64,000 nucleotides of DNA from positions 3,100,001 through 3,164,000 of the forward strand of contig NZ_AP023174.1 in NCBI RefSeq assembly GCF_013426895.1, read 5' to 3'. The notes under the pieces were generated by a model, which ran no database searches, was not told the origin of the DNA, and saw nothing but the letters and a program-made list of their open reading frames with translations. This DNA comes from Paraburkholderia largidicola (GTDB taxonomy: Bacteria; Pseudomonadota; Gammaproteobacteria; Burkholderiales; Burkholderiaceae). Positions 1 to 64,000 of the stretch are shown one piece after another (within the stretch, counting starts at the first letter, position 1; every line of letters starts with the position of its first letter). A program made the translations under genes and the position numbers.

Positions 1-664
1 GCTTCGGGCGTTTTTTTCTTGAAGCTGTCGTCTTCGGCGCGGCCGTCGAGATGCGCGATATCGGCCCACGACACGACCTTCGCACGGCCGTCTTCGAATT
101 CGACCACATTCACGCTAGTGTTCAGCAGCGCGTAGTTGCGCGGCGCATCCAGCGGCAAGCCATTCGCGAAGCGATACACGCAATCCAGCACGCCGCCATG
201 CGCGACAATCGCGATCCGATCGTTCGGATGCGCGGCGACCACGGGCTCGATCGCATGCAGCACGCGGTGATAGAACACGCGCTGCGATTCGCCCTCGGGC
301 GGCGAAAAGCCCGGATCTCGCGTCTGCCACTGCGCGTATTCGTCGGGGAAGCGCAAAGCGATCTCGTCGCTGTCGTGTCCCTGGAATGCGCCGTAATTGC
401 GCTCGCGCAGGCCTTGTTTCAGCTTCAGCGGCAGGCCGAGCACGTCGGCAAATGGCTGCGCCGTTTGTTGCGCGCGCATGAGGTCGCTCGAATAAATCGC
501 GTCGAGCCGCGCGCCCTCCCCAGCCTCGCGTGCGAAACGTTCGGCGAGACGTTGCGCCTGGTCGACACCGCTCGTCGCGAGCGGAATATCGATGTGCCCT
601 TGAATCCGCTTGATGCGGTTCCAGTCGGTTTCGCCGTGTCGGATGAAGAGGACTTGTGTTGCCA
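1..664 (-). CDS. Histidine phosphatase family protein (phosphoglycerate mutase-like), 3' end outside window
   Basis: The minus-strand frame opens at an ATG at 664 and stays open to the window edge, so about 221 residues are visible and the C-terminus is missing. The protein begins MATQVLFIRHGETDWN, the RHG motif of the branch whose histidine carries the phosphoryl group. A second conserved histidine lies in IVAHGGVLD near residue 157. The family includes phosphoglycerate mutases, alpha-ribazole phosphatases and broad phosphatases; the substrate here cannot be told. The gene is the last of a run tyrS-dtd-phosphatase, starting 25 bp after the dtd stop, so co-transcription is likely. No strong ribosome binding site is visible before the ATG. 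Confidence 0.85.
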
Positions 665-689
665 TGGAATCGGAGCGGGAAAACAAAGG

Positions 690-1148
690 TTAGGCGCGCG
701 TCTGCAGCCAGAACGTCACGGGGCCGTCGTTGACGAGCGACACCTGCATGTCCGCGCCGAATTCACCCGTCTCGACAATGGGATGCTTCGCGCGCGCCGC
801 CGCCACGAAGTAGTCGAACAGGCGCTTGCCCTCGTCGGGCGGCGCGGCGGGTGTGAAGCTCGGGCGCAGGCCGCTGTTCGTATCGGCGGCCAGTGTGAAC
901 TGCGACACGAGCAGCAAGCCGCCCGCGCGTCCCGCACCATCGATGTTCTGGACAGGCAGGTTCATCTTGCCCGCCGCGTCGCTGAACACGCGATAGCCGA
1001 GCATTTTGGCGAGCAGTTTATCGGCGGCGGCATCGGTATCGCCGCGCTCTGCGCAAACCAGTGCAAGCAGGCCCGCATCGATCGCGCCCGTCACACGGTC
1101 AGCGACGCGCACTTCCGCGCGCCGCACGCGTTGAATCAGCGCGATCAT
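690..1148 (-). CDS. dtd: D-aminoacyl-tRNA deacylase Dtd
   Basis: This 152-residue protein has the normal Dtd length. It carries the two signatures of the active site that spans the dimer interface: SQFTL at about residue 82-86, and the Gly-Pro pair in NDGPVTF near the C-terminus that excludes L-aminoacyl substrates. It hydrolyses D-aminoacyl-tRNAs (and Gly-tRNA(Ala)) in the cytosol, recycling tRNA. It lies 43 bp downstream of tyrS. The pairing makes sense, since TyrRS is a known source of D-Tyr-tRNA. Confidence 0.95.
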
Positions 1149-1191
1149 GCAGCGCGCTTCCGTTGCGTCGCTTGCAAACGCTCGCAGACCA

Positions 1192-2439
1192 TCATGCCGT
1201 CAGCGTGACGCGTGCGAACCGGCGCTTGCCGACCTGCACGACGAACTCACCGGCTTCGATCTTCAACCCCTTGTCCGACACGGTTGCGCCGTCGATCTTC
1301 ACGCCGCCCTGCTCGATGTTGCGCAGCGCTTCGCTCGTCGACGGCACGAGACCAGCCTGCTTCAGCAACTGCCCGATTGCGAGCGGCGCGCCCGCGAGCG
1401 TCACCGACGGGATATCGTCCGGCACGCCGCCCTTCGCGCGGTGGTTGAAGTCTTCCAGCGCGCGCTCTGCGTCGGGCTGCGAGTGAAAGCGCGCGACGAT
1501 TTCCTGCGCGAGCATCACCTTGAAGTCGCGCGGATTGCGTCCGCCTTCGATTTCACGCTTGAAGGCTTCGATCTCCGCCATCGGACGGAACGACAGCAGT
1601 TCGAAGTAGCGCCACATCAGCACGTCGGAAATGCTCATCAGCTTGCCGAACATGTCGTTCGGCTTTTCGCTGATGCCCACATAGTTAGCCTTCGACTTCG
1701 ACATCTTCTCGACGCCATCCAGCCCTTCGAGCAGCGGCATCGTCAGAATGCACTGCTGTTCCTGACCGTACTGCTTCTGCAGTTCGCGGCCGACCAGCAG
1801 ATTGAACTTCTGGTCCGTGCCGCCGAGCTCGAGATCCGCATTCAGCGCGACGGAGTCGTAGCCCTGCATCAGCGGATAGAGGAATTCGTGGATCGAGATG
1901 GGGACGCCGCCCTGGAACCGCTTCGTGAAGTCTTCGCGCTCCAGAATGCGCGCGACCGTGTAGCGCGACGCGAGCTTGATCATGCCGTCGGCGCCGAGCG
2001 GCATCGACCATTCGCTGTTGTAGCGGATTTCCGTCTTCTCGCGGTCGAGCACCAGCGCGGCCTGCTCGAAGTACGTCTTCGCATTCGATTCGATCTGCTC
2101 GCGCGTGAGCGGCGGGCGCGTTGCGTTGCGGCCGGACGGATCGCCGATCAGCGACGTGAAATCGCCGATCAGGAAGATCACCGTGTGACCGAGATCCTGC
2201 AACTGACGCATCTTGTTCAGCACGACGGTGTGACCGATGTGGATGTCGGGCGCCGTCGGGTCGAGACCGAGCTTGATGCGCAGCGGCGTGCCCGTGGCCG
2301 CGCTCTTCGCGAGCTTTTGCGCGAACTCCTCTTCGATCAGCAGTTCGTCGACGCCGCGCTTCGTGACTTCGAGCGCGTGGCGAACTTCGTCGGTGATCGG
2401 GTAGGCGGAATTGGGCTTGGCGGTGGACTCGGTGCTCAT
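1192..2439 (-). CDS. tyrS: Tyrosyl-tRNA synthetase TyrS
   Basis: A class I aminoacyl-tRNA synthetase of 415 residues that activates tyrosine with ATP and charges tRNA-Tyr. The HIGH motif is at residues 67-70 (PDIHIGH) and KMSKS lies in the middle ([12 protein letters not shown]). An S4-like RNA-binding tail ([12 protein letters not shown]) closes the protein. The open frame extends 17 codons upstream of the chosen ATG at 2439, but [14 protein letters not shown] is the natural start because the upstream residues look unlike any TyrRS. It heads the tyrS-dtd-phosphatase run and is divergent from anmK. Confidence 0.95.
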
Positions 2440-2686
2440 GCTGGAACGGGAGATCGCAAAAAGAGAGATTGTCCCATAGTTGCGGGGCATTGCGCCCTGA
2501 TCTCACGCGAAACGCGCTCCAACTCGCGGCAGGGTGCGGCGCGTGTGGCGAATGTGGACCGTCATGAGCGCTCGCGCCCCTCGTTTCATCGATTGTTTCG
2601 GGACGCACCGATGAGCGACAATCGTCGTCAACGAGGCGCCGGAAGCATCCACGAGGCGCGACGAACGACGATCAGAGGAGCAAAGC

Positions 2687-3817
2687 GTGGCCAAAGACAC
2701 GGCAGACGGCGTGTATTTCGGGTTGATGTCAGGCACGAGCATGGACGGCGTGGACGGCATCGCGGTCGAATTTGCGAAGGGCAAGGCGCCCGTCGTGCGG
2801 TCGCAGGCGTTCGTGGGCTTTTCCGAGGGTCTGCGCGACGCGCTGTTCGCCCTGCAGCAACCGGGAGACAACGAGATCGAGCGCGAGGCGCTCGCAGCCA
2901 ACGCGCTGGCCGCGCGCTACACGGTGTGCTGCCATGAGTTGCTGCGCTCGGGCAATCTGTCCGCTGCGGACGTCCGGGCGATCGGCGTGCACGGGCAAAC
3001 GGTGCGGCATCGGCCGGAAAAAGGCTACACGAAGCAGATCAACAATCCGGCGTTGCTGGCCGAAATGATGCATATCGACGTGATCGCCGATTTTCGCAGC
3101 CGCGACGTCGCGGCGGGCGGCCAGGGCGCACCGCTCGTGCCTGCCTTCCACGCGACGGTTTTCGGCGCGAAGAACGAGACGCGGGTGGTCTGCAATCTGG
3201 GCGGGATCAGCAATATCACGATCCTTTCGGCGAACGGCGCGGTGCGCGGCTTCGACTGCGGCCCCGCTAACGCGTTGCTCGACGAATGGGCGCACCGGCA
3301 TCTGAACAAGCCATTCGACGAGAACGGTCAGTTTGCGGCGTCGGGTCAGGTGCATCGTCCGTTGCTGAACGCATTCCTCGACGAGCCGTTTTTCGAGGCA
3401 CAACCGCCGAAGAGCACGGGCCGCGACCTGTTCAACCCCGAATGGCTCGACGCCCGGTTGCAAGGATTCGCTAATGTCAGCCCCGCCGACGTCCAGGCGA
3501 CACTGGTCGCGTTGACGGCCGTCACGGTCGCGCGAGAGGTCGAACGCCATGCACCCGATTGCAAGGCGGTCTATGTGTGTGGCGGCGGCGCACGCAATCC
3601 GGAAATCATGAAGGCATTGCAGGGCGCGCTCGCCGAAAGCGGCTGCAGCGGCGTCCCCGTCATGACGACGGAGGCGCTCGGCGTGCCGCCGCATCAGGTC
3701 GAGCCGCTCGCCTTTGCGTGGCTCGCCATGCGTTGCGTAGCGCGCGAACCGGGGAATCTGCCGTCGGTGACGGGCGCAGCGGACGAGCGCGTGCTCGGCG
3801 CCATCTATCCGCGCTGA
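2687..3817 (+). CDS. anmK: Anhydro-N-acetylmuramic acid kinase AnmK
   Basis: A 376-residue kinase that hydrolyses the anhydro ring and phosphorylates 1,6-anhydro-MurNAc to MurNAc-6-P during cell-wall recycling. The ATP-binding signature [11 protein letters not shown] is at residues 13-23, and the sugar-kinase GGGARNP motif is near residue 303. The start is a GTG at 2687, supported by an AGAGGAG ribosome binding site at 2674-2680. The gene is divergent from tyrS and converges on erpA across a shared terminator. Confidence 0.95.
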
Positions 3818-3844
3818 CACGGCACGCGAAATGAACGTGAAAAT

Positions 3845-3870
3845 AAAAACGGGGCCGAAGCCCCGTTTTT
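3845..3870. terminator. Bidirectional Rho-independent terminator between anmK and erpA
   Basis: The stem ACGGGGC/GCCCCGT with loop CGAA has an A-run before it and a T-run after it, so it can end anmK on the plus strand and erpA on the minus strand. The same GGGGC-CGAA-GCCCC core recurs at 30070-30090. Confidence 0.85.
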
Positions 3871-3897
3871 GCTGCAACTTACACGAAGAAGCTGCGA

Positions 3898-4263
3898 TTA
3901 CACCGAGAACGACGAGCCGCAACCGCAAGTGGTCGTAGCATTCGGGTTCTTGATGACGAACTGCGCGCCGTTGATGTCGTCCTTGTAATCGATCTCTGCG
4001 CCAACCAGATACTGATAGCTCATCGAATCGATCAACAACTGGACGCCGCTCTTGTTCATCACGGTGTCGTCTTCGTTGATGGCTTCGTCAAACGTGAAGC
4101 CGTACTGGAAGCCCGAGCAGCCGCCACCCTGCACGAATACGCGCAGCTTCAGCTCCGGGTTGCCTTCTTCTTCGATCAGTTCTTTGACCTTGTCAGCCGC
4201 CGCGTCGGTAAAGACGAACGGTGCCGGCATCTCGGTCACGGGGGTGTCGGTCACTGCGTCCAT
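3898..4263 (-). CDS. erpA: Iron-sulfur cluster insertion protein ErpA
   Basis: A 121-residue A-type carrier that delivers Fe-S clusters to apoproteins, including those of isoprenoid synthesis. The three cluster-binding cysteines are C49 ([11 protein letters not shown]) and C113/C115 in the C-terminal CGCGSSF motif. The length and the C-terminus ending just after the CGC motif are typical. ErpA is favoured over IscA by the [20 protein letters not shown] block and by the rplM-rpsI-erpA arrangement common in Burkholderiales. It is separated from rpsI by a terminator, so it has its own promoter. Confidence 0.93.
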
Positions 4264-4444
4264 GCGAACTCTCCAAAATAGCTTCTACACGCTATTGTAT
4301 TGCTGTTCCCGATATCGTGCTGAAGCCCATGAAATCAATAGGTTCTTATGCACACCGGTTGATTCATGCGGCGGCAGGTGTCAACCATGTCCTCGTACAC
4401 CTGTCAGCGATGTCCGCATACGGACCGAACGTGCAGCACGACAA

Positions 4445-4481
4445 ATAAAAAAGCCGCCTTCGCAGATGCGTTGGCGGCTTT
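4445..4481 (-). terminator. Rho-independent terminator of rplM-rpsI
   Basis: Reading the minus strand, the stem is AAAGCCGCC (4473-4481) paired with GGCGGCTTT (4450-4458), followed by a T-rich run. It lies about 40 bp after the rpsI stop. Confidence 0.85.
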
Positions 4482-4522
4482 CTGCAGCAGGCCCTGTCTG
4501 AAACAGAGCCAGCTCGAAACGA

Positions 4523-4915
4523 TTAACGCTTCGAGAACTGCTTGCGGCGACGTGCCTTGTGGAAACCGACCTTCTTACGTTCCACTTCACGTGCGTCACG
4601 CGTCACGAAGCCTGCGTTCGACAGAGCCGGCTTCAGCGTCGCGTCGTAGTCCATCAGCGCGCGGGTGATGCCGTGGCGAACTGCGCCGGCTTGACCCGTT
4701 TCACCGCCGCCCGTCACGTTGACCTTGATGTCGAACGTAGCAGCGTGGTTCGTGAGTTCCAGCGGCTGACGCACGATCATCAGCGACGTTTCGCGCGAGA
4801 AGTAGTCGGCGATAGGCTTGCCGTTGACGACGATCTCGCCCTTGCCTGCCTTGATGAAGACACGAGCAACAGCGCTCTTGCGGCGGCCCGTACCGTAATT
4901 CCAGTTACCGATCAT
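4523..4915 (-). CDS. rpsI: 30S ribosomal protein S9
   Basis: A 130-residue S9 with the canonical opening [13 protein letters not shown], the internal [15 protein letters not shown] block, and the basic C-terminal tail [18 protein letters not shown] that reaches into the P site of the 30S subunit. It begins 11 bp after the rplM stop and is translated from the same mRNA. The residues and length match the family throughout. Confidence 0.98.
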
Positions 4916-4926
4916 GTGGGCTCCCC

Positions 4927-5355
4927 TTAGATCTCGAGCGCCTTCGGCTGTTGTGCCGAATGCGGATGCGTTGCGTCTGCGTAGACCTTCAGCTTCTTGA
5001 TCATCGCGTAGCCCAGCGGGCCCTTCGGCAGCATGCCCTTGACCGCTTTCTCGAGCGCGCGGCCCGGGAAGCGTTCCTGCATCTTGCCGAACGTCGTCTC
5101 ATAGATACCGCCCGGGTAGCCCGAGTGGCGATAGTACTTCTTGTCCGTGGTCTTGTTACCCGTGACCTTCAGCTTGCCGGCGTTGATAACGATGATGAAA
5201 TCACCGGTGTCGACGTGCGGAGTGAATTCAGGCTTGTGCTTGCCGCGAAGACGGTGTGCCACTTCGCTGGCGACACGCCCGAGAACCTTATCCGTCGCGT
5301 CAATCACGTACCATTCGCGCGTAACCTCATGGGCTTTTGCGGAAAACGTCTTCAT
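4927..5355 (-). CDS. rplM: 50S ribosomal protein L13
   Basis: A 142-residue L13, one of the early-assembling proteins of the large subunit. The conserved blocks [26 protein letters not shown] and [10 protein letters not shown] are intact. The open frame runs 50 codons further upstream, but [11 protein letters not shown] at 5355 is the family start. The upstream part overlaps the promoter at 5476-5505 and is therefore leader. First gene of the rplM-rpsI operon. Confidence 0.97.
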
Positions 5356-5475
5356 GATCGATCCAAAAAATAGTGCTGCGCCCTGTGTTTTTTTCCTGCT
5401 TGTAAGTGCGCTTCGAGGCGCGTGCAGGCTCTCCCTGGTTCTTCCTCCGCGGGCGCGACTGCGGAAAAGCCCTGA

Positions 5476-5505
5476 ATTATAAAGGAATTTGTGCCAAGGA
5501 GTCAA
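5476..5505 (-). promoter_or_regulatory. Sigma-70 promoter of rplM-rpsI
   Basis: On the minus strand TTGACT (5500-5505) and a perfect TATAAT (5476-5481) are separated by 18 bp. They lie about 120 bp upstream of the rplM start, leaving a leader of roughly 110 nt. Its strength fits a ribosomal protein operon. Confidence 0.8.
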
Positions 5506-5532
5506 AGCGCCCGGACAACGGAAAGCTGAGGA

Positions 5533-5626
5533 CGAAAAAAAGCCCGAACTAGCGGTTCGGGCTTAATCCACCTTAGGAGGAGGGTGGAGGAGACATGCGG
5601 AGATTGTCGAACTGCGACAACCAATG
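5533..5626 (-). ncRNA. Candidate small RNA with anti-Shine-Dalgarno motifs
   Basis: The transcript of roughly 90 nt on the minus strand is inferred from an upstream consensus promoter and a downstream terminator. It would fold as a 5' hairpin (TTGTCG-CAGTT-CGACAA), then an unpaired pyrimidine-rich stretch holding two CTCC-repeat motifs (TCTCCTCC and CCTCCTCC), then a strong terminator hairpin AAGCCCGAAC/GTTCGGGCTT (5540-5564) with a seven-T run. The exposed motifs are complementary to AGGAGG-type ribosome binding sites. Small RNAs with such motifs are known in Alphaproteobacteria (cuckoo-type) and I recall similar ones in Burkholderia; identity with a named one is not established here. Confidence 0.75.
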
Positions 5627-5631
5627 AACTG

Positions 5632-5660
5632 ATTATATGGTTGGTGCTTGTGCGACGCAA
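5632..5660 (-). promoter_or_regulatory. Sigma-70 promoter of the anti-SD small RNA
   Basis: On the minus strand TTGCGT (5655-5660) and a perfect TATAAT (5632-5637) are separated by exactly 17 bp. The predicted start falls near 5625, just before the first hairpin of the small RNA. No coding sequence follows before the terminator at 5540-5564, so the promoter must serve a short RNA. Confidence 0.8.
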
Positions 5661-5957
5661 GAACATTTGCAATGCGAAATAGAGTTTCATTATGCGGAAT
5701 TTACTTGAAGCATCCACAAAATAAAGAAAATCTCTTTAAAACAATGATTTAGATTACGCGCACAGATCTACCGCTGCAGTTGCCCTAGAGCAACACGCCT
5801 AAAACGGTCCGTGCTATCCCTTATGCGCCGAACATGCCGCAGCGCAGCAAGCAAGGTGTAATCCGCATAACCCGCCGTCGGTGTCGCTCCGGGCGAGCCA
5901 TCACCCGCCGGGCTACAATGCGCATCTCGAATTCAAGCTTGCGAGCGGAGTACACGA

Positions 5958-6380
5958 ATGGAATGCAAAGTCAGCTGGATGGGTCAGGACGGCATGGCGT
6001 TCGCCGCCGAAACGGGCAGCGGCCACCTCGTCGCGATGGACGGCGCGCCTGAAGGCGGCGGTCGCAACCTGGCGCCGCGTCCGATGGAAATGGTGCTGCT
6101 CGGCACGGGCGGCTGCACGGCATACGACGTCGTGATGATCCTGAAGAAGAGCCGTCAGGAAATCAGCGGCTGTTCGGTGACGCTGAAAGCCGAGCGCGCC
6201 AGCGAGGACCCGAAGGTATTCACGAAGGTCCATTTCCATTTCACGGTGACGGGCAAGAACCTCAATCCGTCGACGGTGGAACGGGCGATCAATCTGTCGC
6301 ACGACAAATATTGCTCGGCGTCGATCATGATTGCGAAAACGGCCGAACTCACGCATTCGTTCGACATCGTCGCGGACTAA
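5958..6380 (+). CDS. OsmC family protein
   Basis: A 140-residue OsmC/Ohr-fold protein. The two redox-active cysteines expected for peroxide reduction are present: C53 in GTGGCTAYD and C119 in KYCSAS. The family are small homodimeric thiol peroxidases acting on organic hydroperoxides, although the YhfA-like branch, which this resembles by its ECKVSWMGQDGMAF start, is poorly characterised. The start at 5958 follows a CGGAG-like site at 5945-5949. It is monocistronic and converges on rnpB across a shared hairpin. Confidence 0.88.
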   Translation: MECKVSWMGQDGMAFAAETGSGHLVAMDGAPEGGGRNLAPRPMEMVLLGTGGCTAYDVVMILKKSRQEISGCSVTLKAERASEDPKVFTKVHFHFTVTGKNLNPSTVERAINLSHDKYCSASIMIAKTAELTHSFDIVAD

Positions 6381-6404
6381 AGCCGCCCGAAGCGGCGCGA
6401 GCGC

Positions 6405-6446
6405 CGAAAAAGAAAATGCCGGCGTCCCAACGGACGCCGGCATTTG
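6405..6446. terminator. Terminator of rnpB, also facing the OsmC gene
   Basis: A 13-bp GC-rich stem AAATGCCGGCGTCC/GGACGCCGGCATTT (about 6414-6446) is followed on the minus strand by TTTCTTTTTC. That gives a good terminator for rnpB and a weaker one for the convergent OsmC gene. Confidence 0.8.
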
Positions 6447-6459
6447 TCATTTGAGCGGC

Positions 6460-6869
<410 letters not shown>

Positions 6870-7763
6870 GCTGGCGGCGATTTTAACATCTGCCGTTATG
6901 CGCGACCGCCGTCCGCTGCGAAACACGGACGCATCGTCGTAGAAAGACGGCGCTTCATTCTCTGGCCACCAACCGGGAACGCCGAGCACGGGCAGCGGCG
7001 CGAACATCCGGGCGCTGAATCCCGGCGTATCGAGCAACGTGCGGGCAACGCTTTCGTCCAGATACGCGTCGCGCGAAACGCGTGTCCATGAGAAATACGC
7101 GGATGGCACATCGACGATCCACGCGTGTGCTGTACACGCTTTATAGGGCGTGACGAGCTTTTCCAGCAGCGCGTGCCCGAAGCAGCGCACCTCGCAGCGC
7201 TCGTCCCACGCGGTGCGCCGGTCCACGAATAGGGTTTTCCAGTCGAACGAGCGCAACGCGGCAGCCAGCGATTCGTCCGCACACGCGAACAGCACGGCGT
7301 TTTCGTCGAACAGCGTCAACGCATCGCGTGTGCCGCCGCGCGTCGAACCGATGCCGAGCACGTCGACGACCGCGGACCCGCGTGCGCTCAGCGCCGCCTT
7401 GATGCGCGGAAACTGAAACCACATCAATGCGTTGAAGAAATCATGCAGATTGTGGCGCGTCGGCACCTGGCCCGTCGCCGCGATATGGGCTTCGTACGCG
7501 GTGCCGGGCGGCAATTCGTCCTGCGGGATAAAGGCGAGCGGCTGGCCGCGTCCCGTTGTGACGACGGCGGACGCGGCATCCGCGTTCATCTCGTGCAACT
7601 GATCCGCCGCGCTGCGCAGCGCAGCCTGCTGCCAGCGCACGCCGCGCGCCGCAACCTGCGCGAACCACGGCATCGACCAGTCGATATCCGCGAAACCCGA
7701 CGCAGCGCGTTTCAACGCGCCGCCCGGTGAGTCCATCTCGCGCGACATTCGCTCAGCAAGCGC

Positions 7764-8825
7764 TCAAACGAGCTTCCAGCCGATCGTCTCGCCGCCGCGC
7801 AACGGCACGACGGGCGTGTCGCCGGCCGTGACTTCCGCCGGCAGCGTCCATTCCTCGCGACGCAGCGTCACCTTCTCCTCGCTGCGCGGCAGGCGGTAGA
7901 AATCCGCGCCGTGGAAGCTCGCGAAGCCTTCGAGCTTGTCGAGCGCGCCTGCGTTGTCGAACGCTTCCGCGTACAGCTCGAGTGCATGCAGCGCCGTGTA
8001 GCAGCCCGCGCAGCCGCACGCGTGCTCCTTCAGGCCCTTCGGATGCGGCGCGCTGTCCGTGCCGAGGAAGAAGCGCGGATTGCCCGAAGTGGCCGCCTCG
8101 ACGAGCGCCACACGATGCGTCTCGCGTTTCAACACGGGCAAGCAGTAGTAATGCGGACGAATGCCGCCCTGGAAAATCGCATTGCGGTTGTACAGCAGAT
8201 GATGGGCAGTGATCGTCGCGCCCAGTAGTTCGGGCGGCGCGCCCGCGTCGCGGACGTAGTCGGCGGCATCCTTGGTAGTGATGTGCTCGAACACGACCTT
8301 CAGCGCCGGGAAATCGCGGCGCAGCGGCGTCATGACGCGGTCGATGAAGACTTTCTCGCGGTCGAACAGGTCGATCGACGAATCGGTCACTTCGCCGTGA
8401 ATCAGCAGCGGCATGCCCGTTTCCTGCATCATCTCGAGCGTTTTCGCGCATTTACGGATGTCGGTGACGCCCGCATCGGAATTCGTCGTCGCGCCCGCCG
8501 GATACAGCTTCACGCCATGCACGAAGCCGCTTTCGCGGGCGCGGCGGATTTCTTCAGGCGGCGTGTTGTCGGTCAGATACAGCGTCATCAGCGGCTCGAA
8601 CTTCACGCCGGCCGGAATCGCCGCAATGATGCGCTCGCGATAGGCGCGCGCCATCTCGGTCGTCGTGACGGGCGGTTTCAGGTTCGGCATGATGATCGCG
8701 CGGCCGAACTGGCGCGCGGTGTGCGGCAGGACGGCGGCGAGCATCGCGCCGTCGCGGACGTGCAAGTGCCAGTCATCGGGACGGGCGATCGTGAGGGTAT
8801 CGACGGAAGCAGTGGATGCGGTCAT
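7764..8825 (-). CDS. pyrC: Dihydroorotase PyrC
   Basis: A 353-residue amidohydrolase that closes carbamoyl aspartate to dihydroorotate, the third step of pyrimidine synthesis. The binuclear zinc site is visible as H20 and H22 (WHLHVRDG), the carbamylated lysine K106 ([17 protein letters not shown]), the HGE block, and LGTDSAPH near residue 253. The length matches the E. coli-type (class II) enzyme of about 348 residues rather than the longer PyrC of Gram-positives. It heads a two-gene run with DUF3025 and is divergent from the amidotransferase gene. pyrF lies elsewhere in this window, as usual for dispersed pyr genes. Confidence 0.95.
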
Positions 8826-9029
8826 GGCGGGGATTCACGAGCGTCACAGGCGCGGCAAATTGCGCAACTGACGGCATAACTGACGAGGTCTTTCCACAAT
8901 TGCAGCCAAAACACCCGTCAATTTTGCTTTTTGCCGCTTCTGGCTCGGTGATATGCTTGGAAAATCATCATTGTAACGGGTCGGCCCACGTGGGCTCATA
9001 CCCCGTTAGAAAGGCTTGTCTTCCGCATC

Positions 9030-9935
9030 ATGTGCCAACTACTCGGAATGAATTGCGCCGCGCCCACGGACGTCACGTTCTCGTTCACCGGCTTCGCAGC
9101 GCGCGGCGGCGTCACTGACCACCACTCCGACGGCTGGGGCATCGCCTTCTTCGAAGACAAGGCCTGTCGCCTGTTCATCGACCATCAGTCGTCGGCCACC
9201 TCGCCGATCGCCGACATGGTCAAGCGCTACCCGATCAAGTCGAAAAACACGATTGCGCATATCCGTAAGGCGACGCAAGGGCATATCGTGCTCGAGAACT
9301 GCCATCCGTTCATGCGGGAGTTGTGGGGACGGCACTGGATCTTCGCGCACAACGGCGATCTGCAGAATTACAGCCCGGTGCTGTCGGGCGTGTATCAGCC
9401 CGTCGGCAGCACCGATAGCGAGCTGGCGTTCTGCGCGCTGCTGCAAGGTCTGCGCAAGGCGTTTCCCGGCTCGCAGCCGCCGCTGGACGAACTGTTCGCC
9501 GCGCTCGAAACGCTGACGCGCGAAATCACCCAGTTCGGCGTGTTCAATTTCCTGATGTCGAATGGCCAGGCGCTGTTCGCGCACTGCTCGACTCACCTGC
9601 ATTACCTCGTGCGCAGCTGGCCGTTTTCGACCGCGCATCTCGTCGATGCGGACGTGTCGATCGATTTCGCCAAGTACACGACACCCGAAGACCGCGTCGC
9701 CGTCATCGCCACGCAGCCGCTGACCGACAACGAAATCTGGACGGCTTTCGAGCCGGGCGATCTGCTGATGTTCCAGCACGGCGAAGTGATCGCGCGGGCC
9801 AACGTACCTGTGCCGCCGGCCGTGCTGGAGAAGGCGCGCAATCCCGGTTGCGATCCGAGCGCTTCCGCGAGCATGCTGCCCGCCGCCTCTGTTGCCGATC
9901 TTGAATCCGACGACGCCGCCGCGTACGAATCCTGA
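9030..9935 (+). CDS. Class II glutamine amidotransferase, YafJ family
   Basis: A 301-residue Ntn-type amidotransferase. Cysteine 2 (MCQLLGMN) becomes the N-terminal nucleophile after methionine removal. The glutaminase pocket motifs are present: HHSDGWGIAFF, RKATQG and FAHNGDL, the last contributing the oxyanion Asn-Gly. YafJ-type proteins carry only the glutaminase domain and their synthase partner is unknown. The start at 9030 is fixed by the requirement for Cys2. The C-terminal 40 residues are low complexity. It is divergent from pyrC. Confidence 0.9.
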   Translation: MCQLLGMNCAAPTDVTFSFTGFAARGGVTDHHSDGWGIAFFEDKACRLFIDHQSSATSPIADMVKRYPIKSKNTIAHIRKATQGHIVLENCHPFMRELWGRHWIFAHNGDLQNYSPVLSGVYQPVGSTDSELAFCALLQGLRKAFPGSQPPLDELFAALETLTREITQFGVFNFLMSNGQALFAHCSTHLHYLVRSWPFSTAHLVDADVSIDFAKYTTPEDRVAVIATQPLTDNEIWTAFEPGDLLMFQHGEVIARANVPVPPAVLEKARNPGCDPSASASMLPAASVADLESDDAAAYES

Positions 9936-9982
9936 TCGTCCGATAGCCGTTGTCGCGCTGGTTCCGTCGCTCGCTGCCAGCG

Positions 9983-10492
9983 TCAATGCTCGCGTACGTT
10001 CGCCGCGAGAACGGCTTCGCTACACCCGTCACCGTTTCCCGTCTCATGCGCCGCGACCGTTCCGCACAGGAACTGACGCAGCGCGGGATGACAACGCCAC
10101 CGTTCCGGTTCGTCTGATTCCTTCGCATCGCCCGGTTCAGTGTTAGGCGAACAACAATCGCACAGCTTAGTGCGACAAACTTCGAGGCTCGCGGCAAGCG
10201 CGCTCGCGCTCAGCGGGTCCGCGTAGTTGACCGCGGAGATATCCAGCAGAAGGCGTTTCAGAGGGGAATCTGTTCCGTCACGCAGCACCTCCTTCATCAG
10301 GCGCCCGGCGATCTGCTCCGCCTCGTGCTGAAAAATGTCGAACATTCTTCTGGATAACTGATTTCTTTGTCCGTGACGAGAAATCCACAATTGTGCCGAC
10401 TCCGCGAACTGCGCAGACGTCAGCCATTTGCCTTCCAGCCGCATTGACACCAACTCATGAACGACCAGGTCGCTCATCAAAAACACTTTCAT
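9983..10492 (-). CDS. Hypothetical protein with Cys-rich segment
   Basis: I do not recognise this 169-residue protein. The first 105 residues are predicted largely helical (WLTSAQFAESAQLW, RRMFDIFQHEAEQIAGRLMKEVLR). A short cysteine cluster, CRTKLCDCC, follows near residues 106-114, then a low-complexity charged tail. There is no signal peptide or membrane segment. The ATG at 10492 is preceded by AAGAGATAATCC, a reasonable ribosome binding site. It stands alone between the convergent amidotransferase gene and the glt terminator. Base composition is slightly less GC-rich than its neighbours. It could be a narrowly distributed regulator or accessory protein. Confidence 0.6.
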   Translation of the reverse strand: MKVFLMSDLVVHELVSMRLEGKWLTSAQFAESAQLWISRHGQRNQLSRRMFDIFQHEAEQIAGRLMKEVLRDGTDSPLKRLLLDISAVNYADPLSASALAASLEVCRTKLCDCCSPNTEPGDAKESDEPERWRCHPALRQFLCGTVAAHETGNGDGCSEAVLAANVREH

Positions 10493-10666
10493 GGATTATC
10501 TCTTGTCGATCGAAAGCGAATGACAGCGACGCACCCCGCTCGCCTTCATCACGTTTCGCCGGAAGCTTATGCTCACGCCAGCACAAGTTGCATGAGACGA
10601 TTCCGATTAATATGTCGCTTAATAGATAACAGTCCTAATAGAAGCAAGACGCAATTAAGAGAAATA

Positions 10667-10698
10667 AAAAAAGCCGCCCCAAACGGAGCGGCTTTTTT
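10667..10698. terminator. Terminator downstream of gltIJKL
   Basis: The perfect 11-bp inverted repeat AAAAAAGCCGC (10667-10677) / GCGGCTTTTTT (10688-10698) lies just after the gltL stop. It has a T-run in the minus direction and is symmetric. Confidence 0.88.
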
Positions 10699-10716
10699 GT
10701 CTCTACAGTCTGATTC

Positions 10717-11442
10717 TTAATGCAGAATCTTTGCGAGAAAATCTTTCGCACGATCCGATTTCGGATTCGCGAAAAAGTCTTCCTTGCGGTCGTCTTCGAC
10801 GATGAGGCCCTTATCCATGAAGATCACGCGATGCGCGACCTTCTTCGCAAAACCCATTTCGTGCGTCACGCACATCATGGTCATGCCTTCCTGCGCCAGT
10901 TCGACCATCACGTCGAGCACTTCATTGATCATTTCAGGATCGAGCGCGGACGTGGGTTCGTCGAACAGCATTGCGATCGGGTCCATCGACAGCGCGCGCG
11001 CAATCGCCACGCGCTGCTGCTGACCACCCGACAACTGCCCCGGATACTTGTCCGCATGCGCGCGCAGGCCGACGCGGTCGAGCAGCTTCAGGCCCTTCGC
11101 AGTGGCTTCGTCCTTCGAGCGGCCGAGCACCTTGATCTGCGCGAGCGTGAGGTTTTCGGTGATCGACAGATGCGGGAACAGCTCGAAATGCTGGAACACC
11201 ATGCCGACCTTCGAGCGCAGCTTCGACAGATTGGTCTTCTTGTCGGTGAGCGACTGGCCGTTGATGACGATCTCGCCCTTCTGGAACGGCTCGAGCCCGT
11301 TGACCGTCTTGATCAGCGTCGATTTGCCCGAACCCGACGGGCCGCACACGACCACCACTTCGCCCTTTTTCACTTCCGTCGTGCAGTCGGTCAGCACCTG
11401 GAACTGGCCGTACCACTTCGACACATTCTTGATAGAGATCAT
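10717..11442 (-). CDS. gltL: Glutamate/aspartate ABC transporter ATP-binding protein GltL
   Basis: A 241-residue polar amino acid ABC ATPase. Walker A is [10 protein letters not shown] (residues 33-42), the signature motif is LSGGQQQR (137-144), and Walker B with the D-loop is [11 protein letters not shown] (158-168). An ESL-type H-loop, [11 protein letters not shown], follows. It powers import by GltJK. The ATG at 11442 lies in an ATGA overlap with the gltK stop and follows AAAGG. An upstream in-frame extension of 22 codons lies inside gltK and is rejected. Last gene of gltIJKL. Confidence 0.95.
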
Positions 11443-12116
11443 CTTGCGACCTTTTTCTGAAGACTTTTGACGAGGCTCGACGCGACCACGCAGATCACGA
11501 AGTAACACGCACCGGCGAACAGTACCATTTCGACGTTCGTGCCGTCACGGTCGCCAATATTCGTGGCCGTGCGGAAGAAGTCGGCGAGGCTGATCACGTA
11601 GACGAGCGACGTATCCTGAAACAGCACGATGGCCTGCGTGAGCAGCAGCGGCACCATCGCGCGAAATGCCTGCGGCAGCACGACGAGGCGCATTGCCTGT
11701 GCGTAGTTCATGCCGAGCGCGAACGACGCGTTCACCTGGCCGCGCGGTACGGCCTGAATACCCGCACGGATGATTTCCGAGTAGTACGCGGCTTCGAACA
11801 GCGAGAACGCGACCATCGCCGACGCGAGACGGATGTCGATGTCCGCGGAAAGGCCCAGCACGTTTTGCAGCAGCTGCGGCACGATCAGGAAGAACCACAG
11901 CAGAACCATCACGAGCGGGATCGAACGGAACAGCGTCACGTAGATCTTTGCGAACCATTCGAACGGCTTGAACGACGACAGCCGCATGATCGCGAGCACC
12001 GTGCCCCACACGATGCCGATCACGATCGCGAGAATCGTGATCTTGAACGTGACGACAGCGCCAGTCCACAGCGTCGGCAGTGCGCCCGGAATACCGCTCC
12101 AGTCGAAATGATGCAT
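11439..12116 (-). CDS. gltK: Glutamate/aspartate ABC transporter permease GltK
   Basis: A 225-residue inner-membrane permease of the HisM/GltK type. Several hydrophobic helices are clear ([50 protein letters not shown]). The EAA loop that contacts Glt[15 protein letters not shown], is near residue 117. The ATG at 12116 overlaps the gltJ stop as TGATG and sits 6 nt after GGAGG. A GTG one codon upstream is possible but too close to the SD. Confidence 0.93.
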
Positions 12117-12856
12117 CACTTGCCTCCGATATAGCCAGGCAGCCGGCTCTTGGCTTCGACGATGCGCATCAGCGACATCACGATCATGTTGATGAGCAGA
12201 TACGCGATCGTGACGGCGATGAACGACTCATACGTCTGCGCCGTGTAGTCGACGAGCTGGCGCGCCTGCGCGGACAGATCGAGCAGACCGATCGTCGACG
12301 CAACGGCAGAGTTCTTGAAGATGTTCAGGAACTCGGACGTGAGCGGCGGCACGATGATCCGGTAAGCCACGGGCAAGAGCACGTAGCGATACGTCTGCCA
12401 TTGCGTCAGGCCCAGTGCGAACCCCGCGAAGCGCTGACCGCGCGGCAGCGCGTTGATGCCCGAGCGCACCTGTTCGCATACGCGTGCGGCGGTGAACAGC
12501 CCGAGACAGATGATCGACGACGAGAAGAACTGCGCGCCCGGCGGCAGTTGCTTGAACCAGGTGCCGATCGAAACGGGCAGCAACTCCGGTATCACCAGAT
12601 ACCAGACGAAGAATTGAACGATCAGCGGGATGTTACGGAAGATGGCGACATACACGGTGCCGATTGCCGCGACGCGCGGGTTCTGGACCGTACGCAGCAC
12701 GCCGAAGAACGACCCGACGATCAGCGCGATCACCCACGCGCACAGCGAAACGGTGACCGTCACCCATAGACCGGACAGCAGCCAGCCCAGATAGGTGGTC
12801 GGCTCGCCGGTGGAAACCGGACTCAGCAGAATGCCCCAGTTCCAGTGGTATGACAT
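12116..12856 (-). CDS. gltJ: Glutamate/aspartate ABC transporter permease GltJ
   Basis: A 246-residue permease that pairs with GltK to form the membrane channel. The N-terminal [26 protein letters not shown] block is typical of GltJ. The EAA loop, [15 protein letters not shown], is near residue 134. Multiple membrane helices are evident. It starts 92 bp after the gltI stop, with a stem-loop between them. Confidence 0.94.
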
Positions 12857-12877
12857 GACGAAGACTCCAACAAAAAG

Positions 12878-12907
12878 AAACGGAAGAAGCGCTTGCCCCT
12901 TCCGTTC
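12878..12907 (-). terminator. Stem-loop between gltI and gltJ (probable partial terminator)
   Basis: On the minus strand, ACGGAAG (12900-12906 side) pairs with CTTCCGT (12881-12887 side), followed by TTCTTTTTG. This is a short hairpin with a T-rich tail. Such elements after the binding-protein gene commonly let it be made in excess over the membrane parts. The function is inferred from position. Confidence 0.5.
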
Positions 12908-12947
12908 CGTTCAACACGTTGACTTTTGAGCTAACGGTTGCCGAGGG

Positions 12948-13841
12948 TTAGTCGATTGCCTTGTCGTTCGGGCTCTTGTAGAGCGCCTTGATGTCATCGC
13001 TTTCCGGGAAGGCCAGGTTGAGGCCCTTCGGCGGGATCGGCGATTCGAACCACTTCTTGTAGATCTTGTCGGCTTCGCCCGACGTTTCGACCTTGGCGAT
13101 CGCATCGTCGACGACCTTCTTGAACTCCGGATCGTTCTTGCGCAGCATGCAGCCGTAAGCCTCATGCGATTGCGGCGCGCCGACGATGATGAAATCGTTC
13201 GGCGTGTTCGACTTCGCGCGCTCGCCGGCGAGCAGTGCGTCGTCCATCATGAACGCGGCAGCGCGGCCCGTCGACAGCGTCAGGAACGACTCGCCGTGGT
13301 CCTTCGCGCTGATGATGTTCATGCCCATGTTCTTGTCCTGGTTCATCTTGCGAAGCAGGCGCTCGGACGTGGTGCCAGCCGTCGTCACGACGGTCTTGCC
13401 CTTCAGGTCCGCCCAGTCTTTGACGCCGGAATCTTTCTTCGTCATCAGGCGCGTGCCGATCACGAAAATCGTGTTCGAGAATGCAACCTGCTGCTGACGT
13501 TCAGCATTGTTGGTGGTCGAGCCGCATTCGAGGTCGACGGTACCGTTCTGCACGAGCGGAATGCGGTTTTGCGACGTGATCGGCGTCAGCTTGACCTTCA
13601 GGTCCGGCATGTTCAGCTTCTGCTTGACGGCATCCACGACCTTCAGCGCGAATTCCTGCGAGTAGCCGACCACGTTCTGCTTGTCGTCGTAGTACGAAAA
13701 CGGAATCGACGATTCGCGGTGGCCCAGCGAAATAACGCCCGTGTCCTTGATCTTCTTCAGCGTGCCGGCGTCCTGCGCATGCGCGCCTACCGTAAACAAT
13801 CCCAGTGTCGCGAGAAGCAGCGCAGCTTTTTTAACCTTCAT
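12948..13841 (-). CDS. gltI: Glutamate/aspartate-binding periplasmic protein GltI
   Basis: A 297-residue type 3 solute-binding protein that captures glutamate/aspartate for GltJKL. A Sec signal peptide, MKVKKAALLLATLGLFTVGAHA, is predicted to be cut before QDAG. The ligand-pocket block GVISLGHRESSIPFSYYD follows, and the DLECGSTTNN motif is near residue 110. The ATG at 13841 has a strong AAGGAGA site. The open frame extends 31 codons further upstream and is rejected. First gene of the operon. Confidence 0.94.
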   Translation of the reverse strand: MKVKKAALLLATLGLFTVGAHAQDAGTLKKIKDTGVISLGHRESSIPFSYYDDKQNVVGYSQEFALKVVDAVKQKLNMPDLKVKLTPITSQNRIPLVQNGTVDLECGSTTNNAERQQQVAFSNTIFVIGTRLMTKKDSGVKDWADLKGKTVVTTAGTTSERLLRKMNQDKNMGMNIISAKDHGESFLTLSTGRAAAFMMDDALLAGERAKSNTPNDFIIVGAPQSHEAYGCMLRKNDPEFKKVVDDAIAKVETSGEADKIYKKWFESPIPPKGLNLAFPESDDIKALYKSPNDKAID

Positions 13842-13898
13842 TTGTGATCTCCTTGGCAAGAACCGGCGCCAGTGTATCTCAGTAATTATTCTGAAAGT

Positions 13899-13913
13899 AT
13901 GGTTGTTAACCAT
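13899..13913. promoter_or_regulatory. Palindrome upstream of gltI, possible operator
   Basis: A perfect inverted repeat ATGGTT-N3-AACCAT is centred about 65 bp upstream of the gltI start. This resembles the TGGT...ACCA half-sites of GntR/FadR-type regulators. No regulator gene is adjacent, so the assignment is tentative. Confidence 0.4.
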
Positions 13914-14049
13914 GTTCCGCGTGTGGTGTTGCATAAAGCCACCACTTTGCCGCGGGGCGGCGCCAGTATTGGCTTACAGCGCCTTCACCGGAGCGATGCA
14001 ACCGTCATCGGATGCGTCGTTTTTGCCGGTTTGGCGCGACGTCAACTGC

Positions 14050-14082
14050 ACAAAAACGGACGGCACCCGAAGATGCCGTCCG
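14050..14082 (-). terminator. Terminator of gdhA
   Basis: On the minus strand CGGACGGCA (14074-14082 side) pairs with TGCCGTCCG (14057-14065 side), followed by TTTTTGTG. Two further GC-rich stems without T-tracts lie between it and the gdhA stop: CCGTGTAT/ATACACGG at 14166-14186, and one near 14128-14162. The gdhA mRNA therefore ends in three consecutive hairpins. Apart from these and the gltI upstream region, the stretch 13842-14196 holds no gene. Confidence 0.8.
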
Positions 14083-14196
14083 CCCGGTATTCTGCGCGAG
14101 TCCGCCGATTCGCGCTGGTGAAACATCGTTGCGCGGCGCCCGCCTCCATGCCGGGCGCCGTGCCGCCGTGTATGCGAGATACACGGCAGCGCCGTA

Positions 14197-15489
14197 TCAG
14201 GGATACAGGCCGCGCATTTCGCGCGCTTGAAGGATGCGTTTGCAAGCAACGATGAACGCCGCCGTACGCACCGACACCTTCTGCTCGCTCGCCACCTGCC
14301 ACACGGCCGCAAACGCTTCGCGCATCACGCGTTCGAGACGCTCGTTGATCTCGTCTTCCGTCCAGAAGAAGCTCGAGAAATCCTGCACCCATTCGAAGTA
14401 CGACACCGTCACGCCGCCCGCATTCGCGACGACGTCGGGGATCACGAGGATGCCCTTGTCATGCAGGATGTCATCGGCGGCCGTCGTGGTCGGGCCGTTC
14501 GCGCCTTCGACGACGATCTTCGTACGAATCTTGCCCGCGTTCTTCTCGGTGATCTGGTTTTCCAGCGCAGCCGGAATCAGGATGTCCGATTCGACCGTCC
14601 AGAAGTCATCGTTGGCGATCGTGTCGGCTTCCGCGTAGCCGCCGACGCCGCCATGCTTCGCGACGTGTTCGAGCAGTGCGACTGCATCGATGCCCGACTC
14701 CTTGTACAGCGTGCCCGTATGATCCTGCACGGCGACGACCTTCGCGCCCGCTTCCTGATACAGACGCGCGGCGATGCCGCCGACGTTGCCGAAGCCCTGC
14801 ACGGCGATGCGCGCGCCTTCGATATCCATGCCGATGCGGCGCGCCGCTTCGCAGCCGACGACGAACACGCCGCGGCCCGTCGCTTCACGACGGCCAAGCG
14901 AGCCGCCGAGCGTGATCGGCTTGCCCGTCACGACGCCCGTGGCCGTTTGGCCCTGGTTCATCGAGTACGTGTCCATCATCCACGCCATGATCTGCTCGTT
15001 CGTGTTCACGTCCGGCGCGGGAATGTCGGTGTTCGGTCCGATGATGATGCCGATTTCGCTGGTGTAGCGGCGCGTCATGCGCTCCAGCTCACCACGCGAC
15101 AGCTTGCGCGGATCGACACGGATCCCGCCCTTCGCACCGCCGTACGGCACGTTCACGGCAGCGTTCTTCACCGACATCCACGCGGACAGCGCCATCACTT
15201 CCGACAGCGTCACGTCCTGGTGATAACGCACGCCGCCCTTGCCCGGACCGCGCGACACGTTGTGCTGCACGCGATAGCCTTCGAAGTGCGCAACCGTGCC
15301 GTTATCGAGTTCGATGGGCACGTCGACGATCAGAATGCGCTTCGGGCGCTTGAGCGTTTCGAGCCAGCGCGACAGCGGGCCCAGATAGGGCGCCACGCGA
15401 TCGACTTGACGGAGATAGTTGCCCCAAGGGCCGAGATCGTCGGCATGAAGGTAGGACGGGATGGACTGCAGATTTGCCGCGGTAGACAT
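14197..15489 (-). CDS. gdhA: Glutamate dehydrogenase
   Basis: A 430-residue Glu/Leu/Phe/Val dehydrogenase that interconverts glutamate and 2-oxoglutarate plus ammonia. The substrate-binding and catalytic lysine motifs are [18 protein letters not shown] and [14 protein letters not shown] (residues 115-128). The Rossmann motif GFGNVGG is near residue 229, for the nicotinamide cofactor. The length suggests the NAD-type small hexamer common in Burkholderia rather than the 450-residue NADP type, but the cofactor cannot be settled by eye. It lies directly beside a glutamate importer and a LysR gene. Confidence 0.94.
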
Positions 15490-15569
15490 GAACGCTCCAG
15501 CGTTTTTATCGGGTGACGCTATTGTCGAAAAAAAGCGCTGAAAGGGTCCAATGCCGTTTGGTCATCCCA

Positions 15570-15588
15570 TTATGTTTTTCTTGCATAA
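15570..15588. promoter_or_regulatory. LysR-type palindrome upstream of gdhA
   Basis: The inverted repeat TTATG-N9-CATAA contains the T-N11-A core favoured by LysR-type regulators. It lies about 80 bp upstream of the gdhA start and just downstream of the LysR gene. The interaction with that regulator is inferred from position. Confidence 0.45.
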
Positions 15589-15653
15589 CGCTGGGGAAAG
15601 CGCAAATGCGTGTCGCAAAGCCGTTACTTGCGCGTCCCGCAATGCAGTGTTGA

Positions 15654-16610
15654 TTACTTCGAGGCTTGCGTGAGTTCCGTGCTGACGACGTCCCACAGCG
15701 CGCGCACCAGTTGCTGGCGCGCGTCGTCGGTCTGCACGGCGAGTTTGTCGCGGTACAGGCGGATCTCCATCGTCAACGTGAGCTGACCTTGTGCGACGCC
15801 GCGCGACGCACGGTCGAGCCGGATCAGGCGGCCATCCGCGACGGCGTCTTCGACGGCGCTGTGCGGCAGGAACGCGACGCCGTGTCCGGCCAGCGCCATC
15901 GCCTTCAGCCCTTCGGCCATGTCCGTTTCATACACACGATCGAGATAGAGACGTCCGGGCGCCGTCGCAAAGATCACTTCCGTCATGCGTCCCAGATACG
16001 CATTGGGTGTGTAGGAGAGATACGGCGTGGGCGCGTCGGACGTGCCGGGCAACGTGTAGCGCGGGCGGCCACCCTTACCTGGCGCGGAGAACGGACTGAT
16101 CGCTTCGATGCCGAGCGTCAGCATGTCGTAGCGCGCGGGATCGAGCGCGACGGGATGGCTCGGATGGTGATAGCCCATCACCAGATCGCAGCCGCCTTCG
16201 ACCAGCGACAGCACCGCGTCGTGCACATTCAGCGCGCGCAGCCGCGTGTGAATCGGGCCGAGCTGCGCCTCGATGCGTTGCAGCCAGCGCGGGAAGTACG
16301 TCAGCGACAGCGTATGCGGGACGGCGAACTCGATCGTCGCGGCGGGCGTCGCCGTATGGCCGCGCAACAGCGTGCGCGCCTCGTGGAACTGCGACAGCAT
16401 CGCGAGCGCCTGCTCGTAGAAGACCTGGCCCGCTGCCGTGAGGCGCGTCGGGTAAACCGAACGGTCGATCAGTTCCGTGCCGAGCCATGCCTCGAGCGCC
16501 TGGATGCGCCGTGAAAAAGCCGGCTGCGTGACGTGCCGCAATTCCGCCGAGCGGCTGAAACTGCGCGTTTCCGCCAGCGACACGAAGTCTTCGAGCCATT
16601 TCAGTTCCAT
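15654..16610 (-). CDS. LysR family transcriptional regulator
   Basis: A 318-residue LysR-type regulator. The N-terminal winged helix-turn-helix (residues 1-60: MELKWLEDFVSLAETRSFSRSAELRHVTQPAFSRRIQALE) is typical, and the effector-binding domain spans about 90-300. The gene ends 165 bp before gdhA and reads toward it, so gdhA is the obvious target candidate, with an LTTR-like palindrome in between. The effector is unknown. It is divergent from purB. Confidence 0.9.
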   Translation of the reverse strand: MELKWLEDFVSLAETRSFSRSAELRHVTQPAFSRRIQALEAWLGTELIDRSVYPTRLTAAGQVFYEQALAMLSQFHEARTLLRGHTATPAATIEFAVPHTLSLTYFPRWLQRIEAQLGPIHTRLRALNVHDAVLSLVEGGCDLVMGYHHPSHPVALDPARYDMLTLGIEAISPFSAPGKGGRPRYTLPGTSDAPTPYLSYTPNAYLGRMTEVIFATAPGRLYLDRVYETDMAEGLKAMALAGHGVAFLPHSAVEDAVADGRLIRLDRASRGVAQGQLTLTMEIRLYRDKLAVQTDDARQQLVRALWDVVSTELTQASK

Positions 16611-16714
16611 ACGGACCAGCGCTCCAGCAGTAACGGAAAGCCTGCATTCTAGCGGCGCCGCGCGTGGCCAGGCGCATGGGCGCCGGGCCCCGCGCCGGGT
16701 CCGATGTCCTAAAG

Positions 16715-18172
<1,458 letters not shown>

Positions 18173-18252
18173 TCTCTTTTATTGCCTGCGGCGGCGGTTG
18201 GTTTTGGGTTTGCTGTTCGCAGGGTTTTCGATGTGGTTTGCTTTGAGTTTTT

Positions 18253-18916
18253 TTCGCTGGCATCCGCGTTTTGTTAGCGTGCTTCAGGCGTCGCCCCTGT
18301 GCGGGGCGGCACCTACTTTTCTTTGCCGCCGCAAAGAAAAGTAGGCAAAAGAAAGCGGCTCACACCGCCAGTCCTTGTTCCTGCCTGAGGGCCCCCAAAG
18401 GGTCTTACACTTCACACGGCAACCACGTGACCCACGTTCGTTGCCAGCGCGCTTACGGTGCGCCTCACCCGCTTCACGCTCCCGCACTACAGCGACCCTT
18501 GCCAGACACTCCTCTGCCGCCCAGGTGGCAAACGGTGTGCAGGCCGCAAGTGCTCCACACGCCTCACTCCGGACCGATAGCGCATGCGTCAGACGCTGTA
18601 AGAACGCCAGGCTATACGCCGCGACAACCTACACACAGTTTGCCACCTGGGCGGCATATATCATTCGCTGCCGTCTGCCTTTGTATGGGTGCCTGACGCG
18701 GGTGATGCGATTGTTCGAAGCGTTGGCAACGAGAACGGGCCAGGGCACTGCCGTGTGAAGGATGGGGACGTTGGGGGCCCGTGGATAGGAACACGGGCTG
18801 GCGGTGTGAGCCGCTTTCTTTTGCCTACTTTTCTTTGCGGCGGCAAAGAAAAGTAGGTGCCGCCCCGCACAGGGGCAACGCTCGAAGCACCAATAACATC
18901 TAGCGGACGCCAGAGC
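18253..18916 (+). repeat. Long inverted-repeat element, copy A
   Basis: A non-coding block of about 664 bp between convergent purB and the gluconokinase gene. Its ends are a perfect 78-bp terminal inverted repeat (18294-18371 and 18798-18875), identical to the ends of copy B at 44474-45136. Each terminal repeat contains a 14-bp perfect hairpin (CTACTTTTCTTTGC with a 4-nt loop, at 18313-18344 and 18825-18856). A second inverted pair of 28 bp lies inside (18516-18543 and 18628-18655), and GC-rich spacers differ between halves. The reverse complement of copy B aligns with it end to end. Many short open frames cross it in all frames, but none is convincing. No transposase gene is present. The flank 18173-18252 is G/T-rich with about four A; the flank 18917-19007 is A/C-rich with about four T. 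Confidence 0.85.
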
Positions 18917-19007
18917 AAAACACCAAAACCACCACAAACAAAAACGGCCCGCGCAGCAAAAAAAAACGACCACCGCTAACGGGCCATCAACCAACCACTA
19001 CAAAACA

Positions 19008-19502
19008 CTACCTCGCGCGAAACTGACTGAGCGTCTCCTCAACGATCTGCTCGGGCGTGAGCTCGATACTCACAGTAATAGCCTCATCATCACCAGGCTC
19101 TTCCAGCGTATCGAGCTGACTCTGCAGCAAAGAAGGATCAAAGAAATGCCCAGTGCGTGTCTGCAGACGCTCCTGCAGCACTTCCCGCGAACCCTTGAGA
19201 TAAACGAAGCACACATCCTTATCGCCCGCGCGCAGGATATCGCGATACGAACGCTTCAAAGAAGAACAAGTAAACACCGCATCTTCATGCGCCGCCTGCT
19301 TCTCCTCGATCGCGGCGCGAATCGTCCTGAGCCACGGCCAGCGATCATCGTCCGTCAGCGGAATGCCGTTGTGCATCTTCTCCTTGTTGGCAGCGCTGTG
19401 AAACGCATCGCCGTCGGTGAAACTGCACTTGAGCCGCTCCGCCAGCATTTCGCCAATGCGGGTCTTGCCGGCGCCCGACACGCCCATCGCGATCAAAATC
19501 AT
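19008..19502 (-). CDS. gntK: Gluconokinase
   Basis: A 164-residue thermoresistant-type gluconokinase (shikimate kinase-like fold) that phosphorylates D-gluconate to 6-phosphogluconate, the substrate of Edd. The P-loop GVSGAGKT is at residues 8-15. The family motif FTDGDAFHSAANKEKMHNGIPLTDDDRWPWL follows, and SLKRSYRD and GHFFDPSLLQSQ are diagnostic. It begins 10 bp after the gluconate permease stop and is translated from the same message. Its 3' end abuts the A/C-rich flank of repeat element A. Confidence 0.94.
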   Translation of the reverse strand: MILIAMGVSGAGKTRIGEMLAERLKCSFTDGDAFHSAANKEKMHNGIPLTDDDRWPWLRTIRAAIEEKQAAHEDAVFTCSSLKRSYRDILRAGDKDVCFVYLKGSREVLQERLQTRTGHFFDPSLLQSQLDTLEEPGDDEAITVSIELTPEQIVEETLSQFRAR

Positions 19503-19512
19503 CTGAAACTCC

Positions 19513-20874
19513 TTACAGGACCGCCGCCAATGCGAAGGTCAAACCCAAACCCATCAGCGAAATGATGGTTTCGCAGAGCGACCACGTTTTGAACGTCTGC
19601 CCCACCGTCATTCCGAAGTACTCCTTGATCAGCCAGAAACCACCGTCGTTGACGTGCGAGAAAATCAGCGAGCCGGAGCCCGTTGCCAGCACCAGCAGTT
19701 CCGGTTTCACCTGCACGCCGCTCGCCGCGGCGATCGGCGCGACGATGCCGCACGCCGTCGTCATCGCGACCGTCGCCGAACCCGTCGCAAGGCGGATCAG
19801 CGCGGCGACGAACCAGCCGAACAGCAGCGGCGACAGATGAGCCGCCGTCGCCGTCGCGACGATTTCCTTCGAGATGCCGCTATCCATCAGCACGCGGCCA
19901 AAACCACCGCCCGCGCCCACGATCAACGTAATGCCCGCGATCGGCGCAAGACAGTCGCCGCAGAACTTCTGGATCTGCTCGCGATTGAAGCCACGTTTCG
20001 CGCCGAAGGTCCAGAAGCTCACCAGCACCGAAATCAGCAGCGCGACGTCCGACGTGCCGATGAACTTCAGCAGATCGTTCGGCGTCGTCTTCGGCGCGAA
20101 TACGAGGTCCGCCCAGCTGCCGACCAGCATCAGGATCACAGGTAGCAGAACCGTGAACAGCGTGATGCCGAAGCTCGGCAGATCGCGCGATCCCGCCGTG
20201 TGCTCGGAATCGACGAATTGCGCCGCGAGCGGGTTGTTTTCCGCGAGCTTGATATGGCGATGGATCAGCAGCGCAAACAGCGGACCCGCGACGATCGCAG
20301 TCGGTATGCCGACGATCAGACCATACGCGATCGTGCGGCCGATGTCGGCGTGATACGCCTGCACCGCGAGCAGCGCGGCCGGATGCGGCGGAATCAGGCC
20401 GTGCACGACGGACAGACCCGCGACCATCGGCAGGCCGATCAGCAGCAGCGATTTACCCGTGCGCTTCGCGACGTTGAATGCGATCGGAATCAGCAGCACG
20501 AAGCCGACTTCGAAGAACACCGGCAAGCCAACGATGATCGCGACGAACATCATCGCCCAGTGAATGTTCTTTTCACCGAACCAGTTGATAAGCGTGGTGG
20601 CGATGCGCTCGGCGCCGCCCGATTCCGCCATCATCTTGCCGAGCATCGTGCCGAGGCCGACGACGATCGCGATGTGACCCAGCGTATTGCCATTACCCGT
20701 TTCGAACGACTTCACGATCGTGCCCGCCGGCATGCCGACGGCAAGGCCCAGCAGCAACGACACGATAATGAGGACGAGGAACGGATAGACCTTGAAGCGC
20801 GTGATCATCAGGATCAGCACCGCAATGGCAATCACGGCGTAGATCAGCAGCGTGCTGCCGTGGACAGCTTCCAT
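19513..20874 (-). CDS. Gluconate:H+ symporter, GntP family
   Basis: A 453-residue permease with about 12-14 membrane helices, starting LLIYAVIAIAVLILMITRFKVYPFLVLI. Conserved family blocks include GLIPPHPAAL near residue 145 and the C-terminal GSGSLIFSHVNDGGFWLIKEYF. It imports gluconate or related sugar acids with protons. The ATG at 20874 has a strong AAAGGAGGAGC site; the upstream 29-codon extension is rejected. It forms a unit with the gluconokinase gene and follows the edd-eda pair after a terminator. Confidence 0.92.
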   Translation of the reverse strand: MEAVHGSTLLIYAVIAIAVLILMITRFKVYPFLVLIIVSLLLGLAVGMPAGTIVKSFETGNGNTLGHIAIVVGLGTMLGKMMAESGGAERIATTLINWFGEKNIHWAMMFVAIIVGLPVFFEVGFVLLIPIAFNVAKRTGKSLLLIGLPMVAGLSVVHGLIPPHPAALLAVQAYHADIGRTIAYGLIVGIPTAIVAGPLFALLIHRHIKLAENNPLAAQFVDSEHTAGSRDLPSFGITLFTVLLPVILMLVGSWADLVFAPKTTPNDLLKFIGTSDVALLISVLVSFWTFGAKRGFNREQIQKFCGDCLAPIAGITLIVGAGGGFGRVLMDSGISKEIVATATAAHLSPLLFGWFVAALIRLATGSATVAMTTACGIVAPIAAASGVQVKPELLVLATGSGSLIFSHVNDGGFWLIKEYFGMTVGQTFKTWSLCETIISLMGLGLTFALAAVL

Positions 20875-21030
20875 GAAGCTCCTCCTTTGCTTTGTTGGTT
20901 TGAATTGCAAAGTGCTGCTGCACCTCGCCCGCTTCCGGATGCTGAAAACACCTTCAATCAAGGCACTTTCGCGGACGCTGAATTTTACTGTTTGTTGACG
21001 TTGATCGCGCGTGGAATAAACCCGCGCAAA

Positions 21031-21080
21031 AAATAAAAAAACCTCGCCGCCTCACCCTTTTCGGGCTTGAGCGGCGAGGT
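21031..21080 (-). terminator. Terminator of edd-eda
   Basis: On the minus strand CCTCGCCGC (21071-21079 side) pairs with GCGGCGAGG (21042-21050 side), followed by TTTTTTTATTTTTT. It lies 46 bp after the eda stop and separates edd-eda from the gluconate permease. Confidence 0.88.
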
Positions 21081-21125
21081 TCGATCGATCACGTTCAGCG
21101 CGTCGTCAGAACGCGATGCCGTTGA

Positions 21126-21767
21126 TCAGTGTGCGGGCGCAGCAAGTTCGCTCGCAGCACGCGCGAGACGCGTAACTTCGTCCCAGTTCTGTGCAGCGAG
21201 CGCCGCCTTCGGCGTCAGCCACGAGCCGCCAACGCACACGACATTCGGCAGCGCGAGGAAATTCGGCGCGGTTTCTGCCGTGATGCCGCCAGTCGGGCAG
21301 AACTTCAGCGTCGGGAACGGACCGTGGAAGGCTTGCAGCATCGGCACACCGCCCGCCTGTTGCGCCGGGAAGAACTTGACGATTTCATAGCCGAGTTCGA
21401 GTGCGACGATGATGTCGCTCGGCGTCATCACGCCGGGCAGAAGCGGCAGACCGGCGTCCTGCGCGGCCTTGTGCATGTCTTTCGTGAGTCCCGGCGACAC
21501 GCCGAACTGCGCGCCCGCCTTCTTCGCCTGCTCGCAATGTTCCGGCCTCGTGATCGTGCCGACGCCAACGACGATGTCGTCGGCAAGCTGGCTCGCGCGC
21601 TCGATCGCGCCGATGCCCGCAGGCGTGCGCAGCGTGATTTCCAGCACCTTCACGCCACCTGCGTGCAGCGCGCGCGACACGTGTTCGCCCTGTTCGACGG
21701 TATCGAATGCGAGGACCGGGATCACCGGACCGAGGCGCACGATTTCGCTGACTGTTTTCGACGTCAT
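21126..21767 (-). CDS. eda: 2-keto-3-deoxy-6-phosphogluconate aldolase Eda
   Basis: A 213-residue class I aldolase splitting KDPG to pyruvate and glyceraldehyde 3-phosphate, the second Entner-Doudoroff step. The Glu-base motif VLEITLRTPAG and the Schiff-base lysine in EIVKFFPAQQAGG (about residue 137) are present. GGITAETAPNFLALPNVVCVGGSWL forms the phosphate site. The ATG at 21767 has AAGGAG 7 nt upstream. It lies 19 bp after edd. Confidence 0.96.
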   Translation of the reverse strand: MTSKTVSEIVRLGPVIPVLAFDTVEQGEHVSRALHAGGVKVLEITLRTPAGIGAIERASQLADDIVVGVGTITRPEHCEQAKKAGAQFGVSPGLTKDMHKAAQDAGLPLLPGVMTPSDIIVALELGYEIVKFFPAQQAGGVPMLQAFHGPFPTLKFCPTGGITAETAPNFLALPNVVCVGGSWLTPKAALAAQNWDEVTRLARAASELAAPAH

Positions 21768-21786
21768 CTTCAGACTCCTTTTCGCT

Positions 21787-23697
21787 TTATTTCTGCATTG
21801 CGTGGCTGGCTTCGCTCGCCACAGCGTTTGCCGTTTCAGATGCGTGCTGCGCTGCGTGCGACGCTTCGCCGACGAGCGGTCCGAACACCGATGCACCCAG
21901 TTCCGCCGGCGCTGCTGCAGCACGGAACACACCGAACAGTTCGCGGCCGAAGCCTACTTCGTTTTCCGCCTGATGCTGCGACACGGCAATCGGACGCGCA
22001 GCCCATTCGGCGTCGTCGATTTCGATATCGAGCACGCCCGCTTCTGCGTCGATCACCAGCATGTCACCCGTGCGCACCTTGCCGAGCGGGCCTTGCAGCA
22101 ACGCTTCCGGCGACACGTGAATCACGGCGGGCACCTTGCCCGATGCACCGGACATGCGGCCGTCCGTGACGAGCGCGACATGGAAACCTTGATCCTGCAA
22201 CACGCCGAGCAGCGGCGTCAAACGATGCAGCTCGGGCATGCCGTTTGCCCGCGCGCCCTGGAAGCGCACGACGGCAATGAAGTCGCGCTTCAGCTCGCCG
22301 TTGTCGAAGGCTTCCTGCACGGCTTCCTGCGAATCGAACACGATGGCAGGCGCCTTCACCGTGCGATGCTGCTTCGCCACGGCCGAAATCTTGATGACGC
22401 CGCGGCCGAGCTTGCCTTGCATCAGACGCAGGCCGCCGTCCGGCTGGAACGGATCGTTGATGGCGCGCAGCACAGCCGTATCGTGGCTTTCGGCTGCAGC
22501 CGGCACCCACGTCAACTTGCCGTCGAGCAGCTTCGGCTCTTCGGCATAGCGCGAAAGGCCCTTGCCCACGACCGTGTTCACATCCTCGTGCAGCAATCCG
22601 CCTTCGAGCAGGTTGCGGATCAGATACGCCATGCCGCCCGCCGCGTGGAAGTGGTTCACGTCGGCCTTGCCGTTCGGGTACACCTTCGCGAGCAGCGGCA
22701 CCGTAGCCGACAGCGTGTCGAAGTCGTCCCAGTCGATGATGATGCCAGCCGCGCGCGCGATTGCGACGAGGTGCAGCGTGTGATTGGTCGAGCCGCCCGT
22801 CGCCAGCAAACCGACGATGCCATTGATGATCGCCTTCTCGTCGATCACGTGGCCAATCGGCATGTAGTGGCCGCGATCGACGGTGAGGTCGAGCACGCGG
22901 CGTGCAGCCTGCGCGGTCAGCGCGTCGCGCAGCGGCGTATGCGGATGCACGAACGCCGAGCCCGGCAGATGCAGGCCCATGATTTCCATCAGCATCTGAT
23001 TGCTGTTGGCCGTGCCGTAGAACGTGCAGGTGCCGTGGCTGTGATACGCAGCGGCTTCGGATTCCAGTAGTTCATTGCGTCCGCACTTGCCCGTCGCGAA
23101 TTCCTGGCGCACTTTGGCCTTGTCGTCGTTCGACAGGCCACTCATCATCGGGCCGGCGGGCACGAAGATGGTCGGCAGATGGCCGAACTGCAGCGCGCCG
23201 ATCAACAGGCCCGGCACGATCTTGTCGCACACGCCGAGGCACAGCGCTGCGTCGAACATGTTGTGCGTGAGCGCGACGGCCGTGCTCATCGCGATCACTT
23301 CGCGCGAGAACAGCGACAGCTCCATGCCGGCGTTGCCTTGCGTGATGCCGTCGCACATCGCGGGCACACCGCCCGCGAACTGCGCCACGCCGCCGTTTTC
23401 ACGCGCTGCGGCCTTGATGATGTCCGGGAAATCCTTGTACGGTGCATGTGCCGAGAGCATCTCGTTGTACGACGAGACGATGCCGATGTTCGGCTGGCGG
23501 ATCTGCTTGATGACGAGCTTGTCGTTGCCCTCCATGCCGGCGAAGCCGTGCGCGAGGTTCGCGCAGGACAGCGCGCCGCGCGCCGGGAACTTGCCCTGGG
23601 CCTGGTCGATGCGCGACAGATACGCGTGGCGGGTCGGCTTGCTGCGCTCGATCACGCGCTTCGTGACCTTCATCAGTTGCGAATGCGGGGAAACCAT
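21787..23697 (-). CDS. edd: 6-phosphogluconate dehydratase Edd
   Basis: A 636-residue Fe-S dehydratase of the IlvD/Edd family converting 6-phosphogluconate to KDPG. The cluster cysteines fit [20 protein letters not shown] and the [16 protein letters not shown] block. [19 protein letters not shown] is the C-terminal family signature. The last 25 residues are an Ala/His/Glu-rich tail ([17 protein letters not shown]) not needed for the fold. The ATG at 23697 follows GAAGGAG. It heads edd-eda, divergent from hexR, with a HexR-like palindrome upstream. Confidence 0.95.
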
Positions 23698-23792
23698 CGA
23701 TGCTCCTTCGTCGCTGGCTTGGGGCGCACACGCGCACGGTGCCAGATTGATATCGCGGGGAAACGGCATGGGAAAGCCGGCAACCGGATATT

Positions 23793-23807
23793 AGTAGAAA
23801 AACTACA
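23793..23807. promoter_or_regulatory. HexR-like operator upstream of edd
   Basis: AGTAGAAAAACTACA is an A-rich-centred palindrome matching the HexR consensus (TGTAGT...ACTACA type). It lies 96 bp upstream of the edd ATG in the edd-hexR intergenic region. Its reverse complement shares the TGTAGTTTTT core with the second site at 23926-23940. Confidence 0.7.
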
Positions 23808-23925
23808 CAAATTCAATGTGGCAGACGCTGAATCCGCAGCGCCACCAAATCGCCTTGAAACCTTTACTGGTTGGCACTTTGAGCAATTCATCCCTAGCCA
23901 TTAGGGTATTCACCTACGTCAAATA

Positions 23926-23940
23926 TGTAGTTTTTGTACC
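23926..23940. promoter_or_regulatory. Second HexR-like operator, upstream of hexR
   Basis: TGTAGTTTTTGTACC is nearly the reverse complement of the site at 23793-23807 (14-base core differing at one or two positions). It lies 55 bp before the hexR start, as expected for autoregulation. Confidence 0.6.
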
Positions 23941-23995
23941 TTTCGTGTCTATCAGCTATAGTCCACGCATTCTTCAGCATAGTGTGAGATTTCCA

Positions 23996-24841
23996 ATGAT
24001 GCTGTCCCAGGTGGAAGCGATGCGCGACCAGCTGCGCCCTTCGGAGCGCAAGCTGGCTGACTACGTGATCGAGGCGCCGCGGGAAGTGCTCGACCTGTCG
24101 ATGACGGAGGTCGCCGCGCGCGCCGGCGTCAGCCAGCCGACCATCGCACGCTTCTGCCATGCGCTCGGGTTTTCCGGCTTCCGTGAATTCAAGATCCGCC
24201 TTGCTCAAGGGATAGCAACGGAGGTGCCCGCCGTCTACCGCGACGTGCGCCCCGACGAACCGACGCCCGGCGTCGCCGCGAAGGTGCTCGACCGGACCAT
24301 TGGCGCGTTGATCCAGGTGCGCAACAACCTTTCGTCGGACAGTGTGGCGGCGGCGATTCAGGTGCTCGCGCGGGCAAAACGCATCGAGTTTTATGGCGCG
24401 GGCGGTTCGGGCATCGCCGCGCTCGACATGCAGCACAAGTTTTTCCGGCTTGGCATGCCGAGCGTCGCGTATTCGGATCCGCATACGTTTCTGATGTCGG
24501 CGGCACTGCTGGGCGAAGGCGATGTCGTCGTCGCGATCTCGAATACGGGGCGCACGCGCGACATCATCGACGCGGCGAAATCCGCGCTTGCGGTAGGCGC
24601 CAAGGTGATTGCCGTCACACATGGGAACTCGCCGCTCGCGCGGATCGCATCGATTGGACTGTTTGCCAACGTCGACGAAGACACCGACATCTTCTCGCCG
24701 ATGACGTCGCGCACGTCGCATCTCGCGATCGGCGACATTCTGGCCGTCGGTGTCGCGTTGCAGCGCGGACCGGAGCTGGCAGAAAAACTGGCTGGCGCGA
24801 AGGATCTGATCGCGAGGCGCCGGATCGGGCCGCAGGAATAG
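23996..24841 (+). CDS. hexR: RpiR/HexR family transcriptional regulator
   Basis: A 281-residue regulator with an N-terminal RpiR helix-turn-helix (residues 1-77; VAARAGVSQPTIARFCHALGFSGFREFK) and a sugar-isomerase SIS domain (about 120-260; FYGAGGSGIAALD and AISNTGRTRDIIDAAK). In proteobacteria HexR represses Entner-Doudoroff and glucose genes and is released by KDPG. The divergent edd-eda pair and two HexR-like palindromes support this role. The frame extends 60 codons upstream but crosses the second operator, so the start is MMLSQVEAM at 23996 (or 23999). Confidence 0.9.
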   Translation: MMLSQVEAMRDQLRPSERKLADYVIEAPREVLDLSMTEVAARAGVSQPTIARFCHALGFSGFREFKIRLAQGIATEVPAVYRDVRPDEPTPGVAAKVLDRTIGALIQVRNNLSSDSVAAAIQVLARAKRIEFYGAGGSGIAALDMQHKFFRLGMPSVAYSDPHTFLMSAALLGEGDVVVAISNTGRTRDIIDAAKSALAVGAKVIAVTHGNSPLARIASIGLFANVDEDTDIFSPMTSRTSHLAIGDILAVGVALQRGPELAEKLAGAKDLIARRRIGPQE

Positions 24842-24922
24842 CTCTGCTGCGTGCGTCGAAGCACGCTCCAGCGATCCGGCACACGCCGCGTTTCAGGCAG
24901 GCGAATCAGACATACAAACGCA

Positions 24923-24947
24923 AAACGGGCTCCCGAAGGAGCCCGTT
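24923..24947. terminator. Bidirectional terminator between hexR and the adhesin gene
   Basis: AAACGGGCTCC-CGAA-GGAGCCCGTTT is a perfect 11-bp stem with a tetraloop, lying between convergent hexR and the autotransporter gene. Confidence 0.85.
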
Positions 24948-25026
24948 TCGTTTTGAAGCGTACTACTGGTGAAAGTTGCGCTCAGGCGGCCATGACCGCG
25001 CCGCCTTTGCACTTACGCCGCGATGC

Positions 25027-28000
25027 TTACCACTGGTACGAACCGCCGACACCGAAGGTCGTGCCTTGCGCGCTGATGCCCGCGCCGGCCTTGACCTTGA
25101 TGTTCTGCGTGATGCGTGCCGAGATGCCCAGCGCCGAAGCCGCATAGCCCTTGTACGACGCACCGCCGATACCGACCGCGATCGTCTTGCCCTGATCGAC
25201 GTCCGGAATCATCGTCAGCGCCGTAGCGGCCGCGATACCCGAGTAGGCATTGCGCGCGACGTCGTTGACGCCGGCCTGGACCTGCTGGATCTGCTGATCC
25301 GTATAGTCCTTGGCCGACATGCCTGCCGGCATATCACCGATGGCTGCCGCAATCGAGCTGTTCAGCTGACCGACGTTGACTGCGTCCGTCGTCTGCGTAC
25401 CCGCCGCGACATTGGTGATCTGACGCTGGTTATCCGCCGAGCCCACCGACACGGTGTTCGCACGATCCGCGATGGAGCCGTCACCCAACGCGACGGCACG
25501 CTCCGCCGTTGCCTTCGAGTTGGCGCCCATCGCGATCGAGCTGTCGCCGCTCGCCTGCGCGTTGTAGCCCGACGCGATCGCTTGCGAGGCCGTAGCGCTT
25601 GCGCTCGGACCCATTGCCATCGCGTGCGTGCCGTTCACGCTCGCAGCTTCCGTGACGCGGTCGCCATCGACTGCGACCATCGCATCGCTGCCGGCCGGCG
25701 CGTTCTGCACCTTGGCAAGCGCGGCGTTCATCTGCGCGTAGTTGACCGCGTCCGTGCCCGCCACTGCGTCTGCAACATTGGTTATCCGGCGTTCGTTGCC
25801 TGCCGAGCCCACCGACACCGTGTTGTCGCTGTCCGCCACCGAACCCGAACCCAATGCCACCGAGTTCGCGCCCGAAGCCGATGCGGCACCGCCGATCGCC
25901 GTTGCGTTCGTGCCCGTTGCGGACGAATCCGCCAGCGTCGAGTTCGCGTGGAAGTACTTCGACTGCGCCCCCGTGCCAGAACCCGTCGTCGAGATGTTGT
26001 TCACGACGTTGGTCAGGTTGGCGAGGTTCTGGTTCGTTGCGTACAGCTGCGAACCGTTCACTGCGTCCTTGCTCGACGCATTCACGCTGCCGTTGGCAAC
26101 ACCCGTCAGCACGCGCGCGCCAGCCGTGCCCGCGAAGTTGACGAGCGTGCCGCCCGTCGACGCCGCGACCGTCACCGCGCCATTCGGCGACACCTGCTGA
26201 ACCAGACTGCCGAACTGGCCGTTGTCGATCTGGTTCATGATGTTGCTGATGGACGTCGAGTTCTGCGTCACGCGGTCGTCCAGGTTGGTGATCGCGCCTG
26301 CAATCGACGTGACCGTCTTGCCGCCGAGAGTGAACGTCGGACCCGTGATCGTGCCCGTCGACGCGTCGTACGTCGAACCGCCACCCAACACGTTCGCGAT
26401 GCTCGACCCCGCGGCATTGACCTTCGCGTCTTCGGACTGCAACTGGCTCACGTTCACCGCGTCGGTCGCGGCGTAACCCGCTGCAACGTTGGTGATGCGA
26501 CGTTCCTTGCCCGATGCGCCCACCGACACTTCGCCGTTAGCCGCCGACGCAATGCCCGACAGCGTGCCCGTGCCCGGATTCCAGCCCGCTGCCGACAGGT
26601 TCGCCGTCGTCGTCGAGCCCGCGCCCAGCGCCACGGAGTTCGCAGCCGCCGCGCTTGCGCCACCACCGATCGCAACCGAATCAGCACCTGCTGCCACGGA
26701 ATCCGCCAGCGTCGAGTTCGAGTGGAAGTACTTGATACCGCCACCGTTGACGATGTTCGTCACGGTATTCGTGACGTTGGTCGTCGCCGTGTTGATGTTG
26801 TTGACGGTGTTGCTCAGGCTCGACACGTTGCTGCTGATGCCGTTGACCTTCGCATCTTCCGATTGCAACTGGCTCACGTTCACCGCGTCCGTCGCAGCAG
26901 AGCCTGCAGCCACATTCGTCACGCGACGTTCTGCGCCTGCCTTGCCCACCGACACTTCGCCATTCGTCGCCGATGCGATGCCCGACAGCGTGCCCGAACC
27001 CGGGTTCCAGCCCGCAGTCGACAGGTTCGCCGTCGTCGTCGAGCCCTGACCCAGCGCCACCGAGTTACCAGCCGATGCATTCGCGCCACTACCCAGCGCA
27101 ACGGTATTGGCGCCCGAAGCGATCGCGTTCGGTCCGATCGACACGCCGTTCGCGCCCGATGCCACCGAGCCCCCGCCGATCGCGACACCGAGCGCGCCCG
27201 ACACGTTCGCGTTCGTGCCCACTGCAACGGCCCACGACGAGTTCGTCGAATTTGCGCCATTACCGATCGTCACGGACTTGTCGCCCGAGGCCGAGTCACC
27301 GCCGATCGCGACCGAGTTGTTCGCAGCAGCTGCGTTCTTTGCGTTGTTGCCAATTGCGACGCTTGCCGCGCCAACTGCCGTCGCGCCGTCACCCACGGCC
27401 ACTGACGAACCGCCCATCGAATTGGCGCGGTCACCGACTGCAACCGAGTTCGAGCCGCTTGCCACCGCGTCCGCCTGACCCGAATTCGCGTGGAAATATT
27501 TGACGCCACCACCGTTGACGATGTTCGTCACGGTATTCGTGACGTTGGTCGTCGCCGTGTTGATGTTGTTGACGGTGTTGCTCAGGCTCGACACGTTGCT
27601 GCTGATGCCGTTGACCTTCGCGTCTTCCGACTGCAACTGGCTCACGTTCACCGCGTCCGTCGCAGCAGAGCCTGCCGCCACGTTCGTCACGCGACGTTCT
27701 GCACCTGCCTTGCCCACCGACACTTCGCCGTTAGCCGCCGACGCGATGCCCGACAGCGCACCCGTGCCCGGGTTGTAACCCGCTGCCGACAGGTTCGCCG
27801 TCGTCGTCGAGTTCGTACCCAGCGCGACGGAATTCTCCGCCGTCGCCGTTGCACGCGCACCGATCGCTACGCTCTGCCCGCCCGCTGCGCCGACGTTTGC
27901 CTGCGTGCCAATCGCCACGCTGTCCTGACCCGCAGCGTTGGCCTGATAGCCCATCGCATTCGAATAACCGCCGCTCGCCGTCGATGCATTGCCGATCGCG

Positions 28001-29457
28001 GTCGCCGACGTGCCGGATGCCGTGGCCGACAGACCACCTGCGAATGCCCCGCCAGTCAGCGCCGACGACTGGTCGCCCACTGCCGTCGCGCCACCCGTAC
28101 CCGCCGTATGCGTCCAGTAGCCGACGGCAACATCGCCATATGCCGATGCCGTCGCGCCCGTGCCGGCCGCCAGCGCGTTTTGTCCCGAGCCGATTGCCGC
28201 CGAACCCAATGCCGTAGCGCCCGTCTGCGACGCTTTAGCGTTGACGCCTACGGCCGTGCCGTTAGAACCCGTTGCCTGGCTGTTATAACCCTCTGCCGTC
28301 GCGTACGCCGCCGTCGCCTGCGACCAGCCACCTACCGCCGTAGTCTGCGAACCAGCCGCCGTCGCGTTCGAACCCAGCGCAGTTGCGAAGAGGTAATTGC
28401 CGCCGCCCGTTGCCGTGGAAGACGCACCGAGCGCTATGTCTCCGAGCGCGTTCGCCTGTGCAGAATTGCCGATCGCTTCGGACCAGTCCCCTTTCGCGAG
28501 GCTCGACGAACCGAGTGCCACGCCGCTCTGGCCCGCGCCCGTCGCCGACATGCCGACCGCGACCGCGTTGCTGCCCGATGCAACGGAATCTGCGCCGGAC
28601 GAGTTCACGTGAACGTATTTGAACCCGTTGCCATTGCTGATGTTGTTGACGGTGTTCTGGATGTTCGTGATGCTGGTCGAATTGGCCGTCGTCGCGGAGT
28701 CGAGCTTCGACAGAGCCGAGCCTACGTCGCTGAAGTTCGCGCCTTGGACTGCATACTTGGGCGCTGCAATCGAGCCATCCGAGTTGACGCCCGCGCCGCC
28801 GCCCAGTGCCTTCGTGACGCCTTTGACCTGCGACACGTTCACGGCGTCGTTATCGTTGATACCGGCCGACATGTTCGTGATGCGGCGCGTCAGCGTGCCG
28901 AGGAGCGACTGGTTCATCGGCGTCGCGTCGGCTGAGGTTCCATCTCCGTTGTCTGTATGGACGTTGTACAGCGGATTGTTGCCAACCCGGCCGACCGAAA
29001 CCGTGTTGGGATCTGTCGCCACCGAGCCCGATCCGAGCGCCACACTATTCTGCGCACCGCTGGACACGACACCGTTCGCGCCCAAGGCCGTGCCATACAT
29101 TGCGTTTGCCTGGCCCGCAAAACCGAAGATCGTCCCGAAGCTGATGTTGGTCGGCACGTACCCGTAGCTGCCGATGACTGTTTCACCGAGATTGTGCGGA
29201 GAGTTTGGCACACCCGCATCGGCCCCGCATCCCGCCACGTTTGACCAGTAACCGTTACCGGCATTCGAAGGCGTGCAGTAACCTGCTATCGCAGTCGCCC
29301 ACGCCGGCATCGCCGTCATCAACCCAACCGCCGAAGAAATTGCGCTGAGAATCAACACCGAGCGTGCGGACTTTTTCGTCCGCCCTCGGGCATTTTCCTG
29401 AACCGCCACCCAAGTCCCTGACGACTCATTCCATACCGACCGATAAGCCTTATTCAT
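25027..29457 (-). CDS. Trimeric autotransporter adhesin (YadA/BpaC-like)
   Basis: A 1476-residue type Vc secretion adhesin, surface-exposed as a trimer and predicted to bind host cells, matrix or other bacteria. It begins with an extended signal peptide (ESPR: MNKAYRSVWNESSGTW), ending near residue 53 at MPAWA. The passenger carries many 14-residue YadA-head repeats of the AIG/AVG/ALG-x-S/N-A type, and several stalk neck modules ending NVSQLQSEDAKVN or NGSQLYATNQN. The last 70 residues (YSGIAAATALTMIPDV to GVGGSYQW) form the YadA-anchor barrel ending in Trp. A 768-bp-period duplication makes modules near 26741 and 27509 almost identical. An AGGATAAC site precedes the ATG. Ligand and expression conditions are unknown. 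Confidence 0.93.
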   Translation of the reverse strand: MNKAYRSVWNESSGTWVAVQENARGRTKKSARSVLILSAISSAVGLMTAMPAWATAIAGYCTPSNAGNGYWSNVAGCGADAGVPNSPHNLGETVIGSYGYVPTNISFGTIFGFAGQANAMYGTALGANGVVSSGAQNSVALGSGSVATDPNTVSVGRVGNNPLYNVHTDNGDGTSADATPMNQSLLGTLTRRITNMSAGINDNDAVNVSQVKGVTKALGGGAGVNSDGSIAAPKYAVQGANFSDVGSALSKLDSATTANSTSITNIQNTVNNISNGNGFKYVHVNSSGADSVASGSNAVAVGMSATGAGQSGVALGSSSLAKGDWSEAIGNSAQANALGDIALGASSTATGGGNYLFATALGSNATAAGSQTTAVGGWSQATAAYATAEGYNSQATGSNGTAVGVNAKASQTGATALGSAAIGSGQNALAAGTGATASAYGDVAVGYWTHTAGTGGATAVGDQSSALTGGAFAGGLSATASGTSATAIGNASTASGGYSNAMGYQANAAGQDSVAIGTQANVGAAGGQSVAIGARATATAENSVALGTNSTTTANLSAAGYNPGTGALSGIASAANGEVSVGKAGAERRVTNVAAGSAATDAVNVSQLQSEDAKVNGISSNVSSLSNTVNNINTATTNVTNTVTNIVNGGGVKYFHANSGQADAVASGSNSVAVGDRANSMGGSSVAVGDGATAVGAASVAIGNNAKNAAAANNSVAIGGDSASGDKSVTIGNGANSTNSSWAVAVGTNANVSGALGVAIGGGSVASGANGVSIGPNAIASGANTVALGSGANASAGNSVALGQGSTTTANLSTAGWNPGSGTLSGIASATNGEVSVGKAGAERRVTNVAAGSAATDAVNVSQLQSEDAKVNGISSNVSSLSNTVNNINTATTNVTNTVTNIVNGGGIKYFHSNSTLADSVAAGADSVAIGGGASAAAANSVALGAGSTTTANLSAAGWNPGTGTLSGIASAANGEVSVGASGKERRITNVAAGYAATDAVNVSQLQSEDAKVNAAGSSIANVLGGGSTYDASTGTITGPTFTLGGKTVTSIAGAITNLDDRVTQNSTSISNIMNQIDNGQFGSLVQQVSPNGAVTVAASTGGTLVNFAGTAGARVLTGVANGSVNASSKDAVNGSQLYATNQNLANLTNVVNNISTTGSGTGAQSKYFHANSTLADSSATGTNATAIGGAASASGANSVALGSGSVADSDNTVSVGSAGNERRITNVADAVAGTDAVNYAQMNAALAKVQNAPAGSDAMVAVDGDRVTEAASVNGTHAMAMGPSASATASQAIASGYNAQASGDSSIAMGANSKATAERAVALGDGSIADRANTVSVGSADNQRQITNVAAGTQTTDAVNVGQLNSSIAAAIGDMPAGMSAKDYTDQQIQQVQAGVNDVARNAYSGIAAATALTMIPDVDQGKTIAVGIGGASYKGYAASALGISARITQNIKVKAGAGISAQGTTFGVGGSYQW
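26741..27768 (-). repeat. Direct repeat within the adhesin passenger (period 768 bp)
   Basis: About 260 bp beginning at 26741 recurs almost unchanged beginning at 27509. It encodes the stalk/neck segment NTVNNINTATTNVTNTVTNI and the preceding ATDAVNVSQLQSED module. The offset is 256 codons, so recombination between copies would remove or add one in-frame head-plus-neck unit. Confidence 0.85.
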
Positions 29458-30068
29458 CCGTTATCCTAAATTTATTGACGAAATCGACACGTCACCGATA
29501 GCTCCGTTCCGCGCTGCTTCCTACATCTGCCCCGTGGCGTAACACACAAAAAGCAGCGGATTAAATCTGACGAAGCACAGCGAACACCGACGTCAAGGAC
29601 ACAACTTCGCGACGCTGTATGTTGCAGATTCGCGTCCCATTGAAGAATCCTCTGCCATCTTGACGTAGTGGAGTCGAACTTTATTGAGCGTCAAACATAC
29701 GGCGAATAGGACTACTCTTAAATCAGATTTCTCATCCTATATTGCTAGTAAACTGGTCACATCTGGATAAATTCTTTTACGCGACTCTTATTCTGTTGAT
29801 GTTAATCTAAGATTTATCTAGCAGTACATAGAGACATTGAAGGCAGAAATAAATCCGGAATCACGCGAACGTTCTGCGTAATTGCCCCTCGCTGAACGAT
29901 GTCGAAGTCTTCCGACAGTCGCGCAGAGAGAAATAAACATCGATAGGAAATCTACGAGGTGAGAATCGAAACGAGCCAGCCGCAACGAGCGTTGCTCTGA
30001 CGTTTTCTGCACACGCAATGTGCCGCGCTCAGCGTTCGCTGATGGGTCAATATCGGATGGCAGAAAAG
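29458..30068. other. AT-rich non-coding upstream region of the adhesin gene
   Basis: About 610 bp without a supported gene and clearly poorer in GC than the rest of the window, especially 29690-29830. It should hold the promoter of the adhesin and a long 5' leader. A 14-bp imperfect palindrome TAGGACTACTCTTA (29707-29720) resembles an RcsB/NarL-family response-regulator site. A small open frame at 29818-30072 on the minus strand lacks coding character. Confidence 0.6.
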
Positions 30069-30091
30069 ACAACGGGGCCGAAGCCCCGTAG
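30069..30091 (-). terminator. Terminator of proA-hemJ
   Basis: ACGGGGC-CGAA-GCCCCGT stem, followed on the minus strand by TGTCTTTTC, just after the hemJ-like stop. The core is the same as in the anmK/erpA terminator. Confidence 0.7.
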
Positions 30092-30096
30092 AAACA

Positions 30097-30513
30097 TCAG
30101 AAAGGTTTGATCACCACCAGCGCGACGGCCGCGAGCATGCCGAGAACAGGAAGCTCATTGAACATCCGATACCACTTGTGCGAGCGCGTATTTTCACCAC
30201 GTTCGAAAGTGCGCAGCAGCACGCCGCAATACGCGTGATAAACGATCAGCAGCACGACCACGCCAACCTTCGCGTGAATCCAGCCCTGCCCACTGCCGAT
30301 GCCGACCGCGAGCCACAGCCACAGACCGCATGCCAACGCCGGTACCGCAATGAACGTCATGAAACGAAACAGCTTGCGCGCCATGAGCAAGAGGCGCTTC
30401 ACCGCATTCGGGTCGGTCTCCATCGCGAGATTCACGTAGATTCGCGGCAGATAGAAAAGCCCCGCGAACCATGAGGCCACCAGAACGATGTGAAACGTCT
30501 TGATCCACAGCAT
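30097..30513 (-). CDS. hemJ: HemJ-like protoporphyrinogen IX oxidase (CopD/UPF0093 family)
   Basis: A 138-residue membrane protein with four predicted helices. It begins MLWIKTFHIVLVASWFAGLFYLPRIYVN, where the conserved His8 and the FAGLFYLPR motif mark HemJ. A second block, WIHAKVGVVVLLIVYHAYCG, holds further histidines. HemJ oxidises protoporphyrinogen IX to protoporphyrin IX in haem synthesis, in the inner membrane. The start could be the ATG at 30513 or 30519 (MPMLW); both follow AGAAGGA. It follows proA by 20 bp and is probably co-transcribed. Confidence 0.88.
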   Translation of the reverse strand: MLWIKTFHIVLVASWFAGLFYLPRIYVNLAMETDPNAVKRLLLMARKLFRFMTFIAVPALACGLWLWLAVGIGSGQGWIHAKVGVVVLLIVYHAYCGVLLRTFERGENTRSHKWYRMFNELPVLGMLAAVALVVIKPF

Positions 30514-30533
30514 CGGCATCCATCCTTCTGAAA

Positions 30534-31805
30534 TTATTGACGGCCTTCGCCGTGCCCCAGCACGACGTATTTCATCGACGTCAGCCCGTCCAGTCCGACG
30601 GGACCGCGCGCATGCAGCTTGTCGTTGGAAATGCCGATCTCCGCGCCAAGCCCGAACTCGAAGCCGTCGGCAAAACGCGTCGACGCATTGACCATCACGC
30701 TCGCCGAATCCACTTCGCGCAGGAAGCGCATCGCGCGGTCGTGGTCTTCCGTGACGATCGCATCCGTGTGATGCGAGCCGTATTCGTTGATGTGTTCGAT
30801 CGCCTCGTCGATGCCGTCGACGACCTTGATCGCCAGCACGGGCGCGAGATATTCGGTGCGCCAGTCTTCTTCGGTTGCATCGACCAGCGGCGTGACACCC
30901 GCCGCTTCCAGCACCTTGCGCGCCGCAGGATCGACACGCAGTTCCACGTCCTTGCCGCGATACAGCTTGCCGAGCGCCGGCAGCACCTCGGCCGCGATAC
31001 CGCGTGCGACCAAAAGCGTCTCCATCGTGTTGCACGTGCCGTAACGATGCGTCTTCGCGTTATCGCAAACCGTCATCGCCTTCGCGATGTCCGCGCGATC
31101 GTCGACATACACGTGGCAAATGCCGTCGAGGTGCTTGATCATCGGCACGCGCGCTTCTTCCATCAGACGCGCGATCAGGCTCTTGCCGCCGCGCGGCACG
31201 ATCACGTCGACGTATTCGGTCATCGTGATGAGCTTGCCGACTGCCGCGCGATCGGACGTCTCGACCACTTGCACCGCTTCCTGCGGCAAGCCCGCTTTTT
31301 CGAGCCCTTCGCCGATCAGCTTCGCCAGCGCCGTGTTGCATTCGAGCGCTTCGGATCCACCGCGCAAGATCGTCGCGTTGCCAGATTTGAGGCACAGCGC
31401 CGCCGCGTCGATCGTCACGTTCGGCCGCGATTCGTAGATGATGCCGATCACACCCAGCGGCACGCGCATCTGGCCGACCTGAATGCCGCTCGGCCGATAC
31501 TTCAGATTGCTGATCTCGCCGATCGGATCGGCCAGCGCGGCTACCTGCCGCAAGCCTTCGACCATCGTCTTCAACGCCTTGTCCGACAGCGTCAGGCGAT
31601 CGATGAACGCAGCGTCATGACCTTTCTCGCGAGCACGCGCCAGGTCACGCGCATTCGCTGCTTTCAGTGCGCCAGTCTCGCGTTCGATCGCGACTGCAAT
31701 GGCTTCGAGCGCGGCATTCTTCGCCGCCGTCGACGCCCGCGCCATCGCACGCGATGCGTGACGCGCGCGGCGGCCGAGGTCGGTCATGTACTGGTCGATA
31801 TCCAT
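30534..31805 (-). CDS. proA: Gamma-glutamyl phosphate reductase ProA
   Basis: A 423-residue enzyme of the aldehyde dehydrogenase superfamily. It reduces gamma-glutamyl phosphate to glutamate semialdehyde with NADPH in proline synthesis. The catalytic cysteine sits in [16 protein letters not shown] (about residue 255). The family signature around [19 protein letters not shown] and the C-terminal [13 protein letters not shown] are intact. No proB is beside it, as is usual in Burkholderia. It is co-directional with holA upstream, after a 228-bp gap with no gene. Confidence 0.95.
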
Positions 31806-32033
31806 GATGATTCCCGTTGTGCCGCGATATGCGTGGATGCGGCAGACGATTTCTGTAAGCGGAACGATCCGCCGATTGTATGACGTGTGACAGTTGTCTG
31901 CTCGGGCGAGCGGCGCCGTGTCACGGGCTGGGAAAGGCTGCCGCGCCGCGTTTGCGATGAATCCGGTGTTCCGCCGATACGCCCGCTTGATTCAGGCAAG
32001 GTCAGCGGCCAGATCCGTCAAGCGTGCGACAGC

Positions 32034-33158
32034 CTACGACGGTCGGCGCATTGGCGCCGGTCGCGCTGGAGCTGGGCGATTGGGCACGGCACGCGCCTCG
32101 GAAGCGGATGCGCCAGCGACGGCCATCGCGAGTTCGAAAAGCCCCGCCCACGGATCCGGCGGTGGGTCGTTGCGATGATCGCCCGGTGTGCCGCCCGACA
32201 ACCCCTTCACCTGCCGATCGAGCTTCGCCGCCAACGCCAGCGCCTTTTCCAGCGACGCCTCTGTCACACGCGACAGCGCCGGCCCGACGAGCCGCTCGCG
32301 CGGCCCCCACACGCGGTTTTCGCGCAGCAGCATCGGCAGCGGCTTGCCCGCCTCGACACCGCGCTTGATACGCAGCAGCGTCCGAATTTCTTCGACGACG
32401 GCCCACAGCACGAGCACAGCGGCTTCGCCTTCGCCCTTCAGCCCGTCGATCATCCGCGACAAACGGCCGACATCGCCCGCGAGCATCGCTTCATTGAGCT
32501 TGAACACGTCGTAGCGCGCGACGTTGAGCACGGCGTCATGAACCTGTTCGAACGACAGCGCGCCGGACGGATACAGCAGCCCGAGCTTCTGGATTTCCTG
32601 ATGCGCAGCGAGCAGATTGCCTTCGACGCGCTCGGCGATGAACTGCAGCGCGCGCTTGCCCTCTTCGCCCGGCGCGACGCGCTGACCTTGCTGCGCGAGA
32701 CGCTGGCCGACCCAGCCAGGCAACTGCGCGCGCTCGACGGGATCGATCTTCAGCGCGACGCCCGCATCGGCCAGCGCGGTGAACCACGCGGACTTTTGCG
32801 TTGCCGCGTCGAGGCGCGGCAACGTAACGAGCGTCAGCACATCGGGATTCGCCGATGCGGCCAACGTCTTCAGCGCATCCGCGCCTTCCTTGCCGGGCTT
32901 GCCCGTCGGGATGCGCAATTCGACCAGTTGCCGGTCGCCGAACAGCGACATCGACTGGCTCGCGCCAAGCAGCGAACTCCAGTCGAAGCCGCGCTCGACC
33001 GTGAACACCGTGCGGTCGGTGAAGCCGCTCGCCCGCGCCGCCGCGCGGATGCGGTCGCACGCTTCCTGCGCGAGCAGATGCTCGTCGCCGTACACGACGT
33101 ACAGAGCGGCGGGACCTTTCGCGAGATGCGCTTCGAGCGCGTCAAGACGCAGTTGCAT
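32034..33158 (-). CDS. holA: DNA polymerase III subunit delta HolA
   Basis: A 374-residue clamp-loader delta subunit that opens the beta ring for loading on DNA. The N-terminal LYVVYGDEHLLAQEACDRIRAAA and the AGDVGRLSRMIDGLKGEGEAAVLVLWAV block match the family. Residues 340-374 form a proline/alanine-rich tail (RPAPARPAPMRR) that is probably disordered. It follows lptE by 42 bp in the conserved leuS-lptE-holA order. Confidence 0.93.
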   Translation of the reverse strand: MQLRLDALEAHLAKGPAALYVVYGDEHLLAQEACDRIRAAARASGFTDRTVFTVERGFDWSSLLGASQSMSLFGDRQLVELRIPTGKPGKEGADALKTLAASANPDVLTLVTLPRLDAATQKSAWFTALADAGVALKIDPVERAQLPGWVGQRLAQQGQRVAPGEEGKRALQFIAERVEGNLLAAHQEIQKLGLLYPSGALSFEQVHDAVLNVARYDVFKLNEAMLAGDVGRLSRMIDGLKGEGEAAVLVLWAVVEEIRTLLRIKRGVEAGKPLPMLLRENRVWGPRERLVGPALSRVTEASLEKALALAAKLDRQVKGLSGGTPGDHRNDPPPDPWAGLFELAMAVAGASASEARAVPNRPAPARPAPMRRPS

Positions 33159-33200
33159 GGCGACGGATGAACGAGAGTGAAAGCAGGTCGATGCCGTGGA

Positions 33201-33752
33201 TCAAAGCGGCGGAGGCGGCAGCGGCGCGCGCGGATTGACGCCCGGCACTTCCTGGCCCGGCGCCGGATGCAGCGAACGCACGACGGCAAGACGGCGCATC
33301 AGCTGATCGACGGCGTCGTTCTGCATGTCCGCGTACAGGATGTCCGCTTCCGAAGCCTTCGCTTGCGAGAACTGGTCGCTATACGTCATCGCGCGATTCA
33401 GATGGATCGCGCTAGGCGGAATCAGTAGCGTGCCGTCCGCGCCGCGCACCGTGTAGTTCAGCCAGTAGTCGAGCGCGTATTCCTCGACGACGCCCAGCGA
33501 GTTCAGCGTCAGCACGCTGTTGCCGCGTCCTTCGGAAATCGACAGGATGGCGTCGGCGTTGGCGGGCGAATTCACGATCACGGTGTCGCTGCCGCCCTGC
33601 ACCATGCGCGTGAGGCGCGCTGAAACGGGCGCCGTCGCGCCCGTGATGGCGAGCCGCTTGAACGCGTAGTCCTGCTGGCCGCGCAGCTGGAAGCCGCACG
33701 CGGACAGTAGCGCCGCGCTGCACGCCAGAGTCAAAAACGATCTGCGAGTCAC
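33201..33752 (-). CDS. lptE: LPS-assembly lipoprotein LptE
   Basis: A 183-residue outer-membrane lipoprotein that plugs the LptD barrel and helps deliver lipopolysaccharide to the surface. The lipobox LSAC is at residues 16-19 after a basic, hydrophobic signal (TRRSFLTLACSAALLSAC), followed by the family hallmark GFQLRG. The start is a GTG at 33752, 5 nt after AGGAG; the longer frame lacks an SD and would push the signal inward. A proline-rich tail (APLPPPPL) ends the protein. It sits between leuS and holA. Confidence 0.92.
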   Translation of the reverse strand: MTRRSFLTLACSAALLSACGFQLRGQQDYAFKRLAITGATAPVSARLTRMVQGGSDTVIVNSPANADAILSISEGRGNSVLTLNSLGVVEEYALDYWLNYTVRGADGTLLIPPSAIHLNRAMTYSDQFSQAKASEADILYADMQNDAVDQLMRRLAVVRSLHPAPGQEVPGVNPRAPLPPPPL

Positions 33753-33794
33753 ATGAGCTCCTGGTTCGCAGTTAAAGCGCAATCGATGCGTGCA

Positions 33795-37169
<3,375 letters not shown>

Positions 37170-37919
37170 CTATGCCTGCGTCCGCGCGGGCGCCCGTTCG
37201 CCGTGATCGCCGCGCGCGCCGCCGCGCGTGTTGTCGGGCGTATTACCGGGTCCATCGCCCGCAGGCGCGCAGACGTAGGCGTGCAGATCGTGCGCAAAGC
37301 CGTCGAGTTCCTCCGACAACTGCCGCACCATCCGCCCGAGCACGTTATAGGCGAGCACGGCGGGAATCGCGACGACGAGGCCGAACGCCGTCATGATGAG
37401 CGCCTCGCCGACGGGGCCCGCGACGTTCTCGATCATCGCCTGCCCGCTCTGCGCGATGCTGCCGAGCGCGTGATAAATGCCCCACACCGTGCCGAGCAAG
37501 CCGACGAACGGCGCCGTGCTGCCCACCGACGCCAGCAGCACCTGCCCGAATTCCAGCCGCCGCTGCGAGCGGTGCAGCGCCTGGCGCAGCGCCCGCAGCA
37601 CGCGTTCGCTGCGTTCGACGCGCGCGAGCAGCACGCCCGGCGTCTCGACTTCCGATGCCTGCAGCGCCGCTTCCGCCAACGGAGAAAAGATATGCTCGCG
37701 ATCCGCGAGACGCAGCGCCGCGACGCCATCGGACAGCGTCGGCGCCTGCCAGAAGCGCACGATGGCGCGCGGCCCTTGCCGCTTCGCGCGGCTCAGTATC
37801 CAGCTTTTGACGATCAGAAAACACCAGCTCGCAACCGACATCGCCAGCAGTACGTACGCGACGCCATGCGTGATGGCGTCGCTGGTTTGCAGGTAGTGGA
37901 TGATGCCGGTGTCTGCCAT
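37170..37919 (-). CDS. exbB: ExbB/TolQ family proton channel protein
   Basis: A 249-residue MotA/TolQ/ExbB-type membrane protein with three helices: residues 17-37 (HGVAYVLLAMSVASWCFLIVK), about 133-155 (LLASVGSTAPFVGLLGTVWGIYHAL, the family signature), and about 175-198. It forms the pentameric proton channel around ExbD. The last 35 residues are low complexity. It is transcribed with exbD and follows dapB by 62 bp. No tonB gene is beside it. Confidence 0.9.
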   Translation of the reverse strand: MADTGIIHYLQTSDAITHGVAYVLLAMSVASWCFLIVKSWILSRAKRQGPRAIVRFWQAPTLSDGVAALRLADREHIFSPLAEAALQASEVETPGVLLARVERSERVLRALRQALHRSQRRLEFGQVLLASVGSTAPFVGLLGTVWGIYHALGSIAQSGQAMIENVAGPVGEALIMTAFGLVVAIPAVLAYNVLGRMVRQLSEELDGFAHDLHAYVCAPAGDGPGNTPDNTRGGARGDHGERAPARTQA

Positions 37920-37981
37920 TGGAGCTCTTGGGTCGCCTCGGCTACGGCGCCTTGGCGGGTGAGAACAGGCTGACGCGGGGC

Positions 37982-38779
37982 TTAGTGCAAGCCGAGCACG
38001 TCCTGCATGTCGAACAGGCCGTTCGGGTGGCCTTCGAGGAAGCGAACCGCGCGCACCGCGCCTTGCGCGTACGACAGACGGCTCGCCGATTTGTGCGTAA
38101 TTTCGATGCGCTCGCCGATGCCCGCAAACAGCACCGTATGGTCGCCGACGATATCGCCGCCACGAATCGCCGAAAAACCGATGGTGGACGGATCGCGTTC
38201 GCCCGTCACGCCTTCGCGTGCGTAGACGGCGCAATCTTCGAGCTTGCGGCCAAGCGCGTTGGCGATCACTTCGCCCATCGTCAGCGCCGTGCCCGACGGC
38301 GCGTCGACCTTGTGACGGTGATGCGCCTCGATGATTTCGATGTCGTAGCCTTGCGAGAAATGCTTGGCGGCGAATTCGAGCAGCTTCATCGTCACGTTCA
38401 CGCCGACGCTGAAGTTCGACGCGAACACGATGCCGATTTTTTCCGCCGCAGCGCGAATCTGCGCCTTCTGTGCTTCGTCGAAGCCCGTCGTGCCGATCAC
38501 GAGCTTCGTGTTCGTGCGCAACGCCGCGTCGATGTGCGCGAGCGTACCCTCGGGGCGCGTGAAGTCGATCAGATAGTCGGATTGTGCGAGCACGGCGTCG
38601 ATATCGTCCGACATCAGTACGCCCGTCTGCTTGCCGAGGAACGCGCCCGCGTCCTGGCCGAGTTGCGGCGCGCCCGTGCGGTCGAGCGCACCCGACAGCG
38701 TGACTTCAGGATCGTTGAGGACGGTTTCGATGAGCATCCGGCCCATGCGGCCCGACGCGCCCGCGATGGCAATTTTCAT
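37982..38779 (-). CDS. dapB: 4-hydroxy-tetrahydrodipicolinate reductase DapB
   Basis: A 265-residue reductase in the lysine/diaminopimelate pathway, using NAD(P)H. The Rossmann motif [12 protein letters not shown] is at residues 5-16. The substrate-site [16 protein letters not shown] motif with catalytic His-His and Lys is near residue 153. The ATG at 38779 follows AGGA. Between bamE and exbB in the usual Burkholderia order. Confidence 0.96.
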
Positions 38780-38936
38780 GGGTAGTCCTGCTAACAGCGC
38801 CTGCACATCGCGCCGACAGGCAGCGCGCCGGGAGGCGACAAAAGAAACGAAGCGGGCGGCGTCTCAGAGCGACACGACGTCGCGGCAAAACGCATGACGG
38901 GCGGACACGCCGCCCGTCATGTTAGGGACAACGGAA

Positions 38937-39845
38937 TCAGCCGCCCGTTCCCGTGCCCGATTGTGCGGAAGATTGCGACGACTTCGCGGGCGCGTCTTTC
39001 GACTGGCCGTTGTTGCTTTCCGGACCCGTTGGGCCCGTCGGGCCGACCGGGTTGTCGCTCGGTACGCCCTGCATCTGCGGAGGCGGCGGACGCGTGAAGC
39101 GGAACTGCGGCTGGCCCGGCTCGGTGGAGTTCTGCGGCACGCCACCATTCGACTGCGGCGTGTTCGCGCGCACCGACGGCGTCGTGCCAGGCGCGGGCGA
39201 CTGAACCGCGTTGGTCGCGCGGTTCGCAGCCTGCGCGGCCTGCGCGTTCGCGTCGACAGCGGGCAGATTGCCGGCCTGCGCGGCATCGGAAGTCGCCGAG
39301 CGCACGGTGTCGGGCACGGCGACGGGCGCAGGCGCAGGCGCAGCCGCTGCAGCCGCCGCGCTCGCCTCGGCCGTCGAACTGGCGACCACAGGCGCAACCT
39401 TCACTTTCTTGCCTGTACGATCGCCGTCGATTTCGGCGAGCAGTTCGAGGTTGGACGGCAGATCTTCGCCGCCCGACCAGCTCGCGACGCGATCACCCGT
39501 GAAGTTCACGATGAAATCGCGCTGCTGGACGACTGCCGTCGAGCCGCGCTTGAAATAGAAGACGTAGTCCCAGCGGTCCGCGTGGAACATATCTGCCAGA
39601 AGCGGCGTGCCAAGTATTTGCCGGACCTGGGCGCGCGACATGCCGACCTGCATTTGCGCGGCCGCTTCCTTCGAGACGAAGTTACCTTGAACCACGGTAA
39701 TGCGGTACGGCGTGATGCTTTGGGCAACACGCTGAGTCAGGCTGTCATACGTGGAACATCCAGCAAGAACCGCCACCGCCGCCGCGACGATCAAGGTACG
39801 CCGTATGCGGCTCCCCCGGTTGATCAATAGAGCTTTTGGAATCAT
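38937..39845 (-). CDS. bamE: Outer membrane assembly lipoprotein BamE with long C-terminal extension
   Basis: A 302-residue protein. The lipobox LAGC (Cys30) follows a signal segment RRTLIVAAAVAVLAGC. The SmpA/OmlA domain (about residues 45-130) contains GNFVSKEAAAQMQVGMSRAQVRQILGTPLLADMFHADRWDYVFYF, matching BamE, a BAM-complex accessory lipoprotein. About 160 residues beyond the domain are a low-complexity Ala/Pro/Gln/Asn/Ser-rich tail, far longer than in enterobacterial BamE (about 113 residues in all). It diverges from fur, the omlA-fur layout conserved in many proteobacteria. Confidence 0.92.
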   Translation of the reverse strand: MIPKALLINRGSRIRRTLIVAAAVAVLAGCSTYDSLTQRVAQSITPYRITVVQGNFVSKEAAAQMQVGMSRAQVRQILGTPLLADMFHADRWDYVFYFKRGSTAVVQQRDFIVNFTGDRVASWSGGEDLPSNLELLAEIDGDRTGKKVKVAPVVASSTAEASAAAAAAAPAPAPVAVPDTVRSATSDAAQAGNLPAVDANAQAAQAANRATNAVQSPAPGTTPSVRANTPQSNGGVPQNSTEPGQPQFRFTRPPPPQMQGVPSDNPVGPTGPTGPESNNGQSKDAPAKSSQSSAQSGTGTGG

Positions 39846-39956
39846 TTCCCTCACCGTGCGGGCTACGCGAGCCGCGCGTGTTTCCGTGTAAGATGACCTG
39901 AACAGCAATTCACATTACCATTAGAACCCTGCATTGTACTCTAGGGATCCCTTGCC

Positions 39957-40385
39957 ATGACCAATCCAACCGATCTGAAAAATATCGGACTCAAGGCGAC
40001 CCTACCGCGCCTCAAGATTCTGGAAATCTTTCAGCACAGCCCGGTGCGCCATCTGACCGCCGAAGATGTCTACCGCAGCCTGCTGCATGAAGAGCTGGAT
40101 ATCGGGCTCGCCACGGTGTACCGCGTGCTCACGCAGTTCGAGCAAGCGGGCCTGCTGTCGCGCAGCAACTTCGAGTCGGGTAAAGCCGTATTTGAGCTGA
40201 ACGAAGGAACGCACCACGACCATCTGGTGTGTATCGATTGCGGGCTGGTCGAAGAGTTTTTCGACCCTGAAATCGAAAACCGCCAGCAGGCAATCGCGAA
40301 AGAACGCGGCTTCAAGCTGCAGGAACACGCGCTGGCGCTGTATGGCGTGTGCACCAAGGACAAATGCCCGCATCGCAAGCATTGA
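39957..40385 (+). CDS. fur: Ferric uptake regulator Fur
   Basis: A 142-residue metal-dependent repressor of iron acquisition. The winged helix (residues 10-80) contains [14 protein letters not shown] and [18 protein letters not shown]. The metal sites include the HHDH motif (H86, H87, H89), CIDC (C92, C95) and the C-terminal C132/C137 pair. Divergent from bamE across about 110 bp, which should hold both promoters. Confidence 0.97.
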
Positions 40386-40445
40386 CGCGGGTTTCCGGGC
40401 CTTTCGCGGCAGCGCGGCCCGGAGCGGATGGCCAGTAAGACGTAG

Positions 40446-40479
40446 AAAGGCCCGGTCGATTTCGTCGACCGGGCCTTTT
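40446..40479. terminator. Terminator between fur and allA
   Basis: AAAGGCCCGGTCGA (40446-40459) pairs with TCGACCGGGCCTTTT (40465-40479): a 14-bp stem with T-runs in both directions, between convergent fur and allA. Confidence 0.9.
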
Positions 40480-40501
40480 GCTTTCCTCTGCTTACCGATC
40501 C

Positions 40502-41014
40502 TCAAACGTCCGCTGTTTCGAACGATTCACGCTCCAGACGCCACGTTTGCGGCAACGCCAACTCATCGCAATTCGGCCCCTCACCGCCGCGATCGACGAC
40601 GAGAAAATCGCTCACGCGCTCCAACGCGAGCAACGGATGATGCCAGACGCCTCTCGCGTAGTTGACGCCCTGCCAGCCGCGCGTCGAGAACGCTCTGAGC
40701 CCGGTCGGATCGAGATCGCCTGCGGGTGCGACGACGATCAGATAAGGCGCATCCGATAGCGGCACGAACGCCTGGCTGCCAAGCGGATGCCGCTCCATCA
40801 TCGCGATTTCGATCGGCCATGCACGCGGCTGCGCGCGAAACACGTTGATCAGCGGGCGGCCGCCTTGCGTGCCGACATCGACTTTCGCGAGGTCGTGGTA
40901 GCGCTCGGTGGTGCCTTCGTTGATCGGGTAGTGGCGCGCGCCGTCCAGTTCGATCACGTCGCCGAATGGAGCGAACGCGTCGCGTGTCAGGCGCTCGATG
41001 CGCAGTGTGTTCAT
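40502..41014 (-). CDS. allA: Ureidoglycolate lyase AllA
   Basis: A 170-residue cupin-fold enzyme splitting ureidoglycolate to glyoxylate and urea, the last step of allantoin degradation. The [22 protein letters not shown] opening, the [13 protein letters not shown] motif and [16 protein letters not shown] are family signatures. The ATG at 41014 leaves 38 bp to the alc stop, so alc-allA are one unit. Confidence 0.93.
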
Positions 41015-41052
41015 GGCCGTCTCCGTCGATCGTCTCTGCCTTGCAGCGTGCG

Positions 41053-42063
41053 TTATTCGAGTTCGCCCCACAGGCGCAGCCGCGACACGCCGCCGTCCGG
41101 GTAAATGTTGAACCGCACGTGCGTCACGGGACCGAGCGCGGTGAGTTCGGCGCTGAACGTATGCACGTTGTCCATCTGCAGTTTCTGTTCGGGCAACAGA
41201 ACAGGCCAGAACATCGCTTGCGTGACGAGCGAATCGTCGGTGCCGCCCGTCACGGACGCCGCCTGCAGCGAGCAGCGATCGGGGAAATTACCCTTGAAGT
41301 GCGCCGTGTCCACTTCGACCTTGCGGATCACGCCCGGCCGCGCGAGCGCGACGATCGCCCAGTCGTTGCCCGGCTCGCGGCGCCGGCGCGTTTCCCAGCC
41401 ATCGCCCATGTTCACGCCGCGCCCAGGCATCAGCATCTGCGACGCCGGCCCGAAATGCTGGTTGTTCGCGGCGACCAGATACGCGCCGTTTTCGACTGCG
41501 GCCAGATCGAGCAGACTGCCGCGCTCGACGCGCTCCCAGTCGCGCTTGGGTTGCCCGTAGACGCGCAGACGCGCAAGCCCGCCATCCGGATACAGATTCA
41601 CGCGCAGATGCGTGAACGCGCGCGTATCGCTGACTTCGACATAGTGATGCTGATTGCCCTGCAACGTGGTCGCGGGAACGAGCGTTTGCCAGTCGGCGTT
41701 GTCGGCGGGGACGTCGTCGGTCGAATAGCAGGCTTCGATCGAGGCGGCGGGCGGGAAATTGCCCGTGAAGTGGCTCGTGTCGAGATCGACACCATGCACG
41801 ATGCCCGGCCGCGCGAGCCGCACGACGCAGTAGTCGTGGCCCGTGGTGCGCTTGCGGCGCGTTTCCCAGCCGTCCATCCATTTGCCGTGATCGTCGTATT
41901 TGCCGGGGATGAACACAGCAGGCTGCGGATCGAGCATCCGCTCTTTGGGTGCGAAGAATTCGTCGCTGGCAAAGAGCGCCTTCGCGCCCAGACGCGGATC
42001 GGCGAGGTTCATGTAGCGGCGGGTGAAGGCGGGTGCGTTCGGATCGAGAATCGGATTGGCCAT
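41053..42063 (-). CDS. alc: Allantoicase
   Basis: A 336-residue allantoicase, which hydrolyses allantoate to ureidoglycolate and urea. It is built from two homologous jelly-roll halves, each with [19 protein letters not shown] or [16 protein letters not shown] followed by DxxHFxGNFP (residues 98-105 and 255-262). [18 protein letters not shown] ends close each half. It is upstream of allA and downstream of dctA, so the block channels purine-derived nitrogen into glyoxylate. Confidence 0.95.
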
Positions 42064-42160
42064 GATCGGTTCAGTGTCGAGTTCGAGTGAGATGAGAGGC
42101 GGCGGACTGTGAGTCCGCCGCGTTTGCCATGAGTGGTCGGTCAGATGGCGGAAAGCGTTG

Positions 42161-43489
42161 TCAGACGGCGTGCGCCGGGTTCGCGTGGCTCGCGTTGTCG
42201 TCGTGATCGGTGCTGGCGGGGACGAAGCGATAGTCGCTGTCGAGATTCAGCACATGGCGGGCGCGCGCCTTGTCGATATCGTTTTCCCACACGGCGACGA
42301 CGACGGTCGCGACGCAGTTGCCGATCAGGTTCGTCAGCGCGCGGGCGATGCCGACAAACCAGTCGACGGGCAGGATCAGCACGAGGCCGAGCACGGGAAT
42401 CGCGGGAATCGCCGAGAGCGTCGCGGCGAGAATCACGATCGCCGAGCCGGGAATGCCGTGCGCGCCCTTCGACGTCACCAGCGACACCAGCACGACGACG
42501 ATCAGATCGTGCATCGACAGCGGCGTATTCGTCGCCTGCGCGATGAAGATCACGGCGAGCGTCAGATAGATCGAGAAACCGTCGAGGTTGAACGAGTAGC
42601 CAGTCGGAATCACCAGACCGACGGTCGAATCCTTCACGCCCATCCATTCGAGCTTGCGCATGATCTGCGGCAGCACGGCATCCGACGAAGCGGTGCCGAG
42701 CACGATCGACAGTTCCTCGCGCAGGTAGCGGATCAGCTTGAACACGCTGAACCCGGCGAGACGCATCACGATACCCAGCACCACGGCGACGAACACGATG
42801 CAGCTCGCGTAGAACACGACGACGAGCATGCCGAGCTGCTTGAGCGACTCGACGCCATAGGTGCCCGTGGTGAACGCGATCGCGCCCAGCACGCCGAGCG
42901 GCGCGAGCTTGATGATGAAGCTCATCACGCGGAAGAACACTTGCGCGAGTTCGTCGATCAGATCGTTGACGCGCTGCGCTCGCGGCCCGAGCAGCGACAG
43001 CGCGGAGCCGACCAGCACGGAGAACACGAGAATCTGCAGGATGTCGCCTTTCGCGAACGCATCGATCGCGGTGTCGGGGATGATCTTCAGCAGGAAACCG
43101 GCCGTGTCCTTCAGGCTCTTAGCGTGCTCGGTATAAGTGGCCAGCGAGCCGGCGTCGAGCGTACGCAGATCGATGTTCATGCCGACGCCCGGCCGCGTCG
43201 CATACGCGAGCACCGCGCCGATCACGAGCGCGATCGTCGTCATGATTTCGAAGTAGACGACGGCTTTCAGGCCGACGCGTCCCACCTTCTTCAGATCACC
43301 TGCGTGCGCCATGCCGCTGACGACCACGCAAAACACGATCGGCCCGATCACCATCTTGATCAGCTTGAGAAAGCCGTCGCCCAATGGGCGCAGCGACTGC
43401 GCGAAATGCGGAAATAGCGCTCCGAGCACGATGCCCGCCACGAGAGCGATCACCACCCGGCCAAACAGCGAATTGAAAAACTTCAACAC
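42161..43489 (-). CDS. dctA: C4-dicarboxylate transporter DctA
   Basis: A 442-residue sodium or proton:dicarboxylate symporter (DAACS family) importing succinate, fumarate and malate. Characteristic motifs include the serine-rich [48 protein letters not shown] and the HP2 loop [21 protein letters not shown]. About eight membrane helices plus two hairpins are visible. It is divergent from the FadR-type regulator, with a 240-bp control region holding three matching palindromes. Confidence 0.94.
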
Positions 43490-43532
43490 GGCTTTCTCCC
43501 AGTCACGAGTTGGGTTTCGAACATCTGTTCAT

Positions 43533-43547
43533 ACTGGTCCGACCAGT
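43533..43547. promoter_or_regulatory. Operator 1 for the FadR-type regulator (dctA side)
   Basis: ACTGGTC-C-GACCAGT is a perfect palindrome 45 bp upstream of dctA. It contains the GGTC-N-GACC core shared with 43619-43627 and 43698-43706, and fits the T-G-G-T...A-C-C-A operators of GntR/FadR regulators. Confidence 0.75.
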
Positions 43548-43615
43548 ACTGTTATGGCGAATAGTAGGAAGCCGATATAGTGAGGTCAAGGATTGTCGGG
43601 AGAGTGTTTACCCGA

Positions 43616-43630
43616 TCTGGTCTGACCGGC
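43616..43630. promoter_or_regulatory. Operator 2 for the FadR-type regulator
   Basis: GGTC-T-GACC core at 43619-43627, 83 bp from operator 1 and 79 bp from operator 3. Confidence 0.65.
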
Positions 43631-43695
43631 CTTCTTGCCCGGAACTTGCGTGTGGGTGAAGGTTTGCGCGGAACATCGAAAGCCGTTCTACAATG

Positions 43696-43708
43696 CTGGT
43701 CAGACCGC
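43696..43708. promoter_or_regulatory. Operator 3 for the FadR-type regulator (overlapping its own leader)
   Basis: GGTC-A-GACC core at 43698-43706, ending 23 bp before the regulator start. This argues for autoregulation and against the more upstream start at 43693. Confidence 0.65.
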
Positions 43709-43728
43709 ACCGAGCCGCCGCCGACATT

Positions 43729-44421
43729 ATGAAAAACGTGCCGCACACTGTTACCGACTCCGCCATCTCGACGATTCGCGAGAGGATCGAGGGCGGCGTT
43801 TATCCCGTCGGCAGTTTGTTGCCGGCGCAGCGGCAATTGTCGGAGGAACTGGATATCAGTCGCGCGTCTTTGCGCGAAGCGCTATCGACGCTCGAGGCGC
43901 TCGGGCTGTTGACTATTCGCCCCGGCAAGGGCGTGTATGTGCAATCGACGAAGGCGTCGTCGGCGCATCCCTGGCGTTTCGCGGATCAGTCGTCGCTGCC
44001 GGATACTTATCAGATGCGCTTCGCGCTGGAAGGGTTTGTCGCGAGGATGGCTGCGCTGGCGATTGGCGATGATGATGTCGAGTGGTTCGAGGACAATATT
44101 GCTTCGTTACACACAGCGCTGACCAATGGCGAACTCGACGATGCCGCGCAGCTTGATTTTGACTTTCATATGCGGATCGTTGCGATTGCGGGCAATGCTG
44201 CTATCGAGTCGATTTTGCGTAGTAGCGCTGACATCATGAAGGAGAGTCAGCGGATGCCGTTCTATCGGCGTGAGCTTGTGCTGACTACTTATCATGAGCA
44301 TCGTGCGATTCTCGATGCGCTAAAGGCGCGCGATCCGCATGTGGCTGGTCTGGCCATCGAGAAGCATATTGCGAATGCGGCGCAACGCGCTGGGGTTTAT
44401 TTTCCTACGCCGCAGGTTTGA
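43729..44421 (+). CDS. GntR family regulator, FadR subfamily
   Basis: A 230-residue regulator with an N-terminal winged helix (residues 8-70: ISTIRERIEGGVYPVGSLLPAQRQLSEELDISRASLREALSTLEALGLL). An all-helical FCD ligand domain follows (about 85-225), with metal-binding type residues near DFDFHMRIVAIAGNAAI and YHEHRAILDALKARD. It likely controls the divergent dctA and itself through the three GGTC-N-GACC sites; the ligand may be a dicarboxylate or glyoxylate-type acid. The start at 43729 is preferred over 43693, which overlaps operator 3. The 3' half (from about 44000) shifts to T-ending codons, unlike the first half, and abuts repeat element B. Confidence 0.9.
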   Translation: MKNVPHTVTDSAISTIRERIEGGVYPVGSLLPAQRQLSEELDISRASLREALSTLEALGLLTIRPGKGVYVQSTKASSAHPWRFADQSSLPDTYQMRFALEGFVARMAALAIGDDDVEWFEDNIASLHTALTNGELDDAAQLDFDFHMRIVAIAGNAAIESILRSSADIMKESQRMPFYRRELVLTTYHEHRAILDALKARDPHVAGLAIEKHIANAAQRAGVYFPTPQV

Positions 44422-44473
44422 GGTTGGGGTTTGGGTTTTTTTGTCTTTGCGACGCTGGGGGTTTTTAAGGCTT

Positions 44474-45136
44474 TTCGCTGGCATCCGCGGTTTGCTTCTG
44501 GTTCGCATGCGTTGCCCCTGTGCGGGGCGGCACCTACTTTTCTTTGCCGCCGCAAAGAAAAGTAGGCAAAAGAAAGCGGCTCACACCGCCAGCACGTGTT
44601 CTTATCCACGGGCTCCCAACGTCCCCACCCTTCACACGGCAACGCCCTTGTTCGCCTGCGTTGCCAACGCACTGAATGAACGCCTCACCCGCTTCAAACG
44701 CCCGCACACGGGCCGGCGGCAGCGAATGGTTGCTGCCGCCCAGGTGGCAAACTGTGTGTAGGTTGTCGCGTTGTATAGCCTGGCGCTCTTACACGGTAGA
44801 ACGCGTGCGCGATCGGTTCGAAGTGAGGCGTGTGGAGCACTTGGGCCTACACACAGTTTGCCACCTGGGCGGCAGAGGAGTGTCTGGCAAGGGTCGCTGT
44901 AGTGCGGGAGCGTGAAGCGGGTGAGGCGCACCGTAAGCGCGCTGGCAACGAACGTGAGTCACGTGGTTGCCGTCTGAAGTGTAAGACCCTTTGGGGGCCC
45001 TCAGGCAGGAACAAGGACTGGCGGTGTGAGCCGCTTTCTTTTGCCTACTTTTCTTTGCGGCGGCAAAGAAAAGTAGGTGCCGCCCCGCACAGGGGCAACG
45101 CTTGAAGCACAACAACAAAACGCGGATGCAAGCGAA
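44474..45136 (-). repeat. Long inverted-repeat element, copy B
   Basis: The second copy of the element at 18253-18916, in opposite orientation and nearly the same length (663 against 664 bp). The 78-bp ends (44515-44592 and 45018-45095) are identical to those of copy A, with internal hairpins at 44534-44565 and 45045-45076. The 28-bp internal inverted pair is at 44735-44762 and 44846-44873. Its right half matches the left half of copy A when reverse-complemented, and vice versa. Homology between its own two flanks continues outward in part (a GCGACGCTGGG block at about 44448-44460 and, inverted, about 45153-45166). It again lies between a convergent gene pair, the FadR-type gene and gap. Confidence 0.85.
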
Positions 45137-45182
45137 ACCACAAGCAACCCACCCAGCGTCGCAGACAAAACCAAACCCAAGA

Positions 45183-45210
45183 AAAAGAAAAAGCCGCCCA
45201 AAGGACGGCC
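45183..45210 (-). terminator. Terminator of gap
   Basis: On the minus strand GCCGTCC (45203-45209 side) pairs with the GGGCGGC at 45193-45199, followed by TTTTTCTTTTTC. It lies just downstream of the gap stop and outside repeat element B. Confidence 0.75.
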
Positions 45211-45235
45211 TCTTCCCGCTGAAAAGCGAAAAAAC

Positions 45236-46246
45236 TTACTTCGCGTTAGCCAGTGCAACCGCCGTATCCAACATGCGGTTCGAGAAACCCCACTCGTTGT
45301 CGTACCAGCTCGACACCTTCACCAGACGGCCCGACACCTTGGTCAGCGTTGCATCGAACGTCGACGAAGCCGGGTTGTGGTTGAAGTCGATCGAGACCAG
45401 CGGCGCCGAGTTGTACCCGAGAATGCCCTTCAGCGCGCCTTCCGACGCTTCCTTCATGATCGCATTCACTTCATCGACCGTCGTGTCGCGCTTGGCGATG
45501 AACGACAGATCGACGATCGACACGTTGATGGTCGGGACGCGGATCGCGTAGCCATCCAGCTTGCCGTTCAGTTCCGGCAGCACCAGACCGACAGCCGATG
45601 CTGCACCCGTCTTCGTCGGAATCTGGCTATGCGTGGCCGAACGCGCGCGGCGCAGGTCTTCGTGGTACACGTCGGTCAGCACCTGGTCGTTCGTGTACGC
45701 GTGGATCGTGGTCATCAGACCCGTTTCCAGACCGATCTTGTCGTTCAGCGGCTTGACGAGCGGCGCAAGGCAGTTCGTCGTGCACGATGCGTTCGAGATG
45801 ACCGTGTGCTCGGCCTTCAGCACGTTGTGGTTCACGCCGTAGACGATCGTCGCGTCGACGTCCTTGCCGCCCGGCGCCGAGATGATCACCTTCTTTGCGC
45901 CGCCCTTGATGTGCGCGCTCGCCTTTTCCTTCGTCGTGAAGAAGCCCGTGCATTCCATCACGACGTCGACGCCCAGTTCGCCCCACGGCAGCTCAGCCGG
46001 GTTGCGGTTGGCCAGCACGCGGATCTTGTCGCCGTTGACGATCAGGTTCTCGCCGTCGACGGTCACTTCGCCCGGGAACTTGCCATGCGCCGTGTCGTAC
46101 TGCGTCAGGTGCGCGTTGGTCTTGGCGTCGCCAAGATCGTTGATCGCGACGATCTCGAGGTCGTGCTTCTTGCCGTTTTCATAGAAGGCGCGCAGCGTGT
46201 TGCGGCCGATCCGGCCATAGCCGTTGATTGCGACGCGAATCGTCAT
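45236..46246 (-). CDS. gap: Glyceraldehyde-3-phosphate dehydrogenase, type I
   Basis: A 336-residue NAD-dependent enzyme oxidising glyceraldehyde 3-phosphate to 1,3-bisphosphoglycerate. The Rossmann motif INGYGRIGR is at residues 7-15. Catalytic Cys155 lies in [13 protein letters not shown], and the partner His is in the [10 protein letters not shown] block. It follows tkt by 109 bp in the same direction; the pair links the pentose phosphate and Entner-Doudoroff routes to lower glycolysis. Confidence 0.97.
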
Positions 46247-46355
46247 GTTCTATCTCCTGATGGCTGAAAAAATTCTACCGTGATGCTTCGGCTGATGCGC
46301 GGCGAAGGGGTCATGCACGCCGCGCGAAACGCGGCGCGCATGACACGATGCGCAA

Positions 46356-48374
46356 TTAGCCGAGTGCGGCCTTGGCCGTCTCGACAACCTTCTCGACGGT
46401 GAAGCCGAAATATTTGAACAGCTCGCCGGCCGGCGCGGACTCGCCGAACACGTCGATACCGACGACGCCGCCTTCCAGGCCGACATACTTGCGCCAGAAG
46501 TCCGTCACGCCCGCTTCAATCGCGACGCGGCGCACGCCGTGCGGCAGCACGCGCTCGCGGTACTCGGCGTCCTGCTTGTCGAACGTGGTCGTGGCGGGCA
46601 TCGACACGACGCGTGCCGCGATGCCTTCACGCGCGAGCGGCTCGACCGCCTTCATCGCCAGTTCGACTTCCGAACCCGTCGCGATCAGGATGATCTTGCG
46701 CGCGGGAATGTCCTCGTTCCAGTCCTTCAGCACGTAACCGCCCTTCGCGATGTTCGCGATCTGCGCATCCGTGCGCGGATTGAACGCGAGGTTCTGACGG
46801 CTGAAGATCAGGCACGACGGACCGTGATGTTCGACGGCCTGCGTCCATGCGACGGCCGTTTCGACGGTATCCGCCGGACGCCACACTTCCATGTGCGGAA
46901 TCAGACGCAGGCTCGAGACGTGTTCGATCGACTGGTGAGTCGGACCGTCTTCGCCGAGGCCGATCGAGTCGTGCGTGAACACGAAGATGGACGGCGACTT
47001 CATCAGCGCGGCGACGCGCAGCGCGTTGCGGCTGTAGTCCGAGAACGTCAGGAACGTGCCACCGAACGCCTTGTGGCCACCGTGCACCGCGAGGCCGTTG
47101 ATGGCCGCGCTCATGCCGAATTCGCGCACGCCGTAGTTGACGTAGTCGCCCGCCGCGCCGTTTTCGCCGACGCGCACGTACTTCGCGGCCTTCCAGTTGG
47201 TCAGGTTCGAGCCCGTCAGGTCAGCCGAGCCGCCGACGAGTTCCGGCAGCACGGCCACGAGACCTTCGATAGCCTGCTGCGACGCCTTGCGGGTCGCAAT
47301 GGTTTCAGCGCGCTCGTTCGCGCCGGCGATGATCGCCTGCGCCTTCTCCGCCCAGTCGGCGGGGAGCTTGTTCGCCATGCGGCGCTCGAAATCAGCGGCT
47401 TCCTGCGGGTACTTGGCGCGGTAGGCGGCGAACGCGTCGTTCCATTCGCCTTCGATCTTCGCGCCCTTCTCCTTCGCGTCCCACGCTGCGTAGACTTCCG
47501 GCGGAATCACGAACGGCGGATAGTGCCAGCCGAGCTTCTCGCGCACGGCCGCGACTTCCTTTTCGCCCAGCGCCGCGCCGTGCACGTCGTGCGTGCCGGC
47601 CTTGTTCGGCGAGCCCTCGCCGATCACGGTCTTGCAGCAGATCAGCGTCGGCTTGTCCGATTGCTTCGCCTTCTGGATCGCGGCGTCGACGGCGTCGACA
47701 TCGTGACCGATCACGCCCGGGATCACGTTCCAGCCGTATGCCTCGAAACGCTTCGGCGTGTCGTCGTGGAACCAGTGGATCACTTCGCCGTCGATCGAAA
47801 TGCCGTTGTCGTCGTAGAACGCGATCAGCTTGTTCAGCTTCAGCACGCCCGCGAGCGAACAGGCTTCGTGCGAGATGCCTTCCATCAGGCAGCCGTCGCC
47901 GAGGAACACGTACGTGTGGTGATCGACGATCTTCGCGTCAGGCTTGTTGAATTCGTTCGCCAGCAGCGACTCGGCGAGCGCCATGCCGACCGAGTTCGCC
48001 AGACCCTGGCCGAGCGGGCCCGTGGTCGTCTCGACGCCCGGCGTGATGCCGTATTCCGGGTGGCCCGGCGTCTTCGAATGCAGTTGACGGAAGTTCTTCA
48101 GCTCTTCCATCGGCAGGTCGTAACCCGTCAGATGCAGCAGCGAGTACAGCAGCATCGAGCCGTGGCCGTTCGACAGCACGAAGCGGTCGCGATCGGACCA
48201 ATGCGGGTTTTTCGGGTTGTGGCGCAGGTGCCGCGACCACAGCGCAACACCAATCTCGGCCATGCCCATCGGCATGCCCGGGTGACCGGAGTTCGCTTGT
48301 TGAACGGCATCCATGGCGAGCGCGCGGATCGCGTTGGCCATCAGGGAGGTGGGGGCGGGAGACGAGGTCGTCAT
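46356..48374 (-). CDS. tkt: Transketolase
   Basis: A 672-residue thiamine diphosphate enzyme transferring two-carbon units in the pentose phosphate pathway. The TPP motif [14 protein letters not shown]... N (about residue 155) is clear, as are [14 protein letters not shown] near residue 28 and [11 protein letters not shown] in the pyrimidine domain. The open frame runs 99 codons upstream of [15 protein letters not shown], but those residues are arginine/proline-rich shadow sequence and the ATG at 48374 is the family start. It precedes gap. Confidence 0.96.
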
Positions 48375-48986
48375 GTCGATTCCGGAGAATGGTCCAAAAA
48401 GCGGAGGCGCCGTTGATGGTCCGGAAGCCGCGCGGCCAGTCTGCTTCGGCGCACGGTGCGGCGCCGGGAGACGCGAGGCGGGCAGAGCAAACGGACAGGG
48501 CTGCAAAGCGGGATATTCTAACAGATAGCCGGGCTCCTCTTCGGCCATAGGACGGGCGTTTCCGCGCGATCCGGCGCGCATGGCCGCCCGGCTGGCACAC
48601 GCTGCGAAAGCCGTCGCGGCGTCATGCAGACTGAATCTGCCATCCGCTTGCGCGCGTTTGATAGCGTGCAATCTTCAGAACTTTTGCGGCACTCTCTGAA
48701 TCATTCTCTGTGTTGACACCATTCACGAATCCGCAAGGCAAGCACAATCCGCGCGATTTTCCCGGCAAGATGCTGCGAAAATTCGGAGGCGCCTGACGCT
48801 GGAAATGTCACCACGCGCTTCATTATTCGCCGTTCGTCGCGTATCCAGCGATAAACTAAGCCGATTCTTAGAGCGTTAGCTATGAGACTGCTGCAAAATT
48901 CATCGCTTCTTCGGCACCGGCCGCCTCAAGGCACACACTGGTAGCGAAGGCGATGTCATGACGACCCACTGGTTCAGGAGAGTTCG
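48375..48986. other. Intergenic region between tkt and the VOC gene, no gene seen
   Basis: About 610 bp with no supported coding sequence. It must hold the tkt promoter (minus) and the VOC promoter (plus). A TTGACA-like hexamer lies at 48713-48718 on the plus strand, but no convincing -10 is at the right distance. The segment from about 48690 is less GC-rich than the neighbouring genes. I see no hairpin with a T-run. Confidence 0.5.
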
Positions 48987-49400
48987 ATGACTGCCTCACG
49001 CCCAGCCGGAGTGCCGTGGCTGACGCCGTATCTGACCGTCCGCGACGCGCGCACCTCGATCGCGTTCTTCGAGGCGGCGTTTGGTTTCCGGGTCCGGGAC
49101 AGCGTGCATGACGACGGCGCTGTCATGCATGTCGAGATGACGTATCAGGATCAATTGATCGTGATGTTCGCGCCGGAAGGCGCATTCGGCTCGACGGCGA
49201 AAACGCCGAAAAGCGCCGCCACGACGGCTCCTCAATCGTTTTACCTTTATGTCGACGATGTCGACACGGTCTATGCGCGGGCCATTGCGGCCGGCGCCAG
49301 GTCGCTGAGCGAACCGCAAGATCAGTTCTGGGGCGATCGATTTGCCCAGATCGAAGATCTCGACGGCTACCGCTGGGCGTTAGCCTGCCATCTGTCTTGA
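48987..49400 (+). CDS. VOC family (glyoxalase/bleomycin resistance-like) protein
   Basis: A 137-residue vicinal oxygen chelate fold protein of the PhnB/YdcJ-like kind, with paired beta-alpha-beta-beta-beta units. PYLTVRDARTSIAFFEAAFGF is typical of the first module and WGDRFAQIEDLDGYRWALA of the second. Function could be a dioxygenase, glyoxalase-like enzyme or resistance protein; it cannot be named. The start at 48987 follows AGGAGAG. It precedes rsmE by 19 bp and may be co-transcribed. Confidence 0.87.
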   Translation: MTASRPAGVPWLTPYLTVRDARTSIAFFEAAFGFRVRDSVHDDGAVMHVEMTYQDQLIVMFAPEGAFGSTAKTPKSAATTAPQSFYLYVDDVDTVYARAIAAGARSLSEPQDQFWGDRFAQIEDLDGYRWALACHLS

Positions 49401-49419
49401 ATGAATGAGAACTTTCCTT

Positions 49420-50160
49420 ATGCCTCGCTTCTTCGTCGGCACCCCGTTCAAAACCGACGACATCGTTTCTCTGCCGGATGAAGTCAACCGGCACGTGCGT
49501 GTCCTGCGTCTGCAACCGGGCGACACCGTGAGCCTGTTCAACGGCACCGGCGGTGAATACGGCGCCGAAATCGTCGATATGGATCGACATGGAACCATTG
49601 TCCGGATCGGCCCGTTCCGTGAGGTCGAGGCTGAACCGCCCTATCAGTTGACGCTGGCGCAAGGTATCGCCGGCAGCGACAAGATGGACTGGCTGATCGA
49701 AAAGGCGACCGAACTCGGCGCCTCCGAATTCGTCCCGCTCACGACCACGCGCAGCGTCGTGCGCCTGTCCGGCGAGCGCGCGCAGCGCCGCCAGGTTCAC
49801 TGGCAGCGGATCGTGCAGGCGTCGTGCGAGCAGTGCGGGCGCAACCGCCTGCCCGAAGTGATGCCGACGCGCGAACTCGCCACGTGGCTCAGCTCGATGC
49901 CGAAGCAGCCCGTCGACGGTGAGTTGCGCCTGCTGCTGTCGCCGCGCGCGAGCGTGCCCTTCTCCGCCCTGCCCAGCGAGCCGCCAGCAGTTCGCGCGCT
50001 GGTGCTGGTCGGCCCGGAAGGCGGCTTTTCGGCTGCCGAAGAAGCAGCGGCGGCAGGCCACGGTTTCACGGCTGTCGGTCTCGGCCCGCGCGTGCTGCGA
50101 ACCGAGACGGCAGGCATCGCCGTACTGTCCGCGCTGGCTGCGCGCTGGGGCGGCTGGTAA
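49420..50160 (+). CDS. rsmE: 16S rRNA (uracil-1498-N3)-methyltransferase RsmE
   Basis: A 246-residue SPOUT methyltransferase that methylates U1498 of 16S rRNA with SAM. An N-terminal PUA-like domain (MPRFFVGTPFKTDDIVSL, RHVRVLRLQPGD) precedes the trefoil-knot core with LVGPEGGFSAAEEAAA and LGPRVLRTETAGIAVL, which bind SAM. The start MPRFFV at 49420 is the family start; an in-frame ATG at 49405 is possible. Confidence 0.94.
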   Translation: MPRFFVGTPFKTDDIVSLPDEVNRHVRVLRLQPGDTVSLFNGTGGEYGAEIVDMDRHGTIVRIGPFREVEAEPPYQLTLAQGIAGSDKMDWLIEKATELGASEFVPLTTTRSVVRLSGERAQRRQVHWQRIVQASCEQCGRNRLPEVMPTRELATWLSSMPKQPVDGELRLLLSPRASVPFSALPSEPPAVRALVLVGPEGGFSAAEEAAAAGHGFTAVGLGPRVLRTETAGIAVLSALAARWGGW

Positions 50161-50217
50161 ACAAAGCAAGGCAGTCTCGCGGCGCCTTCGTCCGAAGTAA
50201 GTCCGCGCAAGAATGCA

Positions 50218-50243
50218 AAAGGCCCGCCAACCGGCGGGCCTTT
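50218..50243. terminator. Terminator between rsmE and the barstar gene
   Basis: AAAGGCCCGCC-AACC-GGCGGGCCTTT, a perfect 11-bp stem between convergent genes, with TCTTATT after it on the plus strand. Confidence 0.88.
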
Positions 50244-50260
50244 CTTATTCCAGATCAAAC

Positions 50261-50821
50261 TCAGGCAAACGAGTAAAACACCCGGAACGCCACCTTGCGC
50301 TCGGCCCAGAATTCCGCCGCTTCACGGAACACGTCGAGCAGCGTTTCGCGCGCTTCCTTGTCGAATTTGATCGCGATAGGCAGCGCTTCGAGCACGATGA
50401 CGAATCCCGGCTGCGAGCCAGCCTTGTGAACGAGGTCAGTCAGCGAGTCGTACAGCGCGTCGTAATTCTTGCCGAAATGCTTCGGAAACAGGAACGACGT
50501 CGCGATCGTTTCCATCACTTCCTGCTTGGACTGGGCATTGCCCACAAATGCGTAGAGGAAATGCTGACCGAGCCGACTGGCTTCGTCGGCGAGATCCTGC
50601 ACGCGGAACGCGCGGATCGACTGCACGATGTTCGGTCGTACGGTCTGGAAAAGACTCATGCGCTCCTCTTCCGATGAAAGGCCCGTACTGGCTTCGTTCT
50701 GGACGTCACGGACCTGGCCGGCATCGCGCATCTGCATGACGCGCTGGAACATATTGCCGTCGCCGGCCGCGAGAAAATCCGTCGCGACTTTCGAGTCGTG
50801 CGCGTAGACGTTGTCGCTCAT
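50261..50821 (-). CDS. Barstar family ribonuclease inhibitor
   Basis: A 186-residue cytoplasmic inhibitor expected to bind and block the RNase encoded just upstream. The barstar core (about residues 105-186) holds the diagnostic FPKHFGKNYDALYDSLTDL, whose aspartates contact the RNase active site. Classical barstar has 90 residues; here about 80-100 residues precede the core (MSDNVYAHDSKVATDFL to AFRVQDLADEASRLGQHF), with unknown role. The start MSDNVY at 50821 is chosen; the longer frame overlaps the RNase gene. It begins 17 bp after the RNase stop. Confidence 0.87.
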   Translation of the reverse strand: MSDNVYAHDSKVATDFLAAGDGNMFQRVMQMRDAGQVRDVQNEASTGLSSEEERMSLFQTVRPNIVQSIRAFRVQDLADEASRLGQHFLYAFVGNAQSKQEVMETIATSFLFPKHFGKNYDALYDSLTDLVHKAGSQPGFVIVLEALPIAIKFDKEARETLLDVFREAAEFWAERKVAFRVFYSFA

Positions 50822-50837
50822 GCCGATTATCCCGATG

Positions 50838-51248
50838 TCATTCAATAATGCGATTAAAACTGGCGTAGTGGTCGTCTGAGTAATAACAATTGGTGGTCCG
50901 CCTGAGCGGGCCTCCACAGACTATGCGGCGTGCGCCGCGGTCGCGGGCGCCTGGCGTGGGAACGGTGTATTCGTGGTAATAGCCGCGCCGGTGCGGCGGC
51001 AGCAACCGCTCACGATTGCCGAATACGACGCCGTCCTTCTCATACGGATAAGGCCCGCCAGCTGCAATCAAGTTCAATGTGGTGACAGCTTGCGGCGGCA
51101 ATTGCGCCACCGCGATGGTGCCTCCGGCCTGTTCCTGCTGTGCTTCCCGGGCCAGGGCGCCTGCCGGAAAGCCGCCTGAGCCACAGACCAGGCCGCCAAC
51201 CGTCAAGCCGGCGATCAGCACGCCGTCGCGGAGCCACTTGCGTGCCAT
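50838..51248 (-). CDS. Secreted guanyl-specific ribonuclease (RNase Sa/barnase family)
   Basis: A 136-residue precursor. Residues 1-33 are a signal peptide (basic start, hydrophobic core VLIAGLTVGGLVCG, ALA end). The mature part aligns closely with RNase Sa of Streptomyces: LPPQAVTTLNLIAAGGPYPYEKDG, VVFGNRERLLP, GYYHEYTVPTPGARDRGARRIVCGG and DDHYASFNRI. The catalytic Glu93, Arg108 and His127 are all present. It would cleave single-stranded RNA after guanosine outside the cytoplasm. With the barstar gene it forms a secreted nuclease plus immunity pair. No secretion apparatus genes are adjacent. Confidence 0.9.
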   Translation of the reverse strand: MARKWLRDGVLIAGLTVGGLVCGSGGFPAGALAREAQQEQAGGTIAVAQLPPQAVTTLNLIAAGGPYPYEKDGVVFGNRERLLPPHRRGYYHEYTVPTPGARDRGARRIVCGGPLRRTTNCYYSDDHYASFNRIIE

Positions 51249-51399
51249 GAGTCCAGAATTCCCGCTGTTGACTAACGAGTTTGACGACCATGAAAGTCGT
51301 AAGGGTATCGCTAATGTCTTTTGGAATCAATGTTCATTGGTCGGACGAAAGGCCGTCCAGGCGAAACCGGCAGAGCGCCGACGCCGGAAATGACACATC

Positions 51400-51430
51400 T
51401 TGACAAAGTTTTTAGCCCAGGTGAGATAAA
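51400..51430 (+). promoter_or_regulatory. Promoter of the intergenic small RNA candidate
   Basis: A consensus -35 TTGACA (51400-51405) is followed after 18-19 bp by AGATAA/GATAAA (51424-51430). The spacing is slightly long, so strength is uncertain. Confidence 0.5.
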
Positions 51431-51435
51431 GTTAT

Positions 51436-51584
51436 CCCTAAGGCAAGATGTTGGACGACGTTCATGCCTCGTCGTCCGGACAGTTCGCACAACGGATTCA
51501 TGTCACGCGTCTGCCTTTTGCGGGATGGCTAATCCCCAGCCATTGCTCGAAGGCGTGCCCATTGCGGGCACGCCTCTTTTTTTG
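51436..51584 (+). ncRNA. Candidate structured small RNA between the RNase gene and maeB
   Basis: A transcript of about 150 nt is inferred between a TTGACA-type promoter and a strong plus-strand terminator, in a gap where both flanking genes read the other way. It would fold into three hairpins: GGACGACG/CGTCGTCC (about 51451-51476), ATGGCT/AGCCAT (about 51524-51543), and the terminator AGGCGTGCCC/GGGCACGCCT (51551-51575) with a seven-T run. A 64-codon open frame starting at 51448 runs through the terminator, so it is unlikely to be coding. I do not recognise a known RNA family. Confidence 0.6.
51551..51583 (+). terminator. Terminator of the small RNA candidate
   Basis: AGGCGTGCCC (51551-51560) pairs with GGGCACGCCT (51566-51575), followed by CTTTTTTTG. 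No plus-strand gene lies upstream within 1 kb. Confidence 0.85.
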
Positions 51585-51631
51585 CCTGCGCGGGCTAAAA
51601 ACAAACAGCCCGCGCCGAAACAACGACAGAT

Positions 51632-53926
51632 TTAACGCGTAGCGTTCACATCGGCGACGAGCAGCGCCGTCATGTTGACGATCCGGCGAACCGTTGCCGA
51701 AGGCGTCAGCACGTGCACCGGCTGCGCCGCGCCGAGCAGGATCGGCCCGATCGCGATGTTGTTTCCGGCTGCCGTCTTCAGCAGGTTGTAGGAGATGTTG
51801 GCGGCGTCGATGTTCGGCAGCACCAGCAGGTTCGCGTCGCCTTCCAGCGTCGAATCCGCGAGGATTTCCTTGCGCAGGTTCGCGTCGAGTGCGAGGTCGC
51901 CGTGCATTTCGCCGTCCACCTGCAGATGCGGCGCACGTTCCTGCAAGATCGCCAGCACATCGCGCATTTTCTGTGCAGAAGGCGCGTTGCTCGTGCCGAA
52001 ATTCGAGTGCGACAGCAGCGCGATCTTCGGCTCGATGCCGAAGCGCTGCACCTCTTCCGCCGCCATGATCGTGATCTCGGCCAGTTCTTCCGCCGTCGGA
52101 TCGACGTTCACGTGCGTATCGACGAGGAAAATCTGGCGGTTCGGCAGCACCAGCGCGTTCATCGCTGCGTAGACCTTCGCGCCTTCTTTCTTGCCGATCA
52201 CCTGATCGATGAAGTGCAGGTGGCGGTGCGTCGTGCTGACCGTGCCGCAGATCATGCCGTCGGCATGACCCTTCTTCACCAGCATCGACCCGATCAGCGT
52301 CGTGCGGCGGCGCATTTCCAGCTTCGCCATCTGCTCGGTGAAGCCCTTGCGCGCCATCATCTTGTGATACGTCTGCCAGAAGTCGCGGTAGCGCTCGTCG
52401 TGGTCGGTGTTGACGATCGTGTAGTCCTGGCCGTTCACCAGACGCAGGCCGTACTTCGCGATACGTTGTTCGATCACAGCCGGACGGCCGATCAGGATCG
52501 GCTTCGCGAGCTTTTCGTCGACGGCGATCTGCACCGCGCGCAGCACGCGCTCTTCTTCGCCTTCCGCGAACACGATGCGCTTCTTCTCCGGCTCGACGCC
52601 GCGCGCGAGCTGGAAGATCGGCTTCATCGTCGTGCCGCTGTGGTAGACGAACTGCTGCAGATGCTGCTTGTACGCCTCCATGTCCTCGATCGGACGCGTG
52701 GCGACGCCCGAGTCCATCGCGGCCTGCGCAACGGCAGGCGCGATCTGGACGATCAGGCGCGGATCGAAAGGCTTCGGAATCAGATATTCCGGACCGAACG
52801 ACAGATCCTGAATACCGTAAGCCGTCGCGACGATGTCAGATTGTTCCTGGCGAGCCAGTTCCGCGATCGCGTTGACCGCGGCAATTTCCATTTCCTTCGT
52901 AATCACCGTCGCGCCGACGTCGAGCGCGCCGCGGAAGATGAACGGGAAGCACAGAACGTTGTTGACCTGGTTCGGATAGTCGGTGCGGCCCGTCGCGAGC
53001 ACGGCGTCGGGGCGCACTTCCAGCGCGAGTTCCGGCAGGATTTCCGGCGTCGGGTTGGCAAGCGCGAGAATCAGCGGCTTGTCGGCCATCTGCTTGACCA
53101 TGTCCTGCTTGAGCACGCCACCCGCCGACAGGCCGAGAAACACGTCCGCGCCGCCCATCACTTCCGCCAGCGTGCGTGCGTCCGTTTCGCGCGCGAAGCG
53201 CTCCTTGTCCGGGTCCATCAGTTCCGTGCGGCCCTTGTAGACCACGCCGGCGAGGTCGGTCACGTAGATGTTCTCGAGCGGCATGCCGAGATCGACCAGC
53301 AGGTTCAGACACGCCAGCGACGCGGCGCCCGCGCCCGACGCAACCAGCTTCACTTCCTTGATGCTCTTGCCGACCACCTTGAGACCGTTCGTCACAGCCG
53401 CCGCAACGACGATCGCCGTACCGTGCTGGTCGTCGTGGAAGACGGGAATCTTCATGCGCTTGCGGCATTCGCGCTCGACGATGAAGCAGTCCGGCGCCTT
53501 GATGTCTTCAAGGTTGATGCCGCCGAAGGTCGGCTCGAGCGCCGCAATCACTTCGACCAGCTTGTGCGGGTCCGATTCGTTCAGCTCGATGTCGAACACG
53601 TCGATACCGGCGAACTTCTTGAACAGGACGGCCTTGCCTTCCATGACCGGCTTCGACGCGAGCGGCCCGATGTTGCCGAGGCCCAGCACCGCGGTGCCGT
53701 TCGACACGACGCCGACGAGGTTGCTGCGCGCCGTGAAGCGCGCCGCATTCAGCGGGTTTTCGACGATCGCCTCGCACGCGAACGCAACGCCCGGCGAGTA
53801 AGCCAGCGCGAGGTCGCGCTGGTTGATCATCTGCTTGGTCGGGGCAATCGCGATCTTCCCGGGGGTCGGGAATTCGTGATAATCAAGAGCGGCTTCACGG
53901 AGTTTGGTATTGACGGGAGTCGACAT
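51632..53926 (-). CDS. maeB: NADP-dependent malic enzyme MaeB
   Basis: A 764-residue fusion enzyme. Residues 1 to about 420 are the malic enzyme part that decarboxylates malate to pyruvate, with FHDDQHGTAIVVAAA and VASGAGAASLACLNLLVDLG (cofactor site). Residues about 435-764 are a phosphotransacetylase-like domain (RIVFAEGEEERVLRA, GMICGTVSTTHRHL, LSHSNFGTS). In the family this domain is regulatory rather than catalytic. Malate decarboxylation supplies NADPH during growth on C4 acids, consistent with DctA in the same window. Confidence 0.95.
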   Translation of the reverse strand: MSTPVNTKLREAALDYHEFPTPGKIAIAPTKQMINQRDLALAYSPGVAFACEAIVENPLNAARFTARSNLVGVVSNGTAVLGLGNIGPLASKPVMEGKAVLFKKFAGIDVFDIELNESDPHKLVEVIAALEPTFGGINLEDIKAPDCFIVERECRKRMKIPVFHDDQHGTAIVVAAAVTNGLKVVGKSIKEVKLVASGAGAASLACLNLLVDLGMPLENIYVTDLAGVVYKGRTELMDPDKERFARETDARTLAEVMGGADVFLGLSAGGVLKQDMVKQMADKPLILALANPTPEILPELALEVRPDAVLATGRTDYPNQVNNVLCFPFIFRGALDVGATVITKEMEIAAVNAIAELARQEQSDIVATAYGIQDLSFGPEYLIPKPFDPRLIVQIAPAVAQAAMDSGVATRPIEDMEAYKQHLQQFVYHSGTTMKPIFQLARGVEPEKKRIVFAEGEEERVLRAVQIAVDEKLAKPILIGRPAVIEQRIAKYGLRLVNGQDYTIVNTDHDERYRDFWQTYHKMMARKGFTEQMAKLEMRRRTTLIGSMLVKKGHADGMICGTVSTTHRHLHFIDQVIGKKEGAKVYAAMNALVLPNRQIFLVDTHVNVDPTAEELAEITIMAAEEVQRFGIEPKIALLSHSNFGTSNAPSAQKMRDVLAILQERAPHLQVDGEMHGDLALDANLRKEILADSTLEGDANLLVLPNIDAANISYNLLKTAAGNNIAIGPILLGAAQPVHVLTPSATVRRIVNMTALLVADVNATR

Positions 53927-54176
53927 AAGCGGACTTGGAAGTGCGGATTAGAATAGATGTTCGATCGCATTGTAGCGCCAATCCCAAAAGTCGAACCCTG
54001 CAATCCGGGTGCAAGTGCCGGGACCGAAACAGCGTGAAAGGAATGCACATCGTTTTGTTGGGTTCCGCGCCGCGACTACAATGCGCGCCTTTAGCGTCGT
54101 GTTAGCTTCGATTAGCGTTTCTTGGGCGCATTCATCCACCCGCTTCCGCTGTCTTTCGCACTCATCCGCCTTATTT

Positions 54177-55172
54177 ATGCTTTCAGAGTTTTCGCTGATC
54201 GACCGCTTCTTCGCGCGCCGCGCGTCGGGTTCGACTTACCCGCAGCGTGCTGTCCTTGGCATCGGTGACGATTGCGCACTGCTCGCGCCGCCCGCCGGCG
54301 AGATGCTTGCCATTTCGACGGACATGCTGGTCGAAGGCCGCCACTTCTTTCCTGACGTCGATCCGAAGGCGCTCGGCCACAAGGCGCTCGCCGTCAATCT
54401 GTCGGACCTCGCGGCGATGGGCGCAAAGCCGCAGGCGTTCACGCTCGCGTTCTCGCTGCCGAAAGCCGACGCCAACTGGCTGTCCGCGTTCAGCGATGGC
54501 CTCTTCGAACTCGCGGAGCGGCACGGCTGCGAACTGGTCGGCGGCGATACGACGGGTGGCCCGCTGAATCTGTGCATCACCGTGTTCGGCTCGGTGCCGC
54601 CGCAGAGCGCGCTGCGGCGCGACGCCGCGCAACCCGGCGACGACATCTGGGTATCCGGCACGCTGGGCGATGCGCGCGCGAGTCTCGGCGTGCAACGCGA
54701 CGAGTGGTCCGCCGATGCCAGCGACGCTGCGACATTCCGCCGCGCCATGGAGCTGCCCGAGCCGCGCGTCGCGCTGGGTCTCGCGTTGCGCGGCGTGGCG
54801 CGCGCCGCGCTCGATCTTTCCGACGGCCTGGCGGGCGACCTGATGCACATCCTCGAACGCTCGCATGTGAATGCCACCGTCGACGCCGACGCACTACCAC
54901 GCTCCGATGCGCTGCGCCGCCTCGCCATGGATATCCAGCGCCGCTGCACGATCGCGGGCGGCGACGATTACGAGTTGTGCTTCACTGCGCCGCCATCCGC
55001 GCGCGCCGAAGTCGTTGCAGCCGGTCAACAGGCGCGTGTGCCCGTGACACGCGTCGGTACAATAACTCCACTCGATGCGGCCGATGCCGTGCCCGCGATC
55101 TCGTGGCACGACGCGTCAGGCGCTCCACTTACATTGACGTTGCAAGGCTTCGATCATTTCCATGCAGAATGA
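54177..55172 (+). CDS. thiL: Thiamine-monophosphate kinase ThiL
   Basis: A 331-residue kinase making thiamine diphosphate from thiamine monophosphate and ATP. The N-terminal LGIGDDCALLAPP and STDMLVEGRHFFPD carry metal-binding aspartates. GGDTTGGP and ALDLSDGLAGDL are family motifs, and AGGDDYELCFTAP is near the C-terminus. The start MLSEFSLIDRFFA at 54177 is preferred to a frame extending 56 codons upstream. It overlaps pgpA by 11 bp, the usual thiL-pgpA coupling. Confidence 0.94.
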   Translation: MLSEFSLIDRFFARRASGSTYPQRAVLGIGDDCALLAPPAGEMLAISTDMLVEGRHFFPDVDPKALGHKALAVNLSDLAAMGAKPQAFTLAFSLPKADANWLSAFSDGLFELAERHGCELVGGDTTGGPLNLCITVFGSVPPQSALRRDAAQPGDDIWVSGTLGDARASLGVQRDEWSADASDAATFRRAMELPEPRVALGLALRGVARAALDLSDGLAGDLMHILERSHVNATVDADALPRSDALRRLAMDIQRRCTIAGGDDYELCFTAPPSARAEVVAAGQQARVPVTRVGTITPLDAADAVPAISWHDASGAPLTLTLQGFDHFHAE

Positions 55173-55779
55173 ATCCTCGCTTGGCCCGGCCGGCAGTTTC
55201 TCCGACGCGCCAACAGGCGGACAGCCCGTCCCATCCGGCGGCACACCCGACGGTAAGCCTGAAGGCACGTCGAACGGTGAACCGCGAGCGCCGCGGCCCC
55301 GCCGCGCGACCGCGCGCTTCATGCTGTCACATCCGTTGCATATCTTGTCGCTGGGTTTCGGCAGCGGCCTGTCGCCGATTGCGCCCGGCACGTTCGGAAC
55401 CCTGTTCGCCTGGGCATCGTTCGCTGCGTTCAGCGCGCAGCTGACCGTCATCGAATGGGGCATTCTGATCGTCGTCGGTTTTATCGCGGGCATCGGCATT
55501 TGCAGCTTCACCGCGAACCGGCTCGGCATCGAAGATCCGTCGCCCGTCGTGTGGGACGAGATCGTCGCGTTCTGGCTGGTGCTGCTGATCGTGACGCCCG
55601 CCAGCTTCACCGGACAGTTGTGGGCATTCATCGTCTTCCGCTTCTTCGACATGGTGAAGCCGCCGCCCATCCGTTATTTCGACCGCAGACTGAAAGGCGG
55701 CTTTGGCATCATGTTCGACGATCTCGTCGCGGCGTTCTTCACGTTGCTCGTCGTTGCGCTTTGGCGGATGTCGGTCTGA
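55162..55779 (+). CDS. pgpA: Phosphatidylglycerophosphatase A PgpA
   Basis: A 205-residue inner-membrane phosphatase removing phosphate from phosphatidylglycerol phosphate. The first 50 residues are a Gly/Pro-rich extension. Then come SLGFGSGLSPIAPGTFGTLFAW, the catalytic VWDEIVAFWLVL motif, and the C-terminal PPPIRYFDRRLKGGFGIMFDDLVAAFFTLL. The start overlaps thiL, indicating translational coupling; an internal start near LSHPLHILSL is possible. Confidence 0.92.
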   Translation: MQNESSLGPAGSFSDAPTGGQPVPSGGTPDGKPEGTSNGEPRAPRPRRATARFMLSHPLHILSLGFGSGLSPIAPGTFGTLFAWASFAAFSAQLTVIEWGILIVVGFIAGIGICSFTANRLGIEDPSPVVWDEIVAFWLVLLIVTPASFTGQLWAFIVFRFFDMVKPPPIRYFDRRLKGGFGIMFDDLVAAFFTLLVVALWRMSV

Positions 55780-55812
55780 TCGTTTCCTGCGTTTCCCTTA
55801 CCCGAGTCCAGC

Positions 55813-56313
55813 ATGGCTACCGATTCCGTCGTTCACCAACTCGCCATTCGCGCCGGCAATCGTCTGCGCGACGAACGGCTGATGCTTGCCACGGCTGAAT
55901 CCTGCACGGGTGGCATGGTCGCGACGGCCATCACCGATATCTCCGGCAGCAGCGGATGGTTCGAGCGCGGCTTCGTCACGTACTCGAACCAGGCCAAGAG
56001 CGAGATGATCGGCGTGCCGCCCGATCTCATCGAGAAGCATGGCGCCGTGTCCGAGCCTGTCGCGCGGGCCATGGTCGAAGGGGCGTTGCGGAATTCCCGG
56101 GCTCAGGTCGCGCTGTCCATCACGGGCGTGGCGGGCCCCGGCGGCGGCACCGAGACGAAGCCGGTCGGCATGGTGTGCTTCGGATGGAGCAACCGGCTGC
56201 ATACCGTCGTCGAGACACTCGTGTTCAAGGGCGACCGCGAACGCGTGCGCGTACAGGCGGCGACGCACGCATTGCGCGGGCTGTTGACCTTGCTCGACGA
56301 GCGCGAGCGTTGA
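55813..56313 (+). CDS. pncC: Nicotinamide-nucleotide amidohydrolase (CinA C-terminal domain, PncC)
   Basis: A 166-residue single-domain CinA-C protein that deamidates NMN to nicotinate mononucleotide, salvaging pyridine nucleotides. The active-site block TAESCTGGMVATAITDISGSSGWFERGFVTYSN is at residues 26-58. GVAGPGGGTETKPVGMVCF is near residue 107. The length matches YgaD/PncC, without the N-terminal COG1058 domain of full CinA. It follows pgpA by 33 bp in the same direction. Confidence 0.93.
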   Translation: MATDSVVHQLAIRAGNRLRDERLMLATAESCTGGMVATAITDISGSSGWFERGFVTYSNQAKSEMIGVPPDLIEKHGAVSEPVARAMVEGALRNSRAQVALSITGVAGPGGGTETKPVGMVCFGWSNRLHTVVETLVFKGDRERVRVQAATHALRGLLTLLDERER

Positions 56314-56345
56314 GCTTTCCGGTTCTTCAACCACAGCAGGACATC

Positions 56346-56855
56346 ATGGCCCGTCACATCGACCGCGATGAACTGATCCGCCGCTTCGATCTCCAGCCGC
56401 ATCCCGAAGGCGGGTTCTTTCGCGAGACGTACCGCTCGTCCGACGCGATCCGGCGTACACATTCCGCCGATTCCCGCTCCGCCTCCACGGCGATCTACTA
56501 CCTGCTTTGCGACGGCGCGCACTCCGCGTGGCATCGCATCCAGTCGGACGAAGTCTGGCATTTCTATGCCGGCGATCCGCTCAACGTCTACGTGCTGGAA
56601 GGCGACGGCGCGCTCACGGTTCATCGTCTGGGCAACGCGCTCGAACACGCCGATTGCGTCTTTCAGGCCGTCGTGGCGTCCGGCAAGTGGTTCGCCGCGC
56701 AGTGCGACGACACGGCGAGCGTTGCGCTCGTCGGCTGCACGGTTGCGCCGGGGTTCGAGTTCAGCGAGTTCGAGATTGCGGATGTCGACGCGTTGCTGCG
56801 CGACTATCCGCAGCATCGGGATTTGATCGAAAAGCTCGGGCCGGCCGGCGCCTGA
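56346..56855 (+). CDS. Cupin, DUF985 family
   Basis: A 169-residue cupin of the DUF985 family. The marks are LIRRFDLQPHPEGGFFRETYRS, TAIYYLLCDGAHSAWHRIQSDEVWHFYAGDPLNVY (histidine-containing cupin motif) and the C-terminal GFEFSEFEIADVDALLRDYP. Family members resemble sugar-epimerase cupins, but no reaction is assigned here. It begins 32 bp after pncC and ends 34 bp before the convergent pyrF. Confidence 0.88.
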   Translation: MARHIDRDELIRRFDLQPHPEGGFFRETYRSSDAIRRTHSADSRSASTAIYYLLCDGAHSAWHRIQSDEVWHFYAGDPLNVYVLEGDGALTVHRLGNALEHADCVFQAVVASGKWFAAQCDDTASVALVGCTVAPGFEFSEFEIADVDALLRDYPQHRDLIEKLGPAGA

Positions 56856-56889
56856 CCGGGACCGGCCTTCTCAGCACGAAAGCCGCGCT

Positions 56890-57705
56890 TTAACGAAACG
56901 CGTTGATCCGGTCGCGCGTATCCTTCGCGGCCTGCGCGGCGGCTTCGACCCAATCGTCGCCCTTGCCCGCGTACAGAATCGCACGCGACGAATTGATCAG
57001 CATGCCCGCGCCCGCTGCCGTGCGTCCCGCCCGGACGGTCGCCTCGACATCGCCGCCTTGCGCGCCGATGCCCGGAATCAGCAGCGGCATGTCGCCGACG
57101 ATGCCGCGCACCACTTCGATTTCCTTCGGGAACGTCGCGCCGACCACCAGACCCAGCTGGCCTTTCGCGTTCCACTTTTCCGCCGCAAGCCGCGCGACCG
57201 TCTGATACAGCGGACGGCCCTCCGTCTCGAGAAACTGCAGGTCCGAGCCACCCGGATTCGACGTCCGGCACAGCACGATCACGCCCTTGCCGTCGTGCTC
57301 CAGATACGGTTCGATCGAATCGAAGCCCATGTACGGATTCACCGTGACGGCATCGGCACGATAACGGTCGAACGCCTCGCGCGCGTACTGCTCGGCCGTG
57401 CTGCCGATATCGCCGCGCTTCGCGTCGAGAATCACGGGCAGGCCCGGATGCTTCAGATGAATGTGCGCGATCAGCTGTTCGAGTTGCTCTTCGGCCCGAT
57501 GCGCGGCGAAGTAGGCAATCTGCGGCTTGAACGACGATGCGTAAGGCGCCGTCGCATCGACGATCTTCTTGCAGAAATCGAAGATCGCGTCAGAACGGTT
57601 GGCGTACGCGCCGGGAAACCGGGTCGGCTCGGGATCGAGGCCGACGCATAGCAACGAATTCGTCGTGTGCCATGCGTGGTCGAGCGTCTGGATGAATGTG
57701 GACAT
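56890..57705 (-). CDS. pyrF: Orotidine 5'-phosphate decarboxylase PyrF
   Basis: A 271-residue decarboxylase (type 2, longer form) making UMP from OMP. The catalytic Asp-Lys block is [17 protein letters not shown] at about residues 91-107. [13 protein letters not shown] opens the protein and [17 protein letters not shown] forms the phosphate site. It is separate from pyrC. It converges on the cupin gene and lies 101 bp downstream, in the same direction, of the aldose epimerase. Confidence 0.95.
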
Positions 57706-57806
57706 AGAAAATCTCGCGGCGCGCGGGTAACGGATGAGCCGCGTATTTTACTCGCGCGGCGCCACGCAGGCCGCATCCGCTACCGGCCCGTTGCGGCTGT
57801 CCGCCC

Positions 57807-58868
57807 TTACGACCCGCGCTTCGCCGCGCGCCCGCCCGCCATTGCGCGCAGCCCCGTGCGTTCTACCGCAAAGCTGAACGAGCGCGTAAGCCGCTCACCG
57901 CGCGCGAGCATCGTCATGCCGTTGTCGGCGGCACCGCCCGGCAGGTTCATCGCGTTGATCGGGTGATCGACGGGTTCGAAGCAGAAGAAGTCTTTCGACG
58001 TCGGCGTGTAGAGAATGTAGTACTCGGTGCTCGACGACATCGTCAGCGACAGGCGGCGCTTCGGCCACACAACCGTCGCATGCCCGCTCCAGCCAGTGAA
58101 CGCGTGATTGACGAGCGTACGTGGCAACGGATACGCAACGCCGAACTGCCACGCAGGCGGCACGGGTACATGGCGCACGGGCAGCCAGTCGTCGTCCGAC
58201 AGCCACAAGCCCGCCGCAGCCGCCGACAGTTGCGTGTCGGCATCGCGCACCAGAAACGGATGCACGCCGAGGCCGAACGGCATCGCCTCACGGCCAGTGT
58301 TTTCGACTTCGAGCGTGATGACGAGCGTCGAGCCGTCGAGCGCGTAAGTCTGCGTCGCGCGATACGCGTACGGCTTGCCGTCGCGACGGTCGAGCGTCAG
58401 TGTGAGGTTTTCGGCGTCGGCGGCCGCGATAGTCCAGTTCGCGAGCCAGCCGTCGCCGTGAATCGGCAGCGGCTCGCCCGCGCGGTTGCACGGCACGTCG
58501 ATGGCGCGCTCGCCGAGCATGAATTGCCCGCCGCCGATCCGGTTCGAATACGGCAGCAGCGAATAGCAGGCGAGGTCATTGGCATCCGTGCCTGCACCGA
58601 CATGGCGGCAGCGCCGGAACACGGGCACGAGCGTGCCTTCGTTGCGAAAGTCGAAGCGCGTGATGCCGCCGCCCAGGGACGGCGCCACATCGAGCCGCAG
58701 CAGCGAATTGGCGAGCGTCACGCACGCAACGTCGGCGGCGCTTCCCGCGCCGACCGCGACCGCGGACGTGCTCGGCCCGGCCAGCACCGGCTGCACGGTG
58801 GCCGCGAGCCGGGCGCGGCGCGCGCGGGATTGTGGAGACGATGGGACAGCGGAATTCGCGACAGTCAT
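57807..58868 (-). CDS. Aldose 1-epimerase family protein
   Basis: A 353-residue beta-sandwich mutarotase that interconverts alpha and beta anomers of sugars such as L-arabinose. NLACYSLLPYSNRIGGGQFMLG, IHGDGWLANW and PFGLGVHPFLV, with catalytic His and the family Glu region near residue 300, are visible. An N-terminal extension of about 40 residues, rich in Ser/Ala, precedes the fold. It is the last gene of the arabinose operon, supplying the anomer used by the dehydrogenase; a 210-bp gap containing a CGCCCCGA/TCGGGGCG stem precedes it. Confidence 0.87.
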   Translation of the reverse strand: MTVANSAVPSSPQSRARRARLAATVQPVLAGPSTSAVAVGAGSAADVACVTLANSLLRLDVAPSLGGGITRFDFRNEGTLVPVFRRCRHVGAGTDANDLACYSLLPYSNRIGGGQFMLGERAIDVPCNRAGEPLPIHGDGWLANWTIAAADAENLTLTLDRRDGKPYAYRATQTYALDGSTLVITLEVENTGREAMPFGLGVHPFLVRDADTQLSAAAAGLWLSDDDWLPVRHVPVPPAWQFGVAYPLPRTLVNHAFTGWSGHATVVWPKRRLSLTMSSSTEYYILYTPTSKDFFCFEPVDHPINAMNLPGGAADNGMTMLARGERLTRSFSFAVERTGLRAMAGGRAAKRGS

Positions 58869-59079
58869 ATCAAACTCCCACGAGAGGCATCGGACGGCAT
58901 GATCGGCGCATCGGAGAACAGATGGCTGCTTGTGCGGGCGGCGCGTCGTAGCGGCCGCCTCCTGAATTTTGCTGCACGCCCCGATCGGACTGCCTTCGGG
59001 GCGTGGACTTCCCTGCTTCGGATACTGCCAAAATGTTTTAGTTCGCTTGCTTCAGTTCAATTGCTTCAGTTCGCTCGCC

Positions 59080-60006
59080 TTAAGCGCCGCGTCTTGCCGC
59101 AAGCCCCGCAGGCGACCCCTTGAACACCGGCTCTGGCAAACCACGCCGGCCCTGCGTCGCGACATACACGCCGCCGGCGCGCGTATCGCCCGCCAGCGCC
59201 TGGGCGTCGAGCCCCACGCGCGCGCTCGTCACATACAGCGTGCCGAGTTGCGCGCCGCCCAGCGCCACGCAACTGGGCTGCACGGTCGGCACGTCGACGC
59301 GCTCAGTCTCCACGCCGTTCGCGTCGTAGCGCACCACGCGACGTCCGCCCCACTGCGCATTCCACAGTCCGCCTTCGCTATCGACCGTCGAACCATCGGG
59401 CTCGCCCGTCTTGTCGGTCAGCTTCACGAACAGCCGCTCGTTCGCGACGCTGCCGTCCGCGAGGTAATCGCAGGCGCGGATTTCGAGCGTCGGCGAATCG
59501 CAGAAGTACATCGTCGCGCCGTCGGGGCTGAACGCGATACTGTTCGAAATCGCGGGCGATGGCAATGACAAACGTTCGAGTGTCAGATCGTGATTGAGCC
59601 GGTAAAACCCGCCGATCGCCTGCACGGGCGACGCTTCGTCCTTCGTGCCGAACACGAAGCGCCCCTGGCGATCGCAACGACCGTCGTTGACGCGCGTGTT
59701 CATACCCGGCTCGACATCGACGATGGGCTCGATCTCGCCCGTTGCAAGGTCGAAGAAAGCCAGCCGCGATGCGAGGCCCAACAGCATGTAATGCGGATCG
59801 GCGCACAAGGCGAACGTCGACAGGCGCTCCGGCATGCGCCAGAACGTGCTGCGGCCATCGCGCGGATCGTAACGCCAGAGCCGCGCGCCTTCAATATCCG
59901 TCCAGTAGAACAGGCCGCTGCGCGCGTCCCACGTCGCGCCTTCGCCCAGCGTGCATTTCGAATCGACGAGCAATGCAGCCTGAACGTTGGTGATCGTGTC
60001 GCTCAT
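59080..60006 (-). CDS. SMP-30/gluconolactonase family protein (probable L-arabinonolactonase)
   Basis: A 308-residue six-bladed propeller lactonase. The metal-binding GEGATWDARSGLFYWTDIEG (Glu) is near residue 20, with NTRVNDGRCDRQGRFVFGTKD and the PDGSTVDSEGGLWNAQWGGRRVVRYD block. The family hydrolyses sugar lactones; here the substrate is inferred to be L-arabinono-1,4-lactone from the araFGH importer and dehydrogenase in the same operon. Its ATG overlaps the SDR stop by 4 bp (ATGA at 60003-60006). Confidence 0.87.
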   Translation of the reverse strand: MSDTITNVQAALLVDSKCTLGEGATWDARSGLFYWTDIEGARLWRYDPRDGRSTFWRMPERLSTFALCADPHYMLLGLASRLAFFDLATGEIEPIVDVEPGMNTRVNDGRCDRQGRFVFGTKDEASPVQAIGGFYRLNHDLTLERLSLPSPAISNSIAFSPDGATMYFCDSPTLEIRACDYLADGSVANERLFVKLTDKTGEPDGSTVDSEGGLWNAQWGGRRVVRYDANGVETERVDVPTVQPSCVALGGAQLGTLYVTSARVGLDAQALAGDTRAGGVYVATQGRRGLPEPVFKGSPAGLAARRGA

Positions 60007-60803
60007 GCCCAGCCTCCATCGACGATGATGTCCTGCGCGGTAATCATGCGGCTGTCGTCGGCGGCGAGGAACAACGCCATCCGCGCGAGGTCTTCGGGCA
60101 GCAGTTCGGCGTCGATGCACTGACCCTGCTTGATCGCGAGACGTCCCGCGTCGTCGAGCCACAGACGCTTTTGCTTGTCCGTCATCACCCAGCCCGGCAC
60201 CAGCGCGTTCACGCGAATGCCGAAGTGGCCGAGATCGCGCGCGAGCCCCTTCGTGAGTCCCTGTACCGCCGACTTCGCCAGCGTGTACACGGGATAGCCG
60301 CCGTTCTTCAGCATCCAGCTGATCGAGCCGAGATTGATGATCGAGCCGCTTTTCGCCGCCTTCATGTCCTCCGCGACGGCTTGCGCCGCGAAGAACTGAT
60401 GACGGATGTTGACGGCGATACCCGCGTCGAACGATTCGGGCGTCACCTCTTCGATCTTGTGGCGCTTGTCGTTCGCCGCGTTGTTCACGAGCACTTCGAT
60501 CGGGCCAAGCGCCGCGCGCACGTCGGCGATTGCCTTCTTCAACGCATCGATGTCGGTGAGATCGACGCGCAGAAACAACGGCTTGTGGCGCGAATCGCCG
60601 AGTTGATCGGCGAGCGCGTCGCCCGCCGTTTCGTCGATATCGAAGAACGCGACGCGCGCGCCCTGCGCGACGAAATGCTCGACGAACGATGCGCCGATGC
60701 CCGTCGCGCCGCCCGTGATCAGCACCGTGCGGTCCACGAGGCTCGGATAGCGCGCGTAGACGCCCTGTTCTTCACGCGCGTTCGCGCTGGCGGGAGACGA
60801 CAT
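60003..60803 (-). CDS. Short-chain dehydrogenase (probable L-arabinose 1-dehydrogenase)
   Basis: A 266-residue classical SDR. The NAD(P) motif TGGATGIG is at residues 31-38 and NNAA at about 110-113. Catalytic Ser and Tyr-x3-Lys lie in GSISWMLKNGGYPVYTLAKSA, and the C-terminal GGWA is typical. It is expected to oxidise the sugar at C1 to a lactone, which the next gene hydrolyses. The substrate is inferred from the arabinose transporter. The N-terminal extension of about 25 residues is longer than in the minimal SDR. Confidence 0.87.
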   Translation of the reverse strand: MSSPASANAREEQGVYARYPSLVDRTVLITGGATGIGASFVEHFVAQGARVAFFDIDETAGDALADQLGDSRHKPLFLRVDLTDIDALKKAIADVRAALGPIEVLVNNAANDKRHKIEEVTPESFDAGIAVNIRHQFFAAQAVAEDMKAAKSGSIINLGSISWMLKNGGYPVYTLAKSAVQGLTKGLARDLGHFGIRVNALVPGWVMTDKQKRLWLDDAGRLAIKQGQCIDAELLPEDLARMALFLAADDSRMITAQDIIVDGGWA

Positions 60804-60854
60804 CGTTCGGTTTCCTTCTTGTAGCGTTGAGTGTGAAGAAAAATCAGTCGCTGA

Positions 60855-61880
60855 TCAGTCGCGCGAGCCGCGGTTCTTCAACTGGTCCAGCAGCACCGCA
60901 GCGAGCAGGATCGCACCGCGCACGAGGTACTGATAGAACGCGTCGATGTTCATCAGGTTCATCACGTTTTCGACGGTGCCCATAATCAGCACGCCGATCA
61001 CGACGCCGGAAATCGTCGCACGGCCGCCGAGCAGCGACACGCCGCCCAGCACGCACGCCGAAATCACGTTCAGCTCGAAGCCTTCCGCGGCATTCGGCTG
61101 ACCCGACGTGATACGCGACGCGAGAATCACACCCGCCAGCGCCGTCACTGCGCCCTGGATCAGGAAGATGTAGACGCGCGTGCGTTCGACGTTGATACCC
61201 GCGAGGCGCGACGCTTCCGGATTGCCGCCGATCGCCAGCGTGTTACGGCCGTACACCGTCGAATTCAGCATCACGCCGAACACGATGAAGCAGACCAGCG
61301 TCACCCAGATGGGCAGCGACACGCCGAACATCGACAGGCCGCCGAGCGCGATGAACGTGTCCGACGACACGCCCACGGCCTGACCGTGCGACACGATGAA
61401 GCCGAGGCCGCGCACGATTTCCATCGTCGCGAGCGTCGTGATCAGCGCGTTGATGCGCAGATACGCGATCACCGCGCCGTTGACGAAACCGATCACCGAG
61501 CCGGCCACGACCGCGGCGACGATCGCGATGAACGTGTTGCCCGTTGCGTTGAGCACCATCGCGCACAACACGCCAGCAAAGGCGACCGTCGAACCGATGG
61601 AAAGGTCGAAGTCGCGCGAGGCGAGACAGAACATCATCGTGCACGCGACCATGCCGATCTGCGAAATCGACAGCGCGAGGCCCAGCATATTTTCGATCGA
61701 GAAGAAGTGATCGACGGTCAGCGACATCGTGATGAACATCACGACGAAGATCACGATCAGACTGTATTCCGTGATCTGCTGCCACCACTTCTGCTTGTCG
61801 TTGGCTTGCGGAATCAGCGCTTCAGCGGCGCTCTTGGCGGCCTGTTGCGCGAGGTTTTCTCTGGCTTGCATTTGGTTCAC
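60855..61880 (-). CDS. araH: L-arabinose ABC transporter permease AraH
   Basis: A 341-residue permease of the ribose/xylose/arabinose type with about ten helices. The GLALSISQIGMVACTMMFCLASRDFDLSIGSTVAF block and NGAVIAYLRINALITTLATMEIVRGL are family signatures, as is AIGGNPEASRLAGINVERTRVYIF in the cytoplasmic loop that contacts AraG. Two copies of the permease form the channel. It lies between araG and the dehydrogenase. Confidence 0.9.
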   Translation of the reverse strand: MNQMQARENLAQQAAKSAAEALIPQANDKQKWWQQITEYSLIVIFVVMFITMSLTVDHFFSIENMLGLALSISQIGMVACTMMFCLASRDFDLSIGSTVAFAGVLCAMVLNATGNTFIAIVAAVVAGSVIGFVNGAVIAYLRINALITTLATMEIVRGLGFIVSHGQAVGVSSDTFIALGGLSMFGVSLPIWVTLVCFIVFGVMLNSTVYGRNTLAIGGNPEASRLAGINVERTRVYIFLIQGAVTALAGVILASRITSGQPNAAEGFELNVISACVLGGVSLLGGRATISGVVIGVLIMGTVENVMNLMNIDAFYQYLVRGAILLAAVLLDQLKNRGSRD

Positions 61881-61976
61881 TCCTCCCGTTCCCCACGGGT
61901 TACAGGACTGTTGTAGATCCTGTCAGTTACAGATGTCTTGCGGTTTTCGTTTCACCCAGCCGGCGCGCCCAGGCGT

Positions 61977-63491
61977 TCAGGCCGCCTGCGCCGTCGTCGA
62001 ACTCTTCGGCAGCGCGAGGTTCAGCACCGATTGCTCGGTCGCGGCGCTGCGCGACAGTTCGCCGGAGATGCGCCCCTGGCGCATCACGAGGATCCGGTCG
62101 GACACGCCCAGCACTTCCGGCAGTTCCGACGAAATCATCACGATCGCGCAGCCGCGCTGGGCCAGCTCGTAAATCACGTTGTAAATCTCGTGCTTCGCGC
62201 CGACGTCGATGCCGCGCGTCGGCTCGTCGAGAATCACGACGCGCAGATCCGGCTCGGCCAGCCAGCGCGACAGAATCGCCTTCTGCTGGTTGCCGCCCGA
62301 CAGAAAACGGATCTTCTGCCGGCGGCTCGGCGTCTTGATCTTCAGCAGCTTGATGAAACGGTCCGCCGTTTCGGCTTCCTTCTTGCGATCGAGGAACAGC
62401 CCCGCCTTCAGATAGTGACGGCGGCAGCTGATATTGATGTTCTCCGACACCGACGCAATCGCGACGATGCCTTCTTCCTTGCGGTCTTCCGGGCACAGCA
62501 CGATGCCCTGGCGGATCGCTTCACCGGCGCTCTTCACCTTGATCGGCTTGCCGTCGAGCACCAGTTCGCCGCCCTTCTTCGGATCGTCGCCGTAGATCAG
62601 GTGCATCAGTTCGCTGCGGCCCGCGCCCACGAGACCAAAGAAGCCGACGATCTCGCCGCGGCGCACTTCGAAGCTCGCCGGTTCCGCGAGCGGGCCGCCT
62701 TCGATGTTCTTCACCGAGAAGCGCACTTCGCCGAGTTCGCGCGGCCGGTAGCCATAGATATCCGAGATCTCGCGGCCGACCATTTCGGCCACGATCGTGT
62801 CGCGGCTCACGCCTTCGAGCGTCGGATGCGACGCGACCTTGCGGCCGTCGCGGAAAATCGTGCACGCGTCGCACAGCTGATAGATCTCGTCCATCCGGTG
62901 TGAGATGTAGATCAGCGCGCGGTTGTCGGCGCGCAGATCGCGCACCAGCTTGAACAGCACTTCCGTTTCGCGGTGCGACAGCGAGCTGGTCGGCTCGTCG
63001 AGCGCGATCACGCGGGCGTTGCGCATCAGCGCCTTGCAGATTTCGACCATCTGGCGTTGCGCGATGGAGAGCTTGCGCAGCTTCGCGTTCGGATCGAGAT
63101 CCACGCCCATCGCTGCGAGCTGCTCGCGCACGTACCGCTTCGCGTCGCCCTTCTTCACGAAGCCGATCGTGTTCGGCAAGCGGCCGAGCAGCAGGTTTTC
63201 CGATACCGTCAGATCGGGCACGTACTGCAGTTCCTGGTGAATCACCGCGATGCCCGAGGCAATCGATGCGCCTGCGCTTGCAAAACGCACTTCGTTGCCG
63301 TCGATCATCACGCGGCCGGAATCCGGCTGATATTCACCGCCGAGAATCTTGAGCAGGGTCGATTTCCCTGCGCCGTTTTCGCCCATCAGGCCGTGCACCT
63401 GGCCGGCGTGCACGTCGAAAGAGATGCCGTCGAGCGCACGCACGCCTGGAAACACCTTGCCGATATTGTCAAAACGCAGCGTCGCTGACAC
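61977..63491 (-). CDS. araG: L-arabinose ABC transporter ATP-binding protein AraG
   Basis: A 504-residue double ATPase, the E. coli AraG length. Domain 1 has Walker [24 protein letters not shown] and [10 protein letters not shown]. Domain 2 has the degenerate Walker A of this class ([16 protein letters not shown]), with [15 protein letters not shown] and [12 protein letters not shown]. The start is taken as GTG at 63491, because AGGAGG stands 5 nt before it; an ATG at 63527 would add 12 residues without an SD. Confidence 0.93.
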
Positions 63492-63595
63492 TTTGCCTCC
63501 TGTTACTTCGATTGAACCTTCGTGCATGCCGAAGCGCGTTTGTATGGCGCGGCGATCACGATGGCTGGTCCCTCTGCTTCTGATCCGTTCCGTCT

Positions 63596-63627
63596 CGCGC
63601 GTGAATGCCAGCCTGGCACTCACGCGC
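63596..63627 (-). other. Hairpin between araF and araG
   Basis: CGCGTGA (63598-63604) pairs with TCACGCG (63620-63626) and TGCCA with TGGCA around a 3-nt loop, 11 bp after the araF stop. With no T-run it is more likely an mRNA 3' stabiliser than a terminator. It would favour more binding protein than membrane parts. Confidence 0.6.
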
Positions 63628-63637
63628 GTATTCCCGC

Positions 63638-64000
63638 TTACTTCGATGCGAGACCCATCTTTTCACGCACTTCGCCGACGTTGTCGCGCGTGGCCAGCAT
63701 GCCCGTCGTCAGCGTGAGCTTCGGCGGTTCCTTGCCTTGCGTGATCCAGGCGTACATCAGGTCCGACGTCTCTTCGCCGTGGCGCTTCGGGCTGATGATG
63801 ACCGTGCCGAAGAAGCCCGTCGGGTTCGGCTTCTTGAACTCGTTCAACGCCGAGTCCGAGCCGCCAATGCCGATGCCGATCATGTTGTCGGCCTTGAAGC
63901 CGCGGCCTTCCGCTGCGCGCACGGCGCCGAGCACGGCTTCGTCGTTCAGGCCGTAGGCAACCCAGTGCTTGAAGTTCGGATTCTTCGTCAGCGCGATGTT
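63638..64000 (-). CDS. araF: L-arabinose-binding periplasmic protein AraF, 5' end outside window
   Basis: The last 120 residues of a type 1 sugar-binding protein are visible; the N-terminus lies beyond 64000. The segment matches Ara[45 protein letters not shown], then [23 protein letters not shown] and the final [16 protein letters not shown]. It delivers L-arabinose to AraHG and is probably the first gene of the operon. Confidence 0.9.

What the first reader, a model, noticed from the sequence alone, without database searches (positions are those of the whole stretch)
18253..18916. Undescribed long inverted-repeat element (copy A) with nested palindromes
The block is about 664 bp. It is closed by two 78-bp inverted copies that are identical as far as I can read. 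Each terminal copy contains a 14-bp hairpin, and a further 28-bp inverted pair (18516-18543, 18628-18655) lies inside. The spacers of the two halves look like diverged versions of one unit, so the element behaves like two facing monomers. It has no convincing open frame and no transposase gene. A transcript crossing it could form a very large cruciform RNA. It could be a non-autonomous mobile element, a family of REP/BIME type on an unusually large scale, or a bidirectional transcription barrier.
Basis: partly seen in the sequence, partly recalled or inferred. Interest (0 to 1): 0.8.

Follow-up and report, generated by a model that had tools for sequence, protein, structure and literature searches.

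The report
Giant palindromic gene-end repeat family
The block is one of roughly 170-190 copies of a non-coding, hairpin-ended palindrome that sits behind genes in this soil bacterium; most copies compared keep their place between related species yet keep exchanging sequence with one another, and they may act as two-way transcription stop signals.

Summary
In detail: 18253-18916 is closed by a 79-bp exact inverted pair inside 120-bp arms. It belongs to a family of about 170-190 copies, about 1.2% of this genome, in Paraburkholderia, Caballeronia and kin. Each copy is two facing units, each with a REP-like GTAG-plus-hairpin end and a 15-bp hairpin. Copies lie behind genes, often between convergent ones (21 of 39 against 25 of 155 element-free gaps). 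In 400 kb compared among three genomes, 10 of 11 sites are shared, two of them as a ~90-bp mini form in one species. Yet copies group by genome, not by site (86 of 86 nearest neighbours), and linkage between variants falls to near background within 50-100 bp in three genomes. So dispersed copies recombine: concerted evolution. A role as bidirectional terminator is plausible, untested and only weakly backed by statistics. The outer unit matches Rfam RF02421, a predicted Burkholderia sRNA, just under its cut-off here. No mobilising enzyme was found. Verdict: a new variant of the REP/REPIN kind.

The parts
18253..18916 (.). whole element, copy A; two facing units
18256..18292 (.). left outer arm, with variable haplotypes among copies
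18293..18316 (-). left REP-like end (GTAGGTGCC + GCCCC-GCACA-GGGGC on the - strand); on the + strand a hairpin followed by ACCTACTTTT, terminator-like for transcripts coming from purB
18312..18345 (.). left terminal hairpin, perfect 15-bp stem; in other copies insertion sequences sit at the apex or foot of this hairpin
18293..18371 (.). left copy of the 79-bp exact inverted pair
18515..18543 (.). left arm of the inner inverted pair
18628..18656 (.). right arm of the inner inverted pair
18798..18876 (.). right copy of the 79-bp exact inverted pair
18824..18857 (.). right terminal hairpin, perfect 15-bp stem
18853..18876 (+). right REP-like end; on the - strand terminator-like for transcripts coming from gntK
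18219..18322 (-). Rfam RF02421 Bp1_684 match, 42.0 bits (gathering 44)
18847..18934 (+). Rfam RF02421 Bp1_684 match, 27.9 bits (gathering 44)
16784..18172 (+). adenylosuccinate lyase (purB), convergent neighbour
19008..19502 (-). gluconokinase (gntK type), convergent neighbour
44477..45133 (.). copy B of the element, between genes 43693-44421 (+) and 45236-46246 (-) that converge on it

Best explanation
A family of giant, REP-ended palindromic repeats that live behind genes. Shown by sequence comparison: each copy is a head-to-head pair of units; copies occupy gene 3' ends, with an excess of convergent gaps and few divergent ones; in the 400 kb compared, most sites are kept between three species while sequence is homogenised within each genome; linkage decays within tens of bases, so dispersed copies exchange short stretches (ectopic gene conversion). 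Inferred: the nearly invariant ends work as two inward-facing intrinsic terminators, so that one copy serves both converging genes; hairpins extruded by the palindrome make breaks, whose repair from other copies drives the conversion; new sites arise now and then by an unidentified activity; the long interior can be lost, perhaps by slippage, leaving a ~90-bp mini palindrome.
For: Copies: 342 hairpins, 0 in control; 191 and 183 ends on the two strands. Sites: of 11 in 400 kb, 10 are occupied in both other genomes, 2 of them as minis in G065. Concerted evolution: orthologous copies 82.5% identical (19 pairs), other cross-species pairs 81.7% (189), within genomes 85.0% (92), while flanks are 87-99% identical; site effect not significant, 151 of 2000 permutations as high; nearest neighbour in own genome 86 of 86. 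LD: r2 0.37/0.47/0.40 below 4 bp falls to 0.03/0.07/0.07 at 50-100 bp in G000 (39 copies)/G076 (27)/G019 (20), four-gamete 0.96/0.90/0.87 there; 4 simulations without recombination give flat r2 of 0.24-0.70. Context: 21 of 39 convergent against 25 of 155 gaps, p 3.7e-6; 3 of 39 divergent against 39 of 155, p 0.017; G076 9 convergent, 8 co-directional, 2 unclear of 19, G019 9, 8, 1 divergent, 2 unclear of 20. Terminators: 8 terminator-like sites against 1.8 in shuffles, four of them overlapping the 79-bp ends; 18 of 19 element-free purB-gntK gaps tested have a strong terminator on both strands. The terminal hairpin stays perfect through paired changes: main versions in 171, 64 and 27 of 303 ends with a perfect stem, 35 further ends without one.
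Against: No transcript data. The deficit of separate terminators is weak: 6 of 65 facing gene ends against 30 of 70 convergent control ends is inflated by longer control stretches; with matched lengths it is 3 of 46 against about 15-16 of 70 (p 0.036), and 3 of 46 against about 7-8 of 110 for co-directional ends (no difference). Pooled convergent gaps give 11 of 29 against 90 of 156 (p 0.067, genomes not independent). A laxer scan finds weak terminator-like sites outside copy A on both sides (18181-18198, 18933-18953). At site 10 the terminators seen in G019 are still present outside the element in the other genomes. G065 keeps only the mini at purB-gntK and no strong terminator was found in that gap. 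A terminator does not need 664 bp. Gene conversion is inferred from patterns; break-driven repair is conjecture. SbcD fails the curated cut-off in 52 of 58 genus genomes (many with weaker matches of 42-57 bits) but passes in G066, which has the most copies. In G076 long-range r2 (0.06) stays a little above the 0.04 expected for independence.
Confidence: 0.55

Rival explanations
1. A non-autonomous transposable element (MITE- or REPIN-like) that still spreads by a transposase in trans, with its ends as transposase sites.
For: Inverted, nearly invariant ends; sites occupied in one genome and empty in others: site 5 only in G000, 5 of 10 mapped sites empty in G019.
Against: Copy A carries no gene. 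The Y1_Tnp-like genes, two in each of 6 genomes, score 43-55 bits against a cut-off of 80 for REP-associated transposases; the two in G000 read AVQ where a HUH pair is expected (motif recalled; sequences) and have no element ends beside them. No target duplication could be read at the empty sites, since the gaps differ too much. Positions are mostly shared and LD is not tree-like.
Confidence: 0.2
2. A selfish or structural recombination element: palindromes that persist because breaks in them are repaired from other copies, without benefit to the host.
For: Free exchange among copies; orientation differs between orthologous copies at sites 2, 7 and 11; a ~1.4-kb segment between sites 5 and 6 is inverted in G000; SbcD below cut-off in 52 of 58 genomes.
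Against: The ends are far more constrained than the interior and read as terminators; the location behind genes; G066 passes for SbcD and has the most copies.
Confidence: 0.28
3. A structured regulatory RNA family: the ends are sRNA genes (Rfam Bp1_684) and the element gives a large RNA.
For: RF02421 matches the ends, some copies above cut-off; Bp1_Cand684 is in the RT-PCR-validated table of Khoo et al. 2012 (PMC3521395, passages read); very strong predicted fold.
Against: No sigma-70-like promoter site found; at least 139 matches in G000, all 139 candidates scored of 1471; no covariation between arm partners across the interior (r2 0.023-0.027, as background); symmetric on both strands.
Confidence: 0.1
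4. Repeated loss to the mini form and re-insertion of whole elements at the same sites, instead of gene conversion.
For: Minis at orthologous sites.
Against: Whole-element replacement cannot break linkage at the scale of tens of bases. Minis look rare where rows were printed: 5 at up to 1 mismatch in G019, 1 in G076 (rows of the other five genomes were not printed).
Confidence: 0.1

Closest known systems
REP / REPIN (Nunvar et al. 2010, PMC2817692; Bertels and Rainey 2011, PMC3116915; passages read)
   Same: Intergenic, hundreds of ends per genome, GTAG followed by a hairpin, arranged as inverted doublets.
   Different: REPIN doublets in those passages are modelled at 71 and 110 bp, here the hairpins are ~511 bp apart; the interior is itself a long palindrome; no REP-associated transposase above cut-off; sites shared between species with free exchange among copies. 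'Burkholderia' does not occur in the main text of Nunvar et al..
Rfam RF02421 Bp1_684 (Khoo et al. 2012, PMC3521395, passages read)
   Same: Covers the outer ~105 bp of each end: REP-like hairpin, outer arm and flank.
   Different: Described as an sRNA gene; 'repeat' and 'palindrom' do not occur in that paper's main text. In G094, of another genus, the matched locus is a single unit with one hairpin.
Bidirectional intrinsic terminators between convergent genes
   Same: Place, and an inward hairpin plus T-rich tract.
   Different: Much larger than the 112-212-bp element-free purB-gntK gaps, repeated genome-wide, homogenised.
MITEs, ERIC and NEMIS-type repeats (recalled)
   Same: Non-coding repeats with inverted ends in many copies.
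   Different: No target duplication or parent transposon found here.

Membership tests
REP / REPIN | GTAG-type tetranucleotide next to a GC-rich hairpin | tested here: met
   GTAGGTGCC-GCCCCGCACAGGGGC at 18853-18876 and inverted at 18293-18316; GTAG forms in Nunvar Table 1. Five bases lie between GTAG and the 5-bp core stem, a looser fit than in the listed REPs.
REP / REPIN | inverted doublets as the unit | tested here: met
   191 and 183 ends on the two strands; pairs in the printed rows
REP / REPIN | doublet of about 70-110 bp | tested here: not met
   ~511 bp between hairpins
REP / REPIN | a RAYT gene in the genome, flanked by the same REPs | tested here: not met
   two divergent Y1_Tnp genes in G000, below cut-off and not flanked by the ends
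MITE | target-site duplication and empty sites | tested here: inconclusive
   empty sites found, duplications not readable
MITE | parent transposon with the same ends | tested here: inconclusive
   16 interrupted copies read hold insertion sequences placed into the element; not every copy was read
Rfam RF02421 Bp1_684 | score at or above the gathering cut-off | tested here: inconclusive
   42.0 and 27.9 against 44 for this copy; some other copies reach it
Bidirectional terminator | stops transcription in both directions | not testable with these tools
   sequence signs only

The most novel reading that the evidence does not exclude
The copies form a freely recombining 'population' inside one genome: hairpin-driven breaks at some 180 palindromes are repaired from one another, so that the repeats refresh, and perhaps spread, by conversion while serving as terminators. 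This would be a break-repair drive that keeps a non-coding gene-end element uniform without a transposase.
Probability: 0.3. Interest if true: 0.85.

Novelty: new variant of a known kind. Interest (0 to 1): 0.66.

Why it matters
The family takes up over 1% of the genome. Whether REP sequences evolve by gene conversion was asked in the title of a 1988 review (seen in a reference list); here the question becomes directly testable, with shared sites, closed genomes, 20-39 copies compared per genome and a clear decay of linkage. It also bears on how long palindromes survive in bacteria where SbcD is seldom recognisable, and on how transcription ends between genes in this genus. It recasts an Rfam sRNA candidate as the end of a repeat.

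Tried and rejected
Arm matching inside an element: outer arms of one copy looked matched by eye, but own left-right identity is 0.792 against 0.772 for other copies, with 377 of 5000 permutations as high (38 of 40 copies, L015 and L048 dropped). Concentric 'onion' flanks: own left-right flank scores are not above those of other copies in G000 (39 of 40 copies); an excess in the named-genome set (for example 0 of 10000 permutations at 70-130 bp) is confounded by species and was not used. RNA structure under selection in the interior: arm partners do not covary, though the partner positions were set by symmetry about the midpoint. RAYT as mobiliser: not supported. SbcCD loss as the permissive cause: does not track copy number. 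G019 inserts at the hairpin apex: on checking coordinates they lie at its inner foot. Literature: no held paper contains any of five exact stretches; searches on Burkholderia repeats, palindromes and MITEs, REPIN plus RAYT plus Burkholderia, SbcCD plus palindrome plus Burkholderia and concerted evolution of palindromic repeats listed no title or abstract that describes it; a B. thailandensis sRNA paper (PMC4035088, passages) has neither 'repeat' nor 'palindrom'. Only open-licence papers are held, so absence is not proof.

Rows dropped: IS-interrupted copies (G000 sites 3 and 10, G076 sites 7 and 10) and the G065 minis (sites 1 and 8) were left out; L015 was left out of the LD tests (39 of 40 G000 copies); of 120 named loci, 47 gave the 49 complete elements used and 73 gave none. 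Of 30 purB loci fetched (58 genomes matched), 24 have no element; 19 of these were tested and five dropped because gntK was not found or lay far off.

Full report
The observation. The block at 18253-18916 is real: 120-nt arms at 92% complementarity, a 79-bp exact inverted pair, a perfect 15-bp hairpin in each arm and an inner 29-nt pair. It folds far better than 20 shuffles and matches its own reverse complement over 5-661 at 72%, so it is two facing units. It lies between adenylosuccinate lyase (purB) and a gluconokinase gene, which converge on it.

Copies. The terminal hairpin, with up to 3 mismatches, occurs 342 times in the 9.47-Mb genome and never in the reversed control; the 100 rows printed are mostly pairs about 511 bp apart. 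The 27-bp end occurs 191 and 183 times on the two strands. That is about 170-190 elements, 1.2-1.3% of the genome. Within the genus, 48 of 58 genomes have the end, from a single match to about 250 on each strand; in a draw of 200 genomes of the family 31 have it, in 3 of 25 genera. The 49 complete elements from 47 named loci are all long palindromes, with 402-737 bp between ends and folding energies well below 5 shuffles each.

Anatomy. Over 86 copies from three genomes the most constant parts are 18288-18350, 18357-18371 and 18798-18881, then the inner pair (18516-18540, 18629-18655); the other 20-bp bins inside have 72-92% majority bases. The end reads GTAGGTGCC-GCCCCGCACAGGGGC, a REP-like form (compare). 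Read inward it is a hairpin followed by ACCTACTTTT, on both strands; eight terminator-like sites were found in 18150-19030 against 1.8 in shuffles, four of them overlapping the 79-bp ends. The terminal hairpin comes in three main versions that differ on both sides of the stem and stay perfect: 171, 64 and 27 of 303 ends with a perfect stem; 35 ends have none, among them arrays, minis and IS junctions. Tandem outer units at 104-bp spacing flank some copies. The outer unit matches Rfam RF02421, Bp1_684: 42.0 and 27.9 bits here against a cut-off of 44, above it in some other copies. In G094, of another genus, the matched unit stands alone with one hairpin.

Place. With a simple codon-usage gene caller, 21 of 40 copies lie between convergent genes, 15 between co-directional, 3 between divergent and 1 is unclear. 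Element-free gaps of 100 bp or more in the 400-kb stretch of G000: 25 convergent, 91 co-directional, 39 divergent; p 3.7e-6 for convergent and 0.017 for divergent. The 40 copies are the best matches to copy A, not a random draw. G076 (9 convergent, 8 co-directional, 2 unclear of 19) and G019 (9, 8, 1 divergent, 2 unclear of 20) look alike.

Terminators. At purB-gntK, 18 of 19 element-free genomes tested have a strong terminator readable on both strands. Other empty sites, same scan: G019 sites 5, 7 and 10 of five, and site 5 in G065 and G076, have one; G019 sites 2 and 4 gave none, though site 4 shows a hairpin with a T-tract by eye. At site 10 the terminators are still there beside the element. 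Of 22 flanks of the 11 G000 sites, 2 have a strong terminator within 130 bp. Over the 40 copies, 6 of 65 gene ends facing the element have one before it, against 30 of 70 convergent and 21 of 110 co-directional control ends; but the control stretches were longer. With matched lengths (facing stretches up to 250 bp) it is 3 of 46 against about 15-16 of 70 convergent (p 0.036) and about 7-8 of 110 co-directional ends (no difference). Pooled convergent gaps in four genomes give 11 of 29 against 90 of 156 (p 0.067). So the element may stand in for a terminator at some sites; it is not shown as a rule.

History of sites. In 400-kb syntenic stretches, 10 of 11 G000 sites are occupied in both G065 and G076, with flanks 87-99% identical. 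In G065 two are minis: the outer arms joined in a ~90-bp palindrome. In the more distant G019, of 10 mapped sites, 3 are full, 2 mini and 5 empty; the eleventh did not map. Site 5 is occupied only in G000, where the ~1.4-kb segment between sites 5 and 6 is inverted against the other three, as recombination between facing copies would do (inference).

Concerted evolution. Orthologous copies are hardly more alike (82.5%, 19 pairs) than other cross-species pairs (81.7%, 189), and less than copies within a genome (85.0%, 92); shuffling sites within genomes gives as high a value in 151 of 2000. In 86 copies from three genomes every nearest neighbour is in the same genome. Orientation differs between orthologous copies at sites 2, 7 and 11. 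Linkage disequilibrium among copies falls from r2 about 0.4 below 4 bp to 0.03-0.07 at 50-100 bp in G000, G076 and G019, with four-gamete fractions of 0.87-0.96 there; four coalescent simulations without recombination or indels give flat r2 of 0.24-0.70 and four-gamete fractions mostly below 0.2. A star-like burst would lack the short-range linkage (inference). Copies therefore exchange short stretches. Arm partners do not covary, so the palindrome of the interior is not kept by compensatory change within single copies.

Insertions. I read 16 interrupted copies with 17 insertions. Six lie at the apex of the terminal hairpin: an IS481-family element in L015, L056, L058 and G000 site 10 and a close relative in G076 site 10, and an IS resembling IS66 (recalled) in G076 site 7. 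Nine lie at its inner foot: three IS30-family copies with a 3-bp duplication read by eye, and six G019 copies with an unidentified ~1.2-kb insert that is neither of those two. Two Mutator/IS256-type copies lie in the interior at G000 sites 3 and 10. That 15 of 17 are at the hairpin suggests that it is exposed in the cell (inference).

Mobiliser and palindrome tolerance. Six genomes searched have two Y1_Tnp-like genes each, all below the cut-off for REP-associated transposases; the two in G000 lack the expected HUH pair (recalled motif) and have no element ends beside them. SbcD passes its cut-off in 6 of 58 genus genomes, not in G000, G065, G076, G019 or G020, but in G066, which has the most copies; many others have weaker matches of 42-57 bits.

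Judgement. The repeat family and its concerted evolution are well supported (about 0.9). Terminator function is plausible (about 0.45, lowered), break-driven conversion a conjecture (about 0.3). It works like a REP/REPIN-class repeat and may work like a bidirectional terminator, but it is not filed as a REPIN, since size and RAYT association were tested and not met.

Noticed in passing
window 44477-45133: Copy B of the element, between a GntR-type regulator gene and a GAPDH/erythrose-4-phosphate dehydrogenase-like gene that converge on it.
   Followed up: yes
L053 1220-2318, L054 1726-2824, L055 1705-2803: A 1099-bp IS30-family element sits three times at the inner foot of the terminal hairpin; L053 is 99.4% and 99.9% identical to the other two.
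   Followed up: partly
L015, L056, L058; L352-L357: An IS481-family element lies at the apex of the terminal hairpin in three copies (98.7-99.5% protein identity to a fourth), and an unidentified ~1.2-kb insert lies at its foot in six of six sampled G019 copies. Hairpin-aiming insertion sequences may be worth study.
   Followed up: partly
G000:C1:3079269-3080653: Segment of about 1.4 kb between two facing copies is inverted against G065, G076 and G019.
   Followed up: partly
L155, L156 and L338-L345: Two Y1_Tnp-like genes per genome in 6 of 6 genomes, below the RAYT cut-off; those of G000 seem to have lost the HUH motif (recalled); perhaps domesticated.
   Followed up: partly
58 genus genomes: SbcD passes the curated cut-off in only 6 of 58 genomes; weaker matches of 42-57 bits may be divergent nucleases.
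   Followed up: no
flanks printed: DNA just outside the copies is G/T-rich on the left and C/A-rich on the right, with simple repeats in places; seen by eye, unexplained.
   Followed up: no
window 6456-6869 and 5534-5595: RNase P RNA and a Betaproteobacteria toxic small RNA (RF02278) by Rfam, both on the - strand.
   Followed up: no
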